DNA from: a virus
IMG/VR virus record: IMGVR_UViG_3300010316_000005
Span: 1-64,000 of that record
DNA length: 64,000 nt
Reading direction: 5' to 3' (one strand)
The notes under the pieces were generated by a model that made no database searches, was not told the DNA's origin, and worked only from the letters and a program-made list of their open reading frames with translations. A program made the translations under genes and the position numbers. Positions within the stretch are counted from its first letter, which is position 1; every line of letters starts with the position of its first letter. Positions 1 to 64,000 of the stretch are shown here, piece after piece.

Positions 1-122
1 AAGATTTGCGCCACAAAAACAAAGAAGTAATTAACAAAATTTTGAAAGACGATATGAGTTGGGAAGACAAGCCGTTTCCTGATACTTATCTTGGAAAGCA
101 GTATATTTGGGATTACTGGTAA
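1..122 (+). CDS. 3' end of an unrecognised gene
   Basis: The window opens inside a reading frame (codons start at base 3) that ends at TAA 120-122. The visible 39 residues are charged and end in an aromatic tail, QYIWDYW. No family is recognisable from this fragment. A terminator-like hairpin follows directly, so this looks like the last gene of its operon. Confidence 0.55.
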   Translation, partial: DLRHKNKEVINKILKDDMSWEDKPFPDTYLGKQYIWDYW

Positions 123-145
123 AAAGAGTCCTTCAGCACTCTTTT
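122..145 (+). terminator. rho-independent terminator
   Basis: AAAAGAGT (122-129) and ACTCTTTT (138-145) form a perfect 8-bp stem with an 8-nt loop, followed by a T-rich stretch. It separates the partial gene from the promoter at 150. The stem is A/T-rich, so its strength is uncertain. Confidence 0.6.
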
Positions 146-149
146 GTTG

Positions 150-177
150 TTGACATTTGCAAAAAAGTGTTTATAAT
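150..177 (+). promoter_or_regulatory. sigma70-type early promoter
   Basis: TTGACA (150-155) and TATAAT (172-177) are both perfect consensus hexamers, 16 bp apart. It follows a terminator and precedes AAGGAG at 190-195. It probably drives the small-gene operon up to about 2634. Confidence 0.85.
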
Positions 178-203
178 AAAACTATAAGCAAGGAGAGCAT
201 ACA

Positions 204-367
204 GTGAACCACGAAACTGTTGAACTTTTTTACAACTAATTGCAATAGGCTGGTTTGTTTACTGGATCATCGCAATGATTGCACTTAGTGTTTGGCATTT
301 TGCTCCAATAGGAATTGGACTTACTGCTATGTCTGTTTGCTGGATTGTTGCAACACTACTAACTTAG
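204..367 (+). pseudogene. small membrane protein gene with a frameshift
   Basis: GTG at 204 has AAGGAG 8 nt upstream, but the frame stops after 11 codons (MNHETVELFYN). From base 230, in the -1 frame, an open stretch runs to TAG 365-367 and encodes a very hydrophobic segment with two likely membrane helices (around IAIGWFVYWIIAMIAL and TAMSVCWIVATLLT). The break falls in a run of six T (226-231); seven T would join both halves into one 54-residue protein. This could be a real mutation, a homopolymer assembly error or ribosomal slippage. No family recognised. Confidence 0.6.
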
Positions 368-377
368 GAATAAAATA

Positions 378-806
378 ATGACCAAACTTAGCGATAAACT
401 AAAAATCACACTTGCTGAAATGGAAAAGGCTAATATCAACGGTATAGAAGCCCAGCATAACGCTGACCTAGAAAAGATTCGCAAAGAGAGAAAATCAATC
501 GAAACTTGGGTAGAATCTCTACGTGAAACAATGGTGTCGCAAATTGAAGACGGTAAAGTACCGCTCAGTAAGATCGAAAATTACGAACGTAAAAACTGGA
601 CCAATGCTGCCAAAAAGCACAGCGCGTCACATCAAGACCTATGGAACGATTTTGAACAATTTTGGAAATCAGAAGGACTTGATGTTGTGATTACAGACGG
701 CCATGATGGCGTGGGTATCAAGGATTGGATTAACATCTCTGTATCTCCGTTGCCAGAACGTCCACGACTAGGGGGAGTAACCCGTCAGGAATACCCCGGA
801 AGATGA
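378..806 (+). CDS. hypothetical early protein
   Basis: This 142-residue protein is not recognised. The N-terminal 60 residues are highly charged and look helical or coiled-coil (EMEKANINGIEAQHNADLEK region). The C-terminal part contains a mixed WINISVSPLP strand segment. The start has AGGA about 10 nt upstream, and the stop overlaps the next start by 4 nt (ATGA), indicating translational coupling. Confidence 0.7.
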   Translation: MTKLSDKLKITLAEMEKANINGIEAQHNADLEKIRKERKSIETWVESLRETMVSQIEDGKVPLSKIENYERKNWTNAAKKHSASHQDLWNDFEQFWKSEGLDVVITDGHDGVGIKDWINISVSPLPERPRLGGVTRQEYPGR

Positions 807-1111
807 TAGATCCAAACGTCAGTCAAGCCGAGCGCGACATACGTGATGGCATTTTGTCACTAGAGGGCATCTATGGTCTTGTAGACACCTTCAAGTGCTA
901 CGTTATCACTGATGATCGTTACGACGAAACTGTACGAGACAAAAATGCTATTTTTGATTGGTGTGAAAAAACGTTTGGTGAACATAAAGCAAGTTTTTTA
1001 TGGATCCCAAGTGGCATTATTGAAAAAGAGAAAAACTATTGGTTCTTAGCTGAAAAGAAGTACCGGACACTATTCGAAATGAAATGGAAAACCCTAGGAG
1101 GTAGCAGATGA
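803..1111 (+). CDS. hypothetical early protein
   Basis: A 102-residue protein of unknown function. The first half is acidic (DPNVSQAERDIRDGILSLEG) and the C-terminal half is basic and aromatic. It starts and ends in ATGA overlaps with its neighbours, so it is the middle cistron of a coupled operon. No catalytic motif was seen. Confidence 0.7.
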   Translation: MIDPNVSQAERDIRDGILSLEGIYGLVDTFKCYVITDDRYDETVRDKNAIFDWCEKTFGEHKASFLWIPSGIIEKEKNYWFLAEKKYRTLFEMKWKTLGGSR

Positions 1112-1365
1112 AGGTTAAAGATTTACTAGAACAACTTGCAGGATTAGATCCAGGGATGGAAGTAATCATGCAGAAAGACAGCGAAGGCAACGGATACAGT
1201 CCGTTAGCTGGCGCAGATCCAAATGGCATTTATATAGCCGACTCAACATGGAGCGGAGATGTGTATGACGCAGAGTGGACTGCTGATGATGCTGACATGG
1301 ACGAAACCGAATGGGACGAGATCCTAGCTAACCCCCGCGCACTTATTTTATATCCAACTAACTAA
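1108..1365 (+). CDS. hypothetical acidic protein
   Basis: An 85-residue, strongly acidic protein beginning MKVKDLLEQLAGLDPGMEV and ending in a hydrophobic strand, RALILYP. Openings of this kind (short helix, then a strand with MEVIMQKDSEG) are frequent in small T4-like phage proteins of unknown role; the 65-residue gene at 1768 has the same arrangement. The start overlaps the previous stop by 4 nt. Confidence 0.7.
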   Translation: MKVKDLLEQLAGLDPGMEVIMQKDSEGNGYSPLAGADPNGIYIADSTWSGDVYDAEWTADDADMDETEWDEILANPRALILYPTN

Positions 1366-1376
1366 AGGAACACACC

Positions 1377-1601
1377 ATGGGATACATTACAAAAGACTAT
1401 TCGATTCGTCCTAATCAACAATCACAAAGAACACAGCCCGACCTCTGGGATGTAGTCGTTGGCAAGGACATTCTTATACTAACTGCAAAGAGCAAAGTAC
1501 AAGCTGAAGAGTTTGCTTATCGACTCAACCGTGATCCGCATTGTCTCGAGCGTGGTCAGACACGTCGCGACCGTGGCGGTGTTCCGTCTAACAAGGCGTA
1601 A
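1377..1601 (+). CDS. hypothetical protein
   Basis: A 74-residue protein, unrecognised. It is preceded by AAGGAA 8 nt before ATG. A central segment (DLWDVVVGKDILILTAKSKVQ) looks like two strands followed by a helix, and the tail is Arg-rich. It lies in the early operon. Confidence 0.6.
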   Translation: MGYITKDYSIRPNQQSQRTQPDLWDVVVGKDILILTAKSKVQAEEFAYRLNRDPHCLERGQTRRDRGGVPSNKA

Positions 1602-1603
1602 TA

Positions 1604-1771
1604 ATGAAAGCTTACATCCGTTATAAAGAATGGTGGATAGACACGCAAGCACCTCAGTTAGTACCTTCGCTCTATTGGGGGAACACTGAGGAAGACGCTT
1701 TTAAACAAAACCTAGCAAATATGGGATTATATTTGTTAATGGAAACACTAGTAGAGTATGAAGACAAATGA
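1604..1771 (+). CDS. hypothetical small protein
   Basis: A 55-residue frame starting MKAYIRYKEWWIDTQAP. It sits 2 nt after the previous stop and overlaps the next gene by ATGA at 1768-1771. The tight coupling on both sides is the main reason to accept it. Function unknown. Confidence 0.65.
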   Translation: MKAYIRYKEWWIDTQAPQLVPSLYWGNTEEDAFKQNLANMGLYLLMETLVEYEDK

Positions 1772-1965
1772 AATTAAGTGAATTTATCAAAGGCTTGCAA
1801 AAGCTAGAACAAGAAGGCCACGGCGAACTTGAAGTTATGTATCGCCATGGCGCCTCAGGCGACTGCGGCGAATTAAGTAGTGCTTATGTAACCGACGAAG
1901 TTGATGACTGCGGCCCTTTTGACTTAGCCGACGAAAGTTACGTTTCAATCTACGCAGGAAATTAA
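1768..1965 (+). CDS. hypothetical acidic protein
   Basis: 65 residues, opening MKLSEFIKGLQKLEQEGHGE and ending in a strand, SYVSIYAGN. It resembles the gene at 1108 in plan: an N-terminal helix, a strand with LEVMY, an acidic loop and a C-terminal strand. The two may be distant paralogues (inference). The start is in an ATGA overlap. Confidence 0.65.
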   Translation: MKLSEFIKGLQKLEQEGHGELEVMYRHGASGDCGELSSAYVTDEVDDCGPFDLADESYVSIYAGN

Positions 1966-1967
1966 AG

Positions 1968-2291
1968 ATGTCAAAACTATATATCGCAGTGTTGGACGAG
2001 TTTCCGGACTACATGACCCCAACTCTTGTTGCTCATGCTGTTCTAGCAGCTCATCTACAGTTTAAAGACAACTTGCGCTATGACAGATGGTTAGAACACA
2101 GTTTTAAGAAATGTGTAGTGCGTGTTAATCAAAAAGAGTTTGACAAGATTGCTGCGTTGCCCGACGTACATCTTGCTCACGAAAACAGTACCCTTGAAGC
2201 TCGCAAAAGCTGCGCAGTTGTGTTGCCCACAGGGCCGGGTGACGAACTGCCTAACGTGCTCAAGTATGCTAAATTGTGGAAGCCAGTCTAA
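1968..2291 (+). CDS. peptidyl-tRNA hydrolase 2 (PTH2)-like protein
   Basis: This 107-residue protein has the outline of the PTH2 fold. The N-terminal strand KLYIAVLDEF is followed by a helix carrying VAHAVLAAHLQF (compare the Q/H-A-x-H-A helix of PTH2). Next come SFKKCVVRVN, a helix, and a C-terminal strand-loop SCAVVLPTGPGDELPNV like the VLAIGPGP segment of the family. PTH2 releases peptides from peptidyl-tRNA; whether this copy is active is unknown, since the canonical basic residues are not all visible. It belongs to the early operon. The assignment rests on motif resemblance only. Confidence 0.5.
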   Translation: MSKLYIAVLDEFPDYMTPTLVAHAVLAAHLQFKDNLRYDRWLEHSFKKCVVRVNQKEFDKIAALPDVHLAHENSTLEARKSCAVVLPTGPGDELPNVLKYAKLWKPV

Positions 2292-2491
2292 TGGATTACC
2301 TTCTTTTGCCTTGCGCGGCAGTAGCACGTTTTGAAACTCAAGGTACCGGATATCGTTGCCTTCAGTGCGGAGCAGTAGTAGGATCAGTAGGCCAATCTAA
2401 AGAATGCACTGCCGAGGCCGACAAGTGGAAAACGTTAGAGGCCTTGGGCGGCAAAGGCTGGGATTACAAATTAGGACAACCTGCAGAATGA
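2291..2491 (+). CDS. hypothetical zinc-ribbon-like small protein
   Basis: 66 residues starting at ATG 2291, which shares one base with the previous stop (TAATG). An in-frame ATG at 2276 lies inside the upstream gene and is less likely. A CLQC pair, another Cys about 18 residues on and an earlier Cys suggest one zinc-binding knuckle. The function is not known. Confidence 0.6.
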   Translation: MDYLLLPCAAVARFETQGTGYRCLQCGAVVGSVGQSKECTAEADKWKTLEALGGKGWDYKLGQPAE

Positions 2492-2634
2492 ACGAGCTTA
2501 AAAAGAACAATCGGCACATTAAGTCTTGTATGAAACAATATATCAAGACTGACGACCCTGAACTATTGATGGGGTTGCTTCGGCTGATTTCTAAAAGAAA
2601 CAAACTCAAGGCAGAGTTAAAAGAAAACACTTGA
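2488..2634 (+). CDS. hypothetical small basic protein
   Basis: 48 residues, Lys/Arg-rich and probably all-helical (MNELKKNNRHIKSCMKQY start). ATG at 2488 overlaps the previous stop as ATGA, which fixes the start over a longer frame open from 2404. It is the last gene before the promoter at 2631, whose -35 overlaps its stop codon. Confidence 0.55.
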   Translation: MNELKKNNRHIKSCMKQYIKTDDPELLMGLLRLISKRNKLKAELKENT

Positions 2635-2659
2635 CACCCGGCCCCTCTTTGTGTATACT
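2631..2659 (+). promoter_or_regulatory. sigma70-type early promoter
   Basis: TTGACA (2631-2636), a 17-bp spacer and TATACT (2654-2659). It points at an 8-codon frame at 2688 and then directly into the antisense side of an endonuclease gene, so its original target gene seems to be missing. Confidence 0.8.
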
Positions 2660-2687
2660 GTAAGAGTAATAACAAAAGAGGTACACA

Positions 2688-2714
2688 ATGGAAAAGTTTT
2701 TAGTGCTTAGTTAA
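2688..2714 (+). other. 8-codon frame after a promoter, possible truncated gene
   Basis: ATG at 2688, preceded by AGAGGT, reads MEKFLVLS then TAA. It has a consensus promoter and a ribosome site but almost no gene. It could be a leader peptide, or the 5' stump of a gene lost when the neighbouring GIY-YIG cassette inserted. I favour the stump, weakly. Confidence 0.35.
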
Positions 2715-2732
2715 CACCCCGCTAGTTTCGGA

Positions 2733-3620
2733 TTATTTTCTACAATTTATTCCATGCCATCTGCTATAGTTGCCAGGTGATATATTTTGTTTCCCACAAT
2801 TTTCACAACACTTAAAGTTAACAGTTTTCCATTCATCACTATTTTGAGTTTCTGATAATTTTCTTGAAGCTTCTTTACCTTTGGTAAGTTTCCATTCTTT
2901 GGATTGTTTAGTGATTGACATTGATTTATATGCCTCTAGACCCACGGTTTCTAACCAAATTGGATTTGACTTTGTAGTAAGTTCCTTTTCTTTAGCAGCT
3001 TTACCTATCGTAGACTTCCATCCCAGGTCATTCTTCTTCTCAAGATCTTTCCGAACTTTTTCCTTTCCTACAGTGGCTTTCCACACAGGATCGTTTTGTA
3101 TTTCTGAAGATTGTTTTGCAACATATTTTCCTGTTGTTTCTTTCCATTCTTTACTAAGCTTTGTTTCTGAAATCTTTTTTTTGTGGTAATCTGATTTGCT
3201 TTTACCTCTTAATGCGTTAGATATACCTTCATTTTGTTCCTTAGAATTTTTTCTTCCTCTATTTCCGATGGATATTTTTCTTTTTGTTTCTTCTGAATGT
3301 GGTCCACTATTATAGAATCGTTCGTTGTGTATAGACATATTAATATACATAGGATTTTTGTGGACATTGAAATATTCTTGAAAATATATTTCCTTTAAGA
3401 TTGCCTCTTTTCGGGTTTTGTGTTTGGTTAATATTACAGTTTTAAATGATTTTCTATTTGTTCTAATTTCTCTTTTCCATATTTTAGAATATTTGTCGGA
3501 ACCAACTGATCCATGATATCCATTTTCCAAGATGTTCGATACAGAAGTGTATCCTATGTAAAATGGTGGCATTTTGTTGCCACCATAAAAAGTTATATAT
3601 GTGCAAAAAACCATTGACAT
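2733..3620 (-). CDS. GIY-YIG homing endonuclease with repeat-rich DNA-binding region
   Basis: 295 residues. The N-terminal nuclease core has YITFY and FYIGYTS, the GIY and YIG strands, followed by a catalytic-type RTNR segment and an E in LKEIYFQEYF. After residue 100 come two NUMOD3-like motifs (SEETKRKISIGNRG, SDYHKKKISETK). About five diverged repeats of roughly 27 residues follow, with the pattern EWKxTxGKxAxxK, and then a C-terminal Cys-rich knuckle (CCENCGKQ...HGINCRK). Such repeats usually grip DNA along the minor groove. The gene opposes its neighbours and is preceded on its own strand by a late promoter. The repeat array is longer than usual. Confidence 0.85.
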   Translation of the reverse strand: MSMVFCTYITFYGGNKMPPFYIGYTSVSNILENGYHGSVGSDKYSKIWKREIRTNRKSFKTVILTKHKTRKEAILKEIYFQEYFNVHKNPMYINMSIHNERFYNSGPHSEETKRKISIGNRGRKNSKEQNEGISNALRGKSKSDYHKKKISETKLSKEWKETTGKYVAKQSSEIQNDPVWKATVGKEKVRKDLEKKNDLGWKSTIGKAAKEKELTTKSNPIWLETVGLEAYKSMSITKQSKEWKLTKGKEASRKLSETQNSDEWKTVNFKCCENCGKQNISPGNYSRWHGINCRK

Positions 3621-3642
3621 CCTTTCTAAGACAGTGTATAGT
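3614..3642 (+). promoter_or_regulatory. sigma70-type early promoter of the CCA gene
   Basis: TTGACA (3614-3619), a 17-bp spacer and TATAGT (3637-3642). The -35 overlaps the first codons of the divergent endonuclease gene. The next plus-strand gene starts at 3669 behind TAGGAG. Confidence 0.8.
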
Positions 3643-3643
3643 T

Positions 3644-3651
3644 TATTTATA
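3644..3651 (-). promoter_or_regulatory. late promoter, minus strand
   Basis: TATAAATA reads on the minus strand from 3651 to 3644, about 25 nt before the endonuclease ATG at 3620. It overlaps the early promoter on the other strand, so the two directions should be used at different times. Confidence 0.65.
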
Positions 3652-3668
3652 TAGAGTAGGAGTTTTCG

Positions 3669-4901
3669 GTGGCAATATCTAAATATCTAGTAGGCGGCGC
3701 AGTACGTGATATGCTGCTGGGCCGCGAGGTTGTAGACCGCGACTTTGTTGTAGTTGGTTCAACTCCTGAAGAAATGGTTGCTACTGGCTTTGCACAAGTT
3801 GGCGCAGACTTTCCTGTGTTCCTGCATCCCGAAACTGGCGAAGAATTTGCCCTGGCACGCCGCGAGCGTAAGACAGGCGAAGGCTACCTGGGCTTTACTT
3901 CGGAGTTTGGTGTAGACGTTACGCTGGAAGAAGACCTGGCACGGCGCGACCTGACTGTAAACTCCATGGCACTGGATACTTCTGATACTTGGAAGGACAC
4001 GGTTGTTGATCCATTCGGCGGTCAAGAAGATCTGCGTAACAAAGTACTGCGGCACACTAGCAATGCGTTTGCTGAAGATCCTGTGCGTGTACTGCGGCTG
4101 GCAAGGTTCCGGGCACGACTGGGCCCAGAGTGGACTGTTGCTCCTGAAACAGTAGCACTGGTTTCGCAGATGGCCAAGAAGGGCGTACTGAAGGAACTGA
4201 CTGCTGAGCGAGTTTGGAAGGAAATGAGCCGGGCACTGATGGAGCCACATGCGCGTCTGTTTTTTGACACGCTGCTGGAAACTGATGCTCTGCATGTTGT
4301 ATTTCCTGAAGTATACAAGCTGAAGACTGCGCTGGAGGCACGCCGTTGGCACCCCGAAGGCGATGCGTTTGAACACACTATGCTGGTTCTGACTGCGGCT
4401 GTTAAGTTTGGTTACGATCTGGAAACTCGCTTTGCTGCGCTGGTACACGACTTTGGTAAGGGCCTGACGCCACGTGCGGTACTGCCCAAGCACTACGGTC
4501 ACGAATTTACTGGTGTTGCTGTTGCTGAATCGTTTGCTAACAGGCTGACTGTTCCTAGCAAGATGCGTGACCGTGCTATGAAGACTACTCGGTTCCATAT
4601 GCATATGCACAAGCTGGATACACTGAATCCAAAGACATTTGTAAAGATGTTTGAGGAGATGGGTGCGTTCAACGATCCTGCGGTAGTTGACCTGCTGGTA
4701 AGAGTAGGTGAAGCAGATGACCGCGGCAGACTGGGTAGTGAAAACGCTGATGTAGCACACCTGCAGAAGCTGAAGACACTGTTTGACGTTGCTAAGGCTG
4801 TTAGCTTTGCGGATGTATTTCCAAAGGGCGAAACAAACGGTAACAAGATCAAAGAAGGCATGCGCCGGGCGCGTGTAAAGGCAGTAGCAGAGAGCAAATA
4901 A
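3669..4901 (+). CDS. cca: CCA tRNA nucleotidyltransferase (multifunctional CCA protein)
   Basis: This 410-residue protein adds or repairs the 3' CCA of tRNAs. It is colinear with the E. coli-type enzyme (about 412 residues). Visible features are GGAVRD at 9-14, the metal-binding D23-R-D25, RRDLTVNS at 92-99, a helical middle region, and a C-terminal HD phosphohydrolase motif (H260-D261 in VHDFGKGLTP). The start is GTG with TAGGAG 7 nt upstream. Leucine is coded almost only by CTG, unlike neighbouring genes that prefer CTA, CTT and TTA, which suggests recent acquisition from a bacterium. No tRNA gene is visible here, so host tRNAs, perhaps damaged ones, are the likely substrate. Confidence 0.95.
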   Translation: MAISKYLVGGAVRDMLLGREVVDRDFVVVGSTPEEMVATGFAQVGADFPVFLHPETGEEFALARRERKTGEGYLGFTSEFGVDVTLEEDLARRDLTVNSMALDTSDTWKDTVVDPFGGQEDLRNKVLRHTSNAFAEDPVRVLRLARFRARLGPEWTVAPETVALVSQMAKKGVLKELTAERVWKEMSRALMEPHARLFFDTLLETDALHVVFPEVYKLKTALEARRWHPEGDAFEHTMLVLTAAVKFGYDLETRFAALVHDFGKGLTPRAVLPKHYGHEFTGVAVAESFANRLTVPSKMRDRAMKTTRFHMHMHKLDTLNPKTFVKMFEEMGAFNDPAVVDLLVRVGEADDRGRLGSENADVAHLQKLKTLFDVAKAVSFADVFPKGETNGNKIKEGMRRARVKAVAESK

Positions 4902-4927
4902 TTGCTCTCTGCATTTAAGGAGAAACA

Positions 4928-5359
4928 ATGAACTACGCAGAAAATCCAATTGAAGATTTGCACAATGCTATGGCCCACGCTGAATACGAGGGCTTTAGTA
5001 ATATTCACTATGAAACCCGAGACTGGGAGTTGTATAAATCAAGTGACCGCAAAGAAGACAAACGTATCCCTAAGACACGCAGGCCTACTACAAGAGACTT
5101 TGGTGTATACGCAATGTTCCCCCAAACGTGGGGCAGCACTGCGCTAGGACACGGCGGAATGGGCGGAGCGTCAATGACCACTGCGTACACTATTGTACTA
5201 GAATGTACAAACACCGGAGAGTTTTTGGTTTACTTTGGCGGGAGTTATTGTTACACGATCAAAGGAAAAAACGATGCTTTCCTTGAAGATTGTAAAAATA
5301 GATGTCTTGCTGGGAAGCGTAAAGCAAAAACAAAATACGGAATCGTAGAGCAGGATTAA
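4928..5359 (+). CDS. hypothetical protein with a swapped 3' end
   Basis: 143 residues, unrecognised, with a strong AAGGAG site. The middle is Gly-rich (GHGGMGGASMTTAYTIVLE) and the C-terminus contains EDCKNRCLAGKRK. A second, diverged copy of the last 40 or so residues lies 0.9 kb downstream at 6250-6384, beyond the endonuclease gene. The present 3' end may therefore have come with the endonuclease. The stop codon lies at the centre of a 22-nt palindrome and overlaps the opposing endonuclease stop. Confidence 0.75.
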   Translation: MNYAENPIEDLHNAMAHAEYEGFSNIHYETRDWELYKSSDRKEDKRIPKTRRPTTRDFGVYAMFPQTWGSTALGHGGMGGASMTTAYTIVLECTNTGEFLVYFGGSYCYTIKGKNDAFLEDCKNRCLAGKRKAKTKYGIVEQD

Positions 5360-5368
5360 TCCTGCTCT
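5347..5368. terminator. 22-nt perfect palindrome enclosing two opposed stop codons
   Basis: AGAGCAGGATTAATCCTGCTCT is a perfect inverted repeat without a loop. The TAA of the plus-strand gene (5357-5359) and the TAA of the minus-strand endonuclease (5358-5356) overlap at its centre. On the plus strand it is followed by CTCTATTTTT, so it could act as a terminator there; on the minus strand no T run follows. Confidence 0.55.
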
Positions 5369-6165
5369 CTATTTTTAATATCTTCTAACAAAGAAAGTAA
5401 CTTTTCTTTTGATCCAAGATTCCACCTTCTTGGTAACTTTATATTCTTGCTTAATGCTATTTCTTTTATTTCTTCTCTTATATAGTTGAGTTTAGAATAT
5501 GTTTTTCTTTGTATTTCGCCACCTAAAAAGTGGTGGGTCCCGTTGTCGATTCTTTTCTTGTGTGTTTTTCTTTGTATTTCACCACTTGAAAAGTTATGTT
5601 TTCCTTTAGCAGACAACTCAAATTGCGTGTTGCGTTGAACATCACTATTTAAGAAATGATGTGTTCCGTCTTCTATCCTCTTGCGTTGACTTTCAATCAT
5701 CTTTTTTCTAACATCATCTCTTTGAGACGAATGCCTTCCTTCTTTTAACATTCGCTCATTCATATCTTTTCCTAAAAACGGATGAGAGCCATTTTCAATC
5801 CTTATTTTATTGTTTTTTGATTTTTCTTCGGAGTCAAGCCAATGATGTGTTCCGTCTTGGATTCTCCTTTTTGCCAAGTCGCTGGCAGTTTTTGAATCAA
5901 TGCCTTCTGCTGATTCGGGTATTAAGTTTGCCCATTCTTTGGATTCTACGATATTCCAAAGATTACTATAATACAGTCCGGTTTCTTTGATTTCTTCTTT
6001 GTTATCTGTTTCTAAAAGTAATTCTGTGCTAATATCGTCGCCGTGTGTTTTTATGTGTCGTATCCAATGTTTACCAGACCCTTTATATTCATTTGGATCA
6101 TTTTTTGTGTAGCCGAGATATTTTAATCCAGTTTTGTTGTGTGTTTTAACATATAAATAATACAT
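5356..6165 (-). CDS. GIY-YIG homing endonuclease (SegB-like plan)
   Basis: 269 residues. The N-terminal nuclease core has MYYLYVKTH and KYLGYT, with YKGSGKHWIRHI and the catalytic-type E in KEEIKETGLYYS. The rest is four or five degenerate repeats around the motif GTHHFL or GSHPFL followed by EIQRKT, presumably for DNA binding, and a helical C-terminus. It is closely related to the gene at 45857. AAGGAG lies just upstream of the ATG, with a late promoter about 75 nt upstream. It meets the plus-strand gene at 5359 tail to tail with overlapping stops. Confidence 0.9.
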   Translation of the reverse strand: MYYLYVKTHNKTGLKYLGYTKNDPNEYKGSGKHWIRHIKTHGDDISTELLLETDNKEEIKETGLYYSNLWNIVESKEWANLIPESAEGIDSKTASDLAKRRIQDGTHHWLDSEEKSKNNKIRIENGSHPFLGKDMNERMLKEGRHSSQRDDVRKKMIESQRKRIEDGTHHFLNSDVQRNTQFELSAKGKHNFSSGEIQRKTHKKRIDNGTHHFLGGEIQRKTYSKLNYIREEIKEIALSKNIKLPRRWNLGSKEKLLSLLEDIKNREQD

Positions 6166-6223
6166 TGCTGTTGCTCCTTCATTTTGTTTAGCAATAGAGT
6201 AGTTGGGATGCCCGCCAAGAAAT

Positions 6224-6251
6224 CCGTGAACTACACTTTTATTTATACAAA
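6224..6251. repeat. cassette boundary block, copy 1
   Basis: 28 nt starting CCGTGAACTACAC and ending TTTATACAAA. It matches 26 of 28 bases with 36939-36966. Both copies lie just upstream (minus strand) of a GIY-YIG gene and just before a displaced gene end, and both include a minus-strand late promoter. Weaker similarity continues into the two leaders (AGAGTAGT, CGCCAA). Confidence 0.8.
6240..6247 (-). promoter_or_regulatory. late promoter, minus strand
   Basis: TATAAATA on the minus strand (6247 to 6240), inside the shared boundary block and 75 nt before the endonuclease start at 6165. Confidence 0.65.
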
Positions 6252-6384
6252 GTTGTTGACAACCATTGGAGAACTGTGCTATAGTGTAGAGAGAAAAAGT
6301 AAAAACATCAACGTGTTTGTTGAAGATTGCGCAAATCGCTGTCTAGTAAGCAAGAGAAAGAGCGAAAAGTATCATGGGAATTAA
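6250..6384 (+). pseudogene. displaced 3' end of the gene at 4928
   Basis: From base 6250 an open frame to TAA 6382-6384 reads KLLTTIGELCYSVERK, then NVFVEDCANRCLVSKRK. The gene at 4928 ends FLVYFGGSYCYTIKGK, then NDAFLEDCKNRCLAGKRK. CY, K, N, F, EDC, NRCL, KRK and KY line up in order. The fragment has no start codon with a ribosome site, begins right after the 28-nt block, and overlaps the next gene start by 11 nt as a true gene end would. It is best read as the original 3' end left behind by the endonuclease insertion. Confidence 0.75.
6256..6285 (+). promoter_or_regulatory. sigma70-type promoter inside the displaced gene end
   Basis: TTGACA (6256-6261), an 18-bp spacer and TATAGT (6280-6285). 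The same bases encode LTTIGELCYS of the displaced 3' end, so this promoter lies in former coding sequence. It would drive the operon from 6374. Confidence 0.65.
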
Positions 6385-6751
6385 TGTAAACGTATATTCA
6401 TACTGGGGCGTTCGCACAAAATGGCAAGACGAATTTTATAACGAATATGACGAAGTCGAAAGTGCCGCTTCAGAAAAGTATGGGTACGGCAAGGAGCAGC
6501 CTGCTGACACTAATGTAGAACTAGTGTCAGATGGAATGAGTTGCGAATATATGGTATTCGGCGTGCAACTTTACGACAGCGGAGATTCGCGCTGGGGAGA
6601 GATGTATAACTCAAACGAAGTTGATATTTATCCTGAAAAGATGGATACACTACGGCACGAGTACATTGAGCTATTCAAACGCTTGTATCCGGACTACGTA
6701 CACCTCGTTGACGTGCCGTGGAAGCTTGTTAACTTTGTTCACTATAGCTGA
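6374..6751 (+). CDS. hypothetical early protein
   Basis: 125 residues, rich in Tyr, Asp and Glu, with no recognised family. It opens MGINVNVYSYWGVRTKW, and a segment CEYMVFGVQLYDSGDSRWGE suggests a small beta-rich fold. It overlaps the displaced gene end upstream by 11 nt and shares one base with the next gene. Confidence 0.7.
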   Translation: MGINVNVYSYWGVRTKWQDEFYNEYDEVESAASEKYGYGKEQPADTNVELVSDGMSCEYMVFGVQLYDSGDSRWGEMYNSNEVDIYPEKMDTLRHEYIELFKRLYPDYVHLVDVPWKLVNFVHYS

Positions 6752-7158
6752 TGTTTAAGTTCCTCAAATATCGTTTCCTCGAATGGAAGTGGGAAAGAAT
6801 TCTTAAAAATAGTGGCCAGCGAACGTGGACAAACTATTTTTATCATAATGATCCTGACTTCAATGCTCGGGGACAAACTGTAGGAGAACAGCTAGTTGGT
6901 TATCCTTATATTGCAATAGTAAATCGCAGTAACCTCGAAACCAGGTTTGAACCAATGTGGGGACCAATAGAACATTGTTCGAGTATAATTAACTGGTGCA
7001 ACGCTAACTGTCGAAGAAAATATAGAGCTCACTGGGAACGTGTTATTAAAGATCACTACGATCAGTACACCCCGAACGGTATCGGTGGCACTGATGAATT
7101 GGTTTTTGGATTTAAAAACGAGAGAGATTTTATAATGTTTACATTGAAGTTTGTATGA
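6751..7158 (+). CDS. hypothetical protein, F-x-L-K/R-W family
   Basis: 135 residues. The C-terminal half has SSIINWCNANC followed by FGFKNERDFIMFTLKF, which matches the ending shared by at least seven other small genes here: an aromatic strand, an acidic turn, then F-x-L-K/R-W/Y/F. The N-terminal half is basic and aromatic. The next gene starts in its stop (ATGA). Function unknown. Confidence 0.7.
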   Translation: MFKFLKYRFLEWKWERILKNSGQRTWTNYFYHNDPDFNARGQTVGEQLVGYPYIAIVNRSNLETRFEPMWGPIEHCSSIINWCNANCRRKYRAHWERVIKDHYDQYTPNGIGGTDELVFGFKNERDFIMFTLKFV

Positions 7159-7445
7159 CCTCTGTAATTTTACCAATGAACAGTGAGTTACAAGATGAGC
7201 TATTATCAAAGATAGCAAAAGAAATGCAAGAAGAAATCGAAAAGGAATTATTGGATTTACTGGTTCGCCAAAATTTGTTTCGAGCACAAGGCTGGACTAT
7301 GGTACAAGTTAAAAACTGGAGAGAGATATCTGACGATTGGTGCAGTGCATATTTAAAATGTAATTATCAATGCTTCGGGCACTATTGGTATTTTGAAGAT
7401 GAAAGGGACGCAAACTTTTTTGCGTTAAGGTGGTCATCACAATGA
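7155..7445 (+). CDS. hypothetical protein, F-x-L-K/R-W family
   Basis: 96 residues, starting in an ATGA overlap. The first 45 residues are a charged helix (ELQDELLSKIAKEMQEEIEK). The tail reads HYWYFEDERDANFFALRW, the clearest version of the shared C-terminal signature. A DDWCSAYLKC segment precedes it, like the WC motifs of the 6751 and 7651 genes. Unknown function. Confidence 0.7.
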   Translation: MTSVILPMNSELQDELLSKIAKEMQEEIEKELLDLLVRQNLFRAQGWTMVQVKNWREISDDWCSAYLKCNYQCFGHYWYFEDERDANFFALRWSSQ

Positions 7446-7666
7446 AGATGGGACAATTTGACGAGACGCTATGGGTGTTCGAACGACACTTTTTCGAAAC
7501 TCTTCCGGACGGAATGAAGCTAAAATCTATTAACGGCGATACAGTTTTAAAATCAGACGATTTAGATCGAGATCATCGCTTTGGCTGCGTAGCATACGGA
7601 CTGACCGAAGAACTAGCAAACGAAACTGGTTACAGGAATAAATTTCTACTATGGAAAATAGAGTGA
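7442..7666 (+). CDS. hypothetical protein
   Basis: 74 residues from ATG 7442, chosen because it overlaps the previous stop as ATGA; an in-frame ATG at 7430 is less likely. It contains HFFETLPDGMKLKSINGD and ends NKFLLWKIE, which may be a distant form of the family ending. Unrecognised. Confidence 0.6.
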   Translation: MKMGQFDETLWVFERHFFETLPDGMKLKSINGDTVLKSDDLDRDHRFGCVAYGLTEELANETGYRNKFLLWKIE

Positions 7667-7863
7667 ACTATGTTTACCAACCGCATATAAAAACTTTCTT
7701 CTGGACTGGAAATTTCTATAGACAACACCAAAAAGAGATAGTACAATGGTGTAAGCAATACGGGTGTAATATGCCCAGCAAAGATCATGGCTGGGTTGAA
7801 TGCCCAGATGATAAAACCGTAACAATGTTTGTATTAAGATGGCCCTACACTTCTACAACTTAG
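7651..7863 (+). CDS. hypothetical protein, F-x-L-K/R-W family
   Basis: 70 residues. EIVQWCKQYGCN is followed by HGWVECPDDKTVTMFVLRW, the family signature. ATG 7651 overlaps the previous gene by 16 nt; GTG at 7663, giving a 4-nt GTGA overlap, is an alternative start. Unknown function. Confidence 0.65.
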   Translation: MENRVNYVYQPHIKTFFWTGNFYRQHQKEIVQWCKQYGCNMPSKDHGWVECPDDKTVTMFVLRWPYTSTT

Positions 7864-7921
7864 ACACCGGTGACCTTTTACGATCAACGACACTTGACAC
7901 TATATAAGATGGCTTTTCCAA

Positions 7922-8227
7922 ATGGCTAAAAAAGAAGTAATACTAGATCCAGAGACACTTGACAAAATTTGGCAAGATTGGCAACTGCGCGATAAAGACG
8001 AATCGCCGATGCAGGTGTCAAGCAGCGACCTCTCTCGTAGAATGATGCGATTTCGGGGGTATCAGAACGAATGGCGCGATGGTTATCGCACCAAGCCGTT
8101 TGAGGACTGGCTATGGCAAAACGGATTTAAGGTTATTCAACGAGACAAGAAGCGTTACTTAAAGTACATAGGTACTCCAGCAAAGCTTACAATGTTTCTT
8201 TTAAAATACGGAGGCGGCAATGCCTAA
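7922..8227 (+). CDS. hypothetical protein, F-x-L-K/R-W family
   Basis: 101 residues, acidic at the N-terminus. FEDWLWQNGFKVIQ is followed by YLKYIGTPAKLTMFLLKYGG. The same order, a W-L helix then the terminal strand, occurs in the next gene (FETWLTQHGVEVLN ... FLTYLFLKF), so the two are tandem paralogues. TTGACA at 7894 has no good -10 partner, so the promoter is unclear. Confidence 0.7.
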   Translation: MAKKEVILDPETLDKIWQDWQLRDKDESPMQVSSSDLSRRMMRFRGYQNEWRDGYRTKPFEDWLWQNGFKVIQRDKKRYLKYIGTPAKLTMFLLKYGGGNA

Positions 8228-8528
8228 GGGTAAAATTTATAGAGGCAATATTCTTGATATGTGTCACCACGTATGGTTAACTGAAACTGACCCCAAAATC
8301 AGGAAGCGACTTAGTGAATATAACTACACAGGAAATATTACACAGAAGTATATATTTCGTTACAGGCACCTAAGCAGAGAAGATGAGAAATCTCAAAGAT
8401 TCGAAACATGGTTGACGCAGCATGGTGTTGAGGTACTAAACGAAGGTCCTTGTGCGCCAAGGCGCGTTCGCGTAAATAACGAGAAATTTTTAACATACCT
8501 ATTCTTAAAGTTTAAAGAAAATAGTTAA
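8220..8528 (+). CDS. hypothetical protein, F-x-L-K/R-W family
   Basis: 102 residues, overlapping the previous gene by 8 nt. It has the FETWLTQHGVEVL helix and the FLTYLFLKF ending, and is a tandem paralogue of the 7922 gene. It is basic overall. It is the last gene before the promoter at 8533. Confidence 0.7.
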   Translation: MPKGKIYRGNILDMCHHVWLTETDPKIRKRLSEYNYTGNITQKYIFRYRHLSREDEKSQRFETWLTQHGVEVLNEGPCAPRRVRVNNEKFLTYLFLKFKENS

Positions 8529-8532
8529 TAGG

Positions 8533-8561
8533 TTGACATCTGTGTAATTTACTGTTACATT
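8533..8561 (+). promoter_or_regulatory. sigma70-type promoter
   Basis: TTGACA (8533-8538), a 17-bp spacer and TACATT (8556-8561; a weak -10). It precedes the 8593 gene, which has a GGAGACGAG ribosome site. Confidence 0.65.
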
Positions 8562-8592
8562 AAAAATAAGAAATACTTACGGAGACGAGATC

Positions 8593-9300
8593 ATGCCAGC
8601 AATCAAAGCATACAAATATGACGGACTACTTATTCCTATCGAAGAGGCTAAAGTAGCTAAGGCGTATCAGTGCCCCTGGACAGCCAAGGTCTATTCAACT
8701 AAGCGAGGATATCTCAAGCATCTAGCAGAGCTGCGCACCAATCGTATGCATCAAAAAGCAAGAAGCAAAATCCGTGTTCGCAAGCTTGAAGATTTTTGGA
8801 ACCAGCCCAGCTTCGAAAAGCTGATTGACTGGGTTGAGCTTAACTCAGAGTTCTTCTTAAAAAATGCACTCGGCAATCGAAACGAAAAACTCTTTGATAA
8901 GATTCGAGACGACTTCTGGATCAGAATCACTTACCTCAATCTTAACTGGAGTGAGAGTGTTTCAAACTCACACACTGCGCCACATACAGGCGAAACCAAT
9001 TGGGGAGGTCGCAAGCCAAATGCTCCTCGCGGTTATCCTGGTTGGGCAGGCGAAATCGAGTTTCAACTTAGTCACGACCTGCCATCGTTCTCAAGTGACT
9101 TGTTTCGAGGAACAAGAATTAATACTGGCACAGGAAGTGGTGTTGGCGAAAATCGTTTTGGATACGGCACTGAGTTCTTTGCTGATGACTGGCCTGCAAT
9201 TACTGCTCGCCGCGAAACAATGAAGAGTTGGAATGCCGTTGGCCACACTGCTAACGGAAATAAAATTCAGCTAGGTACTGCGAGGTACTTTAAGAGATGA
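8593..9300 (+). CDS. hypothetical early protein
   Basis: 235 residues. A Cys-containing N-terminal segment (YQCPWTAKVYSTKRGYLKHL, residues about 25-44) resembles half of a C2H2-like finger. A helical middle region and a Gly-rich C-terminal half follow (GTRINTGTGSGVGENRFG). No known family recognised. It is the first gene of an operon running into the DNA ligase, so a role in DNA metabolism is possible but only inferred. Confidence 0.7.
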   Translation: MPAIKAYKYDGLLIPIEEAKVAKAYQCPWTAKVYSTKRGYLKHLAELRTNRMHQKARSKIRVRKLEDFWNQPSFEKLIDWVELNSEFFLKNALGNRNEKLFDKIRDDFWIRITYLNLNWSESVSNSHTAPHTGETNWGGRKPNAPRGYPGWAGEIEFQLSHDLPSFSSDLFRGTRINTGTGSGVGENRFGYGTEFFADDWPAITARRETMKSWNAVGHTANGNKIQLGTARYFKR

Positions 9301-9710
9301 GCTATAGATATAAGCCTGTGCCGCAGGTCCCTTGGCCAGCACCGAGAAAGAGAAAGAAAAAGAGACAGGAAATGAAAAAGAGACAGTTAATCCGAGAAAG
9401 TGATTACGCAAAGTTACCTACTTGGGTAACTGACTCATATAACGTTGATTTCAAACCGCTTACTAAAAGCTATTTTGAAAAACGGGCTACGTTCTTTTAC
9501 GTCAAAGGAAAGAAGTACGTAGCCGACCAATATGCGCTACACGAATACCCCAAGGATATGATTAAACGATTCACTGGTATTCATTTGTATAAAAGTCAAT
9601 ATAGAGACTGGCTGATCAAATACAATAGCGCCGGTGAATTAACTATCCGGGCCGGACTTCGTCGACCTGAATGTCGACTGGGACTTGCAACCTTCAGGAA
9701 GAAGGTATGA
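9297..9710 (+). CDS. hypothetical basic protein
   Basis: 137 residues beginning in an ATGA overlap. The N-terminus is strongly basic (RKRKKKRQEMKKRQ at about 18-31), which suggests nucleic-acid contact. The rest has YVKGKKYVADQYALHEYP and a Trp-containing helix. Unrecognised. Confidence 0.65.
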   Translation: MSYRYKPVPQVPWPAPRKRKKKRQEMKKRQLIRESDYAKLPTWVTDSYNVDFKPLTKSYFEKRATFFYVKGKKYVADQYALHEYPKDMIKRFTGIHLYKSQYRDWLIKYNSAGELTIRAGLRRPECRLGLATFRKKV

Positions 9711-9907
9711 AAGCTGCTACCTCAGTACTACAACTTAAGAATCGAACTGATAACTGGATTATCTTTCGATTCTTAAGAAGGAAAAAAAGAGCGGTGATAG
9801 AGTATTTTGATTGCGGGGATTTTCAGTACGAATTAGATGTTCCGCTCGGAGAAGGCAAAAGGATCTATAATTTATCTTTACACAACGGTTACGAGGAAAT
9901 CAAATGA
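9707..9907 (+). CDS. hypothetical small protein
   Basis: 66 residues, from ATG 9707 in an ATGA overlap (preferred over an upstream in-frame ATG at 9671). It contains WIIFRFLRRKKRAVIEYF, and the predicted secondary structure is mainly strands. It overlaps the ligase start by 4 nt. Unknown function. Confidence 0.6.
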   Translation: MKAATSVLQLKNRTDNWIIFRFLRRKKRAVIEYFDCGDFQYELDVPLGEGKRIYNLSLHNGYEEIK

Positions 9908-11229
9908 GAACACAACCACAACATATTATTCAACAGCTTGAACTAAACCCAAGCAGACTAGATAAAGAAGCTATTTTACATGATGCAATGACTGAAGGAT
10001 TAGACGAATTCTTCGAAGGAGTAACTATGGCGCTCGATGCTATGGTTACTTTCGGCGTTAAGCAAGTGCCTGTTAAAGAAACCAACGACGGCCAAGGACT
10101 GCCGTGGCTTGCGTTTAAGGATCTTGCTGATAAGCTAATGCATCGTGAACTTACTGGACACGCTGCTAGAGACGCTATTCAGTTGACGATGGACATAGCT
10201 ACACAAGAACAATGGAACGACTTTTATCGTCGTATTCTTATCAAAGATCTTAGGTGTGGCGCAAGTGAAAAGACTGTTAACAAAGTTGCTAAAGATTTTC
10301 CGCAATATAAGATTCCGGTTTTTACTTGTCAGTTAGCACACGATGGCGCAAATCACGAAAAGAAGCTGGTCGGAAAAAAGCAGATTGAAATTAAGCTTGA
10401 CGGTGTTCGTGTTCTTGCTATCATTCACGATGTCAACGGAGACACCATTCAGTTGTACAGTCGCAACGGAAAACAGCTTCACAACTTCGATCATATCATT
10501 GAAGACATTCGAGCAGTGATTCGAGAGTATCCTGTTCCGTATCCGTTGGTATTAGACGGCGAAGTAATGAGTGCAAACTTCCAGGATCTAATGAAGCAGA
10601 TCCACCGAAAAGAAACTTCAGAAGCAAGTGACGCTGTCCTGCATCTGTTTGATACTATTCCACTTGGTTCCTTTCTTAACGGGTACTGGGATAAGCCACA
10701 AAGCTACCGCAGCGCGATTACAAAGGCTTGGGCAGAGGAGCATAGCGACCGCTTACAGCACGTTACAGCACTGGATTGGGAAGATGTTGACTTAGACACT
10801 CTAGAAGGCCAGATGCGCTTTAAAGAGCTTAATAAGGCGGCGCTTGCTGCTGATTACGAGGGCCTGCTTGTAAAGGACCCTGATGCGCCGCACGAGAGCA
10901 AACGAGCACATTCGTGGCTAAAAGTCAAACCGTTCATTGAAGTTACACTTGAGGTAGTCGGATACGAAGAAGGTACAGGGCGCAACGAAGGAAGACTTGG
11001 TGCGCTTGTATGTTCTGGCTTCGATGACGGAAAAGAAATTAAAGTTAATGTTGGTGGTGGATTTACTGACGCGCAGCGTAAAGAGCTATGGGAACACCGC
11101 GGCGATTTGGTAACTTGCTTAGTTGAAGTTCGCGCAGATGCGATTACACAGAATCAGGACGGAACCTACAGCTTACGGTTTCCACGTTTTAAAACGTTCC
11201 GTGGGTTTGAGCCAGGCGAAAAGCTGTGA
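9904..11229 (+). CDS. 30: ATP-dependent DNA ligase (gp30-like)
   Basis: 441 residues; seals nicks during replication, repair and recombination. All nucleotidyltransferase motifs are visible: the adenylation motif EIKLDGVR with Lys164, DGEVMS (motif III), YEGLLVKDP (motif IV) and SWLKVKP (motif V). A helical N-terminal DNA-binding domain precedes and an OB-fold domain follows. It is slightly shorter than T4 gp30 (487). The start overlaps the previous stop as ATGA and its own stop overlaps a GTG start. Confidence 0.95.
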   Translation: MRTQPQHIIQQLELNPSRLDKEAILHDAMTEGLDEFFEGVTMALDAMVTFGVKQVPVKETNDGQGLPWLAFKDLADKLMHRELTGHAARDAIQLTMDIATQEQWNDFYRRILIKDLRCGASEKTVNKVAKDFPQYKIPVFTCQLAHDGANHEKKLVGKKQIEIKLDGVRVLAIIHDVNGDTIQLYSRNGKQLHNFDHIIEDIRAVIREYPVPYPLVLDGEVMSANFQDLMKQIHRKETSEASDAVLHLFDTIPLGSFLNGYWDKPQSYRSAITKAWAEEHSDRLQHVTALDWEDVDLDTLEGQMRFKELNKAALAADYEGLLVKDPDAPHESKRAHSWLKVKPFIEVTLEVVGYEEGTGRNEGRLGALVCSGFDDGKEIKVNVGGGFTDAQRKELWEHRGDLVTCLVEVRADAITQNQDGTYSLRFPRFKTFRGFEPGEKL

Positions 11230-11474
11230 TTTTAAAACTCGGATCTATAATGCAACATGTAGGGCTAGAACCTCCTGAAGCAGACTGGGTTGCTATTCTA
11301 AGAACGCTTGGCGTAGATGCCGATCTTGCTAAAAAAGCTGCAAGGAAAGTTTACTTCGAAGAAACAGAGTTCAAAGAATATTGCCATCACTATGATGTAT
11401 TCTTCATTCCCAACAATACAAAATATGGCGACGTGTTTGCTATTAAGTACGGAGTAAAATACGTTGACGTTTAA
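11226..11474 (+). CDS. hypothetical protein, possible F-x-L-K/R-W family member
   Basis: 82 residues from GTG 11226 (GTGA overlap with ligase). The helical N-terminal part (EADWVAILRTLGVDADLAKK) is followed by VFFIPNNTKYGDVFAIKYG, similar to the small-protein family ending. Unknown function. Confidence 0.6.
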   Translation: MILKLGSIMQHVGLEPPEADWVAILRTLGVDADLAKKAARKVYFEETEFKEYCHHYDVFFIPNNTKYGDVFAIKYGVKYVDV

Positions 11475-11757
11475 ATACAATCTTCCAGTTTATTATAGCA
11501 AAGCAGGTGCAAGTGAGCGGCGCACAATTAGAGAACAGTACGTAAAAGAACAGGACGGAATGTGCTACTGGTGCAAGCAGCCACTAGATGAAAAGCCGCC
11601 AAAAGAGGTTACAAGCAAGAAAATTAATCTGAAATTGTTTCCTCCGGGATTTCTACGACACCCTGTACATCTACAGCACGATCACTCTAGTGATCTAACA
11701 GAAGGCGCAGTCCACGCATATTGCAATGCAGTGATGTGGCAGTACTACGGACGCTAA
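11464..11757 (+). CDS. HNH / endonuclease VII-like nuclease
   Basis: 97 residues. MCYWCKQPL supplies the first Cys pair, HLQHDHSSDLTEGAVHAYCN carries the H-x-DH core and a later Cys, and an N-terminal basic helix comes first. The layout matches small HNH proteins related to endonuclease VII (T4 gp49), the Holliday-junction resolvase. The start is TTG at 11464: GGAG lies 9 nt upstream and no in-frame ATG precedes the motif. It may resolve recombination branches or act as a free-standing HNH nuclease. Confidence 0.75.
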   Translation: MTFKYNLPVYYSKAGASERRTIREQYVKEQDGMCYWCKQPLDEKPPKEVTSKKINLKLFPPGFLRHPVHLQHDHSSDLTEGAVHAYCNAVMWQYYGR

Positions 11758-11767
11758 AGGAGAAACA

Positions 11768-12160
11768 ATGAGCCAAAAGGAACGAGACGAAGGTCGACGC
11801 ATTTTAGAAGAAAAATTCAAAGCAAAAATCAGTCCTAGTAATCACAAATTTTACAGGATGCAGCCCGTATATAATTATGATAGGTATAAAAGTCCGGGGC
11901 TTGCGGACTATGAGTCAAGCTACCAAGAAGTAGTGGTTGGCGTTGATATTACCCTAGAAGAAGCTAGCTTTGAATACCTGTGCTCTTGCCTGTCTTATCA
12001 GCAATCAGGAAGGGATCGCTTTAAACCGTATGACCATGAGATGTGGGACCGGTTGCAGTCTGAACGAGATCTTCGGGCGCGGCATCCGGGGCTACAGAAA
12101 GCTTATGACAAGTATCGCATCTTACTCGACTTAGTAGCAAATGGCAAAGAAATAGAATAG
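11768..12160 (+). CDS. hypothetical protein
   Basis: 130 residues with a good ribosome site (AAAGGAGAAACA). It is helical and charged, with a Cys pair in FEYLCSCLSYQ. No family recognised. The next gene starts at GTG 12160, sharing a base with its stop. Confidence 0.65.
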   Translation: MSQKERDEGRRILEEKFKAKISPSNHKFYRMQPVYNYDRYKSPGLADYESSYQEVVVGVDITLEEASFEYLCSCLSYQQSGRDRFKPYDHEMWDRLQSERDLRARHPGLQKAYDKYRILLDLVANGKEIE

Positions 12161-12408
12161 TGATTAGACTAACGTTTACTGTTGACGAATACTATGCAAC
12201 AGATAACAGCGCTTCGTTTTCAATAGCAGTATCAAAGTTTCGACAGAGAGAGTCGGTTAAGTATCTATACGAACACTGCAAAGAGCCAGCAAAAATCGAA
12301 CACTACAAAAAAGCAGAAACTTTTGAAACTGTTTGGTGTACGTGGTGGGACTTACCAGGTGACAGAGAGACCTACTTCTTCCTGAAATGGGGAGACGAAC
12401 TTGGATAA
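12160..12408 (+). CDS. hypothetical protein, F-x-L-K/R-W family
   Basis: 82 residues from GTG 12160. VKYLYEHCKEPAKI is followed by CTWWDLPGDRETYFFLKWG, a clear family signature. Paired in tandem with the next gene, which carries the related FLYKNCDHWDC and FYLTPELETFYHLKYG. Unknown function. Confidence 0.65.
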   Translation: MIRLTFTVDEYYATDNSASFSIAVSKFRQRESVKYLYEHCKEPAKIEHYKKAETFETVWCTWWDLPGDRETYFFLKWGDELG

Positions 12409-12646
12409 GCTTGCTTGCGTTAAGGTTCCTTTTGCATTAACAAAGGGCACTATGTATCTTGATCACCTATACGAAGCTAAAGAAAATATGCCATGGCTTG
12501 ACTTTTTATATAAAAATTGCGACCACTGGGACTGTGAAGATGGCCGTGCCGACGGACTAATGTTCCCGGACGAGATGGTTGCAGTAGTTTATTATTTCTA
12601 CCTAACTCCTGAACTCGAAACCTTCTATCATCTAAAATATGGTTGA
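12401..12646 (+). CDS. hypothetical protein, F-x-L-K/R-W family
   Basis: 81 residues. TTG start at 12401 with GGAG 6 nt upstream. It contains WLDFLYKNCDHWDCEDG and ends YYFYLTPELETFYHLKYG. It is a likely tandem paralogue of the preceding gene. Its stop overlaps the -35 box of the promoter at 12643. Confidence 0.65.
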   Translation: MDKLACVKVPFALTKGTMYLDHLYEAKENMPWLDFLYKNCDHWDCEDGRADGLMFPDEMVAVVYYFYLTPELETFYHLKYG

Positions 12647-12670
12647 CTTAGTCTCATTTGGCTATATAAT
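12643..12670 (+). promoter_or_regulatory. sigma70-type early promoter
   Basis: TTGACT (12643-12648), a 16-bp spacer and TATAAT (12665-12670). It serves the 397-residue gene at 12700. Confidence 0.8.
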
Positions 12671-12699
12671 AATATTGAACGTAACGAAAGGGCCCATCA

Positions 12700-13893
12700 A
12701 TGGCACGTAAAGCAACGGCGACAAAAGCACCTCGTAAGAAAAAGACAGTACGCGCAACGCGCCGTACAGTCGGAATCAACGCTATTCCAACTAACAGCTG
12801 GAACCACGCTAAGTTCTATGTACATTACGAAATCGAGGGTCGCGAATGGGGCAAGACTGTCAAGGATTATATTCGCAACAACCTCAAAAAAGACGAAGTT
12901 GCTGCTATTAACAAATTGCCCGACTGGAAAACTGGCGGCTGGAGTCATTGGGCAACAGTAGCAAAATTGCGTGAAGTTGCACCTATACTTATTCCTGAAG
13001 AAATGGAAAAAGGCTTTGACAAGTTCCTTGCTCGGCTAGTTGTCGAAGGCAAAGCTGTTGCTGCTGAGAAAAAGAAAGAAGAAAAGACCAAGAAGAACGT
13101 ACATGTTCCTACTATCCAGGAACGTATTACTGAGCAAGCAGACGAAGCGTGTGAAGAGATCGAAGCTTGGTTTGACGAGTTCATTACCGATCCTAAAAAC
13201 TTCGATCCAAAGAGCTTCGACTTTGCTGCCCACTTTGCTATTAAAAAGGTTTCGCAAGCACACGCTCGCAAGATTAAGAAAACCTACGAAGCACAGCTAA
13301 AAGAAGCACAAGACGTAGTGAACATGCCAACACCAGCTGCGATTAAAAAGATCAAAGACGCGCAAAAGGCAGATTACGCTCAGCAGATGCGTGACGGTTA
13401 CGCATACCTGCGCAAAGTAGATGCTAAGAAATGGCTCGAGTCGCTCGAGACGCTGATGGCAGAATGTGACATGGTTATTGACTCTGCCAAAGCTAGCCGC
13501 AAGCCTCGCGTTAAGAAAGCGCCTAGCAAAGAAAAGCTAATCGCCAAGCTCAAGTATCTCGAAGCAGACGACAAGTACAAGCTCGTAAGTGCTAACCCGA
13601 TTGACTTGCTTGATGCTACCGAAGTTTGGGTGTTTAATGTAAAAACTCGCAAGCTTGGTAAGTACGTAGTCGACGCTCATTCTACATCACTTGGAGTTAA
13701 AGGCACTTCGTTAATCGGGTTCGACCCAACAGCAAGTGTACAAAAGACACTGCGCAAGCCCGACGAGACTCTCAAAGAGTTTAAGAAGGCAGGCAAAGTA
13801 AAACTTCGCAAGTTCCTTGAAGAACTGACTACAACTGACACAAAACTAAACGGACGGTTCAATAGCGACACTATAATTCTCAAGGTTGTTTGA
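12700..13893 (+). CDS. conserved phage protein with basic, histone-like tail
   Basis: 397 residues. The N-terminal 25 residues are Lys/Arg/Ala/Thr-rich (KATATKAPRKKKTVRATRR), like a histone tail. A Trp-rich domain follows (SWNHAKFYVHYEIEGREWGK), then a long charged helical region with several EKKKEEKTKK stretches, and a C-terminal beta-rich domain. Charge and position behind its own early promoter suggest a nucleic-acid-binding protein made in quantity, but no specific function is known to me. Confidence 0.75.
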   Translation: MARKATATKAPRKKKTVRATRRTVGINAIPTNSWNHAKFYVHYEIEGREWGKTVKDYIRNNLKKDEVAAINKLPDWKTGGWSHWATVAKLREVAPILIPEEMEKGFDKFLARLVVEGKAVAAEKKKEEKTKKNVHVPTIQERITEQADEACEEIEAWFDEFITDPKNFDPKSFDFAAHFAIKKVSQAHARKIKKTYEAQLKEAQDVVNMPTPAAIKKIKDAQKADYAQQMRDGYAYLRKVDAKKWLESLETLMAECDMVIDSAKASRKPRVKKAPSKEKLIAKLKYLEADDKYKLVSANPIDLLDATEVWVFNVKTRKLGKYVVDAHSTSLGVKGTSLIGFDPTASVQKTLRKPDETLKEFKKAGKVKLRKFLEELTTTDTKLNGRFNSDTIILKVV

Positions 13894-13900
13894 ATAAATA
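13893..13900 (+). promoter_or_regulatory. possible late promoter
   Basis: AATAAATA, one base from the TATAAATA or GATAAATA pattern seen elsewhere, overlaps the preceding stop codon and lies 24 nt before the membrane-protein gene. Confidence 0.4.
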
Positions 13901-13923
13901 TTTAAGCAAACAAGGAGATGATA

Positions 13924-14250
13924 ATGGTAAATTTAAAACTATTAGCTAAAAGATTGAGTTTAGGGGTAGCTCTCTGGAGATGGGCAGGATTTGTTCTGCC
14001 ATTTACTGCACTTGGTGTAATAATTATGACTCATTACTTCGATTGGGACAATTTAGTTCAATCAACGTTTATGGCTATCATTATAATCATGGCAACAGTA
14101 ATGGTGGGATGGTGGTGGTGGGCACTAACAGCCATTCATCGGGTACTGAGTATTATGGTCAATACAGAAGAAAATTTAGTTGAAGTTAAGAAAGAGATTG
14201 CTGTAATACGAGAAGAACTCCCGGTTGAAGAAAAGATAAAAACTTCTTGA
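13924..14250 (+). CDS. small membrane protein with two helices
   Basis: 108 residues from ATG 13924, 6 nt after AGGAG; the ATG at 13918 is too close to that site. Two membrane spans are clear (around WAGFVLPFTALGVIIM and MAIIIIMATVMVGWWWWAL), then a charged, probably coiled-coil C-terminus (EENLVEVKKEIAVIREELP). Size and topology would fit a holin, antiholin or envelope-modifying protein, but there is no direct evidence. Confidence 0.7.
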   Translation: MVNLKLLAKRLSLGVALWRWAGFVLPFTALGVIIMTHYFDWDNLVQSTFMAIIIIMATVMVGWWWWALTAIHRVLSIMVNTEENLVEVKKEIAVIREELPVEEKIKTS

Positions 14251-14275
14251 CTTTTAATGTAAATACTGCTACTAT
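14247..14275 (+). promoter_or_regulatory. weak sigma70-type promoter
   Basis: TTGACT (14247-14252), 17 bp, then TACTAT (14270-14275), which matches four of six consensus bases. TATAAA starts three bases later at an unfavourable spacing. Probably early expression of the queD gene. Confidence 0.5.
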
Positions 14276-14303
14276 AAAGTTAGAGGACTAATGTTCGACC
14301 CTC

Positions 14304-14311
14304 TATAAATA
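14304..14311 (+). promoter_or_regulatory. late promoter
   Basis: A perfect TATAAATA, 29 nt before the queD start and after an early-type promoter, so this operon may be read both early and late. Confidence 0.65.
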
Positions 14312-14339
14312 TTCCGCACATTTTTAAGGAGTAAACATT

Positions 14340-14840
14340 ATGGTACAACCTATTATATACAAATATGTAAGTACAAAAGAATACATTGACGAGTTTCCGT
14401 GCGCTTACAGACAGTGGCGCGCGGATTCACATTGTAACATGAATCACGGCTACGCATTTAGTATGAAATTTTACTTTGGTACAAATGAGTTAGATGCCCG
14501 TAATTGGGTTGCTGACTACGGCGGACTAAAAGAGCTAAAAGCAGTGTTAAAAGATCAGTTTGATCACACTACTTTGGTTGCCGAAGACGACCCAGAACTA
14601 GAATTCTATAAGGAAATGGAACGGCGTAAGCTGGCCAAGCTAACAATCCTTCCTAAGTTAGGCTGCGAAGGCCTTGCTGATACACTTTACAAATATGTAA
14701 ATGGAGTTTATATTCCTGATATGTGGGGTGAGGCAGAAGCAAAGCGTTTGTGGTGTTTTAAAGTAGAAGTGCGTGAAACTCAGAGCAACATGGCGTATCG
14801 AGAAGGTCATCGCGAATTGGCCGAAGACTTGTTTAGTTAA
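14340..14840 (+). CDS. queD: 6-pyruvoyl-tetrahydropterin synthase / QueD family protein
   Basis: 166 residues with ribosome site AAGGAG. Family features: YRQWRADSHCNMNHGYAF (the Cys/His active-site segment), ELDARNWVADYGGLK, FDHTTL and a Glu in VEVRETQSN. QueD makes 6-carboxytetrahydropterin on the way to preQ0, which feeds queuosine in tRNA and deazaguanine modification of phage DNA. The FRQWRA..SHC..HGY form is a known variant of the zinc site. No queC, queE or folE partner is visible in this window, so it may support a host pathway or partner genes elsewhere. Confidence 0.85.
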   Translation: MVQPIIYKYVSTKEYIDEFPCAYRQWRADSHCNMNHGYAFSMKFYFGTNELDARNWVADYGGLKELKAVLKDQFDHTTLVAEDDPELEFYKEMERRKLAKLTILPKLGCEGLADTLYKYVNGVYIPDMWGEAEAKRLWCFKVEVRETQSNMAYREGHRELAEDLFS

Positions 14841-15610
14841 TGGCCGAAACTAAGCATCAAAGACGGATGAGAAAGGCACAAGAACGTGCTATTAATGGCA
14901 CTCAACCTAAACGCTATGTAATTTGTTTAAAGTACGGTGACAAATATGACGCCGAATACGTTAACAAACTACATAGCATGGTGTCAAGGCACCTTACACT
15001 TGATCACGAATTTGTATGTTTTACTGAACATCCCAAAGGCATAAATCCCGACATTAAGATAATGCCTTTGGACGTACACCATGACATTAAAGGATGGTGG
15101 TACAAGCCACTGTTCTTTAATCCACTGCTAGGGATCGAAGGTACTCTATTGTTCTTAGATCTCGATCTAATTATTTTCAGAAATATCGACTATTTGTTTA
15201 CGCACAAACCCGGACAGTTTTTAATTATACGAGATTTTAACCGTCGCATGATTAAGAATTATCAAAAGTTTAACAGCAGCGTGTTTCGACTAGAAACTGG
15301 CCAACATGTAAAAGTGTACAGAGACTTTATTTCTCGTCCCAAGCACGTTATGCCAAGGTTCCACGGAGATCAAGATTGGATGAGATCTTGCATTACAAAT
15401 GCATTTGACTTTTGGCCCGATGAATGGATACAAAGCTACAAATGGGAGATGCGCGACAATCCCCAGTTAACACGAGTCGCGAAAGGACAACGAACATTTG
15501 TCACGGCTGGTACGCCCACTATCAAAGACGACACTAGCATTGCAGTATTTCACGGAGATCCTAGTCCTCACCAGTGCGCCGACGACTGGGTATCTCAAAA
15601 TTGGCATTGA
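14840..15610 (+). CDS. GT-A type glycosyltransferase
   Basis: 256 residues, overlapping queD by one base. A basic N-terminus precedes YVICLKYGDKYDAEYV, the usual nucleotide-sugar-binding start. The metal-binding DxD is D107-L-D109 in LLFLDLDLIIF, followed by FNSSVFRLETG and FHGDQDW. The pattern resembles glycosyltransferase family 8-like phage proteins. Likely targets are phage DNA bases, virion proteins or host surface glycans; the adjacent queD gene makes a base-modification link tempting but unproven. Confidence 0.75.
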   Translation: MAETKHQRRMRKAQERAINGTQPKRYVICLKYGDKYDAEYVNKLHSMVSRHLTLDHEFVCFTEHPKGINPDIKIMPLDVHHDIKGWWYKPLFFNPLLGIEGTLLFLDLDLIIFRNIDYLFTHKPGQFLIIRDFNRRMIKNYQKFNSSVFRLETGQHVKVYRDFISRPKHVMPRFHGDQDWMRSCITNAFDFWPDEWIQSYKWEMRDNPQLTRVAKGQRTFVTAGTPTIKDDTSIAVFHGDPSPHQCADDWVSQNWH

Positions 15611-15635
15611 CTCTAGCAAAGAAGAGTGTTATAAT
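15607..15635 (+). promoter_or_regulatory. sigma70-type promoter, start-codon proximal
   Basis: TTGACT (15607-15612), 17 bp, TATAAT (15630-15635). Only 5 nt separate the -10 from ATG 15641, so transcription would begin at about the start codon. Confidence 0.8.
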
Positions 15636-15640
15636 AAAAT

Positions 15641-16672
15641 ATGTTTAACAATACAATACAGCGGATCGGTTTTGCGTGTAAGTACATGTACCCTGACCAA
15701 TCAATTAAGAAGCAGCTACTCGAAGAGTATCAGCGGCCTCTTAACAATCGTTCTACAACAGTTTCTTGGCTCAATCGACAGACTCGCGATGTTGCCGAAG
15801 AGCGCCTGTGGGACTTAATGCAACACAATATACAAAGTTTTGAAAACTTAGTTAGATACGTAGGATCTCTGCCACATGATTTACGAATGGTCCGCCTTGG
15901 AAGTGACGTTTTGCCTGTTTATACTCAGTCTAGTTGGAGTTATTTTTGGCGCCTTAGCGATACACAAGGGTATTGTGAACGAGCGTTCCGTCGCGTGGGT
16001 GAGATTGCACGTGAGCTTGATGTTCGCTTGTCTATGCATCCTGGCCAGTTCTGCTGTTTCGCATCTGATCGTGAAGATGTTGTCCTTCGTAGCATAGAAG
16101 AATTTGAGTACCACGTAGACGTAATACGATGGATGGGCTATGGCAAGCAATTCCAAGACTTTAAGTGTAACATTCACGTGTCAGGACGCAATGGAGTAGA
16201 GGGCGTAAAGCAAGCTTTAAAAAAAATAACACCCGAAGCGCGAAATGTTATTACTTTCGAAAATGATGAATATTCCTGCGGAGTCGATCAGTTAATTGAA
16301 CTTGCTGATCATGCTGCGTTAGTATTTGATAGCCACCATCACTTCATACATTCCGGCGAACATATGTATCCCAACGATGACCGTTATCAAAAAATATTAG
16401 AAAGTTGGAGAGGTGTTCGTCCTGCAATGCACTATTCTGCTAGCAGAGAAGAATACCTACTAGACGCAGACAAACTTCCTGTAATGGATGATTTACTAGC
16501 AGCAGGCTACAAGCGAGGGAAACTTAGAGCGCATAGTGATTATTATACCAATCACGCCCTTAGTGACCTAATATACGAGTTTTGGCAATATTCTGATATT
16601 ATGTGCGAGTCGAAGGCAAAGAACTTGTCGAGCATTCAGTTATACGAATACTTTAAACAGCAACATATGTAA
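15641..16672 (+). CDS. uvsE: UV damage endonuclease (UVDE/UvsE family)
   Basis: 343 residues. This TIM-barrel enzyme nicks DNA 5' of UV photoproducts. Signatures: RIGFACKYMYP at the N-terminus, RLSMHPGQF, FENDEYSC, VFDSHHHF and LRAHSDYYT, which together supply the metal-binding Glu/His/Asp set. Length fits the family. It appears leaderless: the -10 box is 5 nt from the ATG and there is no ribosome site. The last 20 nt overlap the opposing endonuclease gene. Confidence 0.92.
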   Translation: MFNNTIQRIGFACKYMYPDQSIKKQLLEEYQRPLNNRSTTVSWLNRQTRDVAEERLWDLMQHNIQSFENLVRYVGSLPHDLRMVRLGSDVLPVYTQSSWSYFWRLSDTQGYCERAFRRVGEIARELDVRLSMHPGQFCCFASDREDVVLRSIEEFEYHVDVIRWMGYGKQFQDFKCNIHVSGRNGVEGVKQALKKITPEARNVITFENDEYSCGVDQLIELADHAALVFDSHHHFIHSGEHMYPNDDRYQKILESWRGVRPAMHYSASREEYLLDADKLPVMDDLLAAGYKRGKLRAHSDYYTNHALSDLIYEFWQYSDIMCESKAKNLSSIQLYEYFKQQHM

Positions 16673-17333
16673 ATCTTTTATTGCCGGCGTCATCTATATA
16701 TTGTTTTCTCTTCATTCCTTCGTATTTCTTCTTTCTAGTCTCAGCAGCCCTTTTTGAAATGTCTGATCTTTTTTCTGGAGACATATCTTTTACCCTCTGT
16801 TGTGCTGCTATTTTATAAGATTCGATGGCAGCACTAGATCTCTTTTCGCCTTTTCTTGACTCAAGCAGTTCTATCTGTTGTTTTCTATAGTCTTCGTCTT
16901 GCCACCGCGTTTTCATCGACGCAGATATGCTGTTTCTTCCTGCTAAGGTCTTTGTGTCTTTGCCCCTGTTTGAATTTCCGCTCTTGATTTTATTTTCTGG
17001 TGTATGAGTTTTTCCATAAAACCCGTTGTCAGCGCCTCTATTAACGGGGGGTCGGGCACCTTCCGTAATATTAGTCAAATTACTAATGCCTATGGTTTCT
17101 ATTAAGTGTTCTTCATAATCATATGCGAGTTGCTCGTCGACAAAATATTTTATTATTTCTACTACAGGTTCTAGTTCTTGCTTGTGTAGTTCTTTGATAA
17201 GACTGTCTTTATAATAGTTATTATTGCCATCCGTGAACTGGTTATGGGTATGTGCCCTGTTACCAGTTCCTTTGCCTATATAAAAGACAGTGTTCGAACG
17301 AGGGTCTATAAGTTGGTATACGTAGTATTTCAT
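16653..17333 (-). CDS. GIY-YIG homing endonuclease
   Basis: 226 residues. The N-terminal core reads YYVYQLID, FYIGKGTGNRAHTH, a helix with EEHLIETIG, then NITEGARPPVNRG. A NUMOD3-type segment (NGFYGKTHTPENKIKSGNS) and a basic helical tail follow. Its 3' end overlaps uvsE by 20 nt tail to tail, and its start faces the promoter at 17355. No convincing late promoter or ribosome site was found upstream of its ATG. Confidence 0.9.
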   Translation of the reverse strand: MKYYVYQLIDPRSNTVFYIGKGTGNRAHTHNQFTDGNNNYYKDSLIKELHKQELEPVVEIIKYFVDEQLAYDYEEHLIETIGISNLTNITEGARPPVNRGADNGFYGKTHTPENKIKSGNSNRGKDTKTLAGRNSISASMKTRWQDEDYRKQQIELLESRKGEKRSSAAIESYKIAAQQRVKDMSPEKRSDISKRAAETRKKKYEGMKRKQYIDDAGNKRFTYVAV

Positions 17334-17354
17334 ATAGATACTTATCTAAAGTAC

Positions 17355-17383
17355 TTGACATTCACTAAAAGAAGTGGTATAAT
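17355..17383 (+). promoter_or_regulatory. consensus sigma70-type promoter, start-codon proximal
   Basis: TTGACA (17355-17360), 17 bp, TATAAT (17378-17383); all twelve bases are consensus. ATG 17391 begins 8 nt after the -10 ends, the usual transcription start position. Confidence 0.85.
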
Positions 17384-17390
17384 ATATTAT

Positions 17391-17708
17391 ATGAATACAA
17401 AAGATCAACCACATAAGCAGCACTACTGGTGGTTTTTAATGGGAATGAATGATATGCACGAAGTCAACCAAATTATAGATGACCGAACATCTGAAACCCT
17501 TGGAGACTGGTTAATCAAAGAGCGATCAGTCCAGGCTATTGAGAGAAGATGCTATCATCCATTTGCGAGATGCTGGGCGTCTAACCGAAGATTGTTTCTG
17601 CGAAAAGCTAAAATAGTAAAATGCGTTATAACTGAAGCAGGTGACGACGTAGTAGAATATTTTTATTTTGTGCCAAAGCATTATACTCTTTGGCTTATGA
17701 ACCAATAA
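17391..17708 (+). CDS. hypothetical protein, possible F-x-L-K/R-W relative
   Basis: 105 residues from ATG 17391, which coincides with the predicted transcription start; no ribosome site is present. It is Trp/His-rich at the N-terminus (HKQHYWWFLMGMNDMHEV). It ends VEYFYFVPKHYTLWLMNQ, similar in shape to the YYFYLTPELETFYHLKYG ending of the 12401 gene. A later in-frame ATG in FLMGMNDM is an alternative start. Unknown function. Confidence 0.6.
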   Translation: MNTKDQPHKQHYWWFLMGMNDMHEVNQIIDDRTSETLGDWLIKERSVQAIERRCYHPFARCWASNRRLFLRKAKIVKCVITEAGDDVVEYFYFVPKHYTLWLMNQ

Positions 17709-17713
17709 TTCAG

Positions 17714-17742
17714 TTGACATCCGATTTCTTTGGCACTATATT
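17714..17742 (+). promoter_or_regulatory. sigma70-type promoter
   Basis: TTGACA (17714-17719), 17 bp, TATATT (17737-17742), upstream of the DGQH-motif gene at 17774. Confidence 0.75.
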
Positions 17743-17773
17743 TTAAGTATAACTTAAAACAAAGGCAAATAAT

Positions 17774-18910
17774 ATGATGAATTTAATGACAGCAACTCCG
17801 TACGCAGATAAAATTAATCAGCAGTTTTCTAAGCAACAATCACACTACGTTAATCTCAAACAGCGTCTGCGCAGTGTAGTAGACAACGAAACTTACTTGC
17901 AGAGTGTTCTTGAAGATAGTATCGAAGACTTCAAAGAACGCAATCCGCAGTATACTAAGTGGACAGATATTACACTAGCTTCTGCACAAACAACTACACT
18001 AGACAAAATTGCAATTGACACAACCCTACAACGGTTGCTAGTGTTTTACTGGGCAATGGGCATTCTAGATCAGTTTTGGGCAATTCAAGCAGAACCGATT
18101 CGCGTGTACGAAGATCCAGCGTGTTCGGGTAAGTATGTATGTTGGGATGGCCAGCATACTGCTATTGTATTGTTTATTATTGCAAGTATGGTAATGAATG
18201 AAGATATTAGTAAATGTGAAGTTCCTATTGTAATTTATCCTAGTTCGCATAAAGACGAAATGCGTCGAGTGTTTATGGCAGCAAATGGTGAAGGCAAACG
18301 CCCACTAGATGCAATTGACAAATATCAGCAAATGGTATTTGGTGTACGCACAGATGGATCAACAATTCCTAACTGGATTGTAGCAGAACAAAAGCAACAA
18401 TGGCTTGAAAGTGCCAAGATGTTTGCTACACATGAAAAGTTTAATGATACCGAAATGCCGGGTGCGCTAACACGTATACCAGAGCTCATGGATACTAAAA
18501 ACTACACACCTATTATTACAAAATATTTTACACAATATTTTACAGCAGTGTGTCGTAGCAATCGACCTGTACAGCCTAAAGAAGCTTGGATGTTGTACGA
18601 ATATTTTAAACTGTGCAATGCAGATCCTGACATTGAAGTAACTGACAAATATATTCGAGATGTCGCTAACGCACTTAAAGTAGTAGGACATGGTGACTTT
18701 GACAGTCTTGACCTTTGGAGTCGTGCTAAGACTAGTTATCAAGACTACTATCGCGATGCAGTGCGCAATGGGTTGGACTTGCTAGGCATTCGTTACCCAG
18801 AAAAGCCACTAGGTAATACATTCCTTATTGCTCAAATTGCAAAAGCAGGAGTTAAGGTTCCTTACTATAGAGAAACATACTATACTGTACCTGCTGCGGA
18901 TTTGTTCTAA
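17774..18910 (+). CDS. DGQH-motif (ParB/DndB-like) protein
   Basis: 378 residues. The segment KYVCWDGQHTAIVLFIIAS (about 115-133) carries a DGQH motif like the DGQHR box of DndB and ParB-like proteins. It is followed by a strand (CEVPIVIYP) and by MRRVFMAANGEGKRPLD, which is also typical of ParB-like folds. A long helical C-terminal half follows. Homologues act in DNA binding or phosphorothioate regulation; this copy's role is not known. A second ATG directly follows the first. The next gene begins in its stop codon (TAATG). Confidence 0.6.
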   Translation: MMNLMTATPYADKINQQFSKQQSHYVNLKQRLRSVVDNETYLQSVLEDSIEDFKERNPQYTKWTDITLASAQTTTLDKIAIDTTLQRLLVFYWAMGILDQFWAIQAEPIRVYEDPACSGKYVCWDGQHTAIVLFIIASMVMNEDISKCEVPIVIYPSSHKDEMRRVFMAANGEGKRPLDAIDKYQQMVFGVRTDGSTIPNWIVAEQKQQWLESAKMFATHEKFNDTEMPGALTRIPELMDTKNYTPIITKYFTQYFTAVCRSNRPVQPKEAWMLYEYFKLCNADPDIEVTDKYIRDVANALKVVGHGDFDSLDLWSRAKTSYQDYYRDAVRNGLDLLGIRYPEKPLGNTFLIAQIAKAGVKVPYYRETYYTVPAADLF

Positions 18911-19392
18911 TGTTAATCTGGGAAGACATACCTAAGAAAAGTCCAAAGAAGCTTAAACAGCAACTTGAAAAAGGTCTAACGTGTACTGTAGAGGGCTGTA
19001 ATAGCCCCCTAACACAAAAGACAGGACCTGGGCAGAATCTATTGTGCCGCGCACATCAAAAAAATCTGCGTGAGTTCGGAGGCACTGGTAGAATAGATCG
19101 TCCGCATACCCATCATCGAACATGGATATGTGTTAAATGTAGCAAAGATGCACGTGAAGAGGTTCGTAAAAATTATCTGCATATTGAAGAACAAGACCCT
19201 GCTCTTTTTAGTAGACTGTGCCGCAACCGTGTTGTCGGCGATCACATTATTCGCAAGGCAGACGGTGGCGACGACTCACCAGAAAACATTCAAACACTAT
19301 GTTTAGAGTGCAACAGCGACAAAACTATTTTAGAAGATGACTGGCGAAATAAAGACTGTATACAAGAGGTGCAAATACTACTATCGCATTGA
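18910..19392 (+). CDS. HNH endonuclease
   Basis: 160 residues. Three Cys pairs (TCTVEGC, WICVKCSKD, TLCLECNSDK) and the core VVGDHIIRKADGGDDSPENI with the catalytic-type DH and Asn mark an HNH nuclease. The C-terminal CLECNSDK closes the zinc site. It starts in the previous stop codon. It may be a homing nuclease or a DNA-processing enzyme. Confidence 0.85.
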   Translation: MLIWEDIPKKSPKKLKQQLEKGLTCTVEGCNSPLTQKTGPGQNLLCRAHQKNLREFGGTGRIDRPHTHHRTWICVKCSKDAREEVRKNYLHIEEQDPALFSRLCRNRVVGDHIIRKADGGDDSPENIQTLCLECNSDKTILEDDWRNKDCIQEVQILLSH

Positions 19393-19413
19393 TGATTTGA
19401 CAGCCGGTGATAT

Positions 19414-19421
19414 TATAAATA
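19414..19421 (+). promoter_or_regulatory. late promoter, very close to start codon
   Basis: A perfect TATAAATA ending 4 nt before ATG 19426. In T4 the late start lies about 6 nt after the octamer, so the mRNA would begin at or just inside this ATG. Confidence 0.65.
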
Positions 19422-19425
19422 CTGT

Positions 19426-19716
19426 ATGACATATTTAAACAAAATGTACGGACGCAGTAATGCGCCGGATGCCACAAACGATAAGAACCCAAACAGAGTA
19501 ACTGGTGGGTTAAAAGCACAGGGCGTTGACTCTTATAAGATTGTTGCCGAAGACGGCAGCACTCAAGAAATACCTACGCAGACTTATGTTCGAAGTTTGG
19601 AAGATCAAATTCGCAAGATGAGAGCTGCTATCACAGTACTCGAACGCAAGGCAACACGACAAGAAACTGCCACTAATAGCCTTACTACTGCAATCAAATC
19701 ACACAATCCACGATAA
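19426..19716 (+). CDS. hypothetical late protein
   Basis: 96 residues. The N-terminal half is polar (MYGRSNAPDATNDKNPNR) and the C-terminal half is a helix with QIRKMRAAITVLERKATRQE, suggesting a coiled coil. It opens the late structural region. If the late start falls inside ATG 19426, ATG 19444 could be used instead, though it also lacks a ribosome site. Confidence 0.65.
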   Translation: MTYLNKMYGRSNAPDATNDKNPNRVTGGLKAQGVDSYKIVAEDGSTQEIPTQTYVRSLEDQIRKMRAAITVLERKATRQETATNSLTTAIKSHNPR

Positions 19717-19719
19717 ATA
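19712..19719 (+). promoter_or_regulatory. late promoter
   Basis: GATAAATA overlapping the previous stop codon, 20 nt before the small membrane-protein gene. Confidence 0.65.
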
Positions 19720-19739
19720 CTTGTCAAAGGAGAAGTATA

Positions 19740-19916
19740 ATGTTTGGAATAATTAAAGATTGGGGCATGGCACGTTGGTCTGAGAGATCAACTTGGGACG
19801 GTACTATGTTAATTGCAGCGGGTGTAGGATTTATCGTATTTCAGCCAATCGCAGTATACATTGCTTACGCAGCAATTGCGTGGGGCATATGGACTTTCAT
19901 AAAGCCTGAAGCATAA
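19740..19916 (+). CDS. small membrane protein
   Basis: 58 residues with AAAGGAG 9 nt upstream. An N-terminal amphipathic stretch (MFGIIKDWGMARWSERSTW) is followed by one long or two short membrane spans (MLIAAGVGFIVFQPIAVY and YAAIAWGIWTFI). It is late-expressed by its promoter. It ends tail to tail with the zinc-ribbon gene. Confidence 0.65.
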   Translation: MFGIIKDWGMARWSERSTWDGTMLIAAGVGFIVFQPIAVYIAYAAIAWGIWTFIKPEA

Positions 19917-20204
19917 TCAAAGTTTACCAATAGGTAATATCGAGCTCGCGGAGAGATTCCAGACCTGCTTGCGTTCAACACCTTTTTTCTGTGCGAATCT
20001 TTTAGCATCGCAGTCGTTGCACACATGAAAATAGTTGTTGCTTAGGCGCTTAGGGTCCATCTTTCCGCGTTCTCTTGAAAAGTCTACATCACAGTTATCG
20101 CATCTAAATTGAGCATAAGTCTTTACACGAAAATACTCGTGTTCTGAGCCTAATTTGCTCTTTCTAACATGCCGGGTTTTGATTTTTATTTCTCTTAAGA
20201 ACAT
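19917..20204 (-). CDS. zinc-ribbon protein conserved in marine T4-like phages
   Basis: 95 residues from ATG 20204; a longer GTG start at 20237 would add 11 residues. The core is FRCDNCDVDFSRERGKMDP ... FHVCNDCDAKRFAQKKG, that is, two CxxC pairs about 27 residues apart. It resembles nucleic-acid-binding zinc ribbons. It is the only minus-strand gene in this late region. TGTAAATA lies 5 nt before the ATG on its own strand, a possible degenerate late promoter. Confidence 0.65.
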   Translation of the reverse strand: MFLREIKIKTRHVRKSKLGSEHEYFRVKTYAQFRCDNCDVDFSRERGKMDPKRLSNNYFHVCNDCDAKRFAQKKGVERKQVWNLSASSILPIGKL

Positions 20205-20237
20205 AACTATATTTACATAAAGATTATAAAAACACAC

Positions 20238-20245
20238 GATAAATA
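20238..20245 (+). promoter_or_regulatory. late promoter
   Basis: GATAAATA, 20 nt before the IscA-like gene, with GAGGAAG as ribosome site between them. Confidence 0.65.
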
Positions 20246-20265
20246 CATATGAGGAAGTAAATTAC

Positions 20266-20616
20266 ATGAACATTTGCACACTAACAGACGCAGCTAAAAC
20301 ACAGATTGTATCGCTATGCGAAGAGAATAACGTATGGGGAGTTAGTCTAAACATCAAGGGCGGCGGATGTGCTGGCTTTGAGTACGACTGGGGAACAGTT
20401 AAAACAGCCGAAGAAGTAGAAAAAGACGACGAAATAGTAGTAGCGGGCGACGCAGCAAACTTTGTAATCGGCGCAGCAAGTACAATGTTCTTAGTTGGAA
20501 CAGAAGTTGACTATGTAAAGAGTTTAGTTGGTTCAAACTTCGAAATTCGCAACCCAAATGCGCAATCTGCTTGCGGATGCGGTGTAAGCGTAAACTTTAA
20601 TATGGACTTATTTTAA
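20266..20616 (+). CDS. IscA/HesB-like A-type iron-sulfur carrier
   Basis: 116 residues. The three ligands of the family are visible: Cys35 in KGGGCAGFEYDW and Cys103/Cys105 in SACGCGVSVNF. Such proteins hold and hand over Fe-S clusters. It lies directly before the giant fibre gene behind a late promoter, so it may mature an Fe-S or iron-binding virion protein rather than general metabolism; this is inference. Relatives are known at this kind of position in marine T4-like phages. Confidence 0.88.
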   Translation: MNICTLTDAAKTQIVSLCEENNVWGVSLNIKGGGCAGFEYDWGTVKTAEEVEKDDEIVVAGDAANFVIGAASTMFLVGTEVDYVKSLVGSNFEIRNPNAQSACGCGVSVNFNMDLF

Positions 20617-20623
20617 GGAATAA

Positions 20624-28614
<7,991 letters not shown>

Positions 28615-28615
<1 letters not shown>

Positions 28616-28758
28616 TGGATAAAAAAATAAGCACTAACAAACTTGCTAAATCTAATAAAGCAAAGGTGACTAACAGTAGAGACAGCCAGGCCCGCAAGGT
28701 GATGGCTGTCAACAACTCACTCAAAATCGAAGTAATGAAGGGTAAATCAAATGGCTAA
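28615..28758 (+). CDS. small basic protein
   Basis: 47 residues, Lys- and Ser-rich (MDKKISTNKLAKSNKAKV). It begins in the stop of the giant fibre gene (TAATG) and overlaps the next gene by 8 nt. Coupling supports it; function unknown, possibly a fibre-assembly factor. Confidence 0.5.
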
Positions 28759-29206
28759 GCAAACAATTGCAGTAGGCTCATCGCCAAATTATGGAGATGG
28801 TGATCCGTTGCGCACAGCATTTACAAAAGTTAATGCTAATTTCGATGAACTATACGCTGGACAAAATATAGATCCTGGCAATACTGGTGCTAGCTTAATG
28901 CCAGACGCAGACGGCACAAGAGATTTGGGTGCTGCTGACAAACAATGGGCAGACTTGTATGTAAAAGATTACATATACCTCAACGGAACACGGATTGAAG
29001 TGGATTCTGGTGGCGTGTTGCGCATCGGCGGCGGGATACAACAAGTAATCGATGTTGTTGGCAGCGTATTTGCAGACGACAGCACGTTACTAGTTGATGG
29101 CGTTAACGGAACTATTCCGGGATATATTAGTATTGACGAGTTAAAGTCAGCAGTATCAGCATCGGGCACCTACGCTGAGTTTGTTGCTTATATAAACAAT
29201 CTATAA
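28751..29206 (+). CDS. fibre/structural protein with shared N-terminal module
   Basis: 151 residues. It begins IAVGSSPNYGDGDPLRTAF ... NANFDEL, the module also found in the 2662-residue protein. A segment DADGTRDLGAADKQWADLYV, typical of fibre shafts, follows. It is likely a short fibre or adaptor built on the same attachment unit. Confidence 0.75.
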   Translation: MAKQTIAVGSSPNYGDGDPLRTAFTKVNANFDELYAGQNIDPGNTGASLMPDADGTRDLGAADKQWADLYVKDYIYLNGTRIEVDSGGVLRIGGGIQQVIDVVGSVFADDSTLLVDGVNGTIPGYISIDELKSAVSASGTYAEFVAYINNL

Positions 29207-29209
29207 ATA
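29202..29209 (+). promoter_or_regulatory. late promoter
   Basis: TATAAATA overlapping the preceding stop, 20 nt before the next gene, which has CAGGAG as ribosome site. Confidence 0.65.
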
Positions 29210-29229
29210 CAATAACAGGAGAATTAAAA

Positions 29230-29580
29230 ATGGCAAACAGAGTACCACTAGTTATTGTTTCAACTGAAACAGGGTATGAAATTAAAGAACTTCCCAATGC
29301 TGATACACTGTTTTTGCAATCAAACAGCATCGACGAGGTTGAAGACATTACTGCGTTCGGAACAGTTAATGTAGGTAACTTGATAGTAAACGGGACCAGC
29401 ATTGATCCTGCTGACATTACTAGTACAAACAGCGGCAATTCGCCATTTAGACTAGCACAATTTACAACAGCACAGCGTGACGAGTTATCATTGCCCGGTG
29501 ACGGAGATATGATTTATAATCTAACTACTCAAACTTTCCAAGGTTATTCAAATGGAAGTTGGGCAGACCTGAACGCATAA
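29230..29580 (+). CDS. virion structural protein
   Basis: 116 residues. The C-terminal part FTTAQRDELSLPGDGDMIYN and then TQTFQGYSNGSWADL is a common fibre-associated motif. The N-terminal half has VPLVIVSTETGYEIKELP. Probably a tail or fibre accessory protein. Confidence 0.65.
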   Translation: MANRVPLVIVSTETGYEIKELPNADTLFLQSNSIDEVEDITAFGTVNVGNLIVNGTSIDPADITSTNSGNSPFRLAQFTTAQRDELSLPGDGDMIYNLTTQTFQGYSNGSWADLNA

Positions 29581-29600
29581 TATGAAATACGGAGAATAAA

Positions 29601-30296
29601 ATGGCAGTAGAACTAATCAATATAGGCAACGTAGCGAATGACGGCACGGGCGACGATCTACGCGAAGCCTTTATTAAAATAAATCAAAATTTTGAAGAAA
29701 TTGATCTACGTGATGACGAGAAAACAACCGCAGCAAATATTGGTGCAGTAGGCGAAGGACTCTTTGCGAAAAAGCAAGGCTACGAACTACAATTTAAGAA
29801 ATTAGTAGCAGGCACAGACATTACATTAAATTCAACTAACGATCAAGTTACTGTCAACGCCAATGGCGGCTTAAAGACATTGCTAGCTGTTAGTGACTCT
29901 GGTAGCATTATGCTGCAAGAGACTGCTAGCCTAAACATTAATGGCGGCGCGGGCATCGAAACTGCTATTGTAGGTAATACGCTAACAATCACAAATACAT
30001 CAAGTGAACTCGTTACTGATACTACCCCGCAACTAGGCGGCAACCTGGATGCACAAGGGTTTAATATAACTAACGCAAACACAATAGAAGGAACATTTGT
30101 TGGTAACCTAACTGGATTAGTTTATGGAATCGATGTTAGGGAATTTGCGCAGTACGGTGAATTAAACAGCTGGGACTTTGGGAAAATAGACCTCGAAGCT
30201 AATAACATTCTCGAATATCTTATCTTTGGTACTACCGTCGATATGGGAACGTTTGATGATCCAAATCCTATTTTGATTGACATAGGCTCATTCTAA
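29601..30296 (+). CDS. fibre/structural protein with shared N-terminal module
   Basis: 231 residues starting with GNVANDGTGDDLREAF ... NQNFEEI, the same attachment module as the 20627 and 28751 genes. The middle has ETASLNINGGAGIETAIVG and QLGGNLDAQGFNITNA, phage-fibre shaft motifs. Likely a fibre component. Confidence 0.75.
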   Translation: MAVELINIGNVANDGTGDDLREAFIKINQNFEEIDLRDDEKTTAANIGAVGEGLFAKKQGYELQFKKLVAGTDITLNSTNDQVTVNANGGLKTLLAVSDSGSIMLQETASLNINGGAGIETAIVGNTLTITNTSSELVTDTTPQLGGNLDAQGFNITNANTIEGTFVGNLTGLVYGIDVREFAQYGELNSWDFGKIDLEANNILEYLIFGTTVDMGTFDDPNPILIDIGSF

Positions 30297-30308
30297 ACAA
30301 GATATTAC

Positions 30309-30316
30309 GATAAATA
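30309..30316 (+). promoter_or_regulatory. late promoter
   Basis: GATAAATA, 18 nt before the 1085-residue gene, with AAAGGAAT between. Confidence 0.65.
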
Positions 30317-30334
30317 TTATAAAGGAATCGATTA

Positions 30335-33300
30335 ATGTCTACTTCACTATGGAAAGTGCCAAACGGGCAAGAACTATCAATACTTGTTGAAAGAAATAAG
30401 GTTCAGATACTGCTTCCTCTGGCAACTGGTTTTGATGATATTGAAGTAGAGTTGATCAGTGGAAATCTTCCGACTGGAACAAGATTAGAGGGTGATAAAA
30501 TTGTCGGACTTGCGTATGAAGTACAGCGCGATACCTTGTACACGTTTGTTCTAAGGGCGTCAAGTTGCGGAATATTCGACGACAGAACTTTTAAGATTAC
30601 AGTAATAGGACCCGACGAGCCAGAATGGCGCACTCCTCCTGGATTGCTAGCAGTCGGTAACAACGGGTTGCTGTTTGTGTTAGACAATCAGTTAGTAGAT
30701 TACAACCTCTTTGCACAAGACACAGACCTTCCAGCAGGCGACGAGCTAGAATATTTTATCGCAGAAGGCGATGGGGTCTTGCCTGAAGGGTTAACACTTA
30801 CCCCAGAAGGTAACATCTACGGCATAACCGAACCGCTACTAAGTTTAGATAAACGTTACGAAGGCGGAGCGTTTGATACTATGCCATTTGGCACTGTTTT
30901 AGATTATGCTGTTCTGCCTGACAACGGATTTTCATCATTCTTATTTGACAGTCAAACTTATGATTACAATGAAATTACACAAAGCCTACGCAAACTAAAT
31001 AGGTACTGGCCCTTTGCTGTCACGGTAACAGACGGGGACACATTTGCTAGACGTGAGTTTAAGATTTATGTTGTAGGTGATGATTATCTAAGAGCAGACA
31101 ACACCATCGAACACGCTAGCACTGGTATTTTTACAGCAGACAACACTCATGTACGTACACCAATTTGGATTACTCCAAATAACCTTGGATCAAAGCGTGC
31201 AAACAATTACTTTACAATACCTTTACAAATCATTGACAACGAAACACTAGTGGGCACAGTGTCATATACCATTAATGACGTAAATGATGATGGCTCGGCA
31301 TCAATACTGCCGCCTGGTCTAGAGCTCGACACAGACTCAGGAATACTACACGGCAGAGTTCCCTATCAGCCTGCGGTAACAGAAGACTATAAATTCTCAA
31401 TTACTGCTACAAGAGTAGAGAGTGATTTGGAAAATATTTCTATATTTGCTAATTTCTATGAAGATGTTGTACTAGGTGCTAAAAGTTTTAAGATATTTAA
31501 GATTGACTTAACTGACTCCGACGGTATTAATGACTTAATTGCGTTAAGAAATAGAGAAATACTACTAAACAATCGCTTGTACAAGGTTAACAATGTAGAC
31601 GATCGCAACGAAGAATATGATGTAATTTATGTTAACGAAAGCATTGGCCCAAACATATCTCTTATATTAAGTAGAAGAGGAATTGCCGGTACTGACTACA
31701 TCTTTACCAATCGTTTAACAGACGCAGAATCTGCAAAGTATCGCGGAAGAACAATTAAGCTGTCAGCGGGCGAAGAATATGTAGTACAAAGCGTAGTTCC
31801 TTATGTTGTGTACGAAGTAACATCGTCGTCATTGCTAGACATTAACTCTGCAATAACAGAGCTACAAAATGAATATGGCGGCACTGTGTATATTACAGAG
31901 TCTGCTCCGGACACTTGGCAAGTAAGTTTAAGAAGCACTTCTAAGACAAGAAATATAGGAAACATTAAAGATTCGTTTCAGGCATTTAACAGCGGCACCG
32001 CGTTTTCAGTAAGAATATTCAAGGACAATGAGACTAGATTGTTGTTTGATGTTAACTTAACAACTGACATTAGTCAAGGTAGAAACATCGGTATAGCACT
32101 ATTTAAGAACGACTTCTTTAGAGAGAATATGGTAATTGCAACTAACGATGAAGTTGCGATGCCAGAATCAACTAAGACATTTAATTTAGCAGTGATCGGC
32201 GAAATTGATTCAGCGATAGAATGGATTACGCCGACAGACCTAGGATCGATCAAAGCCAACTTGCCTAGTATTTTTAGAGTACAAGCCAGCACAACTGTTC
32301 CTAACAACACTATGACATACGAACTAGTAAGTGGGACACTGCCTAACGGCATGTATCTAAGTCCAACTGGAGAAATTATTGGCACTGCTAATCAATATGA
32401 AACTGAGATTCTGAAGGGTCTTACTTCGTTTGATAATAATGTCATAGCCTGGGACGGTAGTAATCCCGGCGACACAACATTTGATAGAGTGTTTACATTT
32501 TCGATTAAGGCAGTCGATAACGTGGGCATTGCTGAAATTATCAAAGAGTTTACAATAACTGTACTCGACGATGATCCGAAACTGTATACTGATCTTTATT
32601 TAAAGCCGATGCTCAAGCCTGCGCAACGAGAACTATACAGACTATTTATTAGTGATACAACTATCTTTACGCCTTCAAAAATATATAGAGCAGTTGATCC
32701 AAAGTTTGGAATACAAACTCAAATTCAAATGTTAGCATATGCAGGCATTGAAGCTAAGAAGATTGAAGAATTTGTAGCTGCTACTGCTAAAAATCACAAA
32801 CGAAGAAGATATCAGATCGGTGACTTTAGAAAAGCAGAAGCAAAGATTCCGGGGACTAATGAAGTTGTCTACGAAGTAGTATACGCTGAAATAATTGATC
32901 CTGCAAACCCTAAAAAGGGCAAGTCGAAAAAGACATTCAAGATAGATACACAGAATAAAATTACAGCAGACAGTATGCAATATCCTCCAAAGGATGACGT
33001 TGTTAAACTGGGCCTAGGACTAGACAGGATCGCAGTCGGCAACGGAACAACTGTAGACTTTGTATACGTGGAGCAAGGTGGCATTATTGTGCGCAGCAGA
33101 GATGGGTCAGGACTAGGCGTAAGTGTTGAAAATGACTTTGAAATTGAAATAAGAGACGGAGGCACTGTTAGCATTGTAGTAGAAGTTACAGACAGCGAGC
33201 CTTATAGAATGAGACCTTTGCCAGCAGAAAATACAATCAAAGCTGACTCAAACGCAATTAAAGTTTCCGACAGTAAGGACCAAGCACGCTACTTGTCAAA

Positions 33301-33592
33301 CACTCAAAATATGAGAAGTAGTATCAAAGCTGTCGGTGCCAATGAGCGAGAGTACTTGCCATTGTGGATGCGTACCCCGCAAGAAAATTTACAAGAGCTA
33401 GGCTACGCAACAGCAATACCAATATGCTATTGCAAACCTGGGCAAGCAGACGACATACTATTAAACATTAAAAATAGCAACTTTGATTTAAAAGCTATTG
33501 ACTTTGAAGTAGATCGATATATCATTGAAAGAACTGAAGGTGTTAACATACCGCAATACATTTTGTTCGCAAATTATCAGTTTAATGTTTAA
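30335..33592 (+). CDS. large virion protein with putative Ig-like repeats
   Basis: 1085 residues. At least four Ig-like (He_PIG-type) motifs are visible: ISGNLPTGTRLEGDKIVGLA, GVLPEGLTLTPEGNIYGIT, LPPGLELDTDSGILHGRVP and SGTLPNGMYLSPTGEIIGTA. The C-terminal third is charged and lacks them. Such repeats are common in phage adhesins and baseplate-associated proteins. It lies between fibre genes under its own late promoter, so a surface-contact role is likely. Confidence 0.8.
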   Translation: MSTSLWKVPNGQELSILVERNKVQILLPLATGFDDIEVELISGNLPTGTRLEGDKIVGLAYEVQRDTLYTFVLRASSCGIFDDRTFKITVIGPDEPEWRTPPGLLAVGNNGLLFVLDNQLVDYNLFAQDTDLPAGDELEYFIAEGDGVLPEGLTLTPEGNIYGITEPLLSLDKRYEGGAFDTMPFGTVLDYAVLPDNGFSSFLFDSQTYDYNEITQSLRKLNRYWPFAVTVTDGDTFARREFKIYVVGDDYLRADNTIEHASTGIFTADNTHVRTPIWITPNNLGSKRANNYFTIPLQIIDNETLVGTVSYTINDVNDDGSASILPPGLELDTDSGILHGRVPYQPAVTEDYKFSITATRVESDLENISIFANFYEDVVLGAKSFKIFKIDLTDSDGINDLIALRNREILLNNRLYKVNNVDDRNEEYDVIYVNESIGPNISLILSRRGIAGTDYIFTNRLTDAESAKYRGRTIKLSAGEEYVVQSVVPYVVYEVTSSSLLDINSAITELQNEYGGTVYITESAPDTWQVSLRSTSKTRNIGNIKDSFQAFNSGTAFSVRIFKDNETRLLFDVNLTTDISQGRNIGIALFKNDFFRENMVIATNDEVAMPESTKTFNLAVIGEIDSAIEWITPTDLGSIKANLPSIFRVQASTTVPNNTMTYELVSGTLPNGMYLSPTGEIIGTANQYETEILKGLTSFDNNVIAWDGSNPGDTTFDRVFTFSIKAVDNVGIAEIIKEFTITVLDDDPKLYTDLYLKPMLKPAQRELYRLFISDTTIFTPSKIYRAVDPKFGIQTQIQMLAYAGIEAKKIEEFVAATAKNHKRRRYQIGDFRKAEAKIPGTNEVVYEVVYAEIIDPANPKKGKSKKTFKIDTQNKITADSMQYPPKDDVVKLGLGLDRIAVGNGTTVDFVYVEQGGIIVRSRDGSGLGVSVENDFEIEIRDGGTVSIVVEVTDSEPYRMRPLPAENTIKADSNAIKVSDSKDQARYLSNTQNMRSSIKAVGANEREYLPLWMRTPQENLQELGYATAIPICYCKPGQADDILLNIKNSNFDLKAIDFEVDRYIIERTEGVNIPQYILFANYQFNV

Positions 33593-33596
33593 TAAC

Positions 33597-33604
33597 GATA
33601 AATA
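33597..33604 (+). promoter_or_regulatory. late promoter
   Basis: GATAAATA, 18 nt before the next gene, with AGAGGAATTG between. Confidence 0.65.
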
Positions 33605-33622
33605 TGTAAAAGAGGAATTGAA

Positions 33623-34204
33623 ATGGCTAGCAACATCATTAGCACTACAATAGACGGAGCGTTTCCGGTAGCCGGAGTGGACAACGACACTCAAGGATTT
33701 AGAGATAATTTTACTATTATCAAAGATGGCCTTGCGAACGCTAAGATAGAAATCGAAACACTACAAGATAGCACTGCTAAGAAAGATGAAGACAACAATT
33801 TTGACGGCAGTCAGATATCTGGAGCGGAGTTTGTAAATAATACGCACGCGGCTGTTACTCCAACTAACCCTATTGAGCTATCATATGCGTCGGGTAGTTA
33901 CTTTGAGATTAGCATTGCTAGAGATTCAGGCGATCGTGCCGACGCTGATATCGGATTAGTTGATTGGCCAGATACGGGATACGCTATTATACGTGCATCA
34001 ATTCGCACAGACGGCGACGAATCTGACATTGTTGTTAATTGGACATCAAGTGTCGGAGGCGGTTCGACTATCTACCTTGACGATAGTTGGCCTAGTCCTG
34101 ATTTTCAAGCAACTGCTGATCGTAAGGTGGTTGAGTTTTGGACTTTTAACGGTGGCACCACTGTGTACGGAAGGTATATAGGAGTATTCACAGAAAGTGT
34201 TTAA
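33623..34204 (+). CDS. fibre/structural protein
   Basis: 193 residues. The N-terminus (DGAFPVAGVDNDTQGFRDNF) is a second form of the GD...RxxF attachment module, followed by a coiled-coil stretch and a beta-rich C-terminal half (VVNWTSSVGGGSTIYLDD). It is the last gene of the fibre cluster. Confidence 0.7.
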   Translation: MASNIISTTIDGAFPVAGVDNDTQGFRDNFTIIKDGLANAKIEIETLQDSTAKKDEDNNFDGSQISGAEFVNNTHAAVTPTNPIELSYASGSYFEISIARDSGDRADADIGLVDWPDTGYAIIRASIRTDGDESDIVVNWTSSVGGGSTIYLDDSWPSPDFQATADRKVVEFWTFNGGTTVYGRYIGVFTESV

Positions 34205-34442
34205 TCCTTTGCTTCCCAGTCTAAGCGACTTGACTATTAGTCAGCTTGAAGATCGTGTTGTAGATTTGCAACGTAAGTATTTTCAAACAAGCAATCCTAA
34301 TCTGAAGCAGCAAATTGTAGTCAATCTTAACACGTTCAAAGAAGAAATCAGCTATCGTCGCGGCCTCGAGCGCCAGCGCCAGCAAGAAGAAATGAATAAA
34401 GATGGCGATAATGGACTTGACAATTTAATCAATATCAGTTAA
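34197..34442 (+). CDS. coiled-coil protein
   Basis: 81 residues from GTG 34197, overlapping the previous gene by 8 nt. It is predominantly helical, with ISQLEDRVVDLQRKYFQ and GLERQRQQEEMNK. Probably a conserved assembly or structural accessory protein; function unknown. Confidence 0.6.
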   Translation: MFNPLLPSLSDLTISQLEDRVVDLQRKYFQTSNPNLKQQIVVNLNTFKEEISYRRGLERQRQQEEMNKDGDNGLDNLINIS

Positions 34443-34451
34443 ACTAAACAT

Positions 34452-34982
34452 ATGTTATTGAAAACTGATGACCTAGGCATTCCTAGATTTACTTCTCGCA
34501 ATCTTATTGATATGATATACAGCGGACACGCTAGTAAGTGTCACGTTGTTCTGTGTGATGCAGATGACGAGATTGAAAAATTTAATGCAGCGATGGCAGA
34601 CCAAGGATTGCCATTGCTAACAAAATATGTTCCTATCGACGTTGAACAAAAAGACTTTGACAACGTATGTCAAAGTGAATGGTTTATGCCAGACAAATAT
34701 AAAAAATCTGACGAAGTTCTGTTTCATGACTTACTTGGAATGTCTAGTGACACCGACGAAGCAGATAGAATTTTGGAAGAATTTGATGCCTATGATGATA
34801 GAGGTATGCTTGACTTATTGAAATATCTAATATACCTTGTAGACTTTATGCGTGAAAATAATATCGTATGGGGAGTCGGACGTGGATCTAGTGTAGCTAG
34901 TTTTATATTATACAAGATAGGCATTCATAAAATCAATAGCTTAAAATACGGTTTAGACTGGCGAGAATTCCTGCGAGACTAA
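34452..34982 (+). CDS. DnaE-like fragment (DNA polymerase III alpha motif)
   Basis: 176 residues. The C-terminal part (VDFMRENNIVWGVGRGSSV, then ASFILYKIGIHKINSLKYGL) closely follows the DnaE segment GVGRGSAAGSL...YLLGITDIDPLKYGL near the start of the polymerase palm. The catalytic Asp motifs of DnaE lie further on and are absent. The N-terminal half matches nothing I know. It could be a decoy for the host replisome or a repurposed fold. No ribosome site is obvious before the ATG. Confidence 0.65.
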   Translation: MLLKTDDLGIPRFTSRNLIDMIYSGHASKCHVVLCDADDEIEKFNAAMADQGLPLLTKYVPIDVEQKDFDNVCQSEWFMPDKYKKSDEVLFHDLLGMSSDTDEADRILEEFDAYDDRGMLDLLKYLIYLVDFMRENNIVWGVGRGSSVASFILYKIGIHKINSLKYGLDWREFLRD

Positions 34983-35009
34983 ATATACGTATATTATAAG
35001 GAGACAGAT

Positions 35010-35354
35010 ATGTCAAAAGTAGCTAAAGGTAGAAAGCAGTATACTTCAATGAGAGGTAAACCTGTCGACATCGATCTTCTTCGCAAGAAGAATGAACTAA
35101 CTCCAGCAGTAGGCAACTCGCGCGTTAACGCAAGAGGCGACGAACTAGGAGCAGGCGGCAAGATTGTACGCAAAAGAGAAGAAATTGTAAAAGAGTTTTA
35201 CAACAAGAGCCCATCGGTTCCTGACGAACGCACAGCAAAGAAGCCTGACCCAATCATCGTTAAGGAAGAGCTGTCTGCAGACGAAGCAGAATTGTTCGAC
35301 GACGACTGGGTAGAAGACAAAGACGGAAATTTTGTTAAAAAAGGTGAAAAATGA
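35010..35354 (+). CDS. conserved marine T4-like phage protein
   Basis: 114 residues, basic N-terminus and acidic C-terminus. The opening (KVAKGRKQYTSMRGKPVDID, then LLRKKNELTPAVGN) is highly conserved in marine T4-like phages as I recall, but its role is unknown. AAGGAG precedes the ATG, and the stop overlaps the GroES-like gene. Confidence 0.65.
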   Translation: MSKVAKGRKQYTSMRGKPVDIDLLRKKNELTPAVGNSRVNARGDELGAGGKIVRKREEIVKEFYNKSPSVPDERTAKKPDPIIVKEELSADEAELFDDDWVEDKDGNFVKKGEK

Positions 35355-35743
35355 AAACTATTAGCGGAACACTAGTACCAATTAAAGATAACGTAATCAT
35401 TACAGAGATGTACTTTGGTGAGCAAAAAACTACTAGCGGCCTTATTCTTAACGACGATAACGGCACAACTCGGGGAATCTATCCTCGCTGGGGCCGCGTT
35501 TATAAAAAAGGGCCAGCTAACACTGAGCCATACCAAGAAGGCGACTGGGTCCTTGTTGCTCACGGACGCTGGACTCGAAGTATAAAAGTCGACGAAGGCG
35601 AAGGTGAGGTTGAAATCCGAATGGCAGAACTTGACAGTATCCTCGGATGGAGCAACGAGAAACCATCTGGAGTACAGTTCGGCAAGGAATATACCAATGG
35701 ACAAGAAGCTACAATCGACCCTTCAAGTTTTATCAACGTCTGA
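35351..35743 (+). CDS. 31: GroES-like co-chaperonin (gp31-type)
   Basis: 130 residues. The N-terminal strand (VPIKDNVIITEMYFGEQKT), the mobile-loop-like TTSGLILNDDNGTTRGIYP and the segment YQEGDWVLVAHGRWTRSI follow GroES order. T4 gp31 replaces GroES as the cap of host GroEL to fold the large capsid protein; this copy probably does the same. Start in an ATGA overlap. Confidence 0.8.
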   Translation: MKTISGTLVPIKDNVIITEMYFGEQKTTSGLILNDDNGTTRGIYPRWGRVYKKGPANTEPYQEGDWVLVAHGRWTRSIKVDEGEGEVEIRMAELDSILGWSNEKPSGVQFGKEYTNGQEATIDPSSFINV

Positions 35744-35873
35744 ACTAACTAAAACACTGTCTAGACTAGACACTGCATATCATGTTGATACAGACATGTG
35801 CTCTCGAATGAGCATGTTACTGTTGATAGATGAAATAAAAATAGAACTTAACAATAGAGGTAATAATGACTAA
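35697..35873 (+). CDS. hypothetical small protein
   Basis: 58 residues from ATG 35697, which has AAGGA 8 nt upstream and lies inside the end of the co-chaperonin gene in another frame. Helical (LSTSELTKTLSRLDTAYH). Unknown function. Confidence 0.5.
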   Translation: MDKKLQSTLQVLSTSELTKTLSRLDTAYHVDTDMCSRMSMLLLIDEIKIELNNRGNND

Positions 35874-36234
35874 TATATTTAAAGATTCAAAGGACTTCAT
35901 GGTGGCCATTGATCAGCACGAACCTAACCAAGCACAATTTGACTTGTATGTTAAACTAATCGACGAAGAACATAGCGAACTACATGACGCAATTGAAGCA
36001 GATGATCGGGTGGAGCAGCTCGACGCTCTTGTTGACATCTTAGTTGTAACTGCCGGAGCAATCAACTCAATGGGTGCAGATGGCGAAGGCGCGTGGAACG
36101 AAGTGATGCGCACTAACTTTGCTAAGGTCGATCCAGAAACAGGCAAGGTTCGCAGACGCGAGGACGGAAAAGTTTTGAAAGGGCCTAATTGGGTTCCGCC
36201 TAATTTAGAGCCTTTCTTGTCTAAATTAAAGTAA
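35866..36234 (+). CDS. MazG-like nucleotide pyrophosphohydrolase
   Basis: 122 residues. LIDEEHSELHDAI and LDALVDILVVTAGAI give the paired E-x-x-E and D-x-x-D helices of the all-alpha NTP pyrophosphohydrolases; a conserved KVDPETGKVRRREDGKVLK follows. Such enzymes hydrolyse (d)NTPs or ppGpp. A diverged copy of the last 26 or so residues sits beyond the adjacent endonuclease at 36975-37043, so the present 3' end appears to be a replacement. Confidence 0.85.
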   Translation: MTNIFKDSKDFMVAIDQHEPNQAQFDLYVKLIDEEHSELHDAIEADDRVEQLDALVDILVVTAGAINSMGADGEGAWNEVMRTNFAKVDPETGKVRRREDGKVLKGPNWVPPNLEPFLSKLK

Positions 36235-36886
36235 ATCTGTTTTTATACAATTTGTTAGGATTATACCTAACAGCCCAAAATAGTCCGCTGCGGTTTATCC
36301 CTAGCGGACTTATTTTTTCTTCAAAATTATGTCTATTGAACATTGTCCGTTCTCCAGTGTGCATGTCTAGTAGTACATAATCTTTAACAGGAATTGGTCG
36401 AATTTCGTTTCGACGCTTAACTCCTTCTGAAATCTTTTTAGAAACTTTTTTAGAGGTAGTATTACCGTAATTCCAGTGGCTTTTTCCAGTCATGCGATCT
36501 ATGTGTTGAGCCACTCTTTCTTTGTCATCTTTCCAGCCGTGTCCTTTCTTTGCTTTAGAAATGTTTGCCTTTGTTTCTTTTGACATTACCCAGCCAGCAT
36601 TGCCATCGCCGCCGTCTGTTTTATTATGTAATATGCCAGTACCGTTGTCTATGCGCCCATGCCATCTTATTAGGCGCCGTTCTAATGCTAACGCGCCTAC
36701 ATCTGTTAGATTAGATTCTAAGATGAAAATATTCGAAAAGTCTTTTTTTGGAAATATAGTTCTGTCTGATCTAGCCCATGCTCGTTTACCACATCCTTTA
36801 CCTATGTAATAAGGTGTTCCGTTATCTCTTATGTAAGCATAGACGTAAAAATCTTTAGGCAAGTTGTTTTTAGAGTAAATATTCAT
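36221..36886 (-). CDS. GIY-YIG homing endonuclease
   Basis: 221 residues. Core: DFYVYAYIRDNGTPYYIGKG, ERRLIRWHGRIDNGTGILHN and KTDGGDGNAGW, the usual layout of phage GIY-YIG enzymes. A NUMOD3-like motif (SKETKANISKAKKGHGW) follows, then a basic C-terminus with HNFEEKISPLGINRSGL as a likely helix-turn-helix. The 3' end overlaps the MazG-like gene by 14 nt. A late promoter and a leader related to that of the 5356 gene lie upstream. Confidence 0.92.
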   Translation of the reverse strand: MNIYSKNNLPKDFYVYAYIRDNGTPYYIGKGCGKRAWARSDRTIFPKKDFSNIFILESNLTDVGALALERRLIRWHGRIDNGTGILHNKTDGGDGNAGWVMSKETKANISKAKKGHGWKDDKERVAQHIDRMTGKSHWNYGNTTSKKVSKKISEGVKRRNEIRPIPVKDYVLLDMHTGERTMFNRHNFEEKISPLGINRSGLFWAVRYNPNKLYKNRFTLI

Positions 36887-36938
36887 GCTGATAGTTCCTT
36901 TTAAAATTCAACTGTTAGAGTAGTCAGGTACGCCAATA

Positions 36939-36966
36939 CCGTGGACTACACTTATATTTATACAAA
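36939..36966. repeat. cassette boundary block, copy 2
   Basis: 28 nt, CCGTGGACTACAC to TTTATACAAA, 26 of 28 identical to 6224-6251. The displaced MazG end begins 9 nt after it, as the displaced 4928-gene end begins at the other copy. Confidence 0.8.
36955..36962 (-). promoter_or_regulatory. late promoter, minus strand
   Basis: TATAAATA on the minus strand (36962 to 36955), 69 nt before the endonuclease ATG, inside the shared block. Confidence 0.65.
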
Positions 36967-36974
36967 AGATATAA

Positions 36975-37043
36975 AAGAACAGGGAAGATGTTCTTAAACC
37001 CGCAGACTGGAAAGCACCTGAACTAGCACCTTTCCTAAAATAA
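36975..37043 (+). pseudogene. displaced 3' end of the MazG-like gene
   Basis: The frame from 36975 to TAA 37041-37043 reads KNREDVLKPADWKAPELAPF then LK. The MazG-like protein ends RREDGKVLKGPNWVPPNLEP then FLSKLK. RED, VLK, W, P, L, PFL and the final K align with small gaps. There is no start codon or ribosome site. It is preceded by a stop in frame at 36972 and by the 28-nt block. This is best explained as the original end of the gene left behind after cassette insertion. Confidence 0.75.
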
Positions 37044-37046
37044 CCG

Positions 37047-37075
37047 TTGACTCCTTGTAATTTTTATGCTATAGT
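37047..37075 (+). promoter_or_regulatory. sigma70-type promoter
   Basis: TTGACT (37047-37052), 17 bp, TATAGT (37070-37075), just after the displaced MazG end. It drives the exonuclease to clamp-loader operon. Confidence 0.8.
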
Positions 37076-37099
37076 GTAATGAATTACAAGGAGACTTTT

Positions 37100-37636
37100 A
37101 TGGCCACACACGGCACAATCGACTTAGAGACGCTAGACGTTATTCCGACAGCAACCATACTCAGCTTAGGTGCTGTTAAATTTGATCCGTTCTCTAACGC
37201 AGAACCACATTCAGAATTATATCTTAAAATTTCAATCGACGAACAAGACGCTCTTGGTTGTACTGTCGCCGACAGTACAATCGAATGGTGGGGCAAACAA
37301 GATCCTGAAATTATGGAAGAAGCGTTTGACCAGAACGGCGCAGTGTCAGTTGAAGAAGCACTGCGTCAAGTTAGCAAATGGGCAGTGGGAGTAGATGAAT
37401 TTTGGGGACAGGGGTACGGCTTTGACTTCACAATTCTCGAAGATATGTATCGCAAAGTAGGGAAGCCTATTCCATGGCAGTTTTGGCAAGTAATGGACAG
37501 TCGTACTATTACAACGCGTATGCCACGTGATCCACGCAAAGATATGCAGACCAGCTTGCACAATGCACTTGCTGACGCATACTTTCAGGCAAAGTCAATT
37601 CAAATTATTTTTAAACATAACGGGTGGACTAAATGA
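37100..37636 (+). CDS. dexA: DexA-like 3'-5' exonuclease
   Basis: 178 residues from ATG 37100, which follows AAGGAG by 6 nt; an in-frame ATG at 37079 lies at the transcription start and is unlikely. RNase-H-type DEDD signature: D8 and E10 in GTIDLETLDV, GYGFDFTILEDMY with the central Asp, and HNALADAYFQAK at the C-terminus. T4 DexA (227 residues) degrades DNA from 3' ends. Length and motif order fit. Confidence 0.8.
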   Translation: MATHGTIDLETLDVIPTATILSLGAVKFDPFSNAEPHSELYLKISIDEQDALGCTVADSTIEWWGKQDPEIMEEAFDQNGAVSVEEALRQVSKWAVGVDEFWGQGYGFDFTILEDMYRKVGKPIPWQFWQVMDSRTITTRMPRDPRKDMQTSLHNALADAYFQAKSIQIIFKHNGWTK

Positions 37637-37821
37637 ATCCTGTCAGCAGAACATTAAGCGATGAAGAACAAAAATTAATCGACGACTATATCAAAAAAGG
37701 CGGCAACGTTACACAGTGTGACAAGTATGCAGTATCTGAAGAGATTGAATATACTGGTGGGTTCTACCAAAAGCGTAAGCGTAAAAAAGAGGCAGAGGCC
37801 AAAGATGACGACAAAGGTTGA
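37633..37821 (+). CDS. hypothetical small basic protein
   Basis: 62 residues, overlapping the exonuclease stop as ATGA. Charged, with a Lys/Arg/Glu-rich C-terminus (YQKRKRKKEAEAKDDDKG). Unknown function. Confidence 0.6.
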   Translation: MNPVSRTLSDEEQKLIDDYIKKGGNVTQCDKYAVSEEIEYTGGFYQKRKRKKEAEAKDDDKG

Positions 37822-37987
37822 TCTAACTGATTTCAATTTAACTCCTGATGATGCAGTCAATGCTCTTTTATGGATAATTGAAAATCAAGGACCACTGGGC
37901 AAGAAGAGAAAGTTTAGCGATCTAAAAATTGTTGAGTTCGAGGATGGCCGCGAAGCAACACATTTCATACTTAGATGGAGTAAGTAA
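37805..37987 (+). CDS. hypothetical protein, F-x-L-K/R-W family
   Basis: 60 residues from ATG 37805, overlapping the previous gene by 17 nt. AVNALLWIIENQGPLGK is followed by LKIVEFEDGREATHFILRW, a full family signature 25 kb away from the main cluster. Unknown function. Confidence 0.65.
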   Translation: MTTKVDLTDFNLTPDDAVNALLWIIENQGPLGKKRKFSDLKIVEFEDGREATHFILRWSK

Positions 37988-37988
37988 G

Positions 37989-38201
37989 ATGGTAAAATGG
38001 TGGGACTGGATTATTGCCTTTGTTTGGGCAGGTATAATGATGGCACTCTTAGCCAAAGGGGTTACTGCTCCTACTTGGTGGGAACCACTCTTCTACGGTT
38101 TTGTTACTGGAATGGTTTACAGATTTTGGCGTGACTACTATTGCATTTATCGACTGGCATGGGAGATTGTAAAAAATGACAAACATATTCGAAGAATGTA
38201 A
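37989..38201 (+). CDS. small membrane protein
   Basis: 70 residues from ATG 37989, directly after the previous stop. Two membrane spans (WIIAFVWAGIMMALLAKG and EPLFYGFVTGMVYRFW) with a basic C-terminal tail. Role unknown. Confidence 0.6.
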   Translation: MVKWWDWIIAFVWAGIMMALLAKGVTAPTWWEPLFYGFVTGMVYRFWRDYYCIYRLAWEIVKNDKHIRRM

Positions 38202-38385
38202 GTGTCCAACTGAATACAGCATTGAGCCGCACGGAGATGGCTTTGCGCTCTATCTCGGGCGTTGTGGCCATCGACACGGGTACAATTTAATTAATATGAA
38301 AGAGCCGGCGTGGAATTTTGATGCCGAGCATCTCTCACGTTTGCTAAATATCGGCGCAGAACATTATAAAGAGGAAAATGAATGA
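38176..38385 (+). CDS. hypothetical small protein
   Basis: 69 residues overlapping the previous gene by 26 nt. It contains Cys and His (EECKCPTEYS, GRCGHRHGYN), a possible metal site. It overlaps the clamp-loader start as ATGA. Unknown function. Confidence 0.55.
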   Translation: MTNIFEECKCPTEYSIEPHGDGFALYLGRCGHRHGYNLINMKEPAWNFDAEHLSRLLNIGAEHYKEENE

Positions 38386-39302
38386 AGAACTTATGGGTAG
38401 AATCATACCGTCCACACACACTAGACGGTTATGTATTTAAAGACGACTCTCAAAAAGATCAGATCAAAAGTTGGATTAAAGCAGGTACAATTCCGCATTT
38501 GCTACTAAGTGGCAGTGCAGGAATCGGCAAAACAACTATTGCTAAGATTCTGATCAATCAGCTTGATGTACAAGAGCATGATGTACTGTACGCCAACGGA
38601 TCAAAAGAGGGTAGAAAGATTGAATGGGTCGACAAGCTGATTATGTTCTGTCAGACTATGCCGTTTGGCGATTATAAGATTGTGCTCATTGACGAAGCTG
38701 ACTATATGAACTTGCACTCTGTACAGCCTGCGTTGCGCAACTTGATGGAAGAGTACAGCTCTAGCGTAAGGTTTATTCTAACGTGCAACTATCCAAACAA
38801 GCTCATGCCAGCTATTCATAGTAGATGTCAGCATATGCACTTTGAAAAGATTGACAAGACAGAGTTTACTGCTCGTGTTGCAGAAATTCTTATCACTGAA
38901 GGTGTTGAGTTTAAACTCGATGTCCTCGACAGCTACGTTAAAGCGTACTACCCAGACCTAAGAAAAGCAATCAATACTGTACAGCTAAACAGCCAAACTA
39001 ACACATTGGTTAGTGCAGCAGCAAGTGGGAACAGCGCAGACTATCATCTACAGATGGTTGATTTATTTAAAGCAGGCAAAGTCGCCGAAGCAAGAAAACT
39101 AATTTGTTCGCAAGTACAGCCGGAAGAGATTGACGAAATCTATCGTTGGTTATATACTAACATTGACTTGTTTGGCGACACTGAAGACCAACAAGATGAT
39201 GCTGTCCTAATTATTAAACAGGGCATTGTCGATCACGCACTAGTAGCTGATCCAGAGATCAACCTAAGTGCAACACTTATTCAGCTAGGAAGAATAAAAT
39301 GA
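38382..39302 (+). CDS. 44: sliding-clamp loader ATPase (gp44-like)
   Basis: 306 residues (T4 gp44 is 319). AAA+ features: Walker A GSAGIGKTT with Lys50, Walker B VLIDEADYM, and the SRC motif in HSRCQHMHF. The enzyme loads the gp45 clamp using ATP. The gp45 gene is 25 kb away in this window, and the small loader subunit gp62 is not seen. Confidence 0.93.
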   Translation: MKNLWVESYRPHTLDGYVFKDDSQKDQIKSWIKAGTIPHLLLSGSAGIGKTTIAKILINQLDVQEHDVLYANGSKEGRKIEWVDKLIMFCQTMPFGDYKIVLIDEADYMNLHSVQPALRNLMEEYSSSVRFILTCNYPNKLMPAIHSRCQHMHFEKIDKTEFTARVAEILITEGVEFKLDVLDSYVKAYYPDLRKAINTVQLNSQTNTLVSAAASGNSADYHLQMVDLFKAGKVAEARKLICSQVQPEEIDEIYRWLYTNIDLFGDTEDQQDDAVLIIKQGIVDHALVADPEINLSATLIQLGRIK

Positions 39303-39559
39303 GCAGGCGGCAGCGACTACTAAAGCAACATATGGTTTCGGTATCTATGCAAGCGTTGTATATGGTATTGGCAATTGTAACTGCTGGTGTCGCTGCTTTT
39401 TCGATGTACGCAGGATCTGCTTTGATATTTATATTTTATGTCGCAGCGATGGTAGTCGGCGCTGGCGGCATAGTGTTTCAAATTTGGGGAAGTGTAATTC
39501 TCAAAGAACACGCACAGGACTACACTTTAAACAGTTTAAAAGGAGATTACGATGAGTAG
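39299..39559 (+). CDS. small membrane protein
   Basis: 86 residues, ATGA overlap with gp44. Two membrane spans (ALYMVLAIVTAGVAAFS and ALIFIFYVAAMVVGAGGIVF). First of three membrane proteins around the ferredoxin gene; not closely similar to the other two. Confidence 0.6.
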   Translation: MSRRQRLLKQHMVSVSMQALYMVLAIVTAGVAAFSMYAGSALIFIFYVAAMVVGAGGIVFQIWGSVILKEHAQDYTLNSLKGDYDE

Positions 39560-39830
39560 AGTTTGGAGGAGAGTTTTCAAGAAACTAGGAAAGGGCCTGT
39601 GGATTTTTAGTAAATTTTTTGCCGGTTGGGCAGCAGGATGCGCAGTAACAATTGGGGCACTTTACTTAGTTGGTGTTCGAAACCCGGACGCACTGTATAC
39701 TATCGGATCACTTACTCCGATTATTATTGGTTTCGTATACATCATTGTTAAAGAAATGTACACTGACGCAAGGGACGAAGTAGAGCGCGAAAATCGCCGG
39801 ATGATGAATAGCATTAGTGGAAAATATTAA
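39552..39830 (+). CDS. membrane protein, paralogue of the 40187 gene
   Basis: 92 residues, with AAGGAG just upstream. Basic N-terminus (MSRVWRRVFKKLGKGLW), two membrane spans, and the cytoplasmic tail ARDEVERENRRMMNSISG. The gene at 40187 has the same plan and the tail AKKEVERENKRMMASIKG. The pair brackets the ferredoxin gene. Confidence 0.65.
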   Translation: MSRVWRRVFKKLGKGLWIFSKFFAGWAAGCAVTIGALYLVGVRNPDALYTIGSLTPIIIGFVYIIVKEMYTDARDEVERENRRMMNSISGKY

Positions 39831-40184
39831 ATGACCTACCTAGTAACTGACAACTGCATACGCTGTAAACACATGGACTGTGTAGCAGTATGTCCAGTAG
39901 ATTGCTTTTACGAAGGCGAAAATATGTTAGTCATTGACCCCGTTGAATGTATCGACTGCGGTGTGTGCGAACCCGAATGTCCTGTTAACGCTATTGTTCC
40001 TGACAATGAGTTAAAAGGCGATAACTTGGCTAAATGGCTGAAGATTAATACCGACTACGCAGCAGAATGGCCTAACATTACACAAGTACGAGAAGAGGAT
40101 CGACCTGCTGATAGAGAAGAGTGGGACGGCGTTCCGAACAAGTATGAAGATCACTTTTCAACAGAACCCGGACAGGGAGACTAA
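39831..40184 (+). CDS. fdxA: seven-iron ferredoxin (FdxA type)
   Basis: 117 residues, starting immediately after the previous stop. All cluster ligands are present: C9 and C17 with C50 for the 3Fe-4S cluster, and C21 with C40, C43, C46 for the 4Fe-4S cluster ([25 protein letters not shown]). The C-terminal WPNITQ...EWDGVPNK also matches bacterial FdxA. It carries electrons to a reductase that cannot be identified here. Finding it between two paralogous membrane proteins, upstream of DHFR and thymidylate synthase, suggests supply of reducing power for nucleotide synthesis or a membrane-linked role. Confidence 0.9.
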
Positions 40185-40186
40185 CG

Positions 40187-40495
40187 ATGAAACGAGTATG
40201 GATGAAGTTTTTACAGAAGGCCGGAGCAAGTTTATGGAAGACATTTTTACCTGTATTAGGAACGTTATTTGTAGTAGCAATATATCTTGGATTGGCGGTT
40301 GGGATTTCTTTTAGCTTACAGTTTGTTTTCCCCGGAGGACCAATTGGCTTTTTTCTATTAATTAGTTTGGCGCTACCTATGATAACCGGAATGGCAATAT
40401 ACAACGGGCGCAAGTTATATGCCGAGGCGAAAAAAGAAGTCGAGCGTGAAAATAAAAGAATGATGGCTAGTATAAAAGGCGATACTTATGATTAG
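40187..40495 (+). CDS. membrane protein, paralogue of the 39552 gene
   Basis: 102 residues. Start MKRVWMKFLQKAGASLWK, two membrane spans (VLGTLFVVAIYLGLAVGI, PIGFFLLISLALPMITGM), tail EAKKEVERENKRMMASIKG. It shares plan and tail with the 39552 gene. It overlaps the DHFR start by 8 nt. Confidence 0.65.
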   Translation: MKRVWMKFLQKAGASLWKTFLPVLGTLFVVAIYLGLAVGISFSLQFVFPGGPIGFFLLISLALPMITGMAIYNGRKLYAEAKKEVERENKRMMASIKGDTYD

Positions 40496-40970
40496 AGCTA
40501 TACTCGCGTGTGACGATAATTGGGGGATCGGGAAGAACAATGATCTTCCTTGGCCGCACAATCCTGCTGACTTAAAATGGTTTAAAGAATCAACTGATGG
40601 CGGAGTTGTGGTTATGGGCAGGAACACTTGGGATAGCTTGCCTAAGCAGCCGTTGCCCAACAGACGCAATGTTATATTGTCATCGTCGATAGGCAAAATA
40701 CGATCACCATTTATAGAAGTTATTAAACCCGACATCTTTGGCTCTAGAATAAATGTACTCGAGCAGGAAGATGCACCAGTTTGGTTTATTGGCGGAGCAC
40801 ATCTTATTAATAGTTATCTTAGAATCATAGATGAAATCTGGCTCAGTCGAATTGCTGGCAACTATAACTGTGATGTTTTTCTGCCCCGTACGGCAATTGA
40901 GCTTGCCTACGAGTTACAGAGTAGCGAAAGCAATAACGGAGTTCATATAGAAAAATGGGTAAAAGTATAA
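40488..40970 (+). CDS. frd: dihydrofolate reductase
   Basis: 160 residues. MIRAILACDDNWGIGKNNDL, WPHNPADLKWFKESTDG, VVMGRNTWDSLP and WFIGGAHLIN give the DHFR order from the substrate loop to the NADPH-binding Gly pair. It regenerates tetrahydrofolate for the adjacent thymidylate synthase, as in the T4 frd-td pair. Confidence 0.92.
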   Translation: MIRAILACDDNWGIGKNNDLPWPHNPADLKWFKESTDGGVVVMGRNTWDSLPKQPLPNRRNVILSSSIGKIRSPFIEVIKPDIFGSRINVLEQEDAPVWFIGGAHLINSYLRIIDEIWLSRIAGNYNCDVFLPRTAIELAYELQSSESNNGVHIEKWVKV

Positions 40971-40983
40971 AAAAAGGAATAAA

Positions 40984-41850
40984 ATGAAAGAATATTTAGA
41001 CGCACTAGAATTTATATTAACTAACGGTAAAGACCGTGGCGACAGAACAGGAACCGGTACACGCGGAGTATTTGGATATCAAATGCGTTTCAACTTGCGT
41101 AAAGAATTCCCAGCAGTAACTACAAAGAAGCTAGCGTGGAAGTCAGTAGTCGGAGAGCTACTTTGGATGTTAGAAGGCAGCTCAGACGAGCGCAGGCTTG
41201 CAGAGATTACATTCGAAAAGCCACGTGAAGAATTAATCGGCAAGAATACCATTTGGACTGCTAATGCCGACAAGCAAGCCAAGGACCTTGGTTATGTTAA
41301 TACCGACACCGAAAAAGATCTTGGTCCTGTTTACGGACATCAATGGCGTAGTTGGGATGCACAACTTGGCTTTGTAGATCAAATTGCAGAAGTACTGGAT
41401 CAAATGTATTACGATCCGAACAGTCGCAGACATATTGTTAGTGCGTGGAACCCTGATAAAGTGGGCGTAATGGCATTGCCGCCTTGTCATGCAATGTTTC
41501 AATTTCACATACAAGACGGTGAACTAAGTTGTCAACTGTATCAAAGGTCAGTTGATGCACCACTTGGTTTGCCATTTAATATTGCTAGTTACAGTTTGTT
41601 AACACATATGTTTGCCCAATTACTCGGGTTAAAGGTTGGTGAATTTATCCATACCTCTGGCGATTTACACATCTATCAGAATCAAATAGAAAGAGTAAAA
41701 GAACAGCTTACAAGAGAACCTCTTCCAGGGCCGACGTTAGAAATGCCTAAATTTTCAAATTTAGACGAGTTAATAAAAACAACACCGAGTCAATATAAGT
41801 TGATAAATTATCAACATCACCCTGAAATTAAGATACCGTTTGCTGTATAG
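40984..41850 (+). CDS. td: thymidylate synthase
   Basis: 288 residues. Catalytic Cys168 in LPPCHAMFQFH; RGDRTGTGTRGVFG, LYQRSVDAPLGLPFN and THMFAQ match the family. It methylates dUMP to dTMP. The gene has no intron. The C-terminus KLINYQHHPEIKIPFAV has a diverged twin at 42703-42756 beyond the next gene, so its 3' end may have been exchanged when the endonuclease cassette arrived. Confidence 0.95.
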   Translation: MKEYLDALEFILTNGKDRGDRTGTGTRGVFGYQMRFNLRKEFPAVTTKKLAWKSVVGELLWMLEGSSDERRLAEITFEKPREELIGKNTIWTANADKQAKDLGYVNTDTEKDLGPVYGHQWRSWDAQLGFVDQIAEVLDQMYYDPNSRRHIVSAWNPDKVGVMALPPCHAMFQFHIQDGELSCQLYQRSVDAPLGLPFNIASYSLLTHMFAQLLGLKVGEFIHTSGDLHIYQNQIERVKEQLTREPLPGPTLEMPKFSNLDELIKTTPSQYKLINYQHHPEIKIPFAV

Positions 41851-41856
41851 TTTTTC

Positions 41857-41895
41857 TTGCTGTTCCTTTCAATAAGATAAAGAAAGGAACAGCAA
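41857..41895 (+). promoter_or_regulatory. hairpin covering the ribosome site of the I-TevI-like gene
   Basis: TTGCTGTTCCTTTC (41857-41870) and GAAAGGAACAGCAA (41882-41895) form a perfect 14-bp stem with an 11-nt loop. The 3' arm holds the AGGA ribosome site and the first base of the start codon, so translation from long transcripts should be blocked. The loop and stem border contain GATAAAGA, one mismatch from the GATAAATA late promoter. T4 I-TevI is controlled in a comparable way, by a hairpin over its ribosome site. Confidence 0.75.
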
Positions 41896-42704
41896 TGCAA
41901 GGAATATATTATATAGAAAATACTAAAACTCAGCGTAGATATTATGGGAGTTCATTTGATATAGTAAAAAGACTAACGCAACACCGACAAGACTTAGAAA
42001 AAGGAAAACATCATAATATACAACTACAAAGAACTTATAACAAGCATGGAAACATATTTCGTTATGTAACGTTAAAAGAGACTAATTTTAATACTCGAGA
42101 AGAACTATTAGAATATGAACAGACATTTTTAGATAAAAACATCAATGGCTATAACATGGCACCCGCAAACGGCGGCAATATCCTAGGGGCACATCCAAAT
42201 AAAGATCAAATTAGAGAAAAAATTATAAAAACTCATAGTGACACTTTGAAAAGTATGAGCATTGAAGAAAAAAAGAAAAAATTTGGTCGTCCTAAAACTA
42301 AAAATGGAAACTGGAAACAAGGAGCAACTGTTAACATTTGTCCTAACTGCAATAGTTCAATGGGGTATTATGCAAAAACTTGCGGAGAATGCAGAGACAG
42401 AACAAAAGATAATAATCCGTTTTATAGAAAGTCGCACACTGATAAAACTAAATCTATTTTAAGAGAAAAACTGTCAGGCGAAAATTCGTGGATTAAAAAC
42501 ATTGATCCTAGTGAATTGCCTTATACAAAACAATATGTAATAGAATATCCCACCGGATTCTTAAAAGAAGTATATGGCCTAAAAACTATAGCAGAAGAAT
42601 TTAATACAAGTATAGCAAATTTACACGCAACAATAAATCGTATGAGACAAGGAAAAATTCCAACAAGGGGAACTTTTAAAGGAATGAATATCTATGAAAA
42701 ATAA
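41895..42704 (+). CDS. I-TevI-like GIY-YIG homing endonuclease
   Basis: 269 residues, very like I-TevI of the T4 td intron. The nuclease core has GIYYIENT and RYYGSSFDIVKRL; LEKGKHHNIQLQRTYNKHGN mirrors the I-TevI LEKGCH...KLQRSFNKHGN; INGYNMA follows. The linker has a zinc finger (CPNCNSSMGYYAKTCGEC), a NUMOD3 motif (NPFYRKSHTDKTKSILREK), and a C-terminal helix-turn-helix (KTIAEEFNTSIANLHATI). Unlike I-TevI it is free-standing, 44 nt downstream of an intact td gene. Its stop codon touches a displaced td 3' end. Confidence 0.92.
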   Translation: MQGIYYIENTKTQRRYYGSSFDIVKRLTQHRQDLEKGKHHNIQLQRTYNKHGNIFRYVTLKETNFNTREELLEYEQTFLDKNINGYNMAPANGGNILGAHPNKDQIREKIIKTHSDTLKSMSIEEKKKKFGRPKTKNGNWKQGATVNICPNCNSSMGYYAKTCGECRDRTKDNNPFYRKSHTDKTKSILREKLSGENSWIKNIDPSELPYTKQYVIEYPTGFLKEVYGLKTIAEEFNTSIANLHATINRMRQGKIPTRGTFKGMNIYEK

Positions 42705-42756
42705 ATTAATTGGGTATATCCCAATGGATAGCATAAAGGCGCCAATGGCAGTATGA
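42703..42756 (+). pseudogene. displaced 3' end of thymidylate synthase
   Basis: The frame ending at TGA 42754-42756 reads KLIGYIPMDSIKAPMAV; td ends KLINYQHHPEIKIPFAV, 9 of 17 identical including the stop position, and IKAP-x-A-V is typical of thymidylate synthase C-termini. It begins inside the endonuclease stop codon and its TGA still overlaps the next gene start as ATGA, as an ancestral td would. An ATG at 42694 could make a 20-residue peptide, but a remnant is more likely. Confidence 0.75.
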
Positions 42757-42998
42757 CCGAGGTAGTAACAAACATCGACTATGTTGAGAAATTTGCTTAC
42801 TTGCCTACGCAGGTCTCTAGTGGCGAAAGGGTGTGGTGGGATTATTATTGGATAAAAATAGTATCCTACGATCCTTCTTTAAAAATTGCGATTGATCAGG
42901 GATACGATTACTACTTAGCTAGTAAGCACATACGACTTTCATCTCGAGATAAAGAAAAAGATGAAATGTGGAGAGCAATAACCGATGATGGGAGTTAA
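42753..42998 (+). CDS. hypothetical protein, tandem paralogue of the next gene
   Basis: 81 residues. VEKFAYLPTQVSSGERVWWD and YYWIKI correspond to TRKFAWRPIRTGSGKWVFWK and HYYRQS in the gene at 43000. Start in an ATGA overlap with the displaced td end. Unknown function. Confidence 0.6.
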   Translation: MTEVVTNIDYVEKFAYLPTQVSSGERVWWDYYWIKIVSYDPSLKIAIDQGYDYYLASKHIRLSSRDKEKDEMWRAITDDGS

Positions 42999-42999
42999 C

Positions 43000-43272
43000 A
43001 TGGGATATCGACCAGTAAGGGCGCATACAACAACGCGCAAGTTTGCCTGGAGACCAATAAGAACTGGTTCGGGAAAATGGGTATTTTGGAAACACTATTA
43101 CCGACAATCAGAATTATCAGACGGGTCAGGTACAGAATACCGAAGCTATCGATATATAAATATTACCGAAAATGAATATTTGATTTATCAAATACAAAAT
43201 TCAGAACGACCAAGGACCCCACCTGTAGATTTTTTCTTTAAATCAAGAAGAGGTCCTCGGCCTGGTTATTGA
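43000..43272 (+). CDS. hypothetical protein, tandem paralogue of the previous gene
   Basis: 90 residues from ATG 43000, with GGGAG 5 nt upstream; an earlier in-frame ATG at 42985 lies inside the previous gene. It shares the KFAW...SG...WxxxYY core with its neighbour and ends in a basic tail. It meets phoH tail to tail with no gap. Confidence 0.6.
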   Translation: MGYRPVRAHTTTRKFAWRPIRTGSGKWVFWKHYYRQSELSDGSGTEYRSYRYINITENEYLIYQIQNSERPRTPPVDFFFKSRRGPRPGY

Positions 43273-43998
43273 TTACTCGTCGCCGTAAATGTCGAGTACC
43301 TCTTTAACTGCTTCATGACGTTCAACGTCTTTTCTTTCAAAGTGAATCATTTCAATTCTCTGAGAATGTTTGTTTTCATAGTGACGTATGAAATCTACAA
43401 GACCATTATCCTTTAGTCGATCTGCTTGATACAAGTCACCTGTTACTGCCATATACGAATCATTACCTAATCGTGTTAGTAACATCTTCATTTGACTTGG
43501 TGTTGCATTTTGCATTTCGTCTGCAATAATGTATGCGTTTTTGAACGTTCTTCCTCGCATATATGATAGCGGAGCAATTTCAATAACTCCTTCTGCGATC
43601 ATACCTGTAATTTCTCTTGAGTCAAAATACTCACGTAGCACATCAAAAATCGGGCGCGTCCACGGCGCCATCTTTTCTTCAAGAGTACCCGGAAGGGCTC
43701 CTAAATCTTCGTCAACTGATACTGCTGGTCTTGTAACAATGATCTTGTCGACTAGTCCTTCTTTGAAACTTTTTACTGCTACTTGCACAGCTAATAGTGT
43801 TTTACCTGTTCCTGCTGGTCCAATTCCAAAGACTATGTCTTTACCCGGATCCAATAGATTTAACACGTAGGTTTCCTGATTTAAATTTCTTGGAAGTATT
43901 GATACTACTGTTTTCTTTTTTTGAAAAGAATTAATGTTAACTACGTTCTCTTTGTAGTTGTTACGAGGTTGCTTTCTCGAAGCTCTAGCTTTACCCAT
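43273..43998 (-). CDS. phoH: PhoH-like ATPase
   Basis: 241 residues. Walker A GPAGTGKT at 60-67 (Lys66), DKIIVTRPAVSVDEDLG, RGRTFKNAYIIADEMQNATP (Walker B region) and MAVTGDLYQAD match PhoH. The N-terminus is basic. PhoH proteins are P-loop ATPases, often fused or linked to RNA-processing factors, and common in marine phages; their role there is unsettled. AAGGAGGAC lies just upstream of the ATG. Confidence 0.9.
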   Translation of the reverse strand: MGKARASRKQPRNNYKENVVNINSFQKKKTVVSILPRNLNQETYVLNLLDPGKDIVFGIGPAGTGKTLLAVQVAVKSFKEGLVDKIIVTRPAVSVDEDLGALPGTLEEKMAPWTRPIFDVLREYFDSREITGMIAEGVIEIAPLSYMRGRTFKNAYIIADEMQNATPSQMKMLLTRLGNDSYMAVTGDLYQADRLKDNGLVDFIRHYENKHSQRIEMIHFERKDVERHEAVKEVLDIYGDE

Positions 43999-44063
43999 TA
44001 AGTGTCCTCCTTAGGGAAATGTGTAAGGACGAAGTCGCTAAGGACTATGCGCCCTTACAAATG

Positions 44064-44071
44064 TATTTATC
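44064..44071 (-). promoter_or_regulatory. late promoter, minus strand
   Basis: GATAAATA on the minus strand (44071 to 44064), 66 nt before the phoH start. Confidence 0.6.
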
Positions 44072-44114
44072 CCCATTTTGTAATCGTTAAAAGATCACTT
44101 AACTTTTTAATTGC

Positions 44115-44122
44115 GATAAATA
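44115..44122 (+). promoter_or_regulatory. late promoter
   Basis: GATAAATA, 27 nt before the gene at 44150; divergent from the minus-strand late promoter 44 nt away. The 151-bp gap between phoH and 44150 holds only these two sites. Confidence 0.65.
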
Positions 44123-44149
44123 AGTATAATAAAAGTAGGTACAACCATT

Positions 44150-44692
44150 ATGCATGACGTTCTAGACATTATTAATAACATAGAAGGTATATACGAATCA
44201 GATACTGCTTTCCAAGTTCTCAAAGATTTTGAAAGAGTACTTGACGAGCTTGACATCTACGTATATAAAAACTGGGAAACAGGCGAATTGGCCGAAGGCC
44301 CTAAGATTGAAAGACACTGGGTTACATGCACGTTTATGTGGCCTAAGGAAGAAATGCCCGACCCAATGGGCGGCAAGCGTTTGCTTGATTATGACTGCAA
44401 AGTCAAGTATATCAAGTCAAGTTTAATGACTCCGAGAAAAATTATGAAGCCAGACGATATGCGCCCTGGTACTAAAAAAGGTAAGATTGACCTAGCGCCA
44501 ATATGGCTTGTGCAAATACAAATGCCAAAAAAATTGATTGCTGATATATATTCAGGATATATTGAAGAACTAATGCAAGAACCAGCCCAAGAAGTATCAG
44601 TGACAAGTCAAACTGAAGAGCCGGATGACTTAGCAATGGATGAGCCGGAACTAGGTGCAGGCGAAGAGCCAGGTGGCGAGGATCTACTATGA
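44150..44692 (+). CDS. conserved marine T4-like phage protein
   Basis: 180 residues. HDVLDIINNIEGIYESDTAF and FMWPKEEMPDPMGGKRLLDY are conserved in marine T4-like phages as I recall. The C-terminal 40 residues are acidic and low-complexity. Late promoter and position suggest virion association; exact role unknown. Confidence 0.7.
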   Translation: MHDVLDIINNIEGIYESDTAFQVLKDFERVLDELDIYVYKNWETGELAEGPKIERHWVTCTFMWPKEEMPDPMGGKRLLDYDCKVKYIKSSLMTPRKIMKPDDMRPGTKKGKIDLAPIWLVQIQMPKKLIADIYSGYIEELMQEPAQEVSVTSQTEEPDDLAMDEPELGAGEEPGGEDLL

Positions 44693-45408
44693 CATTAAGA
44701 AACGGCGACCTTAGAGATTTAGTATATCACATTCTTGAAATTGATTCGTACAAGTCTAAAATGGGCTCGGACGAAGATATCATTACTCTTAGCTTTAGTG
44801 CTAAAACAAAAGAGTCAGCTGACGACCTAGCTGACTTTATTGAAAAGGGTTACGACTTTGTGCTAGATGCCGACGCTACTCCTGGTGAACAAAGCGATGG
44901 CACATATAAAGTGTTTGTTGAGATTGAGCGCGAGCGCGGTGCTGCACAAAACATTACAGAATTGTCATACGGCATAAGTGAACTAACTGGGTTAGACAAC
45001 CTTAAATTCCGTTACTACAAAGACTGGAAAAGCCAACCACTAGACGAAGTATCCCTGGAAGCAGCTATACCAGTTGACAGAGATAATTACGGAATGAAGG
45101 TTAATGAGTCAAATCTTAACAACTATTCAAACTTTTTTAATAAAAGCTTTTTAGAGTCAGTTGATATGTTTGACAACATACTGCGAATCAAAAAGGCTTG
45201 GGCAGAGCCTGTATTTTTTCAAGTTATCGAATTTGGAAATAAAACTGAAATACTAAACAACCTGTCTGAAAGCTTAAACGTAAACGAATGGGCCGAAATC
45301 ATTTTCCTAACAAAGTACATAGGCGACTATGACATTACCAAATACGGTGATAAAATCGTTGTAGAAAATAACAGAAAAGTATTAGTAGCAAAAAGGATTG
45401 TTACCTAA
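44689..45408 (+). CDS. conserved marine T4-like phage protein
   Basis: 239 residues, ATGA overlap with its neighbour. Features: DEDIITLSFSAKTKESADDL, FVLDADATPGEQSDGTYKVF and FRYYKDWKSQPL. Mixed alpha/beta, no catalytic motif recognised. Likely structural or assembly-related by its late operon. Confidence 0.65.
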   Translation: MTLRNGDLRDLVYHILEIDSYKSKMGSDEDIITLSFSAKTKESADDLADFIEKGYDFVLDADATPGEQSDGTYKVFVEIERERGAAQNITELSYGISELTGLDNLKFRYYKDWKSQPLDEVSLEAAIPVDRDNYGMKVNESNLNNYSNFFNKSFLESVDMFDNILRIKKAWAEPVFFQVIEFGNKTEILNNLSESLNVNEWAEIIFLTKYIGDYDITKYGDKIVVENNRKVLVAKRIVT

Positions 45409-45860
45409 TGCATTATATTATCGGAATAATGGCAATTATAATGATAGTAGCAGGCGGCATTGGCTACTGGTATTACAACGATAGTCAAGAAAGAATCACG
45501 ACATTGATTACTAATAATGCCCAGCTTGAAAGTGGTATAGCTACTAGTGAAGAAACTATCACTACATTACAAGACAATTACGCATTAGCAAACAAAACGA
45601 TTGCCGAGTTAAACGAAGAACTAAGAAATATCAAAAGACAAAACCAACTATTAGTTGATAAGTTTTCTGATAGTGATCTTGGAGTGGCGGCAGCAGCAAG
45701 ACCAGAATTAATCAAAAGACTAATTAACAAAGGAACAGCTAATGCGTTTCGTTGCTTTGAACTTTTAAGCGGTGCAGCATTAACTGACAAAGAAAGGAAC
45801 GCAAAAAATGCAAGGGAGTTCAACAACGAATGCCCCTGGCTCTGGAAAAGCGTTAAATGA
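45408..45860 (+). CDS. inner-membrane spanin candidate (Rz-like)
   Basis: 150 residues. One N-terminal membrane anchor (IIGIMAIIMIVAGGIGYWYY), then a long periplasmic coiled coil (TTLQDNYALANKTIAELNEE) and a C-terminal globular tail with two Cys. This is i-spanin topology, and a small lipoprotein gene follows after the intervening endonuclease, as in Rz/Rz1 pairs. The spanins fuse the membranes at the last step of lysis. The assignment comes from topology and context. Confidence 0.6.
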   Translation: MHYIIGIMAIIMIVAGGIGYWYYNDSQERITTLITNNAQLESGIATSEETITTLQDNYALANKTIAELNEELRNIKRQNQLLVDKFSDSDLGVAAAARPELIKRLINKGTANAFRCFELLSGAALTDKERNAKNAREFNNECPWLWKSVK

Positions 45861-46553
45861 TATTTCTTTACATAAAAAAACATAACAAGACAGGTCTTAA
45901 ATATCTCGGAATGACTACTGCTACTGACCCTCACATTTATAAAGGATCAGGAAAACATTGGAAACGTCATATTGAAAAACATGGGTACGATGTAGAAACA
46001 GAGATACTATTAGAAACAACTTCTAAAGAAGAGCTTAAAGAAGTTGGTCTTTATTATAGTAAAAAATGGAACATTGTGAACTCAAAAGAATGGGCAAATT
46101 TAACTGAAGAAACGGGCAATGGCATGAGCTCGTCATTTTCAAAAGAAATACAACAAAAAAGAGTAAATGAAGGCTCGCATCCGTTTCTGGGAGGCAAACG
46201 GACTAGAGAGAGAAATCTTCAAATGTCTAAAGATGGATTGCATCCGTTTCTGGGAGGCAAGTACACTAAAGAAAATAACAAACGTATGATTTCTAATGGC
46301 ACACATCCTTTTCAGAATAAAACGAAAATGGAACACAATCGAAAACGAGTTAGTGAAACTCAGAGAAATAGAGTGAAAGAGGGGAAATCATAATTTTAAA
46401 GGCAAAGTACCAGTCATTGACAAAGATGGGAATTCTTTTATTATTAGCACAGAAGAGTACCATAATCAAAAAATAGGCGATATTAACTCTTGGAAGTATG
46501 TCTCTGTTAGATCTAAAGAAGCAAGAAAGAGAAAAAATGAAAACCCAAATTAA
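45857..46553 (+). pseudogene. GIY-YIG homing endonuclease with a frameshift
   Basis: The first frame gives 178 residues to TAA 46391-46393: nuclease core MIFLYIKKH, KYLGMT, YKGSGKHWKRHI and KEELKEVGLYYS, then repeats with GSHPFLGGK, closely related to the gene at 5356. From 46392 the +1 frame continues without a start as NFKGKVPVIDKDGNSFIIST and RSKEARKRK to TAA 46551-46553, a C-terminal domain usual for phage homing enzymes. One extra base near 46391 would explain it. The gene sits between two spanin candidates, in an ATGA overlap with the first. Confidence 0.75.
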
Positions 46554-46950
46554 AAGTGCCCTTGGCTGTTTAGTCCTTCTGCTCGCCCTTAGTGCTTGCG
46601 GGGAGCCAGTCAAAAAAATACAAGTTAGTGCTAAGCCAGTCAACAAGCCTGAATTAGTGCTGCCTAGAACAGGCGAGCTCAACCTTAAAAATGTAACTTG
46701 GTTTGTAATTACTCCCGAGAATATAGAAGAAAAATGGGCAGAGCTAGAAGCATCGGGACAGTCATTAGTATTCTTTGCAGTATCGGCCGAAGGCTATGAA
46801 AACGTAAGTCTTAACCTTAACGACCTACGTAGCTACATTCAGTCACAGCAAGCAACTATTGTAGCATATAAAAAATACTACAACGCTGCGGACACTGCAC
46901 TCAACGAAGCAAACGAACAGCTTAAAAAGAGCTATTGGGAGACCTGGTAA
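46537..46950 (+). CDS. lipoprotein, outer-membrane spanin candidate
   Basis: 137 residues from ATG 46537. Signal peptide with lipobox: CLVLLLALSAC followed by GEP, so Cys at about residue 22 would be lipidated. The mature part is a globular domain plus a C-terminal helix (ADTALNEANEQLKKSYWE). It is longer than lambda Rz1, but the lipoprotein next to an Rz-like protein fits an o-spanin. A longer in-frame start at 46498 would spoil the signal peptide. Confidence 0.6.
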   Translation: MKTQIKSALGCLVLLLALSACGEPVKKIQVSAKPVNKPELVLPRTGELNLKNVTWFVITPENIEEKWAELEASGQSLVFFAVSAEGYENVSLNLNDLRSYIQSQQATIVAYKKYYNAADTALNEANEQLKKSYWETW

Positions 46951-46964
46951 TTTAGGCAGATAGC

Positions 46965-46972
46965 GATAAATA
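46965..46972 (+). promoter_or_regulatory. late promoter
   Basis: GATAAATA, 24 nt before the gene at 46997. Confidence 0.65.
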
Positions 46973-46996
46973 CATTAGAGTAAGCGAGGTACTTTA

Positions 46997-47419
46997 ATGT
47001 CAAGATATCCACACGACGAATGGGACGATCACGAAGGTGACCTGCCGGCTTATGAAACTACCTACCGAGGCAATGAGCCACAGGACAGGGACAGTCATGA
47101 CATCGTAATTGAAACCAGCGAATCTGGTGTAACTCGTAAAATTAAACTAGATCTAGAGGTAGACACTACTGCTAAGGATCTAGGACCTAATCCTTATGCT
47201 AAATGGATACATTTAGCTAGAATGATTGATGCTTGGCGACCTTTCCCTAGATTGTTCATCATAGTTTATATGTATATGGTGTACAGAGTCGTCGAATGGT
47301 ACATTACGCTGCCGGACCCTAGCATGGAGCAGAGCGGGCTTATAAGCGTAGTCGTTGGTGCAGGTGCTGCATGGTTCGGACTGTATGTCGGTTCCGGCGG
47401 ACGCAGTGGCAAAGAATAA
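46997..47419 (+). CDS. membrane protein, holin candidate
   Basis: 140 residues. Acidic, polar N-terminal 70 residues, then two membrane spans ([18 protein letters not shown] and [19 protein letters not shown]) with the Gly-rich [10 protein letters not shown] end seen in several small holin families. Next to the spanin candidates, so a holin is plausible. Evidence is topology and context only. Confidence 0.5.
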
Positions 47420-47430
47420 TAAGTACATGT

Positions 47431-48246
47431 ATGGATTACTACAAAATACTCGGTGTTCCTAGAGGATCATCTCAAGAGGACATTAAAGCAGCATATCGAA
47501 AACTGGCGCGGCAGCACCACCCCGACAGTGGAGGCAATGCAGAAGAGTTTAAGAAAGTCAGCGAAGCATACGAGACGTTAAAGGACGAATACAAGCGCAG
47601 TCAGTACGACGGGCCTGGGCCAAATCAGCAAACAAAAACACGTCCTGATGATTTCTGGACGCAAGACAAATATCACCATTTCGACATTAATGAGATATTT
47701 CGACAACAGAAAATGAAGAACCCAGACTTGACTGTACACGCCACTGTTGCGTTAAAGGATATAATCACAGGGTCAGACTTTATCATCGACTATCGTTTGG
47801 GGAGTGGCAAGCAAGAAACAATCAATGTAAAAATTCCAGCTGGCGCAAGACATGGTGATACTATCAAGTACGATAGCCTGGGTGATGACGCAAACGCTCG
47901 GTTTCCTCGAGGTGACCTATATGTCAAAGTTCAAATCGCAACGCACAAAGATTGGGTAAGGGACGGTAACAATCTTGCTACTAAAAAAAGCATAAATGTA
48001 TTTGACATTATGCTAGGTTGTGCTATAATAATAGAGACACTAGATAACAAGCGTGTTAGGTTAAACGTTCCCAAAGGTACTAAAGCAGGTACTATTTTAA
48101 GTATCGGTGGCTACGGAATACCTGACTTAAGAACACAAAAAAGAGGTAACTTGTATATTCAAATCGAACCTGAGATTCCAACTATCGTTGATGACGATGC
48201 TATCAAAAAGATACAAGAAATTAAAAGAATTATAGAGGAAAAATAA
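47431..48246 (+). CDS. DnaJ/CbpA-like co-chaperone
   Basis: 271 residues from ATG 47431. J domain [20 protein letters not shown] with H30-P31-D32, then a short linker and the C-terminal substrate-binding beta domain ([28 protein letters not shown]). The Cys-rich zinc region is missing, so it is class II (CbpA-like). It recruits host DnaK. An in-frame start at 47371 would lie inside the previous gene. It forms an operon with clpA. Confidence 0.9.
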
Positions 48247-48248
48247 TA

Positions 48249-50495
48249 ATGGTTGAACCATCAAAAGAACTGCATTTAGTTTTCGACAAGGCAATTAGTG
48301 ATGCTCGCAAGTTAAAACACGACTACACGACCCTTGAACATTTGCTATATGCAATGCTCTGCGAAGAAGGATTTGTTAAAACACTAACTGATTTTGGTGC
48401 AGATTTAGATTACATTAAATCAAATCTCGAGCATCACTTAAAAACCAAGTGCGACGACATTACTTCAGACGAAGAAGTAGTAAATCCAAAAAAGACGCAA
48501 ACGTTAGAAAGAGTGCTCAATCGAGCCTTTACACAGGTATTGTTTGCCGGGCGCACTCATATGTCAACCAGCGACGTACTAATTAGTATGTTGTCTGAAA
48601 AACAATCCGTAGCAGTTTACTACCTCGAGTCAGGCAAAGTGAATAAAGCAGACTTTATGGCGTATGTTGACGCAGGCCTGGACAGCGAAGAAGTTGAAGA
48701 AGAAGAAATGAGCGTAGAGACTCGCAAGGCATTAAAGAACTTTACAGTTAACTTGAACGACGAAGTTAAGCGCAATAAGATCGATCCTGTTATTGGCCGC
48801 AACGAAGAACTAAATGCGCTGGCACTAGCACTCGGCCGCCGCAATAAAAACAACGTACTGATGGTAGGCGAGCCGGGCGTTGGTAAAACTGCCGTAGCAG
48901 AAGGTCTCGCTTGGAACATTGTAAACGGCACTGTTCCGGAATTCCTAAAAGATTACAAAGTTTATAACCTTGATATCGGTGCTATGCTCGCTGGGTCAAA
49001 GTATCGCGGCGACTTTGAAGAACGGTTTAAGCTAGTTCTACAGGCGTTGACTAAGCAAGGCAAAACAATTATGTTTGTTGACGAAGCGCACATGATGAGT
49101 GGCGCAGGTGCAGGCGGACAGAACTCTAGCAACGATCTTGCAAACATGCTAAAGCCCGCACTTACCAAAGGCGACTTGAAAGTTGTAGCATCAACTACTT
49201 GGGACGAGTATCGCAAGTACTTTGAAAAGGATCGCGCTCTTATGCGTCGATTCCAGCGTGTAACAATCGACGAGCCAGATGCTGAAACTACAAGAGAAAT
49301 TCTTAGAGGCATTAAAACATACTACGAAGAATTCCATTCTACAGAAATTACTGAAGAAGCTATAGTTGCAGCGGTAAAACTTAGTGTTAAATATCAGAGT
49401 GATAAGAAGCTGCCAGATAAGGCAATTGACTTAATTGACGTTGCGTGTTCTCGCTTTAAGTTAAACGATCAAGAAGAGAACAAGATTGTTACAGAAGAAA
49501 GCATTCAGTTTGAACTTGCTAAGATGCTCGGATTGCCAACTGAACAGATTGCAGAACGTGAAACTGACAATCTTGTAAACCTCGAAGAAAACCTTAAGAA
49601 GGTTGTATACGGACAGGATCAAGCAATTGAAAGCGTAGTTGACAAGATTCTTGTTAGCCAGGCTGGATTAAAAGCTGAGAATAAACCTGTTGGTAGCTTT
49701 GTGTTTATGGGCCCAACTGGTACAGGTAAAACTGAAACAGCAAAGCAGCTTGCTAAAAACCTCGGCGTAAAGCTTGTGCGCTTTGATATGAGTGAGTATA
49801 TGGAGAAGCATAGCGTTTCGAAATTTATTGGGTCGCCTCCAGGTTATGTCGGACACGAAGAAAATGGTGGCTTGTTAATCACTAAGCTACAAGAGAATCC
49901 AAACTGTATTCTACTGCTAGACGAGATTGAAAAAGCCCATCCTGATGTAAGTCAAATTCTTCTACAGCTAATGGACAACGGTAAAGTTACAGGATCCAAC
50001 GGCAAGGAAGCAGATGCTCGCAACTGTATTCTAATCCTTACAACTAACCTAGGCGCAAAGCAGTCGGAGAAAAATTCAATCGGATTCGGAAGCGATGAGT
50101 CTCAAGGCTACGACGACACAGAGTTTAAGAAATTCTTTGCTCCAGAGTTTAGAAACAGACTCGATGGTACCGTTACGTTTGCTAAAATGAGCAAGGAGAT
50201 TATGATGAAAATCGTTGGTAAGTTCTTGCTTGAACTCAAAGAAATGGTTACTGATAGAGATATTGATATCACTGTTACTGACGATGCACTTGACTATCTT
50301 GTAGACAAAGGTTATGATCCTAAGATGGGTGCGCGTCCATTGCAGCGTGTTATTGATAACGAAATCAAACGTCCTCTGTCAAGACAGATCCTGTTCGGCA
50401 ATCTTAAAAAAGGCGGCACGGTTGAAATCGGGTTTGTTGATAACAAACTAGTATTAAAGGCAGAAACTAAGAATGAAACCCAAGAAAGCCTCTAA
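48249..50495 (+). CDS. clpA: ClpA-like AAA+ unfoldase
   Basis: 748 residues (E. coli ClpA 758). N-domain, then two AAA+ modules: Walker A GEPGVGKT (207-214) with FVDEAHMM, and GPTGTGKT (488-495) with LLDEIEKAHP. No ClpB middle domain is seen. The loop I611-G612-F613 in NSIGFGSDES is the IG(F/L) tripeptide with which ClpA/ClpX dock on ClpP. ClpP is not seen in this window, so the protein may redirect host ClpP. Two nt separate it from the DnaJ gene. Confidence 0.93.
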   Translation: MVEPSKELHLVFDKAISDARKLKHDYTTLEHLLYAMLCEEGFVKTLTDFGADLDYIKSNLEHHLKTKCDDITSDEEVVNPKKTQTLERVLNRAFTQVLFAGRTHMSTSDVLISMLSEKQSVAVYYLESGKVNKADFMAYVDAGLDSEEVEEEEMSVETRKALKNFTVNLNDEVKRNKIDPVIGRNEELNALALALGRRNKNNVLMVGEPGVGKTAVAEGLAWNIVNGTVPEFLKDYKVYNLDIGAMLAGSKYRGDFEERFKLVLQALTKQGKTIMFVDEAHMMSGAGAGGQNSSNDLANMLKPALTKGDLKVVASTTWDEYRKYFEKDRALMRRFQRVTIDEPDAETTREILRGIKTYYEEFHSTEITEEAIVAAVKLSVKYQSDKKLPDKAIDLIDVACSRFKLNDQEENKIVTEESIQFELAKMLGLPTEQIAERETDNLVNLEENLKKVVYGQDQAIESVVDKILVSQAGLKAENKPVGSFVFMGPTGTGKTETAKQLAKNLGVKLVRFDMSEYMEKHSVSKFIGSPPGYVGHEENGGLLITKLQENPNCILLLDEIEKAHPDVSQILLQLMDNGKVTGSNGKEADARNCILILTTNLGAKQSEKNSIGFGSDESQGYDDTEFKKFFAPEFRNRLDGTVTFAKMSKEIMMKIVGKFLLELKEMVTDRDIDITVTDDALDYLVDKGYDPKMGARPLQRVIDNEIKRPLSRQILFGNLKKGGTVEIGFVDNKLVLKAETKNETQESL

Positions 50496-51216
50496 GTTAT
50501 TTTATAACTATTATGCTTATAAGATAAACATAGCAATGGATCTTTGTTTTATGTTCTCAAGCTATCACTCCTCCGGAAGGGGGCGTGATGGCGCTCGGGA
50601 GTTAATTGATACTTTTAGAGAACGTCTAAAGACTAAAAAATCATTTGAGCACCGGCGATGGAGTACTTTGCATAAAGTAACCAAGGAGTCAGTAAAACAG
50701 GCTGAGTTTATTTTAAGTTATTTAGATAATTACGAGTGCAAGACTCGCACAGAGTACGGACACCGTATGTCTATATTTACAAATGACGCAGTAGTAGTAG
50801 CTGCATTTAAAAAAGACCCTTATGGTCTTACTAAGGAAATCTACGAAGTAGATCCCGAGATCCGCGGGTTTCTTGAATTAAATCCAAAAACCTGTATTGT
50901 CAATGAGCCAACTGAATTTGAATTTAAGGTTTATTTAAAAGGACATCTTGATCCATCGTTTGCTAATTGGATCGATGGAAATCCAACCCAATGCAAAGTA
51001 GGCGATATTACACTGGGCAATATAAGAGAGCATGCCTGGATGGCAGGCAATTATATCTTTATTAAGAATAGAAAAATTCTAGACTTAGTAAATCTCATTA
51101 TCAGCCAAAATATTATCAAGATAGAGAATTTGATATACCTCGGTGATATTGATAAATACTTACATGACAACACAGAGCGAAACATTATTGACAACACAGA
51201 CTCACCCAATAGATAG
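50473..51216 (+). CDS. hypothetical protein
   Basis: 247 residues, overlapping the clpA end by 23 nt. It begins MKPKKASKLFYNYYAYKINI; a mid-region FTNDAVVVAAFKKDPYG and a C-terminal WMAGNYIFIKNRKILDL suggest an alpha/beta fold. No family recognised. The context next to ClpA/DnaJ does not define a job. Confidence 0.65.
   Translation: MKPKKASKLFYNYYAYKINIAMDLCFMFSSYHSSGRGRDGARELIDTFRERLKTKKSFEHRRWSTLHKVTKESVKQAEFILSYLDNYECKTRTEYGHRMSIFTNDAVVVAAFKKDPYGLTKEIYEVDPEIRGFLELNPKTCIVNEPTEFEFKVYLKGHLDPSFANWIDGNPTQCKVGDITLGNIREHAWMAGNYIFIKNRKILDLVNLIISQNIIKIENLIYLGDIDKYLHDNTERNIIDNTDSPNR
51151..51158 (+). promoter_or_regulatory. late promoter, start-codon proximal
   Basis: GATAAATA ending 5 nt before ATG 51164, so transcription by the T4 late rule would start on the A of ATG. 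Confidence 0.65.
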
Positions 51217-51505
51217 TTCTGAACTATCTGTAGTGGGCGACAAATATAAAGGAGACGGTTTCTACGGACGTAGTGACGGTCTCCATACTGTTCAATATTC
51301 TTATACAGAATTTACTGGATCAATCTATGTGGAAGCAACGTTAGCAACTGAGCCAACTGACAAAGATTGGTTTTCTGTTTTTACAACAACAGTTGAACAG
51401 GACGATGTAAGTGACATAATCAGTTTCACTGGTAACTACGTTTGGGTTAGAGCTCGCGCAGTTTATACTGATGGCACAATAAACAGTATAGTATTAAATC
51501 ATTAA
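51164..51505 (+). CDS. virion structural protein
   Basis: 113 residues from ATG 51164 (an in-frame ATG at 51143 lies upstream of the late promoter). Beta-rich: YSYTEFTGSIYVEATLATEP and ISFTGNYVWVRARAVYTDGT, a pattern I know from tail-associated proteins of marine T4-like phages. No ribosome site; possibly leaderless. Confidence 0.65.
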   Translation: MTTQSETLLTTQTHPIDSSELSVVGDKYKGDGFYGRSDGLHTVQYSYTEFTGSIYVEATLATEPTDKDWFSVFTTTVEQDDVSDIISFTGNYVWVRARAVYTDGTINSIVLNH

Positions 51506-51514
51506 GGCAGGTAT

Positions 51515-51757
51515 ATGAATCATTTCGTAAGAGTAATTTTTGACAGTAGAGAAAATTTCACAGAGCAGCTAGACGAATCGGTTTTTCCGACACAGTCTCT
51601 TTTGGAAACGGCAGACGGCCGTCCTGTTATAGAAATTCCGCTACCAAAGGCGCTGTCAGAAGAAGAGTCAGATGAGTTTGCTGATCGTTTAATCAATTAT
51701 ATGATTGAACAAGGTCACAATGACTTTGACGTAGAAATATCAATGGATGAAGAATAA
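51515..51757 (+). CDS. hypothetical late protein
   Basis: 80 residues, acidic. HFVRVIFDSRENFTEQLDES then a C-terminal helix and strand. AAGGCAGG lies upstream. It shares a base with the next start. Confidence 0.55.
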   Translation: MNHFVRVIFDSRENFTEQLDESVFPTQSLLETADGRPVIEIPLPKALSEEESDEFADRLINYMIEQGHNDFDVEISMDEE

Positions 51758-52086
51758 TGCGTATTGAAGACTTAGAAGCAATGAATCAAGAACTGTCGTT
51801 TAACTTAGTCGACGACATGGCAATCTATATGAGAAATGACCCCAACTTTTATAGAAAGTCATTTTTCCCAGCATTGCAGCGCATGAAGGAAATGTACCAC
51901 AAGGGCGAAGAGTACGATCCAGCTAAGGAACTAGGACCAATGGTTAACAAAGCTGCTAAAAATTATTGTAAGAAATTTAAGATCCCAAGACGTCCAGAGG
52001 ATCTATTTGGCGACGACGACCAGCAAGAGTTAATTAAAAAAATATATAGCGAAGAGATGGCCAACATCAAACAGGATGTATACTAA
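51757..52086 (+). CDS. conserved marine T4-like phage protein
   Basis: 109 residues, helical. MRIEDLEAMNQELSFNLVDD, MAIYMRNDPNFYRKSFFPAL and YCKKFKIPRRPEDLFGDDDQ recur in marine T4-like phages as I recall. Role unknown; late operon. Confidence 0.65.
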   Translation: MRIEDLEAMNQELSFNLVDDMAIYMRNDPNFYRKSFFPALQRMKEMYHKGEEYDPAKELGPMVNKAAKNYCKKFKIPRRPEDLFGDDDQQELIKKIYSEEMANIKQDVY

Positions 52087-53222
52087 TGCGATTTTTAGAG
52101 TTTAACCAAACACTTACCGAAAAGAAGTTAGGCAGGGCCTTTAATCACTTAGAGGACCTTGTTTTCTTTCACGGTGTAAGTGGAGCAATTGAAGCTCTAG
52201 AACATTTAAAAGACTTTTCTTCAGAAGAAGGGTCAAATTCAATTCGCATGAAGTGGGACGGTAATCCACAGATATATTGGGGCAGAGAGCAAGCAGGCGG
52301 GCCACTAGTGCTAGTAGGTCACAACGCATGGTCGCGCGGTGCTATAGCCAAAAGCAAAGAAGAGATTGTTGACTTTATTGTTAACCAAAGTGGCAACGCT
52401 AAGTCAGAAGAAGAAGTAGCTGCTAGAAAAGAATTCGCAAACACATTCGCAAGTTTGTATGATTTGTTTGATCGCGCTACCCCAAGTAATTTTGAAGGCT
52501 ACGTTTACGCAGATGGATTGTTTTTAAATCCTCCAGAGCTAAAAGATGGCGTGTATACGTTTTGTCCGAACCCTAAATCACAAACTTGCTATCATGTTAA
52601 ACAAAGTAGCGAGTTAGGCAAGCAGATTGCTAAAGCACAAGTGATGGTTGTAGGACATGCGTTCTTCCCAGAATTTGGAATGCCAGATGACCAGCAGAAG
52701 CCAAAGACAAAGTTTAACGAATTCAACAATGTTCCAGAACTAATTGTTCTAGGTCCAGTATACAACACTACTCCAGTAAAAGTCGATACATCAGAGATTG
52801 ATGAAATCGAGGCTTACGCCAAACAACATGCAGGCGAAATAGAAAAGTTTCTAGCAAGTGTTGCTGGACTCAGTGACTTAAAGAATATCATCTACACTTA
52901 CGTAAACCAAACAGCCAAAGCCAAACAACTCGATAGCCTAAGTGCTGCGCATTTCTTTGACTGGGTTAAAAACAGCAGAGTTAGTGACAATAAGCAAAAG
53001 AAGATTTACGAACTTAATCAACAACAAAACAATGTAATGGACGTAATCTTTACATTAGTTAAAAGAATTCAAGCAGCTAAAGATCATGTTATTGATCAGG
53101 TAGAGGGCGAGCAAGGCGACATTTGGGATACTAATGGCGAGGGAAGAGTTCGTTATGCTGGAGATGATAAACAACACGGACACGTTAAACTTGTCCCACG
53201 AAAAAGATGGACACCGAGCTAA
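52086..53222 (+). CDS. conserved phage protein with a ligase-like KxDG motif
   Basis: 378 residues. SIRMKWDGNPQIYWG at about 52-66 resembles the K-x-DG motif of covalent nucleotidyltransferases (ligases, capping enzymes). Later EGYVYADGLF and HVKLVPRKRW could be motifs IV and V. I believe this belongs to an uncharacterised family (DUF6267-like). If the motif is real, it may be an RNA/DNA end-modifying enzyme. It is followed by a nucleotidylyltransferase-domain gene that starts in its stop codon. Confidence 0.6.
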   Translation: MRFLEFNQTLTEKKLGRAFNHLEDLVFFHGVSGAIEALEHLKDFSSEEGSNSIRMKWDGNPQIYWGREQAGGPLVLVGHNAWSRGAIAKSKEEIVDFIVNQSGNAKSEEEVAARKEFANTFASLYDLFDRATPSNFEGYVYADGLFLNPPELKDGVYTFCPNPKSQTCYHVKQSSELGKQIAKAQVMVVGHAFFPEFGMPDDQQKPKTKFNEFNNVPELIVLGPVYNTTPVKVDTSEIDEIEAYAKQHAGEIEKFLASVAGLSDLKNIIYTYVNQTAKAKQLDSLSAAHFFDWVKNSRVSDNKQKKIYELNQQQNNVMDVIFTLVKRIQAAKDHVIDQVEGEQGDIWDTNGEGRVRYAGDDKQHGHVKLVPRKRWTPS

Positions 53223-54295
53223 TGATATTAAGACAACTTTTTGAATCAAACGAAACTGTAGGTTTAATCTTTGGAAGATTTAATCCGCCTCACAAGGGGC
53301 ATAAAGCAGCTTGGGAAATGATGGCAAAGAATAATGCTTGGTACGTCGGAACAAATAAGTCAACACAAGGTCCAAAAGATCCACTCCCGTATGATGTTAA
53401 AATTAAAGCAATGGAAACTATTTGGCCAGAAGTAGCAAAGCATATCGTTCCTCACCAAAGCTGGTTAACACTTGCTAGTGAAATCTATAAGAAGCACGGC
53501 AGTGTTACACTAAATGTATACACAGACGAAGCATGGGTTATAAAAGCGTTGAATCAATACAACGGAGTTAAGAAACCAGACGGGCACGGCTTCTATGATT
53601 TCAAAGACATTGTAAGTGTCCAGACTCCTCGTTTAAGTTCAGCAACGGCACTTCGAAAAGCAGTAGCAGATGATGACCGAGATGCATTTGCCGATGCAGC
53701 AGGCGTTCCTGCTGACACACCTGTAGCAGGTACTCCGTTCTTTGACTTAGTAGCACAACACTTAGGACAATACAAAAAAGAGTCAGCAGTAGCGGAAACT
53801 CCAAAAGACGAAGTAATAGCTAAGATTGTGCCAAAGCAAAAAGAAAGAATGATCGATAAGGTATTAAAATATCTAGACGCTAAAATAAACTCAGATACTG
53901 ATAAAAAGAAAACTATAGACAGTCACGCTTTTGACATTGGTCAAGAAGTTAGGCTAGATCAAATTGGTCTTACTCCAAGGACACTAGCAAAAGCATACAA
54001 ACAAGCTACCGGAATACCGGCATCAACTTACGAAAATGAAGTAGAGGAAGGTATGCCGCCTGCAGGTACAAAGGTCACTGTTGCTGTTAAAGACAAGACT
54101 ATTGGAACATTTGATCTACCACCTGATGCAGAACCACATCATGTAAATATTATGCTCAAAAAGATGGCAAAGATGATACCATTGCCGGAACTAGAGCGCA
54201 TAAGCATTTCAAGAAAAATTGCATCAGGCAAAGCAGCTAACTGGCAAGGTGTTGACTTTCAACCGCAGAGCAGTCGTCCGAAAGGAATGACATAA
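53222..54295 (+). CDS. nucleotidylyltransferase-domain protein
   Basis: 357 residues from ATG 53222 (TAATG overlap). The N-terminal 170 residues are a HxGH-type nucleotidylyltransferase: VGLIFGRFNPPHKGHKAAWE and a C-terminal signature LSSATALRKAV like the ISSTxLR motif of NMNAT enzymes. The rest is Lys-rich, with EVRLDQIGLTPRTLAKAYKQ. It may be a two-domain structural or DNA-associated enzyme; the substrate is not known. Confidence 0.7.
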   Translation: MILRQLFESNETVGLIFGRFNPPHKGHKAAWEMMAKNNAWYVGTNKSTQGPKDPLPYDVKIKAMETIWPEVAKHIVPHQSWLTLASEIYKKHGSVTLNVYTDEAWVIKALNQYNGVKKPDGHGFYDFKDIVSVQTPRLSSATALRKAVADDDRDAFADAAGVPADTPVAGTPFFDLVAQHLGQYKKESAVAETPKDEVIAKIVPKQKERMIDKVLKYLDAKINSDTDKKKTIDSHAFDIGQEVRLDQIGLTPRTLAKAYKQATGIPASTYENEVEEGMPPAGTKVTVAVKDKTIGTFDLPPDAEPHHVNIMLKKMAKMIPLPELERISISRKIASGKAANWQGVDFQPQSSRPKGMT

Positions 54296-54513
54296 TGGAT
54301 TTAGGTGAACTTAAAAAGCTAGCTGGCATTACGAATGAGTTCCATGGGTATAAGCCAGTTGAAGAAAACATCTCAGTTACAGGAACTGAGAAGCGCAGAA
54401 TAGAAAAAGAAAAAGGAATCGAGCCCGGCGCAGACGAATGGTTTAAGCTTTGGTTTTCTCTTCCTGGACTAACAGGACAGCATACTCCTGCTTTTAGAGG
54501 ACGTAAAAAATAA
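54295..54513 (+). CDS. small late protein with ELKKLAGI motif
   Basis: 72 residues starting MDLGELKKLAGI. A similar short motif (DFAALAGIVTEGK) occurs in the 57542 gene. The motif may be an interaction or maturation signal shared by prohead or neck proteins. C-terminal part is basic. Unknown role. Confidence 0.6.
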   Translation: MDLGELKKLAGITNEFHGYKPVEENISVTGTEKRRIEKEKGIEPGADEWFKLWFSLPGLTGQHTPAFRGRKK

Positions 54514-55853
54514 TGAAGATGAATGAAATTGATTGCTGGAAGGGTTATAAAAAGCAAGGTACAAAAAAAGGCAAGAATGGAAAGCGTGTAAATAACTGCG
54601 TCAAAGAAGATGGCCGTATTGTCAAAGGGGTTAACACCACAGTTGATGTAGGTGTTAACGAAATTCCTCGCCAGGCAGAGAAGTTCGGTAATAAAGTATC
54701 CAAGGACGGGTATCCTCCTAGTATGTCTCCTATTGTAAAGCCTAAGGCAACAACTGTCAAGGAAAATAATAGTCCAAGATACACTGCTTATGAATGGGCA
54801 CTTATAGAAGGCGGACATGTGCTAGACAAGCCGACGCCGAGTATTTCGGCACTAGCAAAGAAGCACAATGTTAGTACCGGAACTATTTTAAAACAGCTTG
54901 AAAAAGGCATCGAAGTGGAATACGAGCATACTAGTGATTTTGACATTGCTAAAGAAATTGCACTAGATCATCTATCAGAATTTCCTGACTATTACACTAG
55001 ACTAAAAAAAGCAGAAACAGAAAGCGTAAGAGAGTTTCGCAAGGCAGGCGACTTATTTGCTGCACTAACTGAGGGCGTTATAGTACAGCTCGAGCGCGGC
55101 GATGATATGGATATACTGCACTTCAGAGATTCGAAGAAGCCAGGTCGTGTAGAAGTGCGCGGCAAGAAGGGTTATGAAGCTGGAGGCTATGATCCTAAGG
55201 ATCCGTTGCACCAAACATTAGACAAGCTAGGCAAAGCTGCTAATATCTCAGATTTAATGAATGGCGAAAAGATTGCTATCAATCCTCATCATCCGCATGG
55301 TAAACGTGCATTAGACACAGCACAAAAGGTTATGAGCGAAGAAGAGGGCGCACAGCCCATTACTCCGCCACTACTTAAAAAGCTAGAGTTTCACATTGAC
55401 AAAATGTTTGCTAGCCTCGGAATGGACGTTGAGTTTACTAGACACTTTCTTGATCGCGTAAATGATCCTAGAAATCAAAGACAAATAACTGTACAAGAGC
55501 TAGCTAGACTATTTAAAGAAACATATCGCAAGTGGGGCAAAAAGATTTCTCAAATGGGGCCGGATGCACAAGCTGTTATTAAAGATATGCAAACTGATAT
55601 TAACTTGCCGTTTGTACTAAACTGGGACAAGCAGAACCAACAACTTGATTTAGTTGCTAAAACAATTATGCGCAAGAAGAATTTTACAACGCCGAATCAG
55701 CAGCTTCCATTAGAAAACACTGCTAACGAAAAGGCTCCTCCGGGTAGAGAAAAGCAAGTCAAAAAACTTAAAGGCAAGTTTGATGACCCGGGCGCACCAT
55801 ATGCTATAGCGTGGGCGCAGCACAACAAGAGCGGGAAACCTAAGAAAAAATGA
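54513..55853 (+). CDS. conserved late protein with DUF5661-like region
   Basis: 446 residues. The N-terminal CWKGYKKQGTKKGKNGKRVN, a DUF5661-like block (HNVSTGTILKQLEKGIEVEY, EIALDHLSEFPDYYTRLKKA), and a C-terminal region (FTRHFLDRVNDPRNQRQITV, PFVLNWDKQNQQLDLV) of a family found in marine T4-like phages. It ends in a DDPGAPYAIAWAQHNKSG motif. Function unknown; probably virion-associated. Confidence 0.65.
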   Translation: MKMNEIDCWKGYKKQGTKKGKNGKRVNNCVKEDGRIVKGVNTTVDVGVNEIPRQAEKFGNKVSKDGYPPSMSPIVKPKATTVKENNSPRYTAYEWALIEGGHVLDKPTPSISALAKKHNVSTGTILKQLEKGIEVEYEHTSDFDIAKEIALDHLSEFPDYYTRLKKAETESVREFRKAGDLFAALTEGVIVQLERGDDMDILHFRDSKKPGRVEVRGKKGYEAGGYDPKDPLHQTLDKLGKAANISDLMNGEKIAINPHHPHGKRALDTAQKVMSEEEGAQPITPPLLKKLEFHIDKMFASLGMDVEFTRHFLDRVNDPRNQRQITVQELARLFKETYRKWGKKISQMGPDAQAVIKDMQTDINLPFVLNWDKQNQQLDLVAKTIMRKKNFTTPNQQLPLENTANEKAPPGREKQVKKLKGKFDDPGAPYAIAWAQHNKSGKPKKK

Positions 55854-56683
55854 GCAACTTGATATTATCAGCAATAGAATTTAATAGAATTTTCCCAAGG
55901 GCGTTTAATCCACGAATAATTTATCGAGAGATAGAAGAAAAATTTCCGCGCTATGGCGTAACAACACCAGTGCGGATTGCAGGATTCTTATCACAAGTAG
56001 GTCACGAATCCGGGGGCTTTTCGCTCAAAGAAGAAAACTTAAACTATTCAGCAAAGGGGTTACGCTCAACATTTGGAAAATATTTTAGAAGTGTTAACGC
56101 GGACAACTATGCCAGACAGCCTGAAAAGATCGCTAACTATGTATACGCAAATAGAATGGGCAACGGTACTCCATCTAGCGGCGATGGATGGAAATATAGA
56201 GGTCGTGGATTTATACAGTTAACTGGCAAAAACAACTATACTCTATTTGCTAGAGATATGGAACTGACCATCGATGAAGCTATTGAATATCTAGAATCAA
56301 CTGAAGGCGCAGTTGAGAGCGCCCTATGGTTTTGGAATCGCAATAGACTAAATCTATATGCTGACAAACGAGATGTACGTGGAATGACCAGACGCATTAA
56401 TGGAGGCTACAACGGCATTGATGATCGAATCAGTCACTGGAATCATTTACTTAATGTATTAAAAGACGATAGCTCTGTGCGAGAAAACCGAGTTAGTAAT
56501 ATTGTACTTAAACTAGGTTCAAGAGGAAATGAAGTTGCTAAGATGCAAAGAGCACTAGGATTGACAGCAGATGGAAGATTTGGCCCTAACACCGAAGCAG
56601 CCGTTAAAAGCTTTCAAAGAGCAAATCAATTAATTGTAGACGGCGTAGCTGGACCAAACACACTAAGAAGGATATATAGATAA
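55850..56683 (+). CDS. GH19 endolysin with peptidoglycan-binding domain
   Basis: 277 residues. Catalytic domain of GH19 chitinase/lysozyme type: VGHESGGFSLKEEN with Glu53 and Glu62 as likely acid and base, then RGRGFIQLTGKNNY. From about 215 a peptidoglycan-binding domain (LGSRGNEVAKMQRAL, DGRFGPNTEAAVKSFQ). It cleaves peptidoglycan glycan strands. No signal peptide, so a holin is needed for export, in line with the candidate at 46997. It could also be a tail-borne lysozyme. Confidence 0.9.
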   Translation: MSNLILSAIEFNRIFPRAFNPRIIYREIEEKFPRYGVTTPVRIAGFLSQVGHESGGFSLKEENLNYSAKGLRSTFGKYFRSVNADNYARQPEKIANYVYANRMGNGTPSSGDGWKYRGRGFIQLTGKNNYTLFARDMELTIDEAIEYLESTEGAVESALWFWNRNRLNLYADKRDVRGMTRRINGGYNGIDDRISHWNHLLNVLKDDSSVRENRVSNIVLKLGSRGNEVAKMQRALGLTADGRFGPNTEAAVKSFQRANQLIVDGVAGPNTLRRIYR

Positions 56684-56862
56684 TGAAGATTAACGATATC
56701 ATACAAGAGACTACAAGTGCAGGTGCAGTAGCAACAGTAGCAGCGCCAGTTGGCAAATTACAAAAACGCAATAATATGTACAACAGCGATGGCACAATGA
56801 AGAATGCCTTAGATCAAGATAACATTCTCTCTAATGGCAAGCCGAAAAAAAAGAAAAGATAA
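56683..56862 (+). CDS. small conserved late protein
   Basis: 59 residues starting in the endolysin stop (TAATG): MKINDIIQETTSAGAVATVA then a basic tail (NGKPKKKKR). Related small proteins with TTSxGAVATV segments are common in marine T4-like phages. Role unknown. Confidence 0.65.
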   Translation: MKINDIIQETTSAGAVATVAAPVGKLQKRNNMYNSDGTMKNALDQDNILSNGKPKKKKR

Positions 56863-56865
56863 ATA
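56858..56865 (+). promoter_or_regulatory. late promoter
   Basis: GATAAATA overlapping the previous stop, 21 nt before ATG 56887. Confidence 0.65.
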
Positions 56866-56886
56866 CGTTAACTCCGGAGATAACAA

Positions 56887-57366
56887 ATGACAAAAAAGAA
56901 AACAAATGAAGGACTTGGCGAGCTAGCTGACGCAGCAGAAAAGGACCACGAAGTACAGATGGCGCGTGCCGACTGCTACAAAATAGCAAAGTATGCTATT
57001 CAGTTACACGACCTTTTAAAGAAAGTTACCGAAGAGGAAGGTCTTGAAGGATGGCAGCAAGCTAAGATTACAAAGGCCGCTGACTACATATCAAGTGTAT
57101 TTCACAGCCTCGAGTATGACGAAAAAGTAACCAACAACGACGATGCGTCAGTAATGGACATTGCTATGAACACCAAAGAAGCAAGAGAATCAACTGACGT
57201 ATATAAGTCAAAGCTACATTCAACACTTAGAGAAAGAACTGAGAAAATTGGATGTACTGGTTGCGATGAAGTTTCAACTAAAGCAGCGTGGCAGAAGAAT
57301 AGCGGCACTTGCCCTAAGTGCAAGAAATCATCACAGGGCGTAGCAGAAGCAAAGGTAAAAAAGTAA
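56887..57366 (+). CDS. conserved late protein
   Basis: 159 residues. LGELADAAEKDHEVQMARAD, AKYAIQLHDLLKKVTEEEGL and QQAKITKAADYISSVFHSLE are conserved in marine T4-like phages as I recall. C-terminal Cys pairs (CTGCDE, CPKCKK) suggest a zinc ribbon. Structural role suspected. Confidence 0.7.
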   Translation: MTKKKTNEGLGELADAAEKDHEVQMARADCYKIAKYAIQLHDLLKKVTEEEGLEGWQQAKITKAADYISSVFHSLEYDEKVTNNDDASVMDIAMNTKEARESTDVYKSKLHSTLRERTEKIGCTGCDEVSTKAAWQKNSGTCPKCKKSSQGVAEAKVKK

Positions 57367-57542
57367 TGTATAAAAAAGTAGAAGATATATTTAACGGAAC
57401 AGACAGCAATCGTGCTGATCCTACTCCAACTTCAGTTGCGCCGTCGCAACCAGCACCCCAAAAAGCAGAAGCTGATATGACAGAAGCTGATAAGATTAGG
57501 GCGATGGGAGACAAGCTTTCTGCGATTTGGGACAGTAAGTAA
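57366..57542 (+). CDS. small late protein
   Basis: 58 residues from ATG 57366 (TAATG overlap). Pro/Ala-rich linker (DPTPTSVAPSQPAPQKAEAD) and a short C-terminal helix. Unknown. Confidence 0.6.
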   Translation: MYKKVEDIFNGTDSNRADPTPTSVAPSQPAPQKAEADMTEADKIRAMGDKLSAIWDSK

Positions 57543-58288
57543 TGGATTGGAATAAGCTACAGCATACGCTATATAATCTAGATCCAACAGATCGTCGTGA
57601 CGATATCGCTAAACTAACTCAGGTTGCACAAAGTGGTGCACCAACTGTGGCACCAACAAAAGATTACGTAACCGAAAGTGTTAATGTTCCGCAAGGATCT
57701 ATGCCATTGGGTATAGATTCAATCAGTGACTTTGCTGCACTTGCTGGCATTGTAACCGAAGGTAAACAAAAAGACGCAGATCAAGTTCGCGCAAAAGGTC
57801 CAATGCCTAAAGCAGAACCAGGACGCACAAAGCATCCATTCCAGGATAAGCTAGTAGGCGAAGAAGAAATTGACGAGGTAGGCGCGACTGACTTTGTTAA
57901 GGGACGATTTAAGCAAGGATACAACAACGCCAATAATCCCGCAGCCCTTAAGAATCCAGACGGATCTTCTAAACAGGCAGCAGCTAAAAAAGAACCGACA
58001 CGCATTACTGGAGGTATGTCAGGACAACGTATAGCTTCAGAATTAGGTGTCACTGAGCCGCAGCAATTTGCAAACGGTTACAACAAAATTAAATCAGGCA
58101 GACCAATTAACCGCAACGAGCAAATGGCTCTAGGTGCCGGCTTCGCACAGTTAATGAAAATGGACGACGTAAGCTTACGTAAAATGATGAATCAACTAGT
58201 GCAGCTTAGACAAGAGTCTGCGGTGCCAGCGAAGCGTACTGAATCAATTAAAGAAGAGCTTTACAGAAAACTCAATGCAGGAAAGTGA
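57542..58288 (+). CDS. conserved late protein
   Basis: 248 residues, starting in the previous stop. SDFAALAGIVTEGK, then an alanine/proline-rich middle, and the C-terminal ESIKEELYRKLNAGK. Common in marine T4-like phages; role unknown, possibly head or neck. Confidence 0.65.
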   Translation: MDWNKLQHTLYNLDPTDRRDDIAKLTQVAQSGAPTVAPTKDYVTESVNVPQGSMPLGIDSISDFAALAGIVTEGKQKDADQVRAKGPMPKAEPGRTKHPFQDKLVGEEEIDEVGATDFVKGRFKQGYNNANNPAALKNPDGSSKQAAAKKEPTRITGGMSGQRIASELGVTEPQQFANGYNKIKSGRPINRNEQMALGAGFAQLMKMDDVSLRKMMNQLVQLRQESAVPAKRTESIKEELYRKLNAGK

Positions 58289-58880
58289 TGACAGCGCAGA
58301 AGACATAGTTTGGAAAACAGTTGATCCAGATGATATCTGGGTTATGGACAAACTTATTCTTTCGCGCAAGCTAGGATATAACTGCGGCCCTGTTGGCCAA
58401 GACGTTAGTGCAGCGGGCTGGTATATTGTAAGACCATGCGTGAATATGATAGGGCTAGGGCTAGGTACACAAAAAGTTTGGCTGGATCAAAGCACTATGA
58501 ATTTGCCAATAGGGTATTTTTGGTGTGAATGGTTTGACGGTGAACACCTTAGCATAGACTATTACAATAAAAATCAAATGCTTTGTGTAGCAGGAAAGAA
58601 ACCCGACGACACATTTACAAAGTGGACAAGCTGGCACAGAGACAGCTTCATCATGCCCTTTCCTGAGATATTAGATCAGCTTGTACACCAAGGATGGATA
58701 AACTGTGAATTTATAGGCGACCGGCTTATCGAAGTACATTTGCGCCGCAATGAAGACTTTGACGGAAATATTAATCGTTTTATACCGGTGTGGGAAGGGG
58801 AAGATACTAGCCCTCCCAAAGGTTACACATACCGTGAGTACCCAGATGTACACGGTCGTATCGGAGCATTTGTCAAATAA
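58275..58880 (+). CDS. conserved late protein, ATP-grasp-like outline
   Basis: 201 residues. WVMDKLILSRKLGYNCGPVG, GWYIVRPCVNMIGLGLG, GYFWCEWFDGEHLSIDYYN and NCEFIGDRLIEVHLRRNED. The order of a RP-x-x-N-Gly-rich strand and a terminal E-x-HLR recalls ATP-grasp enzymes, but this is only a resemblance. Unknown role. Confidence 0.55.
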   Translation: MQESDDSAEDIVWKTVDPDDIWVMDKLILSRKLGYNCGPVGQDVSAAGWYIVRPCVNMIGLGLGTQKVWLDQSTMNLPIGYFWCEWFDGEHLSIDYYNKNQMLCVAGKKPDDTFTKWTSWHRDSFIMPFPEILDQLVHQGWINCEFIGDRLIEVHLRRNEDFDGNINRFIPVWEGEDTSPPKGYTYREYPDVHGRIGAFVK

Positions 58881-58884
58881 ACAC

Positions 58885-58913
58885 TTGACAAAAGTTCAAC
58901 AATATCATATACT
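58885..58913 (+). promoter_or_regulatory. sigma70-type early promoter
   Basis: TTGACA (58885-58890), 17 bp, TATACT (58908-58913). Drives the operon leading to the DNA polymerase. Confidence 0.8.
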
Positions 58914-58936
58914 TAATTAAGAAATGGAGACTTATT

Positions 58937-59203
58937 ATGAGTGATCGCGTCTATGGACCAGAAGAAAAAAAGAAATTGGAAAGACTAGTTAGCGAAGGTG
59001 TAACTGTGTTACAAGAAGTCGAAGACTTGAACGCAGGTCTAAAAGAAACTATAAAAGCAGTAGCAGAAGAACTAAATGTAAAGCCATCGCTTATTACTAA
59101 AGCAATTAAGATTGCTAAGAATCGTGACTGGGGTCGCGTTAACGATGAGTTTGAAGATCTAGAAACAATCGTTGCAACAATTGGCGTAGACGATAATGAG
59201 TAA
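58937..59203 (+). CDS. DsbA-like double-stranded DNA-binding protein
   Basis: 88 residues, all-helical, with ribosome site. PEEKKKLERLVSEGVTVLQE and AVAEELNVKPSLITKAIKIA match small helical proteins annotated as T4 DsbA relatives in marine phages. T4 DsbA binds near late promoters. The similarity to T4 DsbA itself is modest. Confidence 0.6.
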   Translation: MSDRVYGPEEKKKLERLVSEGVTVLQEVEDLNAGLKETIKAVAEELNVKPSLITKAIKIAKNRDWGRVNDEFEDLETIVATIGVDDNE

Positions 59204-59435
59204 GGAAATACCCGAACATCGGGATATCCTAGGAAACGTAGTTAAGGTAGACGATGTTGTCGTCTACCCTTCACACAATAGCCTAAAGATTGCACAGGTT
59301 AAAAAGTTAAACCCAAAAATGATTAATGTTTCGCCAGTTGGCAAAACGTATCATGATAGAAAATATCCAACGGATTTGTTAATAGTCGACGATCCTAAAA
59401 TTACATTATATATATTACAGAAGAGTAGCGCATGA
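59196..59435 (+). CDS. hypothetical small protein
   Basis: 79 residues, overlapping the previous gene by 8 nt. A strand-rich fold is suggested by GNVVKVDDVVVYPSHNSLK and LLIVDDPKITLYIL. Unknown function. Confidence 0.6.
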   Translation: MSKEIPEHRDILGNVVKVDDVVVYPSHNSLKIAQVKKLNPKMINVSPVGKTYHDRKYPTDLLIVDDPKITLYILQKSSA

Positions 59436-59713
59436 TTAAAAAAATATTAAGCTTCTTTAGCGAAAGCCGAAAGGCGAGCCCGATTGCATTTTATTGTGAG
59501 ATGGCAGAAGCTGCATTACTAATTAGTGCTAGTGCGATTTTAGCATTTACTATTTTAGACCCAGCAACAAAATTGTTTGTGCCGCTGTATCTTGTTGGCT
59601 CAATACTAGGAATAATAAGCGCAGTTTATAGACGCGCTGCGTTTGTTATTGTGTTATGTAGTTGGTTCACTGCGATGAATTTCATTGCTTTGATTCAATT
59701 ATTCTTGCTTTAA
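59432..59713 (+). CDS. small membrane protein
   Basis: 93 residues in ATGA overlap. Three likely membrane spans (ALLISASAILAFTILD, LYLVGSILGIISAVY, FVIVLCSWFTAMNFIA). Directly upstream of the polymerase; no known role. Confidence 0.6.
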   Translation: MIKKILSFFSESRKASPIAFYCEMAEAALLISASAILAFTILDPATKLFVPLYLVGSILGIISAVYRRAAFVIVLCSWFTAMNFIALIQLFLL

Positions 59714-59719
59714 TAAATA
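59712..59719 (+). promoter_or_regulatory. possible late promoter
   Basis: AATAAATA overlapping the stop codon of the membrane gene, 66 nt before the polymerase start. One base off the common form. Confidence 0.35.
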
Positions 59720-59784
59720 TCACAGAGTCGCTCACTTAAGAGCAGGTATAAGGTATGCTGGCCATAATCAGCAAGGAGAAATAT

Positions 59785-62478
59785 ATGCCATACGTAGACG
59801 GTTTTTTTGACCGAGACAACGACGTTATTAAAATAGTTGAAAGAGTAGACGGAAAAAGAGTTTACCAAGACTATCAATCAAAATACACATTCTATTACGA
59901 AGATCCAAAAGGCAAGTACAAGAGTACATACGGCCACCCGCTAAGTAAAATTGTATGCAAGAATACAAAAGACTTCCGCAAAGAACTAGCAATTAACAAA
60001 GACAAACATCTATTTGAATCAGATATCAATCCAATCTTTCAATGCTTGTCAGAACATTACCTCAATCAAGATGCGCCCAAACTAAATGTATGTTTCTTCG
60101 ACATCGAAACTGACTTCGATCCCGAAAGAGGGTTTGCGCCGCCCGAGGATCCATTTATGCCAATCACTGCTATTACTGTGAATTTACAGTGGCTAGATGT
60201 ATTAATCACAATAGCTATTCCGCCAAAGGGATTGCCATTTGAAGAAGCCAAGGCGATGTGTAAAGAACGTTGGGGCGAAGATGTTGTATTGTTTACTAAC
60301 GATTCAAATCACGCAGGCGAGCAACAAATGCTACAGACGTTCCTTGATCTAATCGAGGATGCTGATATCTTAAGTGGATGGAACTCAGAAGGGTACGATA
60401 TTCCGTACACTGTTAACAGAGTTAAGCGTATTTTAAGCAGCAATGACACACGGAGATTCTGCCTATGGGATCAAAAGCCAAAGCGTAGAGAGTTTGAAAA
60501 GTTCGGAAAGACTTCGGAAACGTATGACCTTGTTGGTCGCGTTCACCTTGACAGCTTGAACTTATACAGAAAATACACATACGAAGAACGCCACAGTTAC
60601 AGACTTGACGCAATTGGCGAAATGGAAATTGGCGAGAACAAAACTGTTTACGAAGGTACGCTGGATCAACTCTACAACAAAGACTTTAAAAAGTTTATCG
60701 AATACAACAGACAAGACACTGCGTTGCTAGACAAGCTAGATAAGAAGCTGCGCTTCATTGACCTTAGCAACGAACTAGCACACGCCAACACAGTGCTTCT
60801 ACAGACTACCATGGGCGCGGTTGCTGTTACTGAGCAAGCTATTATCAACGAAGCACACAGACGCGGGCTACAAGTGCCTAATCGCAAACCGCGCGAAGAT
60901 GGTGCTACTCAAGCTGCTGGCGCTTACGTTGCGTTTCCTAAAAAAGGACTACACAAGTGGATTGGGTCAATGGACTTGAACTCACTGTATCCGGCAGTTA
61001 TTCGCTCGCTAAACATGGCTCCAGAAACTATCGTTGGTCAGATTAGACCGGATACTTCTAACAGCCGTGTCGAGGCTGACATGAACATAAAGAAGAAAAG
61101 CTTTGCTGGATCGTGGGAAGGACGTTTTGCTACTGAAGAATATGAAGCTGTAATGGAACAACGCAGAGATGTTCCACTTATTATAGACTGGGAAGATGGC
61201 GCAGTTGATACACTTAGCGGTGCTGAGATTCATAAGATGATCTTTGATAGCAATCAACCATGGATGCTAAGTGCTAATGGTACAATCTTTACAACAGAGT
61301 TTGAAGGCGTTATTCCGGGTATTCTAAAGCGTTGGTACAGTGAGCGTAAAGAACTACAAGCTAAACTTAAAAAGGCAAGAGAAGCAGGCAACGATGCTGA
61401 AATTGCATTTTGGGACAAAAGACAGCTTGTTAAGAAGATTAACTTGAACAGCTTGTACGGTGCTATTCTTAACCCAGGCTGTAGATTCTTTGACAAACGA
61501 ATTGGACAATCAACTACGCTAACCGGTAGACAAATTGTTAAGCACATGAGTGCAGAGGTTAACAAGACGATTACAGGCGAGTACGATCATGTTGGCGAAA
61601 GTGTTATCTACGGTGATACCGACTCTGTGTATTTTAGTGCGTACCCTGTTCTTAAAGCCGACATCGATGCTGGACATATACCTTGGTCAAAAGAAACTGT
61701 TATACAATTGTACGATCAAGTAGCGGAGCAAGCTAACTCAACGTTCCCAGACTTTATGAGCAGAGCGTTTCATTGTCCGCGGTCGCGCAGTGACGTCATT
61801 GCTGCGGGACGTGAAATTGTTGGTAGCTCTGGGTTGTTTATCACTAAGAAGCGTTATGCTATTATGGTGTATGACGACGAAGGCAATCGTAAGGATACAG
61901 ATGACAGCCCAGGCAAGACTAAAGTTATGGGCTTAGATCTGCGTCGTTCTGATACTCCGGTGTTTATGCAAGACTTCTTAAAAGAAATCTTAGGCATGGT
62001 ACTACAGGACGCCGACGAGAAAAGTGTACTAGACAGAATTACTAAGTTCCGTAATGAGTTTGAAAGTATGCCGGGGTGGGAAAAAGGTACACCCAAGCGA
62101 GTAAACAAACTCAGTCATTATCGTAGGCTAGAAGAAAAACAAGGCAAGGCAAATATGCCAGGTCACGTTAGAGCTGCCCTTAACTGGAACACATTGAAGC
62201 GTATGAACAGTGACAAGTATTCACAAGAAATTGTTGACGGCATGAAGGTTATTGTTTGTAAGCTAAAGGGTAATCCACTGGGATACACATCTGTGGCATA
62301 TCCCACAGACGAACTACGTATTCCGGATTGGTTCAAGGAGATGCCATTTGACACAAATGCAATGAGCGAAACTATCATTGATAACAAGATTGGCAACCTC
62401 ATTGGTGTTCTAGACTATGACTTAGAGTCAACTAAGCAGTACACTACATTTAACAACTTGTTTGACTTTGGAGATTGA
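59785..62478 (+). CDS. 43: family-B DNA polymerase (gp43-like)
   Basis: 897 residues from ATG 59785, preceded by AAGGAG; an in-frame ATG at 59755 lacks such a site. Exonuclease: FFDIETD (Asp106, Glu108), SGWNSEGYDIPY, YNRQDTALLDKL. Polymerase: motif A DLNSLYPAVIR with Asp397, motif B KINLNSLYGAI, motif C YGDTDSVYF with Asp611 and Asp613. It replicates the genome together with the gp45 clamp, encoded just downstream. Confidence 0.97.
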   Translation: MPYVDGFFDRDNDVIKIVERVDGKRVYQDYQSKYTFYYEDPKGKYKSTYGHPLSKIVCKNTKDFRKELAINKDKHLFESDINPIFQCLSEHYLNQDAPKLNVCFFDIETDFDPERGFAPPEDPFMPITAITVNLQWLDVLITIAIPPKGLPFEEAKAMCKERWGEDVVLFTNDSNHAGEQQMLQTFLDLIEDADILSGWNSEGYDIPYTVNRVKRILSSNDTRRFCLWDQKPKRREFEKFGKTSETYDLVGRVHLDSLNLYRKYTYEERHSYRLDAIGEMEIGENKTVYEGTLDQLYNKDFKKFIEYNRQDTALLDKLDKKLRFIDLSNELAHANTVLLQTTMGAVAVTEQAIINEAHRRGLQVPNRKPREDGATQAAGAYVAFPKKGLHKWIGSMDLNSLYPAVIRSLNMAPETIVGQIRPDTSNSRVEADMNIKKKSFAGSWEGRFATEEYEAVMEQRRDVPLIIDWEDGAVDTLSGAEIHKMIFDSNQPWMLSANGTIFTTEFEGVIPGILKRWYSERKELQAKLKKAREAGNDAEIAFWDKRQLVKKINLNSLYGAILNPGCRFFDKRIGQSTTLTGRQIVKHMSAEVNKTITGEYDHVGESVIYGDTDSVYFSAYPVLKADIDAGHIPWSKETVIQLYDQVAEQANSTFPDFMSRAFHCPRSRSDVIAAGREIVGSSGLFITKKRYAIMVYDDEGNRKDTDDSPGKTKVMGLDLRRSDTPVFMQDFLKEILGMVLQDADEKSVLDRITKFRNEFESMPGWEKGTPKRVNKLSHYRRLEEKQGKANMPGHVRAALNWNTLKRMNSDKYSQEIVDGMKVIVCKLKGNPLGYTSVAYPTDELRIPDWFKEMPFDTNAMSETIIDNKIGNLIGVLDYDLESTKQYTTFNNLFDFGD

Positions 62479-62479
62479 T

Positions 62480-62893
62480 ATGATTGCAGGATTCACTTGT
62501 AGTGCTTGGGATCTACTTCACGCGGGACATGTTCAAATGTTGCGCGAAGCAAAGGATCAATGCGAATATTTAATCTGCGGATTGCAAGTAGATCCTACTA
62601 TCGATCGGCCGTCTAAGAATTCGCCAGTGCAAACCATTGTTGAAAGGTATACCCAACTAAAGGGTGTGAGGTATGTAGACGAAATAATACCTTACACTAC
62701 CGAAGCTGACCTTGAAGATATACTTTCTATGTATCATATTGATGTCAGAATACTAGGCGATGAATATCGTGAGATGGATTTTACTGGCAAAGACATCTGC
62801 AAGAAGCGAGGGATACAACTCTACTTTAATAAACGCGAGCACCGGTTTAGCAGCAGTGACCTTAGACAAAGAGTGACGGAGAGTAACAAATGA
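62480..62893 (+). CDS. cytidylyltransferase-like protein
   Basis: 137 residues from ATG 62480, with GGAG 6 nt upstream. The TagD-type nucleotidylyltransferase motif is FTCSAWDLLHAGHVQMLREA (HAGH), with VERYTQLKGVRYVDEI and a C-terminal SSSDLRQRV. Such enzymes activate glycerol-3-phosphate or a similar phosphate. The second HxGH protein here besides that at 53222; substrate unknown. Confidence 0.8.
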   Translation: MIAGFTCSAWDLLHAGHVQMLREAKDQCEYLICGLQVDPTIDRPSKNSPVQTIVERYTQLKGVRYVDEIIPYTTEADLEDILSMYHIDVRILGDEYREMDFTGKDICKKRGIQLYFNKREHRFSSSDLRQRVTESNK

Positions 62894-63054
62894 CCAACGA
62901 AACCCTCGAGTACCAAGTGACTCAACTAACTAAGCAAGTTGAACAGCTAGAACAAGAACTAGCACTTCTAAAAAATGAACTCAGCACAATTAGATTTGAA
63001 GGATGTTGGAAGTATCACGAAGATCCGCATCATAGACATACACCAAAGGAATGA
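62890..63054 (+). CDS. small coiled-coil protein
   Basis: 54 residues, ATGA overlap with the previous gene. The first 36 residues form a leucine-heptad helix (QLTKQVEQLEQELALLKNEL); the tail is His-rich (KYHEDPHHRHTPK), a possible metal site. Unknown function. Confidence 0.6.
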   Translation: MTNETLEYQVTQLTKQVEQLEQELALLKNELSTIRFEGCWKYHEDPHHRHTPKE

Positions 63055-63087
63055 TCTAAATAATCAAGAGAACCTTCGAAAAAACGC

Positions 63088-63116
63088 TTGACTTTCAAGT
63101 ACTTAGATATTACAAT
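63088..63116 (+). promoter_or_regulatory. sigma70-type promoter of the clamp gene
   Basis: TTGACT (63088-63093), 17 bp, TACAAT (63111-63116). Ribosome site TGGAGAAA follows before ATG 63138. Confidence 0.75.
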
Positions 63117-63137
63117 AAAACAAATGGAGAAACATAT

Positions 63138-63866
63138 ATGAAAGATATACTACAAGACATCGTCGCTCACACGCACAGCTTGGGCTTCTTAACCTTAGTC
63201 AAAGTTACGTCAGAGTCTGACACTCTAATTGACTCAATGGCAGAAGACCGTTCTGTTATTATGAGCGCAACTACACACAAGCCAATCGACGAGTTTGACG
63301 GTGTGTTTGGTATGCCCAACCTAGATAAATTGAATTTGCACTTGAAGAACCCAGAGTACAAAGAAAATGCTAATATTGAAGTTGTCGTTGTTGAGAAGAA
63401 CGGCGAACAAGTGCCGACGCACATTCACTTTGAAAACCAAGCAGGCGACTTCCAGAACGACTATCGCTTTATGAGCCGCGCTGTCATTGACGAGAAACTA
63501 AAGAGCGTTAAGTTCAAGGGCGCAGCATGGAATGTAGAATTTCAGCCAAGTATGGCTTCAATTCAAAGAATGAAGCTAATGTCAGCAGCACACTCCGAAG
63601 AGCCTAACTTTAACGTAAGCACCAAAGACGGCGACCTAGTGTTTAGCTTCGGTGACCTTAGTACACACGCAGGCGAATTTGTTTTCGAAGCAGGCGTTGA
63701 AGGTAAGCTATCGCACACTTGGAGTTGGCCGGTTTCTGCGGTGCAGTCTGTGTTAAACTTAGACGGCGACGTTACTATGAGTATTTCGGACCAAGGCGCA
63801 ATGATGATCAGCGTAGACTCTGGTTTGGCCAAGTATGACTACATACTACCAGCACAAAGCAAATAA
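63138..63866 (+). CDS. 45: DNA polymerase sliding clamp (gp45-like)
   Basis: 242 residues (T4 gp45 228). The protein follows the marine T4-like clamp: TLIDSMAEDRSVIMSATTHK, DGVFGMPNLDKLNLHLKNP and the C-terminal LDGDVTMSISDQGAMMISVD. It forms the ring that tethers the polymerase and also supports late transcription in T4, which matches the late promoters here. Confidence 0.88.
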   Translation: MKDILQDIVAHTHSLGFLTLVKVTSESDTLIDSMAEDRSVIMSATTHKPIDEFDGVFGMPNLDKLNLHLKNPEYKENANIEVVVVEKNGEQVPTHIHFENQAGDFQNDYRFMSRAVIDEKLKSVKFKGAAWNVEFQPSMASIQRMKLMSAAHSEEPNFNVSTKDGDLVFSFGDLSTHAGEFVFEAGVEGKLSHTWSWPVSAVQSVLNLDGDVTMSISDQGAMMISVDSGLAKYDYILPAQSK

Positions 63867-63876
63867 GGAGACTGTA

Positions 63877-64000
63877 ATGTCTGAAGAATTTAATATCTAC
63901 GAATTTGGAAAAATGTTTGATGCCGCAATGTCGTCGGACAATCCAAGTGTTAAAAAAGCACTAAGAAACTTTATGATGATCTGCGCAATGGTTCATGCAG
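63877..64000 (+). CDS. 5' part of a small conserved protein after gp45
   Basis: AAGGAG precedes ATG 63877. The visible 41 codons start MSEEFNIYEFGKMFDAAMSS and are helical. Similar proteins follow the clamp gene in marine T4-like phages; role unknown. The gene runs off the window. Confidence 0.6.
   Translation, partial: MSEEFNIYEFGKMFDAAMSSDNPSVKKALRNFMMICAMVHA

Follow-up and report, generated by a model that had tools for sequence, protein, structure and literature searches.

A free-standing I-TevI-like endonuclease gene between a hybrid td gene and a displaced td 3' end in a phage contig

Results

The td gene and the adjacent ORF

The DNA stretch analyzed here (the window, 64,000 nucleotides) belongs to a virus contig of 175,736 bases, in which genes for a T4-type DNA polymerase and clamp loader are present. 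On the plus strand of the window, the thymidylate synthase gene td (positions 40984-41850; Pfam Thymidylat_synt, 3.9e-97) is followed after 44 nt by an intact ORF of 269 aa (41895-42704, plus strand). It encodes a free-standing GIY-YIG homing endonuclease with a nuclease domain, a zinc-finger linker, a NUMOD3-like helix and a C-terminal helix-turn-helix. A previous sequence-only reading of this locus had described an I-TevI relative standing alone 44 nt behind a td gene devoid of an intron. Both statements were confirmed, as td is uninterrupted and Rfam searches for an intron gave no match, either at E<=1 in positions 40900-43300 or at the gathering threshold in the whole window. The ORF is not part of a group I intron, td being unbroken and no room being left for a ribozyme. 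It lies outside introns and inteins, adjoins its presumed target gene and shows a sporadic distribution. That the ORF follows td was correctly seen; the old end of td behind the ORF, however, had been missed.

The protein matched the Pfam GIY-YIG model above its cut-off (4.4e-6), and its closest solved structures are the catalytic domain (4e-17) and the DNA-binding domain (1.3e-8) of I-TevI, whose DNA-binding structure 1i3j was matched by residues 129-203. An AF2 model led to 1ln0 (Foldseek, 7e-8), i.e. to the GIY-YIG fold. According to the alignment with I-TevI, the Arg/Glu/Asn active-site residues (R27, E75 and N90 in I-TevI) and the four zinc-finger cysteines are kept, and the order of zinc finger, NUMOD3 helix and helix-turn-helix is common to this protein and the T4 enzyme. 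A C-terminal beta-beta-helix-helix (helix-turn-helix) unit was predicted with a pLDDT of about 85. Among solved structures, the C-terminal half matched only the I-TevI DNA-binding domain by sequence and, weakly, I-HmuI by fold. The Pfam I-TevI_ZnF model remained below its cut-off (18.3 vs 27 bits), NUMOD3 was called by Pfam in relatives but not in the window protein, and the C-terminal half is longer than that of T4 I-TevI and diverged beyond residue about 196.

The displaced td tail

Immediately downstream, positions 42703-42756 (plus strand) contain a td 3' end (KLIGYIPMDSIKAPMAV-stop) that is not used by td. It reads K-L-I-G-Y-I-P-M-D-S-I-K-A-P-M-A-V-stop, which is the usual td C-terminus of relatives lacking the homing endonuclease gene (HEG), and it matches the td ends of the genomes L015, L018 and L026. 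The td gene upstream of the ORF has another ending (..NYQHHPEIKIPFAV). Because the normal C-terminus survives behind the ORF and the upstream td ends differently, an element has entered td and supplied another td end, the 3' third of the present gene being part of the mobile unit. Thus, a foreign gene end stands in frame and the displaced native end lies behind the endonuclease gene. The chance of finding such a tail is about 0.0005 per 120-nt segment, and it follows the HEG in at least five genomes (the window, L006, L093, L094 and L180), with traces in L099 (within the last codons of the HEG itself), L160 and L009.

At the right junction, the tetranucleotide ATAA (42701-42704, plus strand) is a possible microhomology between the HEG end and the old td gene; it also occurs at the L009 and L006 junctions. 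The position of this junction varies by lineage (Y-K-L-I in the window, Y-N-P in L006, the last codons in L099). In every lineage with a visible right junction, the HEG sits in the td tail. The next ORF (42753-42998) starts with an ATG at 42753 which overlaps the stop codon of the displaced tail (ATGA), and td of HEG-less relatives likewise overlaps the next gene. The old tail may have been kept intact as the start region of that gene.

Relatives and phylogeny

A search with the C-terminal half of the protein revealed twelve or so strong relatives, all of them located directly after td. Most are of the GIY-YIG type, while L005, L093, L099 and L160 possess an HNH head, confirmed by Pfam in L093 and L099. 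The DNA-binding halves of L004 and L005 are 60-64% identical to that of the window protein over about 107 aa. Since the HNH head is joined to the same NUMOD3/helix-turn-helix half, the nuclease has been exchanged whereas the DNA-binding half and its place were kept. Many of the relatives' ORFs are intact and retain the catalytic residues. For cellular relatives, one scan of genome contigs gave only weak GIY-YIG matches. A relative in L182 (49% identical to that of L094) is convergent to td, not co-directional, with a strong hairpin between the genes.

Among annotated phages, I-TevI resides in the td intron of T4, Melville, Aes508 and phiP4-3. Free-standing I-TevI relatives beside an intron-less td gene were found in the Straboviridae phages phiR1-RT, KP182, EcS1, Meroveus, AbTZA1 and Gravdalen and in the T5-like phages Gostya9 and SP01; the arrangement is therefore not unique to the window. 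Escherichia phage LH2 (L120) combines the two: its td intron contains I-TevI, and a free-standing I-TevI relative lies immediately behind td in convergent orientation. When 24 proteins were placed in a tree, that of the window grouped with td-adjacent free-standing enzymes (8 rows, support 99/98). T4 I-TevI fell outside this clade, and the window protein is not its sister; the deeper order was left unsettled by this tree. In a tree built from td residues 1-180, 15 changes were required to explain the HEG label of 17 rows, compared to a mean of 16.3 after shuffling. As the label is scattered like the shuffled ones, the HEG and the 3' end of td move independently of the remainder of the gene. 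The HEGs of the window and L003 are 86% identical.

The breakpoint in td

By alignment with T4, the equivalent of the td intron insertion site (LG|LPFN) is located at 41568-41569 (plus strand). On the T4 gene, I-TevI cleaves 23/25 nt before the intron site (PMC2988022). The equivalent of its cleavage motif CNNNG, CAACG in T4, is CAAAG (41542-41546, plus strand; alignment with the T4 exon 1 end), and the 23/25 nt rule places the putative cut within it at 41543-41545. Compared to other hairpin-bearing genomes, the window was about 73-75% identical over the first two thirds of td and about 84-94% identical from the td 3' third through the HEG. By contrast, its identity to HEG-less relatives declines from about 41547 onward. 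In four comparisons that share sequences with one another, the Max-chi method set the breakpoint of the window at 41545-41548 (0/2000 permutations in each). The same position emerged from L009, which carries the HEG, and the HEG-less L017, sisters on the td N-terminal tree (99/99): they are nearly identical over the equivalent of 41416-41546 and diverge abruptly from 41547, with a log-likelihood gain for a breakpoint of 33.5 at 41550. A similar break was seen between the HNH carrier L099 and L128. For the window and L009 alone, the breakpoint was poorly placed (support 41290-41739), and for L009 and L006 the support covered 41570-41679. The breakpoint stretch is strongly conserved in td and ordinary recombination also tends to cross over there; moreover, CNNNG at this position is partly forced by the encoded protein.

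Recoding at the intron-site equivalent

The residues F-LG-V at the intron-site equivalent were found in 136 of 149 distinct HEG-less td proteins and in none of the 14 td proteins beside GIY-YIG HEGs (p 3e-13), which make up about ten independent lineages; p-values of such associations overstate independence because the td alleles with a HEG are unevenly distributed over the phylogeny. When every td column was scanned without preselection, the strongest associations were at 197, 194, 285 (tail) and 193; of the tail columns, 285 and 287 rank among those altered most when a HEG is present. At the DNA level, td genes beside GIY-YIG HEGs deviate from the HEG-less consensus from -24 to +15 relative to this site, i.e. 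over about 39 bp, with a weak deviation at -48..-24 (p 0.017) and none at +15..+40. The recoded stretch is about as long as the I-TevI site, which comprises 38 bp (PMC2988022). In 10 of 12 comparisons, the nearest HEG-less td retained F-LG-V; the reverse was never seen. In terms of sequence, the target is thus altered in the carriers, which hold a recoded and presumably resistant td. HNH-type carriers kept V after LG (4/4) and deviated less, and may therefore cut differently or tolerate their own site. Two HEG-less genomes, L075 and L235, have a recoded target together with an IKIPFAV-type tail; they are possibly sites of HEG loss.

An operator-like copy in the leader

T4 I-TevI is autorepressed by way of an upstream sequence that is similar to its homing site (PMC2988022). 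A 23-nt matrix was derived from HEG-less td (positions -8..+15) and run on the leaders of carriers. In the window, it detected a target-like sequence upstream of the ORF (41854-41876, plus strand; 15/23 to the consensus TTTTAGGTGTTCCATTTAACATT, score 14.0), which overlaps the 5' arm of the leader hairpin and could serve as an operator. None of the 149 HEG-less post-td control segments scored as high (random-segment p 0.0015). High-scoring copies were present in most carrier leaders, GIY-YIG and HNH alike (L005 20/23, L004 18/23, L099 and L094 17/23), and nearly all of them outscored all 149 controls (random-segment p 0.0002 to 0.005); the 23-nt core and the wider segment were chosen after the result of an earlier matrix was known, which (30 nt, strict pseudocount, segment from the td stop) had missed copies overlapping the stop codon. 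Applied in the same way, the T4 homing core revealed a copy ahead of I-TevI that matches at 14/23. With the 23-nt matrix, no match was found in the L104 leader and only a weak one in that of L182. As the C-terminal half is all that the GIY-YIG and HNH types have in common, it is probably this half that reads the target-like sequence.

The leader hairpin and the late-promoter motif

The leader forms a perfect 14-bp hairpin (41857-41895, plus strand; arms 41857-41870 and 41882-41895), and no perfect inverted repeat elsewhere in the window is as long. It covers the Shine-Dalgarno sequence AAAGGAA (41883-41889, inside the 3' arm) and the A of the start codon, so that the ribosome site is sequestered in the predicted fold. 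The hairpin had already been noted in the sequence-only reading; its arms were verified and it outfolded 200/200 shuffled sequences (z -5.7; leader alone, z -5.0). At its loop, GATAAAGA (41876-41883, plus strand) differs by one mismatch from the late-promoter-like motif GATAAATA, which precedes 12 genes in the whole contig G000 (0.8 expected); the looser motif [N]ATAAATA precedes 26 (2.1 expected). As a promoter motif, GATAAAGA was rejected since, with 4 occurrences in the window against 3.5 expected, it shows no enrichment. For the exact T4 late promoter TATAAATA, enrichment in the window is marginal, GATAAATA being the better consensus. The promoter copy in the window is probably weak or broken, and the start predicted from it would, owing to poor spacing, delete the Shine-Dalgarno sequence. 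Because of the mismatch and the spacing, this allele may be weakly expressed or silent.

In the genomes L006-L009, the hairpin arms are identical to those of the window while the loops differ in length. L009 contains an exact GATAAATA in the loop, and a start 6 nt downstream keeps the Shine-Dalgarno sequence but drops the 5' arm. Unrelated arms surround the same kind of motif in L095, L096 and L180, and for L095 and L096 it is predicted that late mRNA starting from the loop motif would retain the Shine-Dalgarno sequence without the 5' arm. The Shine-Dalgarno sequence is covered by arms in L009, L006, L095 and L096, the arm sequences being unrelated. The hairpin of L097 extends over the start codon, with the motif immediately in front of it. 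Leader hairpins significant against shuffled sequences were absent in L004, L094, L097 (p 0.09), L180 (p 0.47), L102, L093 and L005; in L004 and L094, a promoter-like motif is located at the td stop codon without a comparable hairpin. The assumption of a T4-like control by hairpin and late promoter is favored by a layout that recurs in several relatives with unrelated arms and the motif in the loop, but in the window itself the near-promoter noted at the loop proved to be an imperfect, badly spaced copy. In L096 (3914-4776), the promoter-in-hairpin leader is intact and the HEG frame is broken in the nuclease half. The HEG of L006 (4001-5300; also L007 and L008) is eroded by frameshifts and an internal deletion, and the hairpin arms are those of the window.

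Discussion

Homology, a hybrid td gene, a displaced tail, a breakpoint, a target-site association, an operator-like match and a hairpin were read from the sequence. From these features we infer DNA binding, cleavage, resistance, repair route and regulation as follows. It is likely that a free-standing endonuclease of the I-TevI family homes into td and brings along a recoded, presumably resistant td 3' third. The C-terminal half would bind td across the T4 intron site (LG|xPFNI) and the GIY-YIG head would cut about 21-25 bp upstream, at CNNNG. A broken recipient td gene would then be repaired from the HEG-bearing phage, gaining, rightward from the cut, the donor td 3' third with the recoded target, the leader and the endonuclease gene. 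Because there is little homology beyond the HEG, the right end would join illegitimately inside the recipient td tail, which would be left as a fossil. The product would be a whole hybrid td gene, probably resistant, together with the HEG. The operator-like target copy in the leader may mediate autorepression, the hairpin would mask the ribosome site when the mRNA is a read-through product, and the putative late promoter inside the hairpin of several relatives may provide a late mRNA without the 5' arm.

It is conceivable that td is cut elsewhere, for instance at the insertion point in the td tail, and that the breakpoint at 41547 merely reflects crossing-over in conserved sequence. The entry of the HEG into the td tail wherever the right junction is seen and the strong changes in columns 285 and 287 would agree with this. 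However, the donor end would bring new tail columns in any case, the deviation is equally strong at the intron-site equivalent, where it is confined to about 39 bp, the leaders hold operator-like copies of just this site, and the right junctions vary among lineages, unlike a fixed cut site. We therefore regard a cut elsewhere as improbable. Slightly less probable still is that homologous recombination shuffles td 3' ends while the endonuclease gene rides along or is inactive. The eroded HEGs of L006 and L096 and the imperfect promoter copy of the window fit such a passenger, whereas the intact ORFs of the window and many relatives with their kept catalytic residues and the scattered HEG label on the td N-terminal tree do not; the exchange for an HNH head, with the DNA-binding half and its place preserved, fits selection for homing to this site. 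That the endonuclease is encoded in a group I intron of td is hardly credible. The ORF is indeed flanked on both sides by td sequence, but Rfam gave no match and the 44 + about 0 nt outside the ORF are too little for a ribozyme core. Splicing is not needed either, because both flanks encode a complete, alternative td C-terminus.

As to the hairpin, it might not act in translation at all but be a DNA operator of two inverted target copies or a 3' stabilizer of the td mRNA. Its 5' arm resembles the td target and its arms are unchanged beside the eroded HEG of L006. Even so, we consider these roles rather unlikely, since unrelated arms cover the Shine-Dalgarno sequence in L009, L006, L095 and L096, the promoter motif in the loop of L009, L095 and L096 would give a late mRNA that keeps this sequence and loses the 5' arm, and no U-tract follows the stem.

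Besides its domains and residues, the window unit shares with T4 I-TevI the same td target region, as judged by the footprint, an operator-like target copy upstream and a hairpin over the ribosome site, joined in some of the window's relatives by a late-promoter motif (for T4, PMC2988022). Unlike T4 I-TevI, the window enzyme is not located in an intron; it brings a substitute td 3' end, and the former tail is left over. The seg (GIY-YIG) and mob endonucleases of T-even phages are likewise intergenic, adjoin their inferred target gene and have a cut site remote from the gene, and hairpins occur with SegB and Aeh1 MobE, hairpin regulation being known for some free-standing enzymes (PMC2988022). 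The seg targets given in the available text of that article are uvsX, 56, 32, uvsW and others, none of them td at the intron site, and this text describes no displaced target-gene end for seg or mob enzymes. In the collaborative homing of F-CphI/psbA and mobE/nrdB, a free-standing enzyme is also aimed at an intron insertion site (PMC2988022 and PMC10448857, the latter citing Zeng 2009 and Bonocora 2009). By contrast, the window enzyme is of the same family as the intron's own I-TevI and brings a recoded gene end. The named Straboviridae phages have their free-standing I-TevI relatives adjacent to td as in the window, but convergent to it and with a short I-TevI-type C-terminus. In the T5-like phage SP01, no displaced td tail was found.

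Mobile ORFs with C-terminal duplication have been described in fungal mitochondria (Allomyces atp6; Glomus atp6, atp9, cox2 and nad3; Rhizopus atp9; Mortierella cox2; PMC3630166). They resemble the td unit in possessing an in-frame foreign gene end, an endonuclease ORF and a displaced native C-terminus behind it. However, they are mitochondrial and, in Glomus, mostly of the LAGLIDADG family, while here an I-TevI-type enzyme is associated with phage td, and the td units in addition have exchanged nucleases and are linked to an intron site. Because genome type and enzyme family differ, the window unit was not assigned to the fungal mobile ORFs. By analogy, these may be seen as the precedent for its layout (PMC3630166) and collaborative homing as the precedent for its targeting (PMC2988022 and PMC10448857). 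In a literature search confined to papers outside subscription, neither free-standing endonucleases that target td nor a phage td gene with a displaced end were found to be described.

I-TevI is the textbook intron-homing enzyme, and it is still debated how endonucleases and introns joined. In many phages, members of this enzyme family occur outside any intron, apparently aimed at the identical td site and with an operator and hairpin arranged in a similar way. The suggestion that the locus represents an alternative, free-standing state of the td/I-TevI partnership gained from the breakpoint, the recoding and the operator-like leader, which point to the T4 intron site, but its direction cannot be read from the tree. 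In a wider view, to which we give about even chances, the units would form a widespread family of natural cut-and-rescue cassettes in phages. One DNA-binding module would be locked onto the td intron site and its nuclease head swapped (GIY-YIG/HNH), and the cassettes would spread in that an essential active-site stretch of td is destroyed while the recoded td end is supplied. The intron partnership of td and I-TevI would have arisen from such free-standing cassettes, or these would have branched off from it. The findings also suggest that a phage homing endonuclease can carry the recoded end of the gene it cuts, which is the logic of the fungal mitochondrial mobile ORFs and of engineered cleave-and-rescue drives. 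Natural pairs, i.e. td with and without HEG and the GIY-YIG and HNH versions, allow direct tests of collaborative homing.

Apart from the td locus, the window contains further homing-endonuclease-like ORFs at 16653-17333, 36221-36886, 2733-3620 and 5356-6165 (all minus strand) and at 45857-46393 (plus strand). Pfam matches among these five ORFs were LEM-3-like GIY-YIG (6.8e-9), NUMOD3 (2.4e-7) and a weak NUMOD3, and two of them, without a convincing Pfam match, look related to each other.
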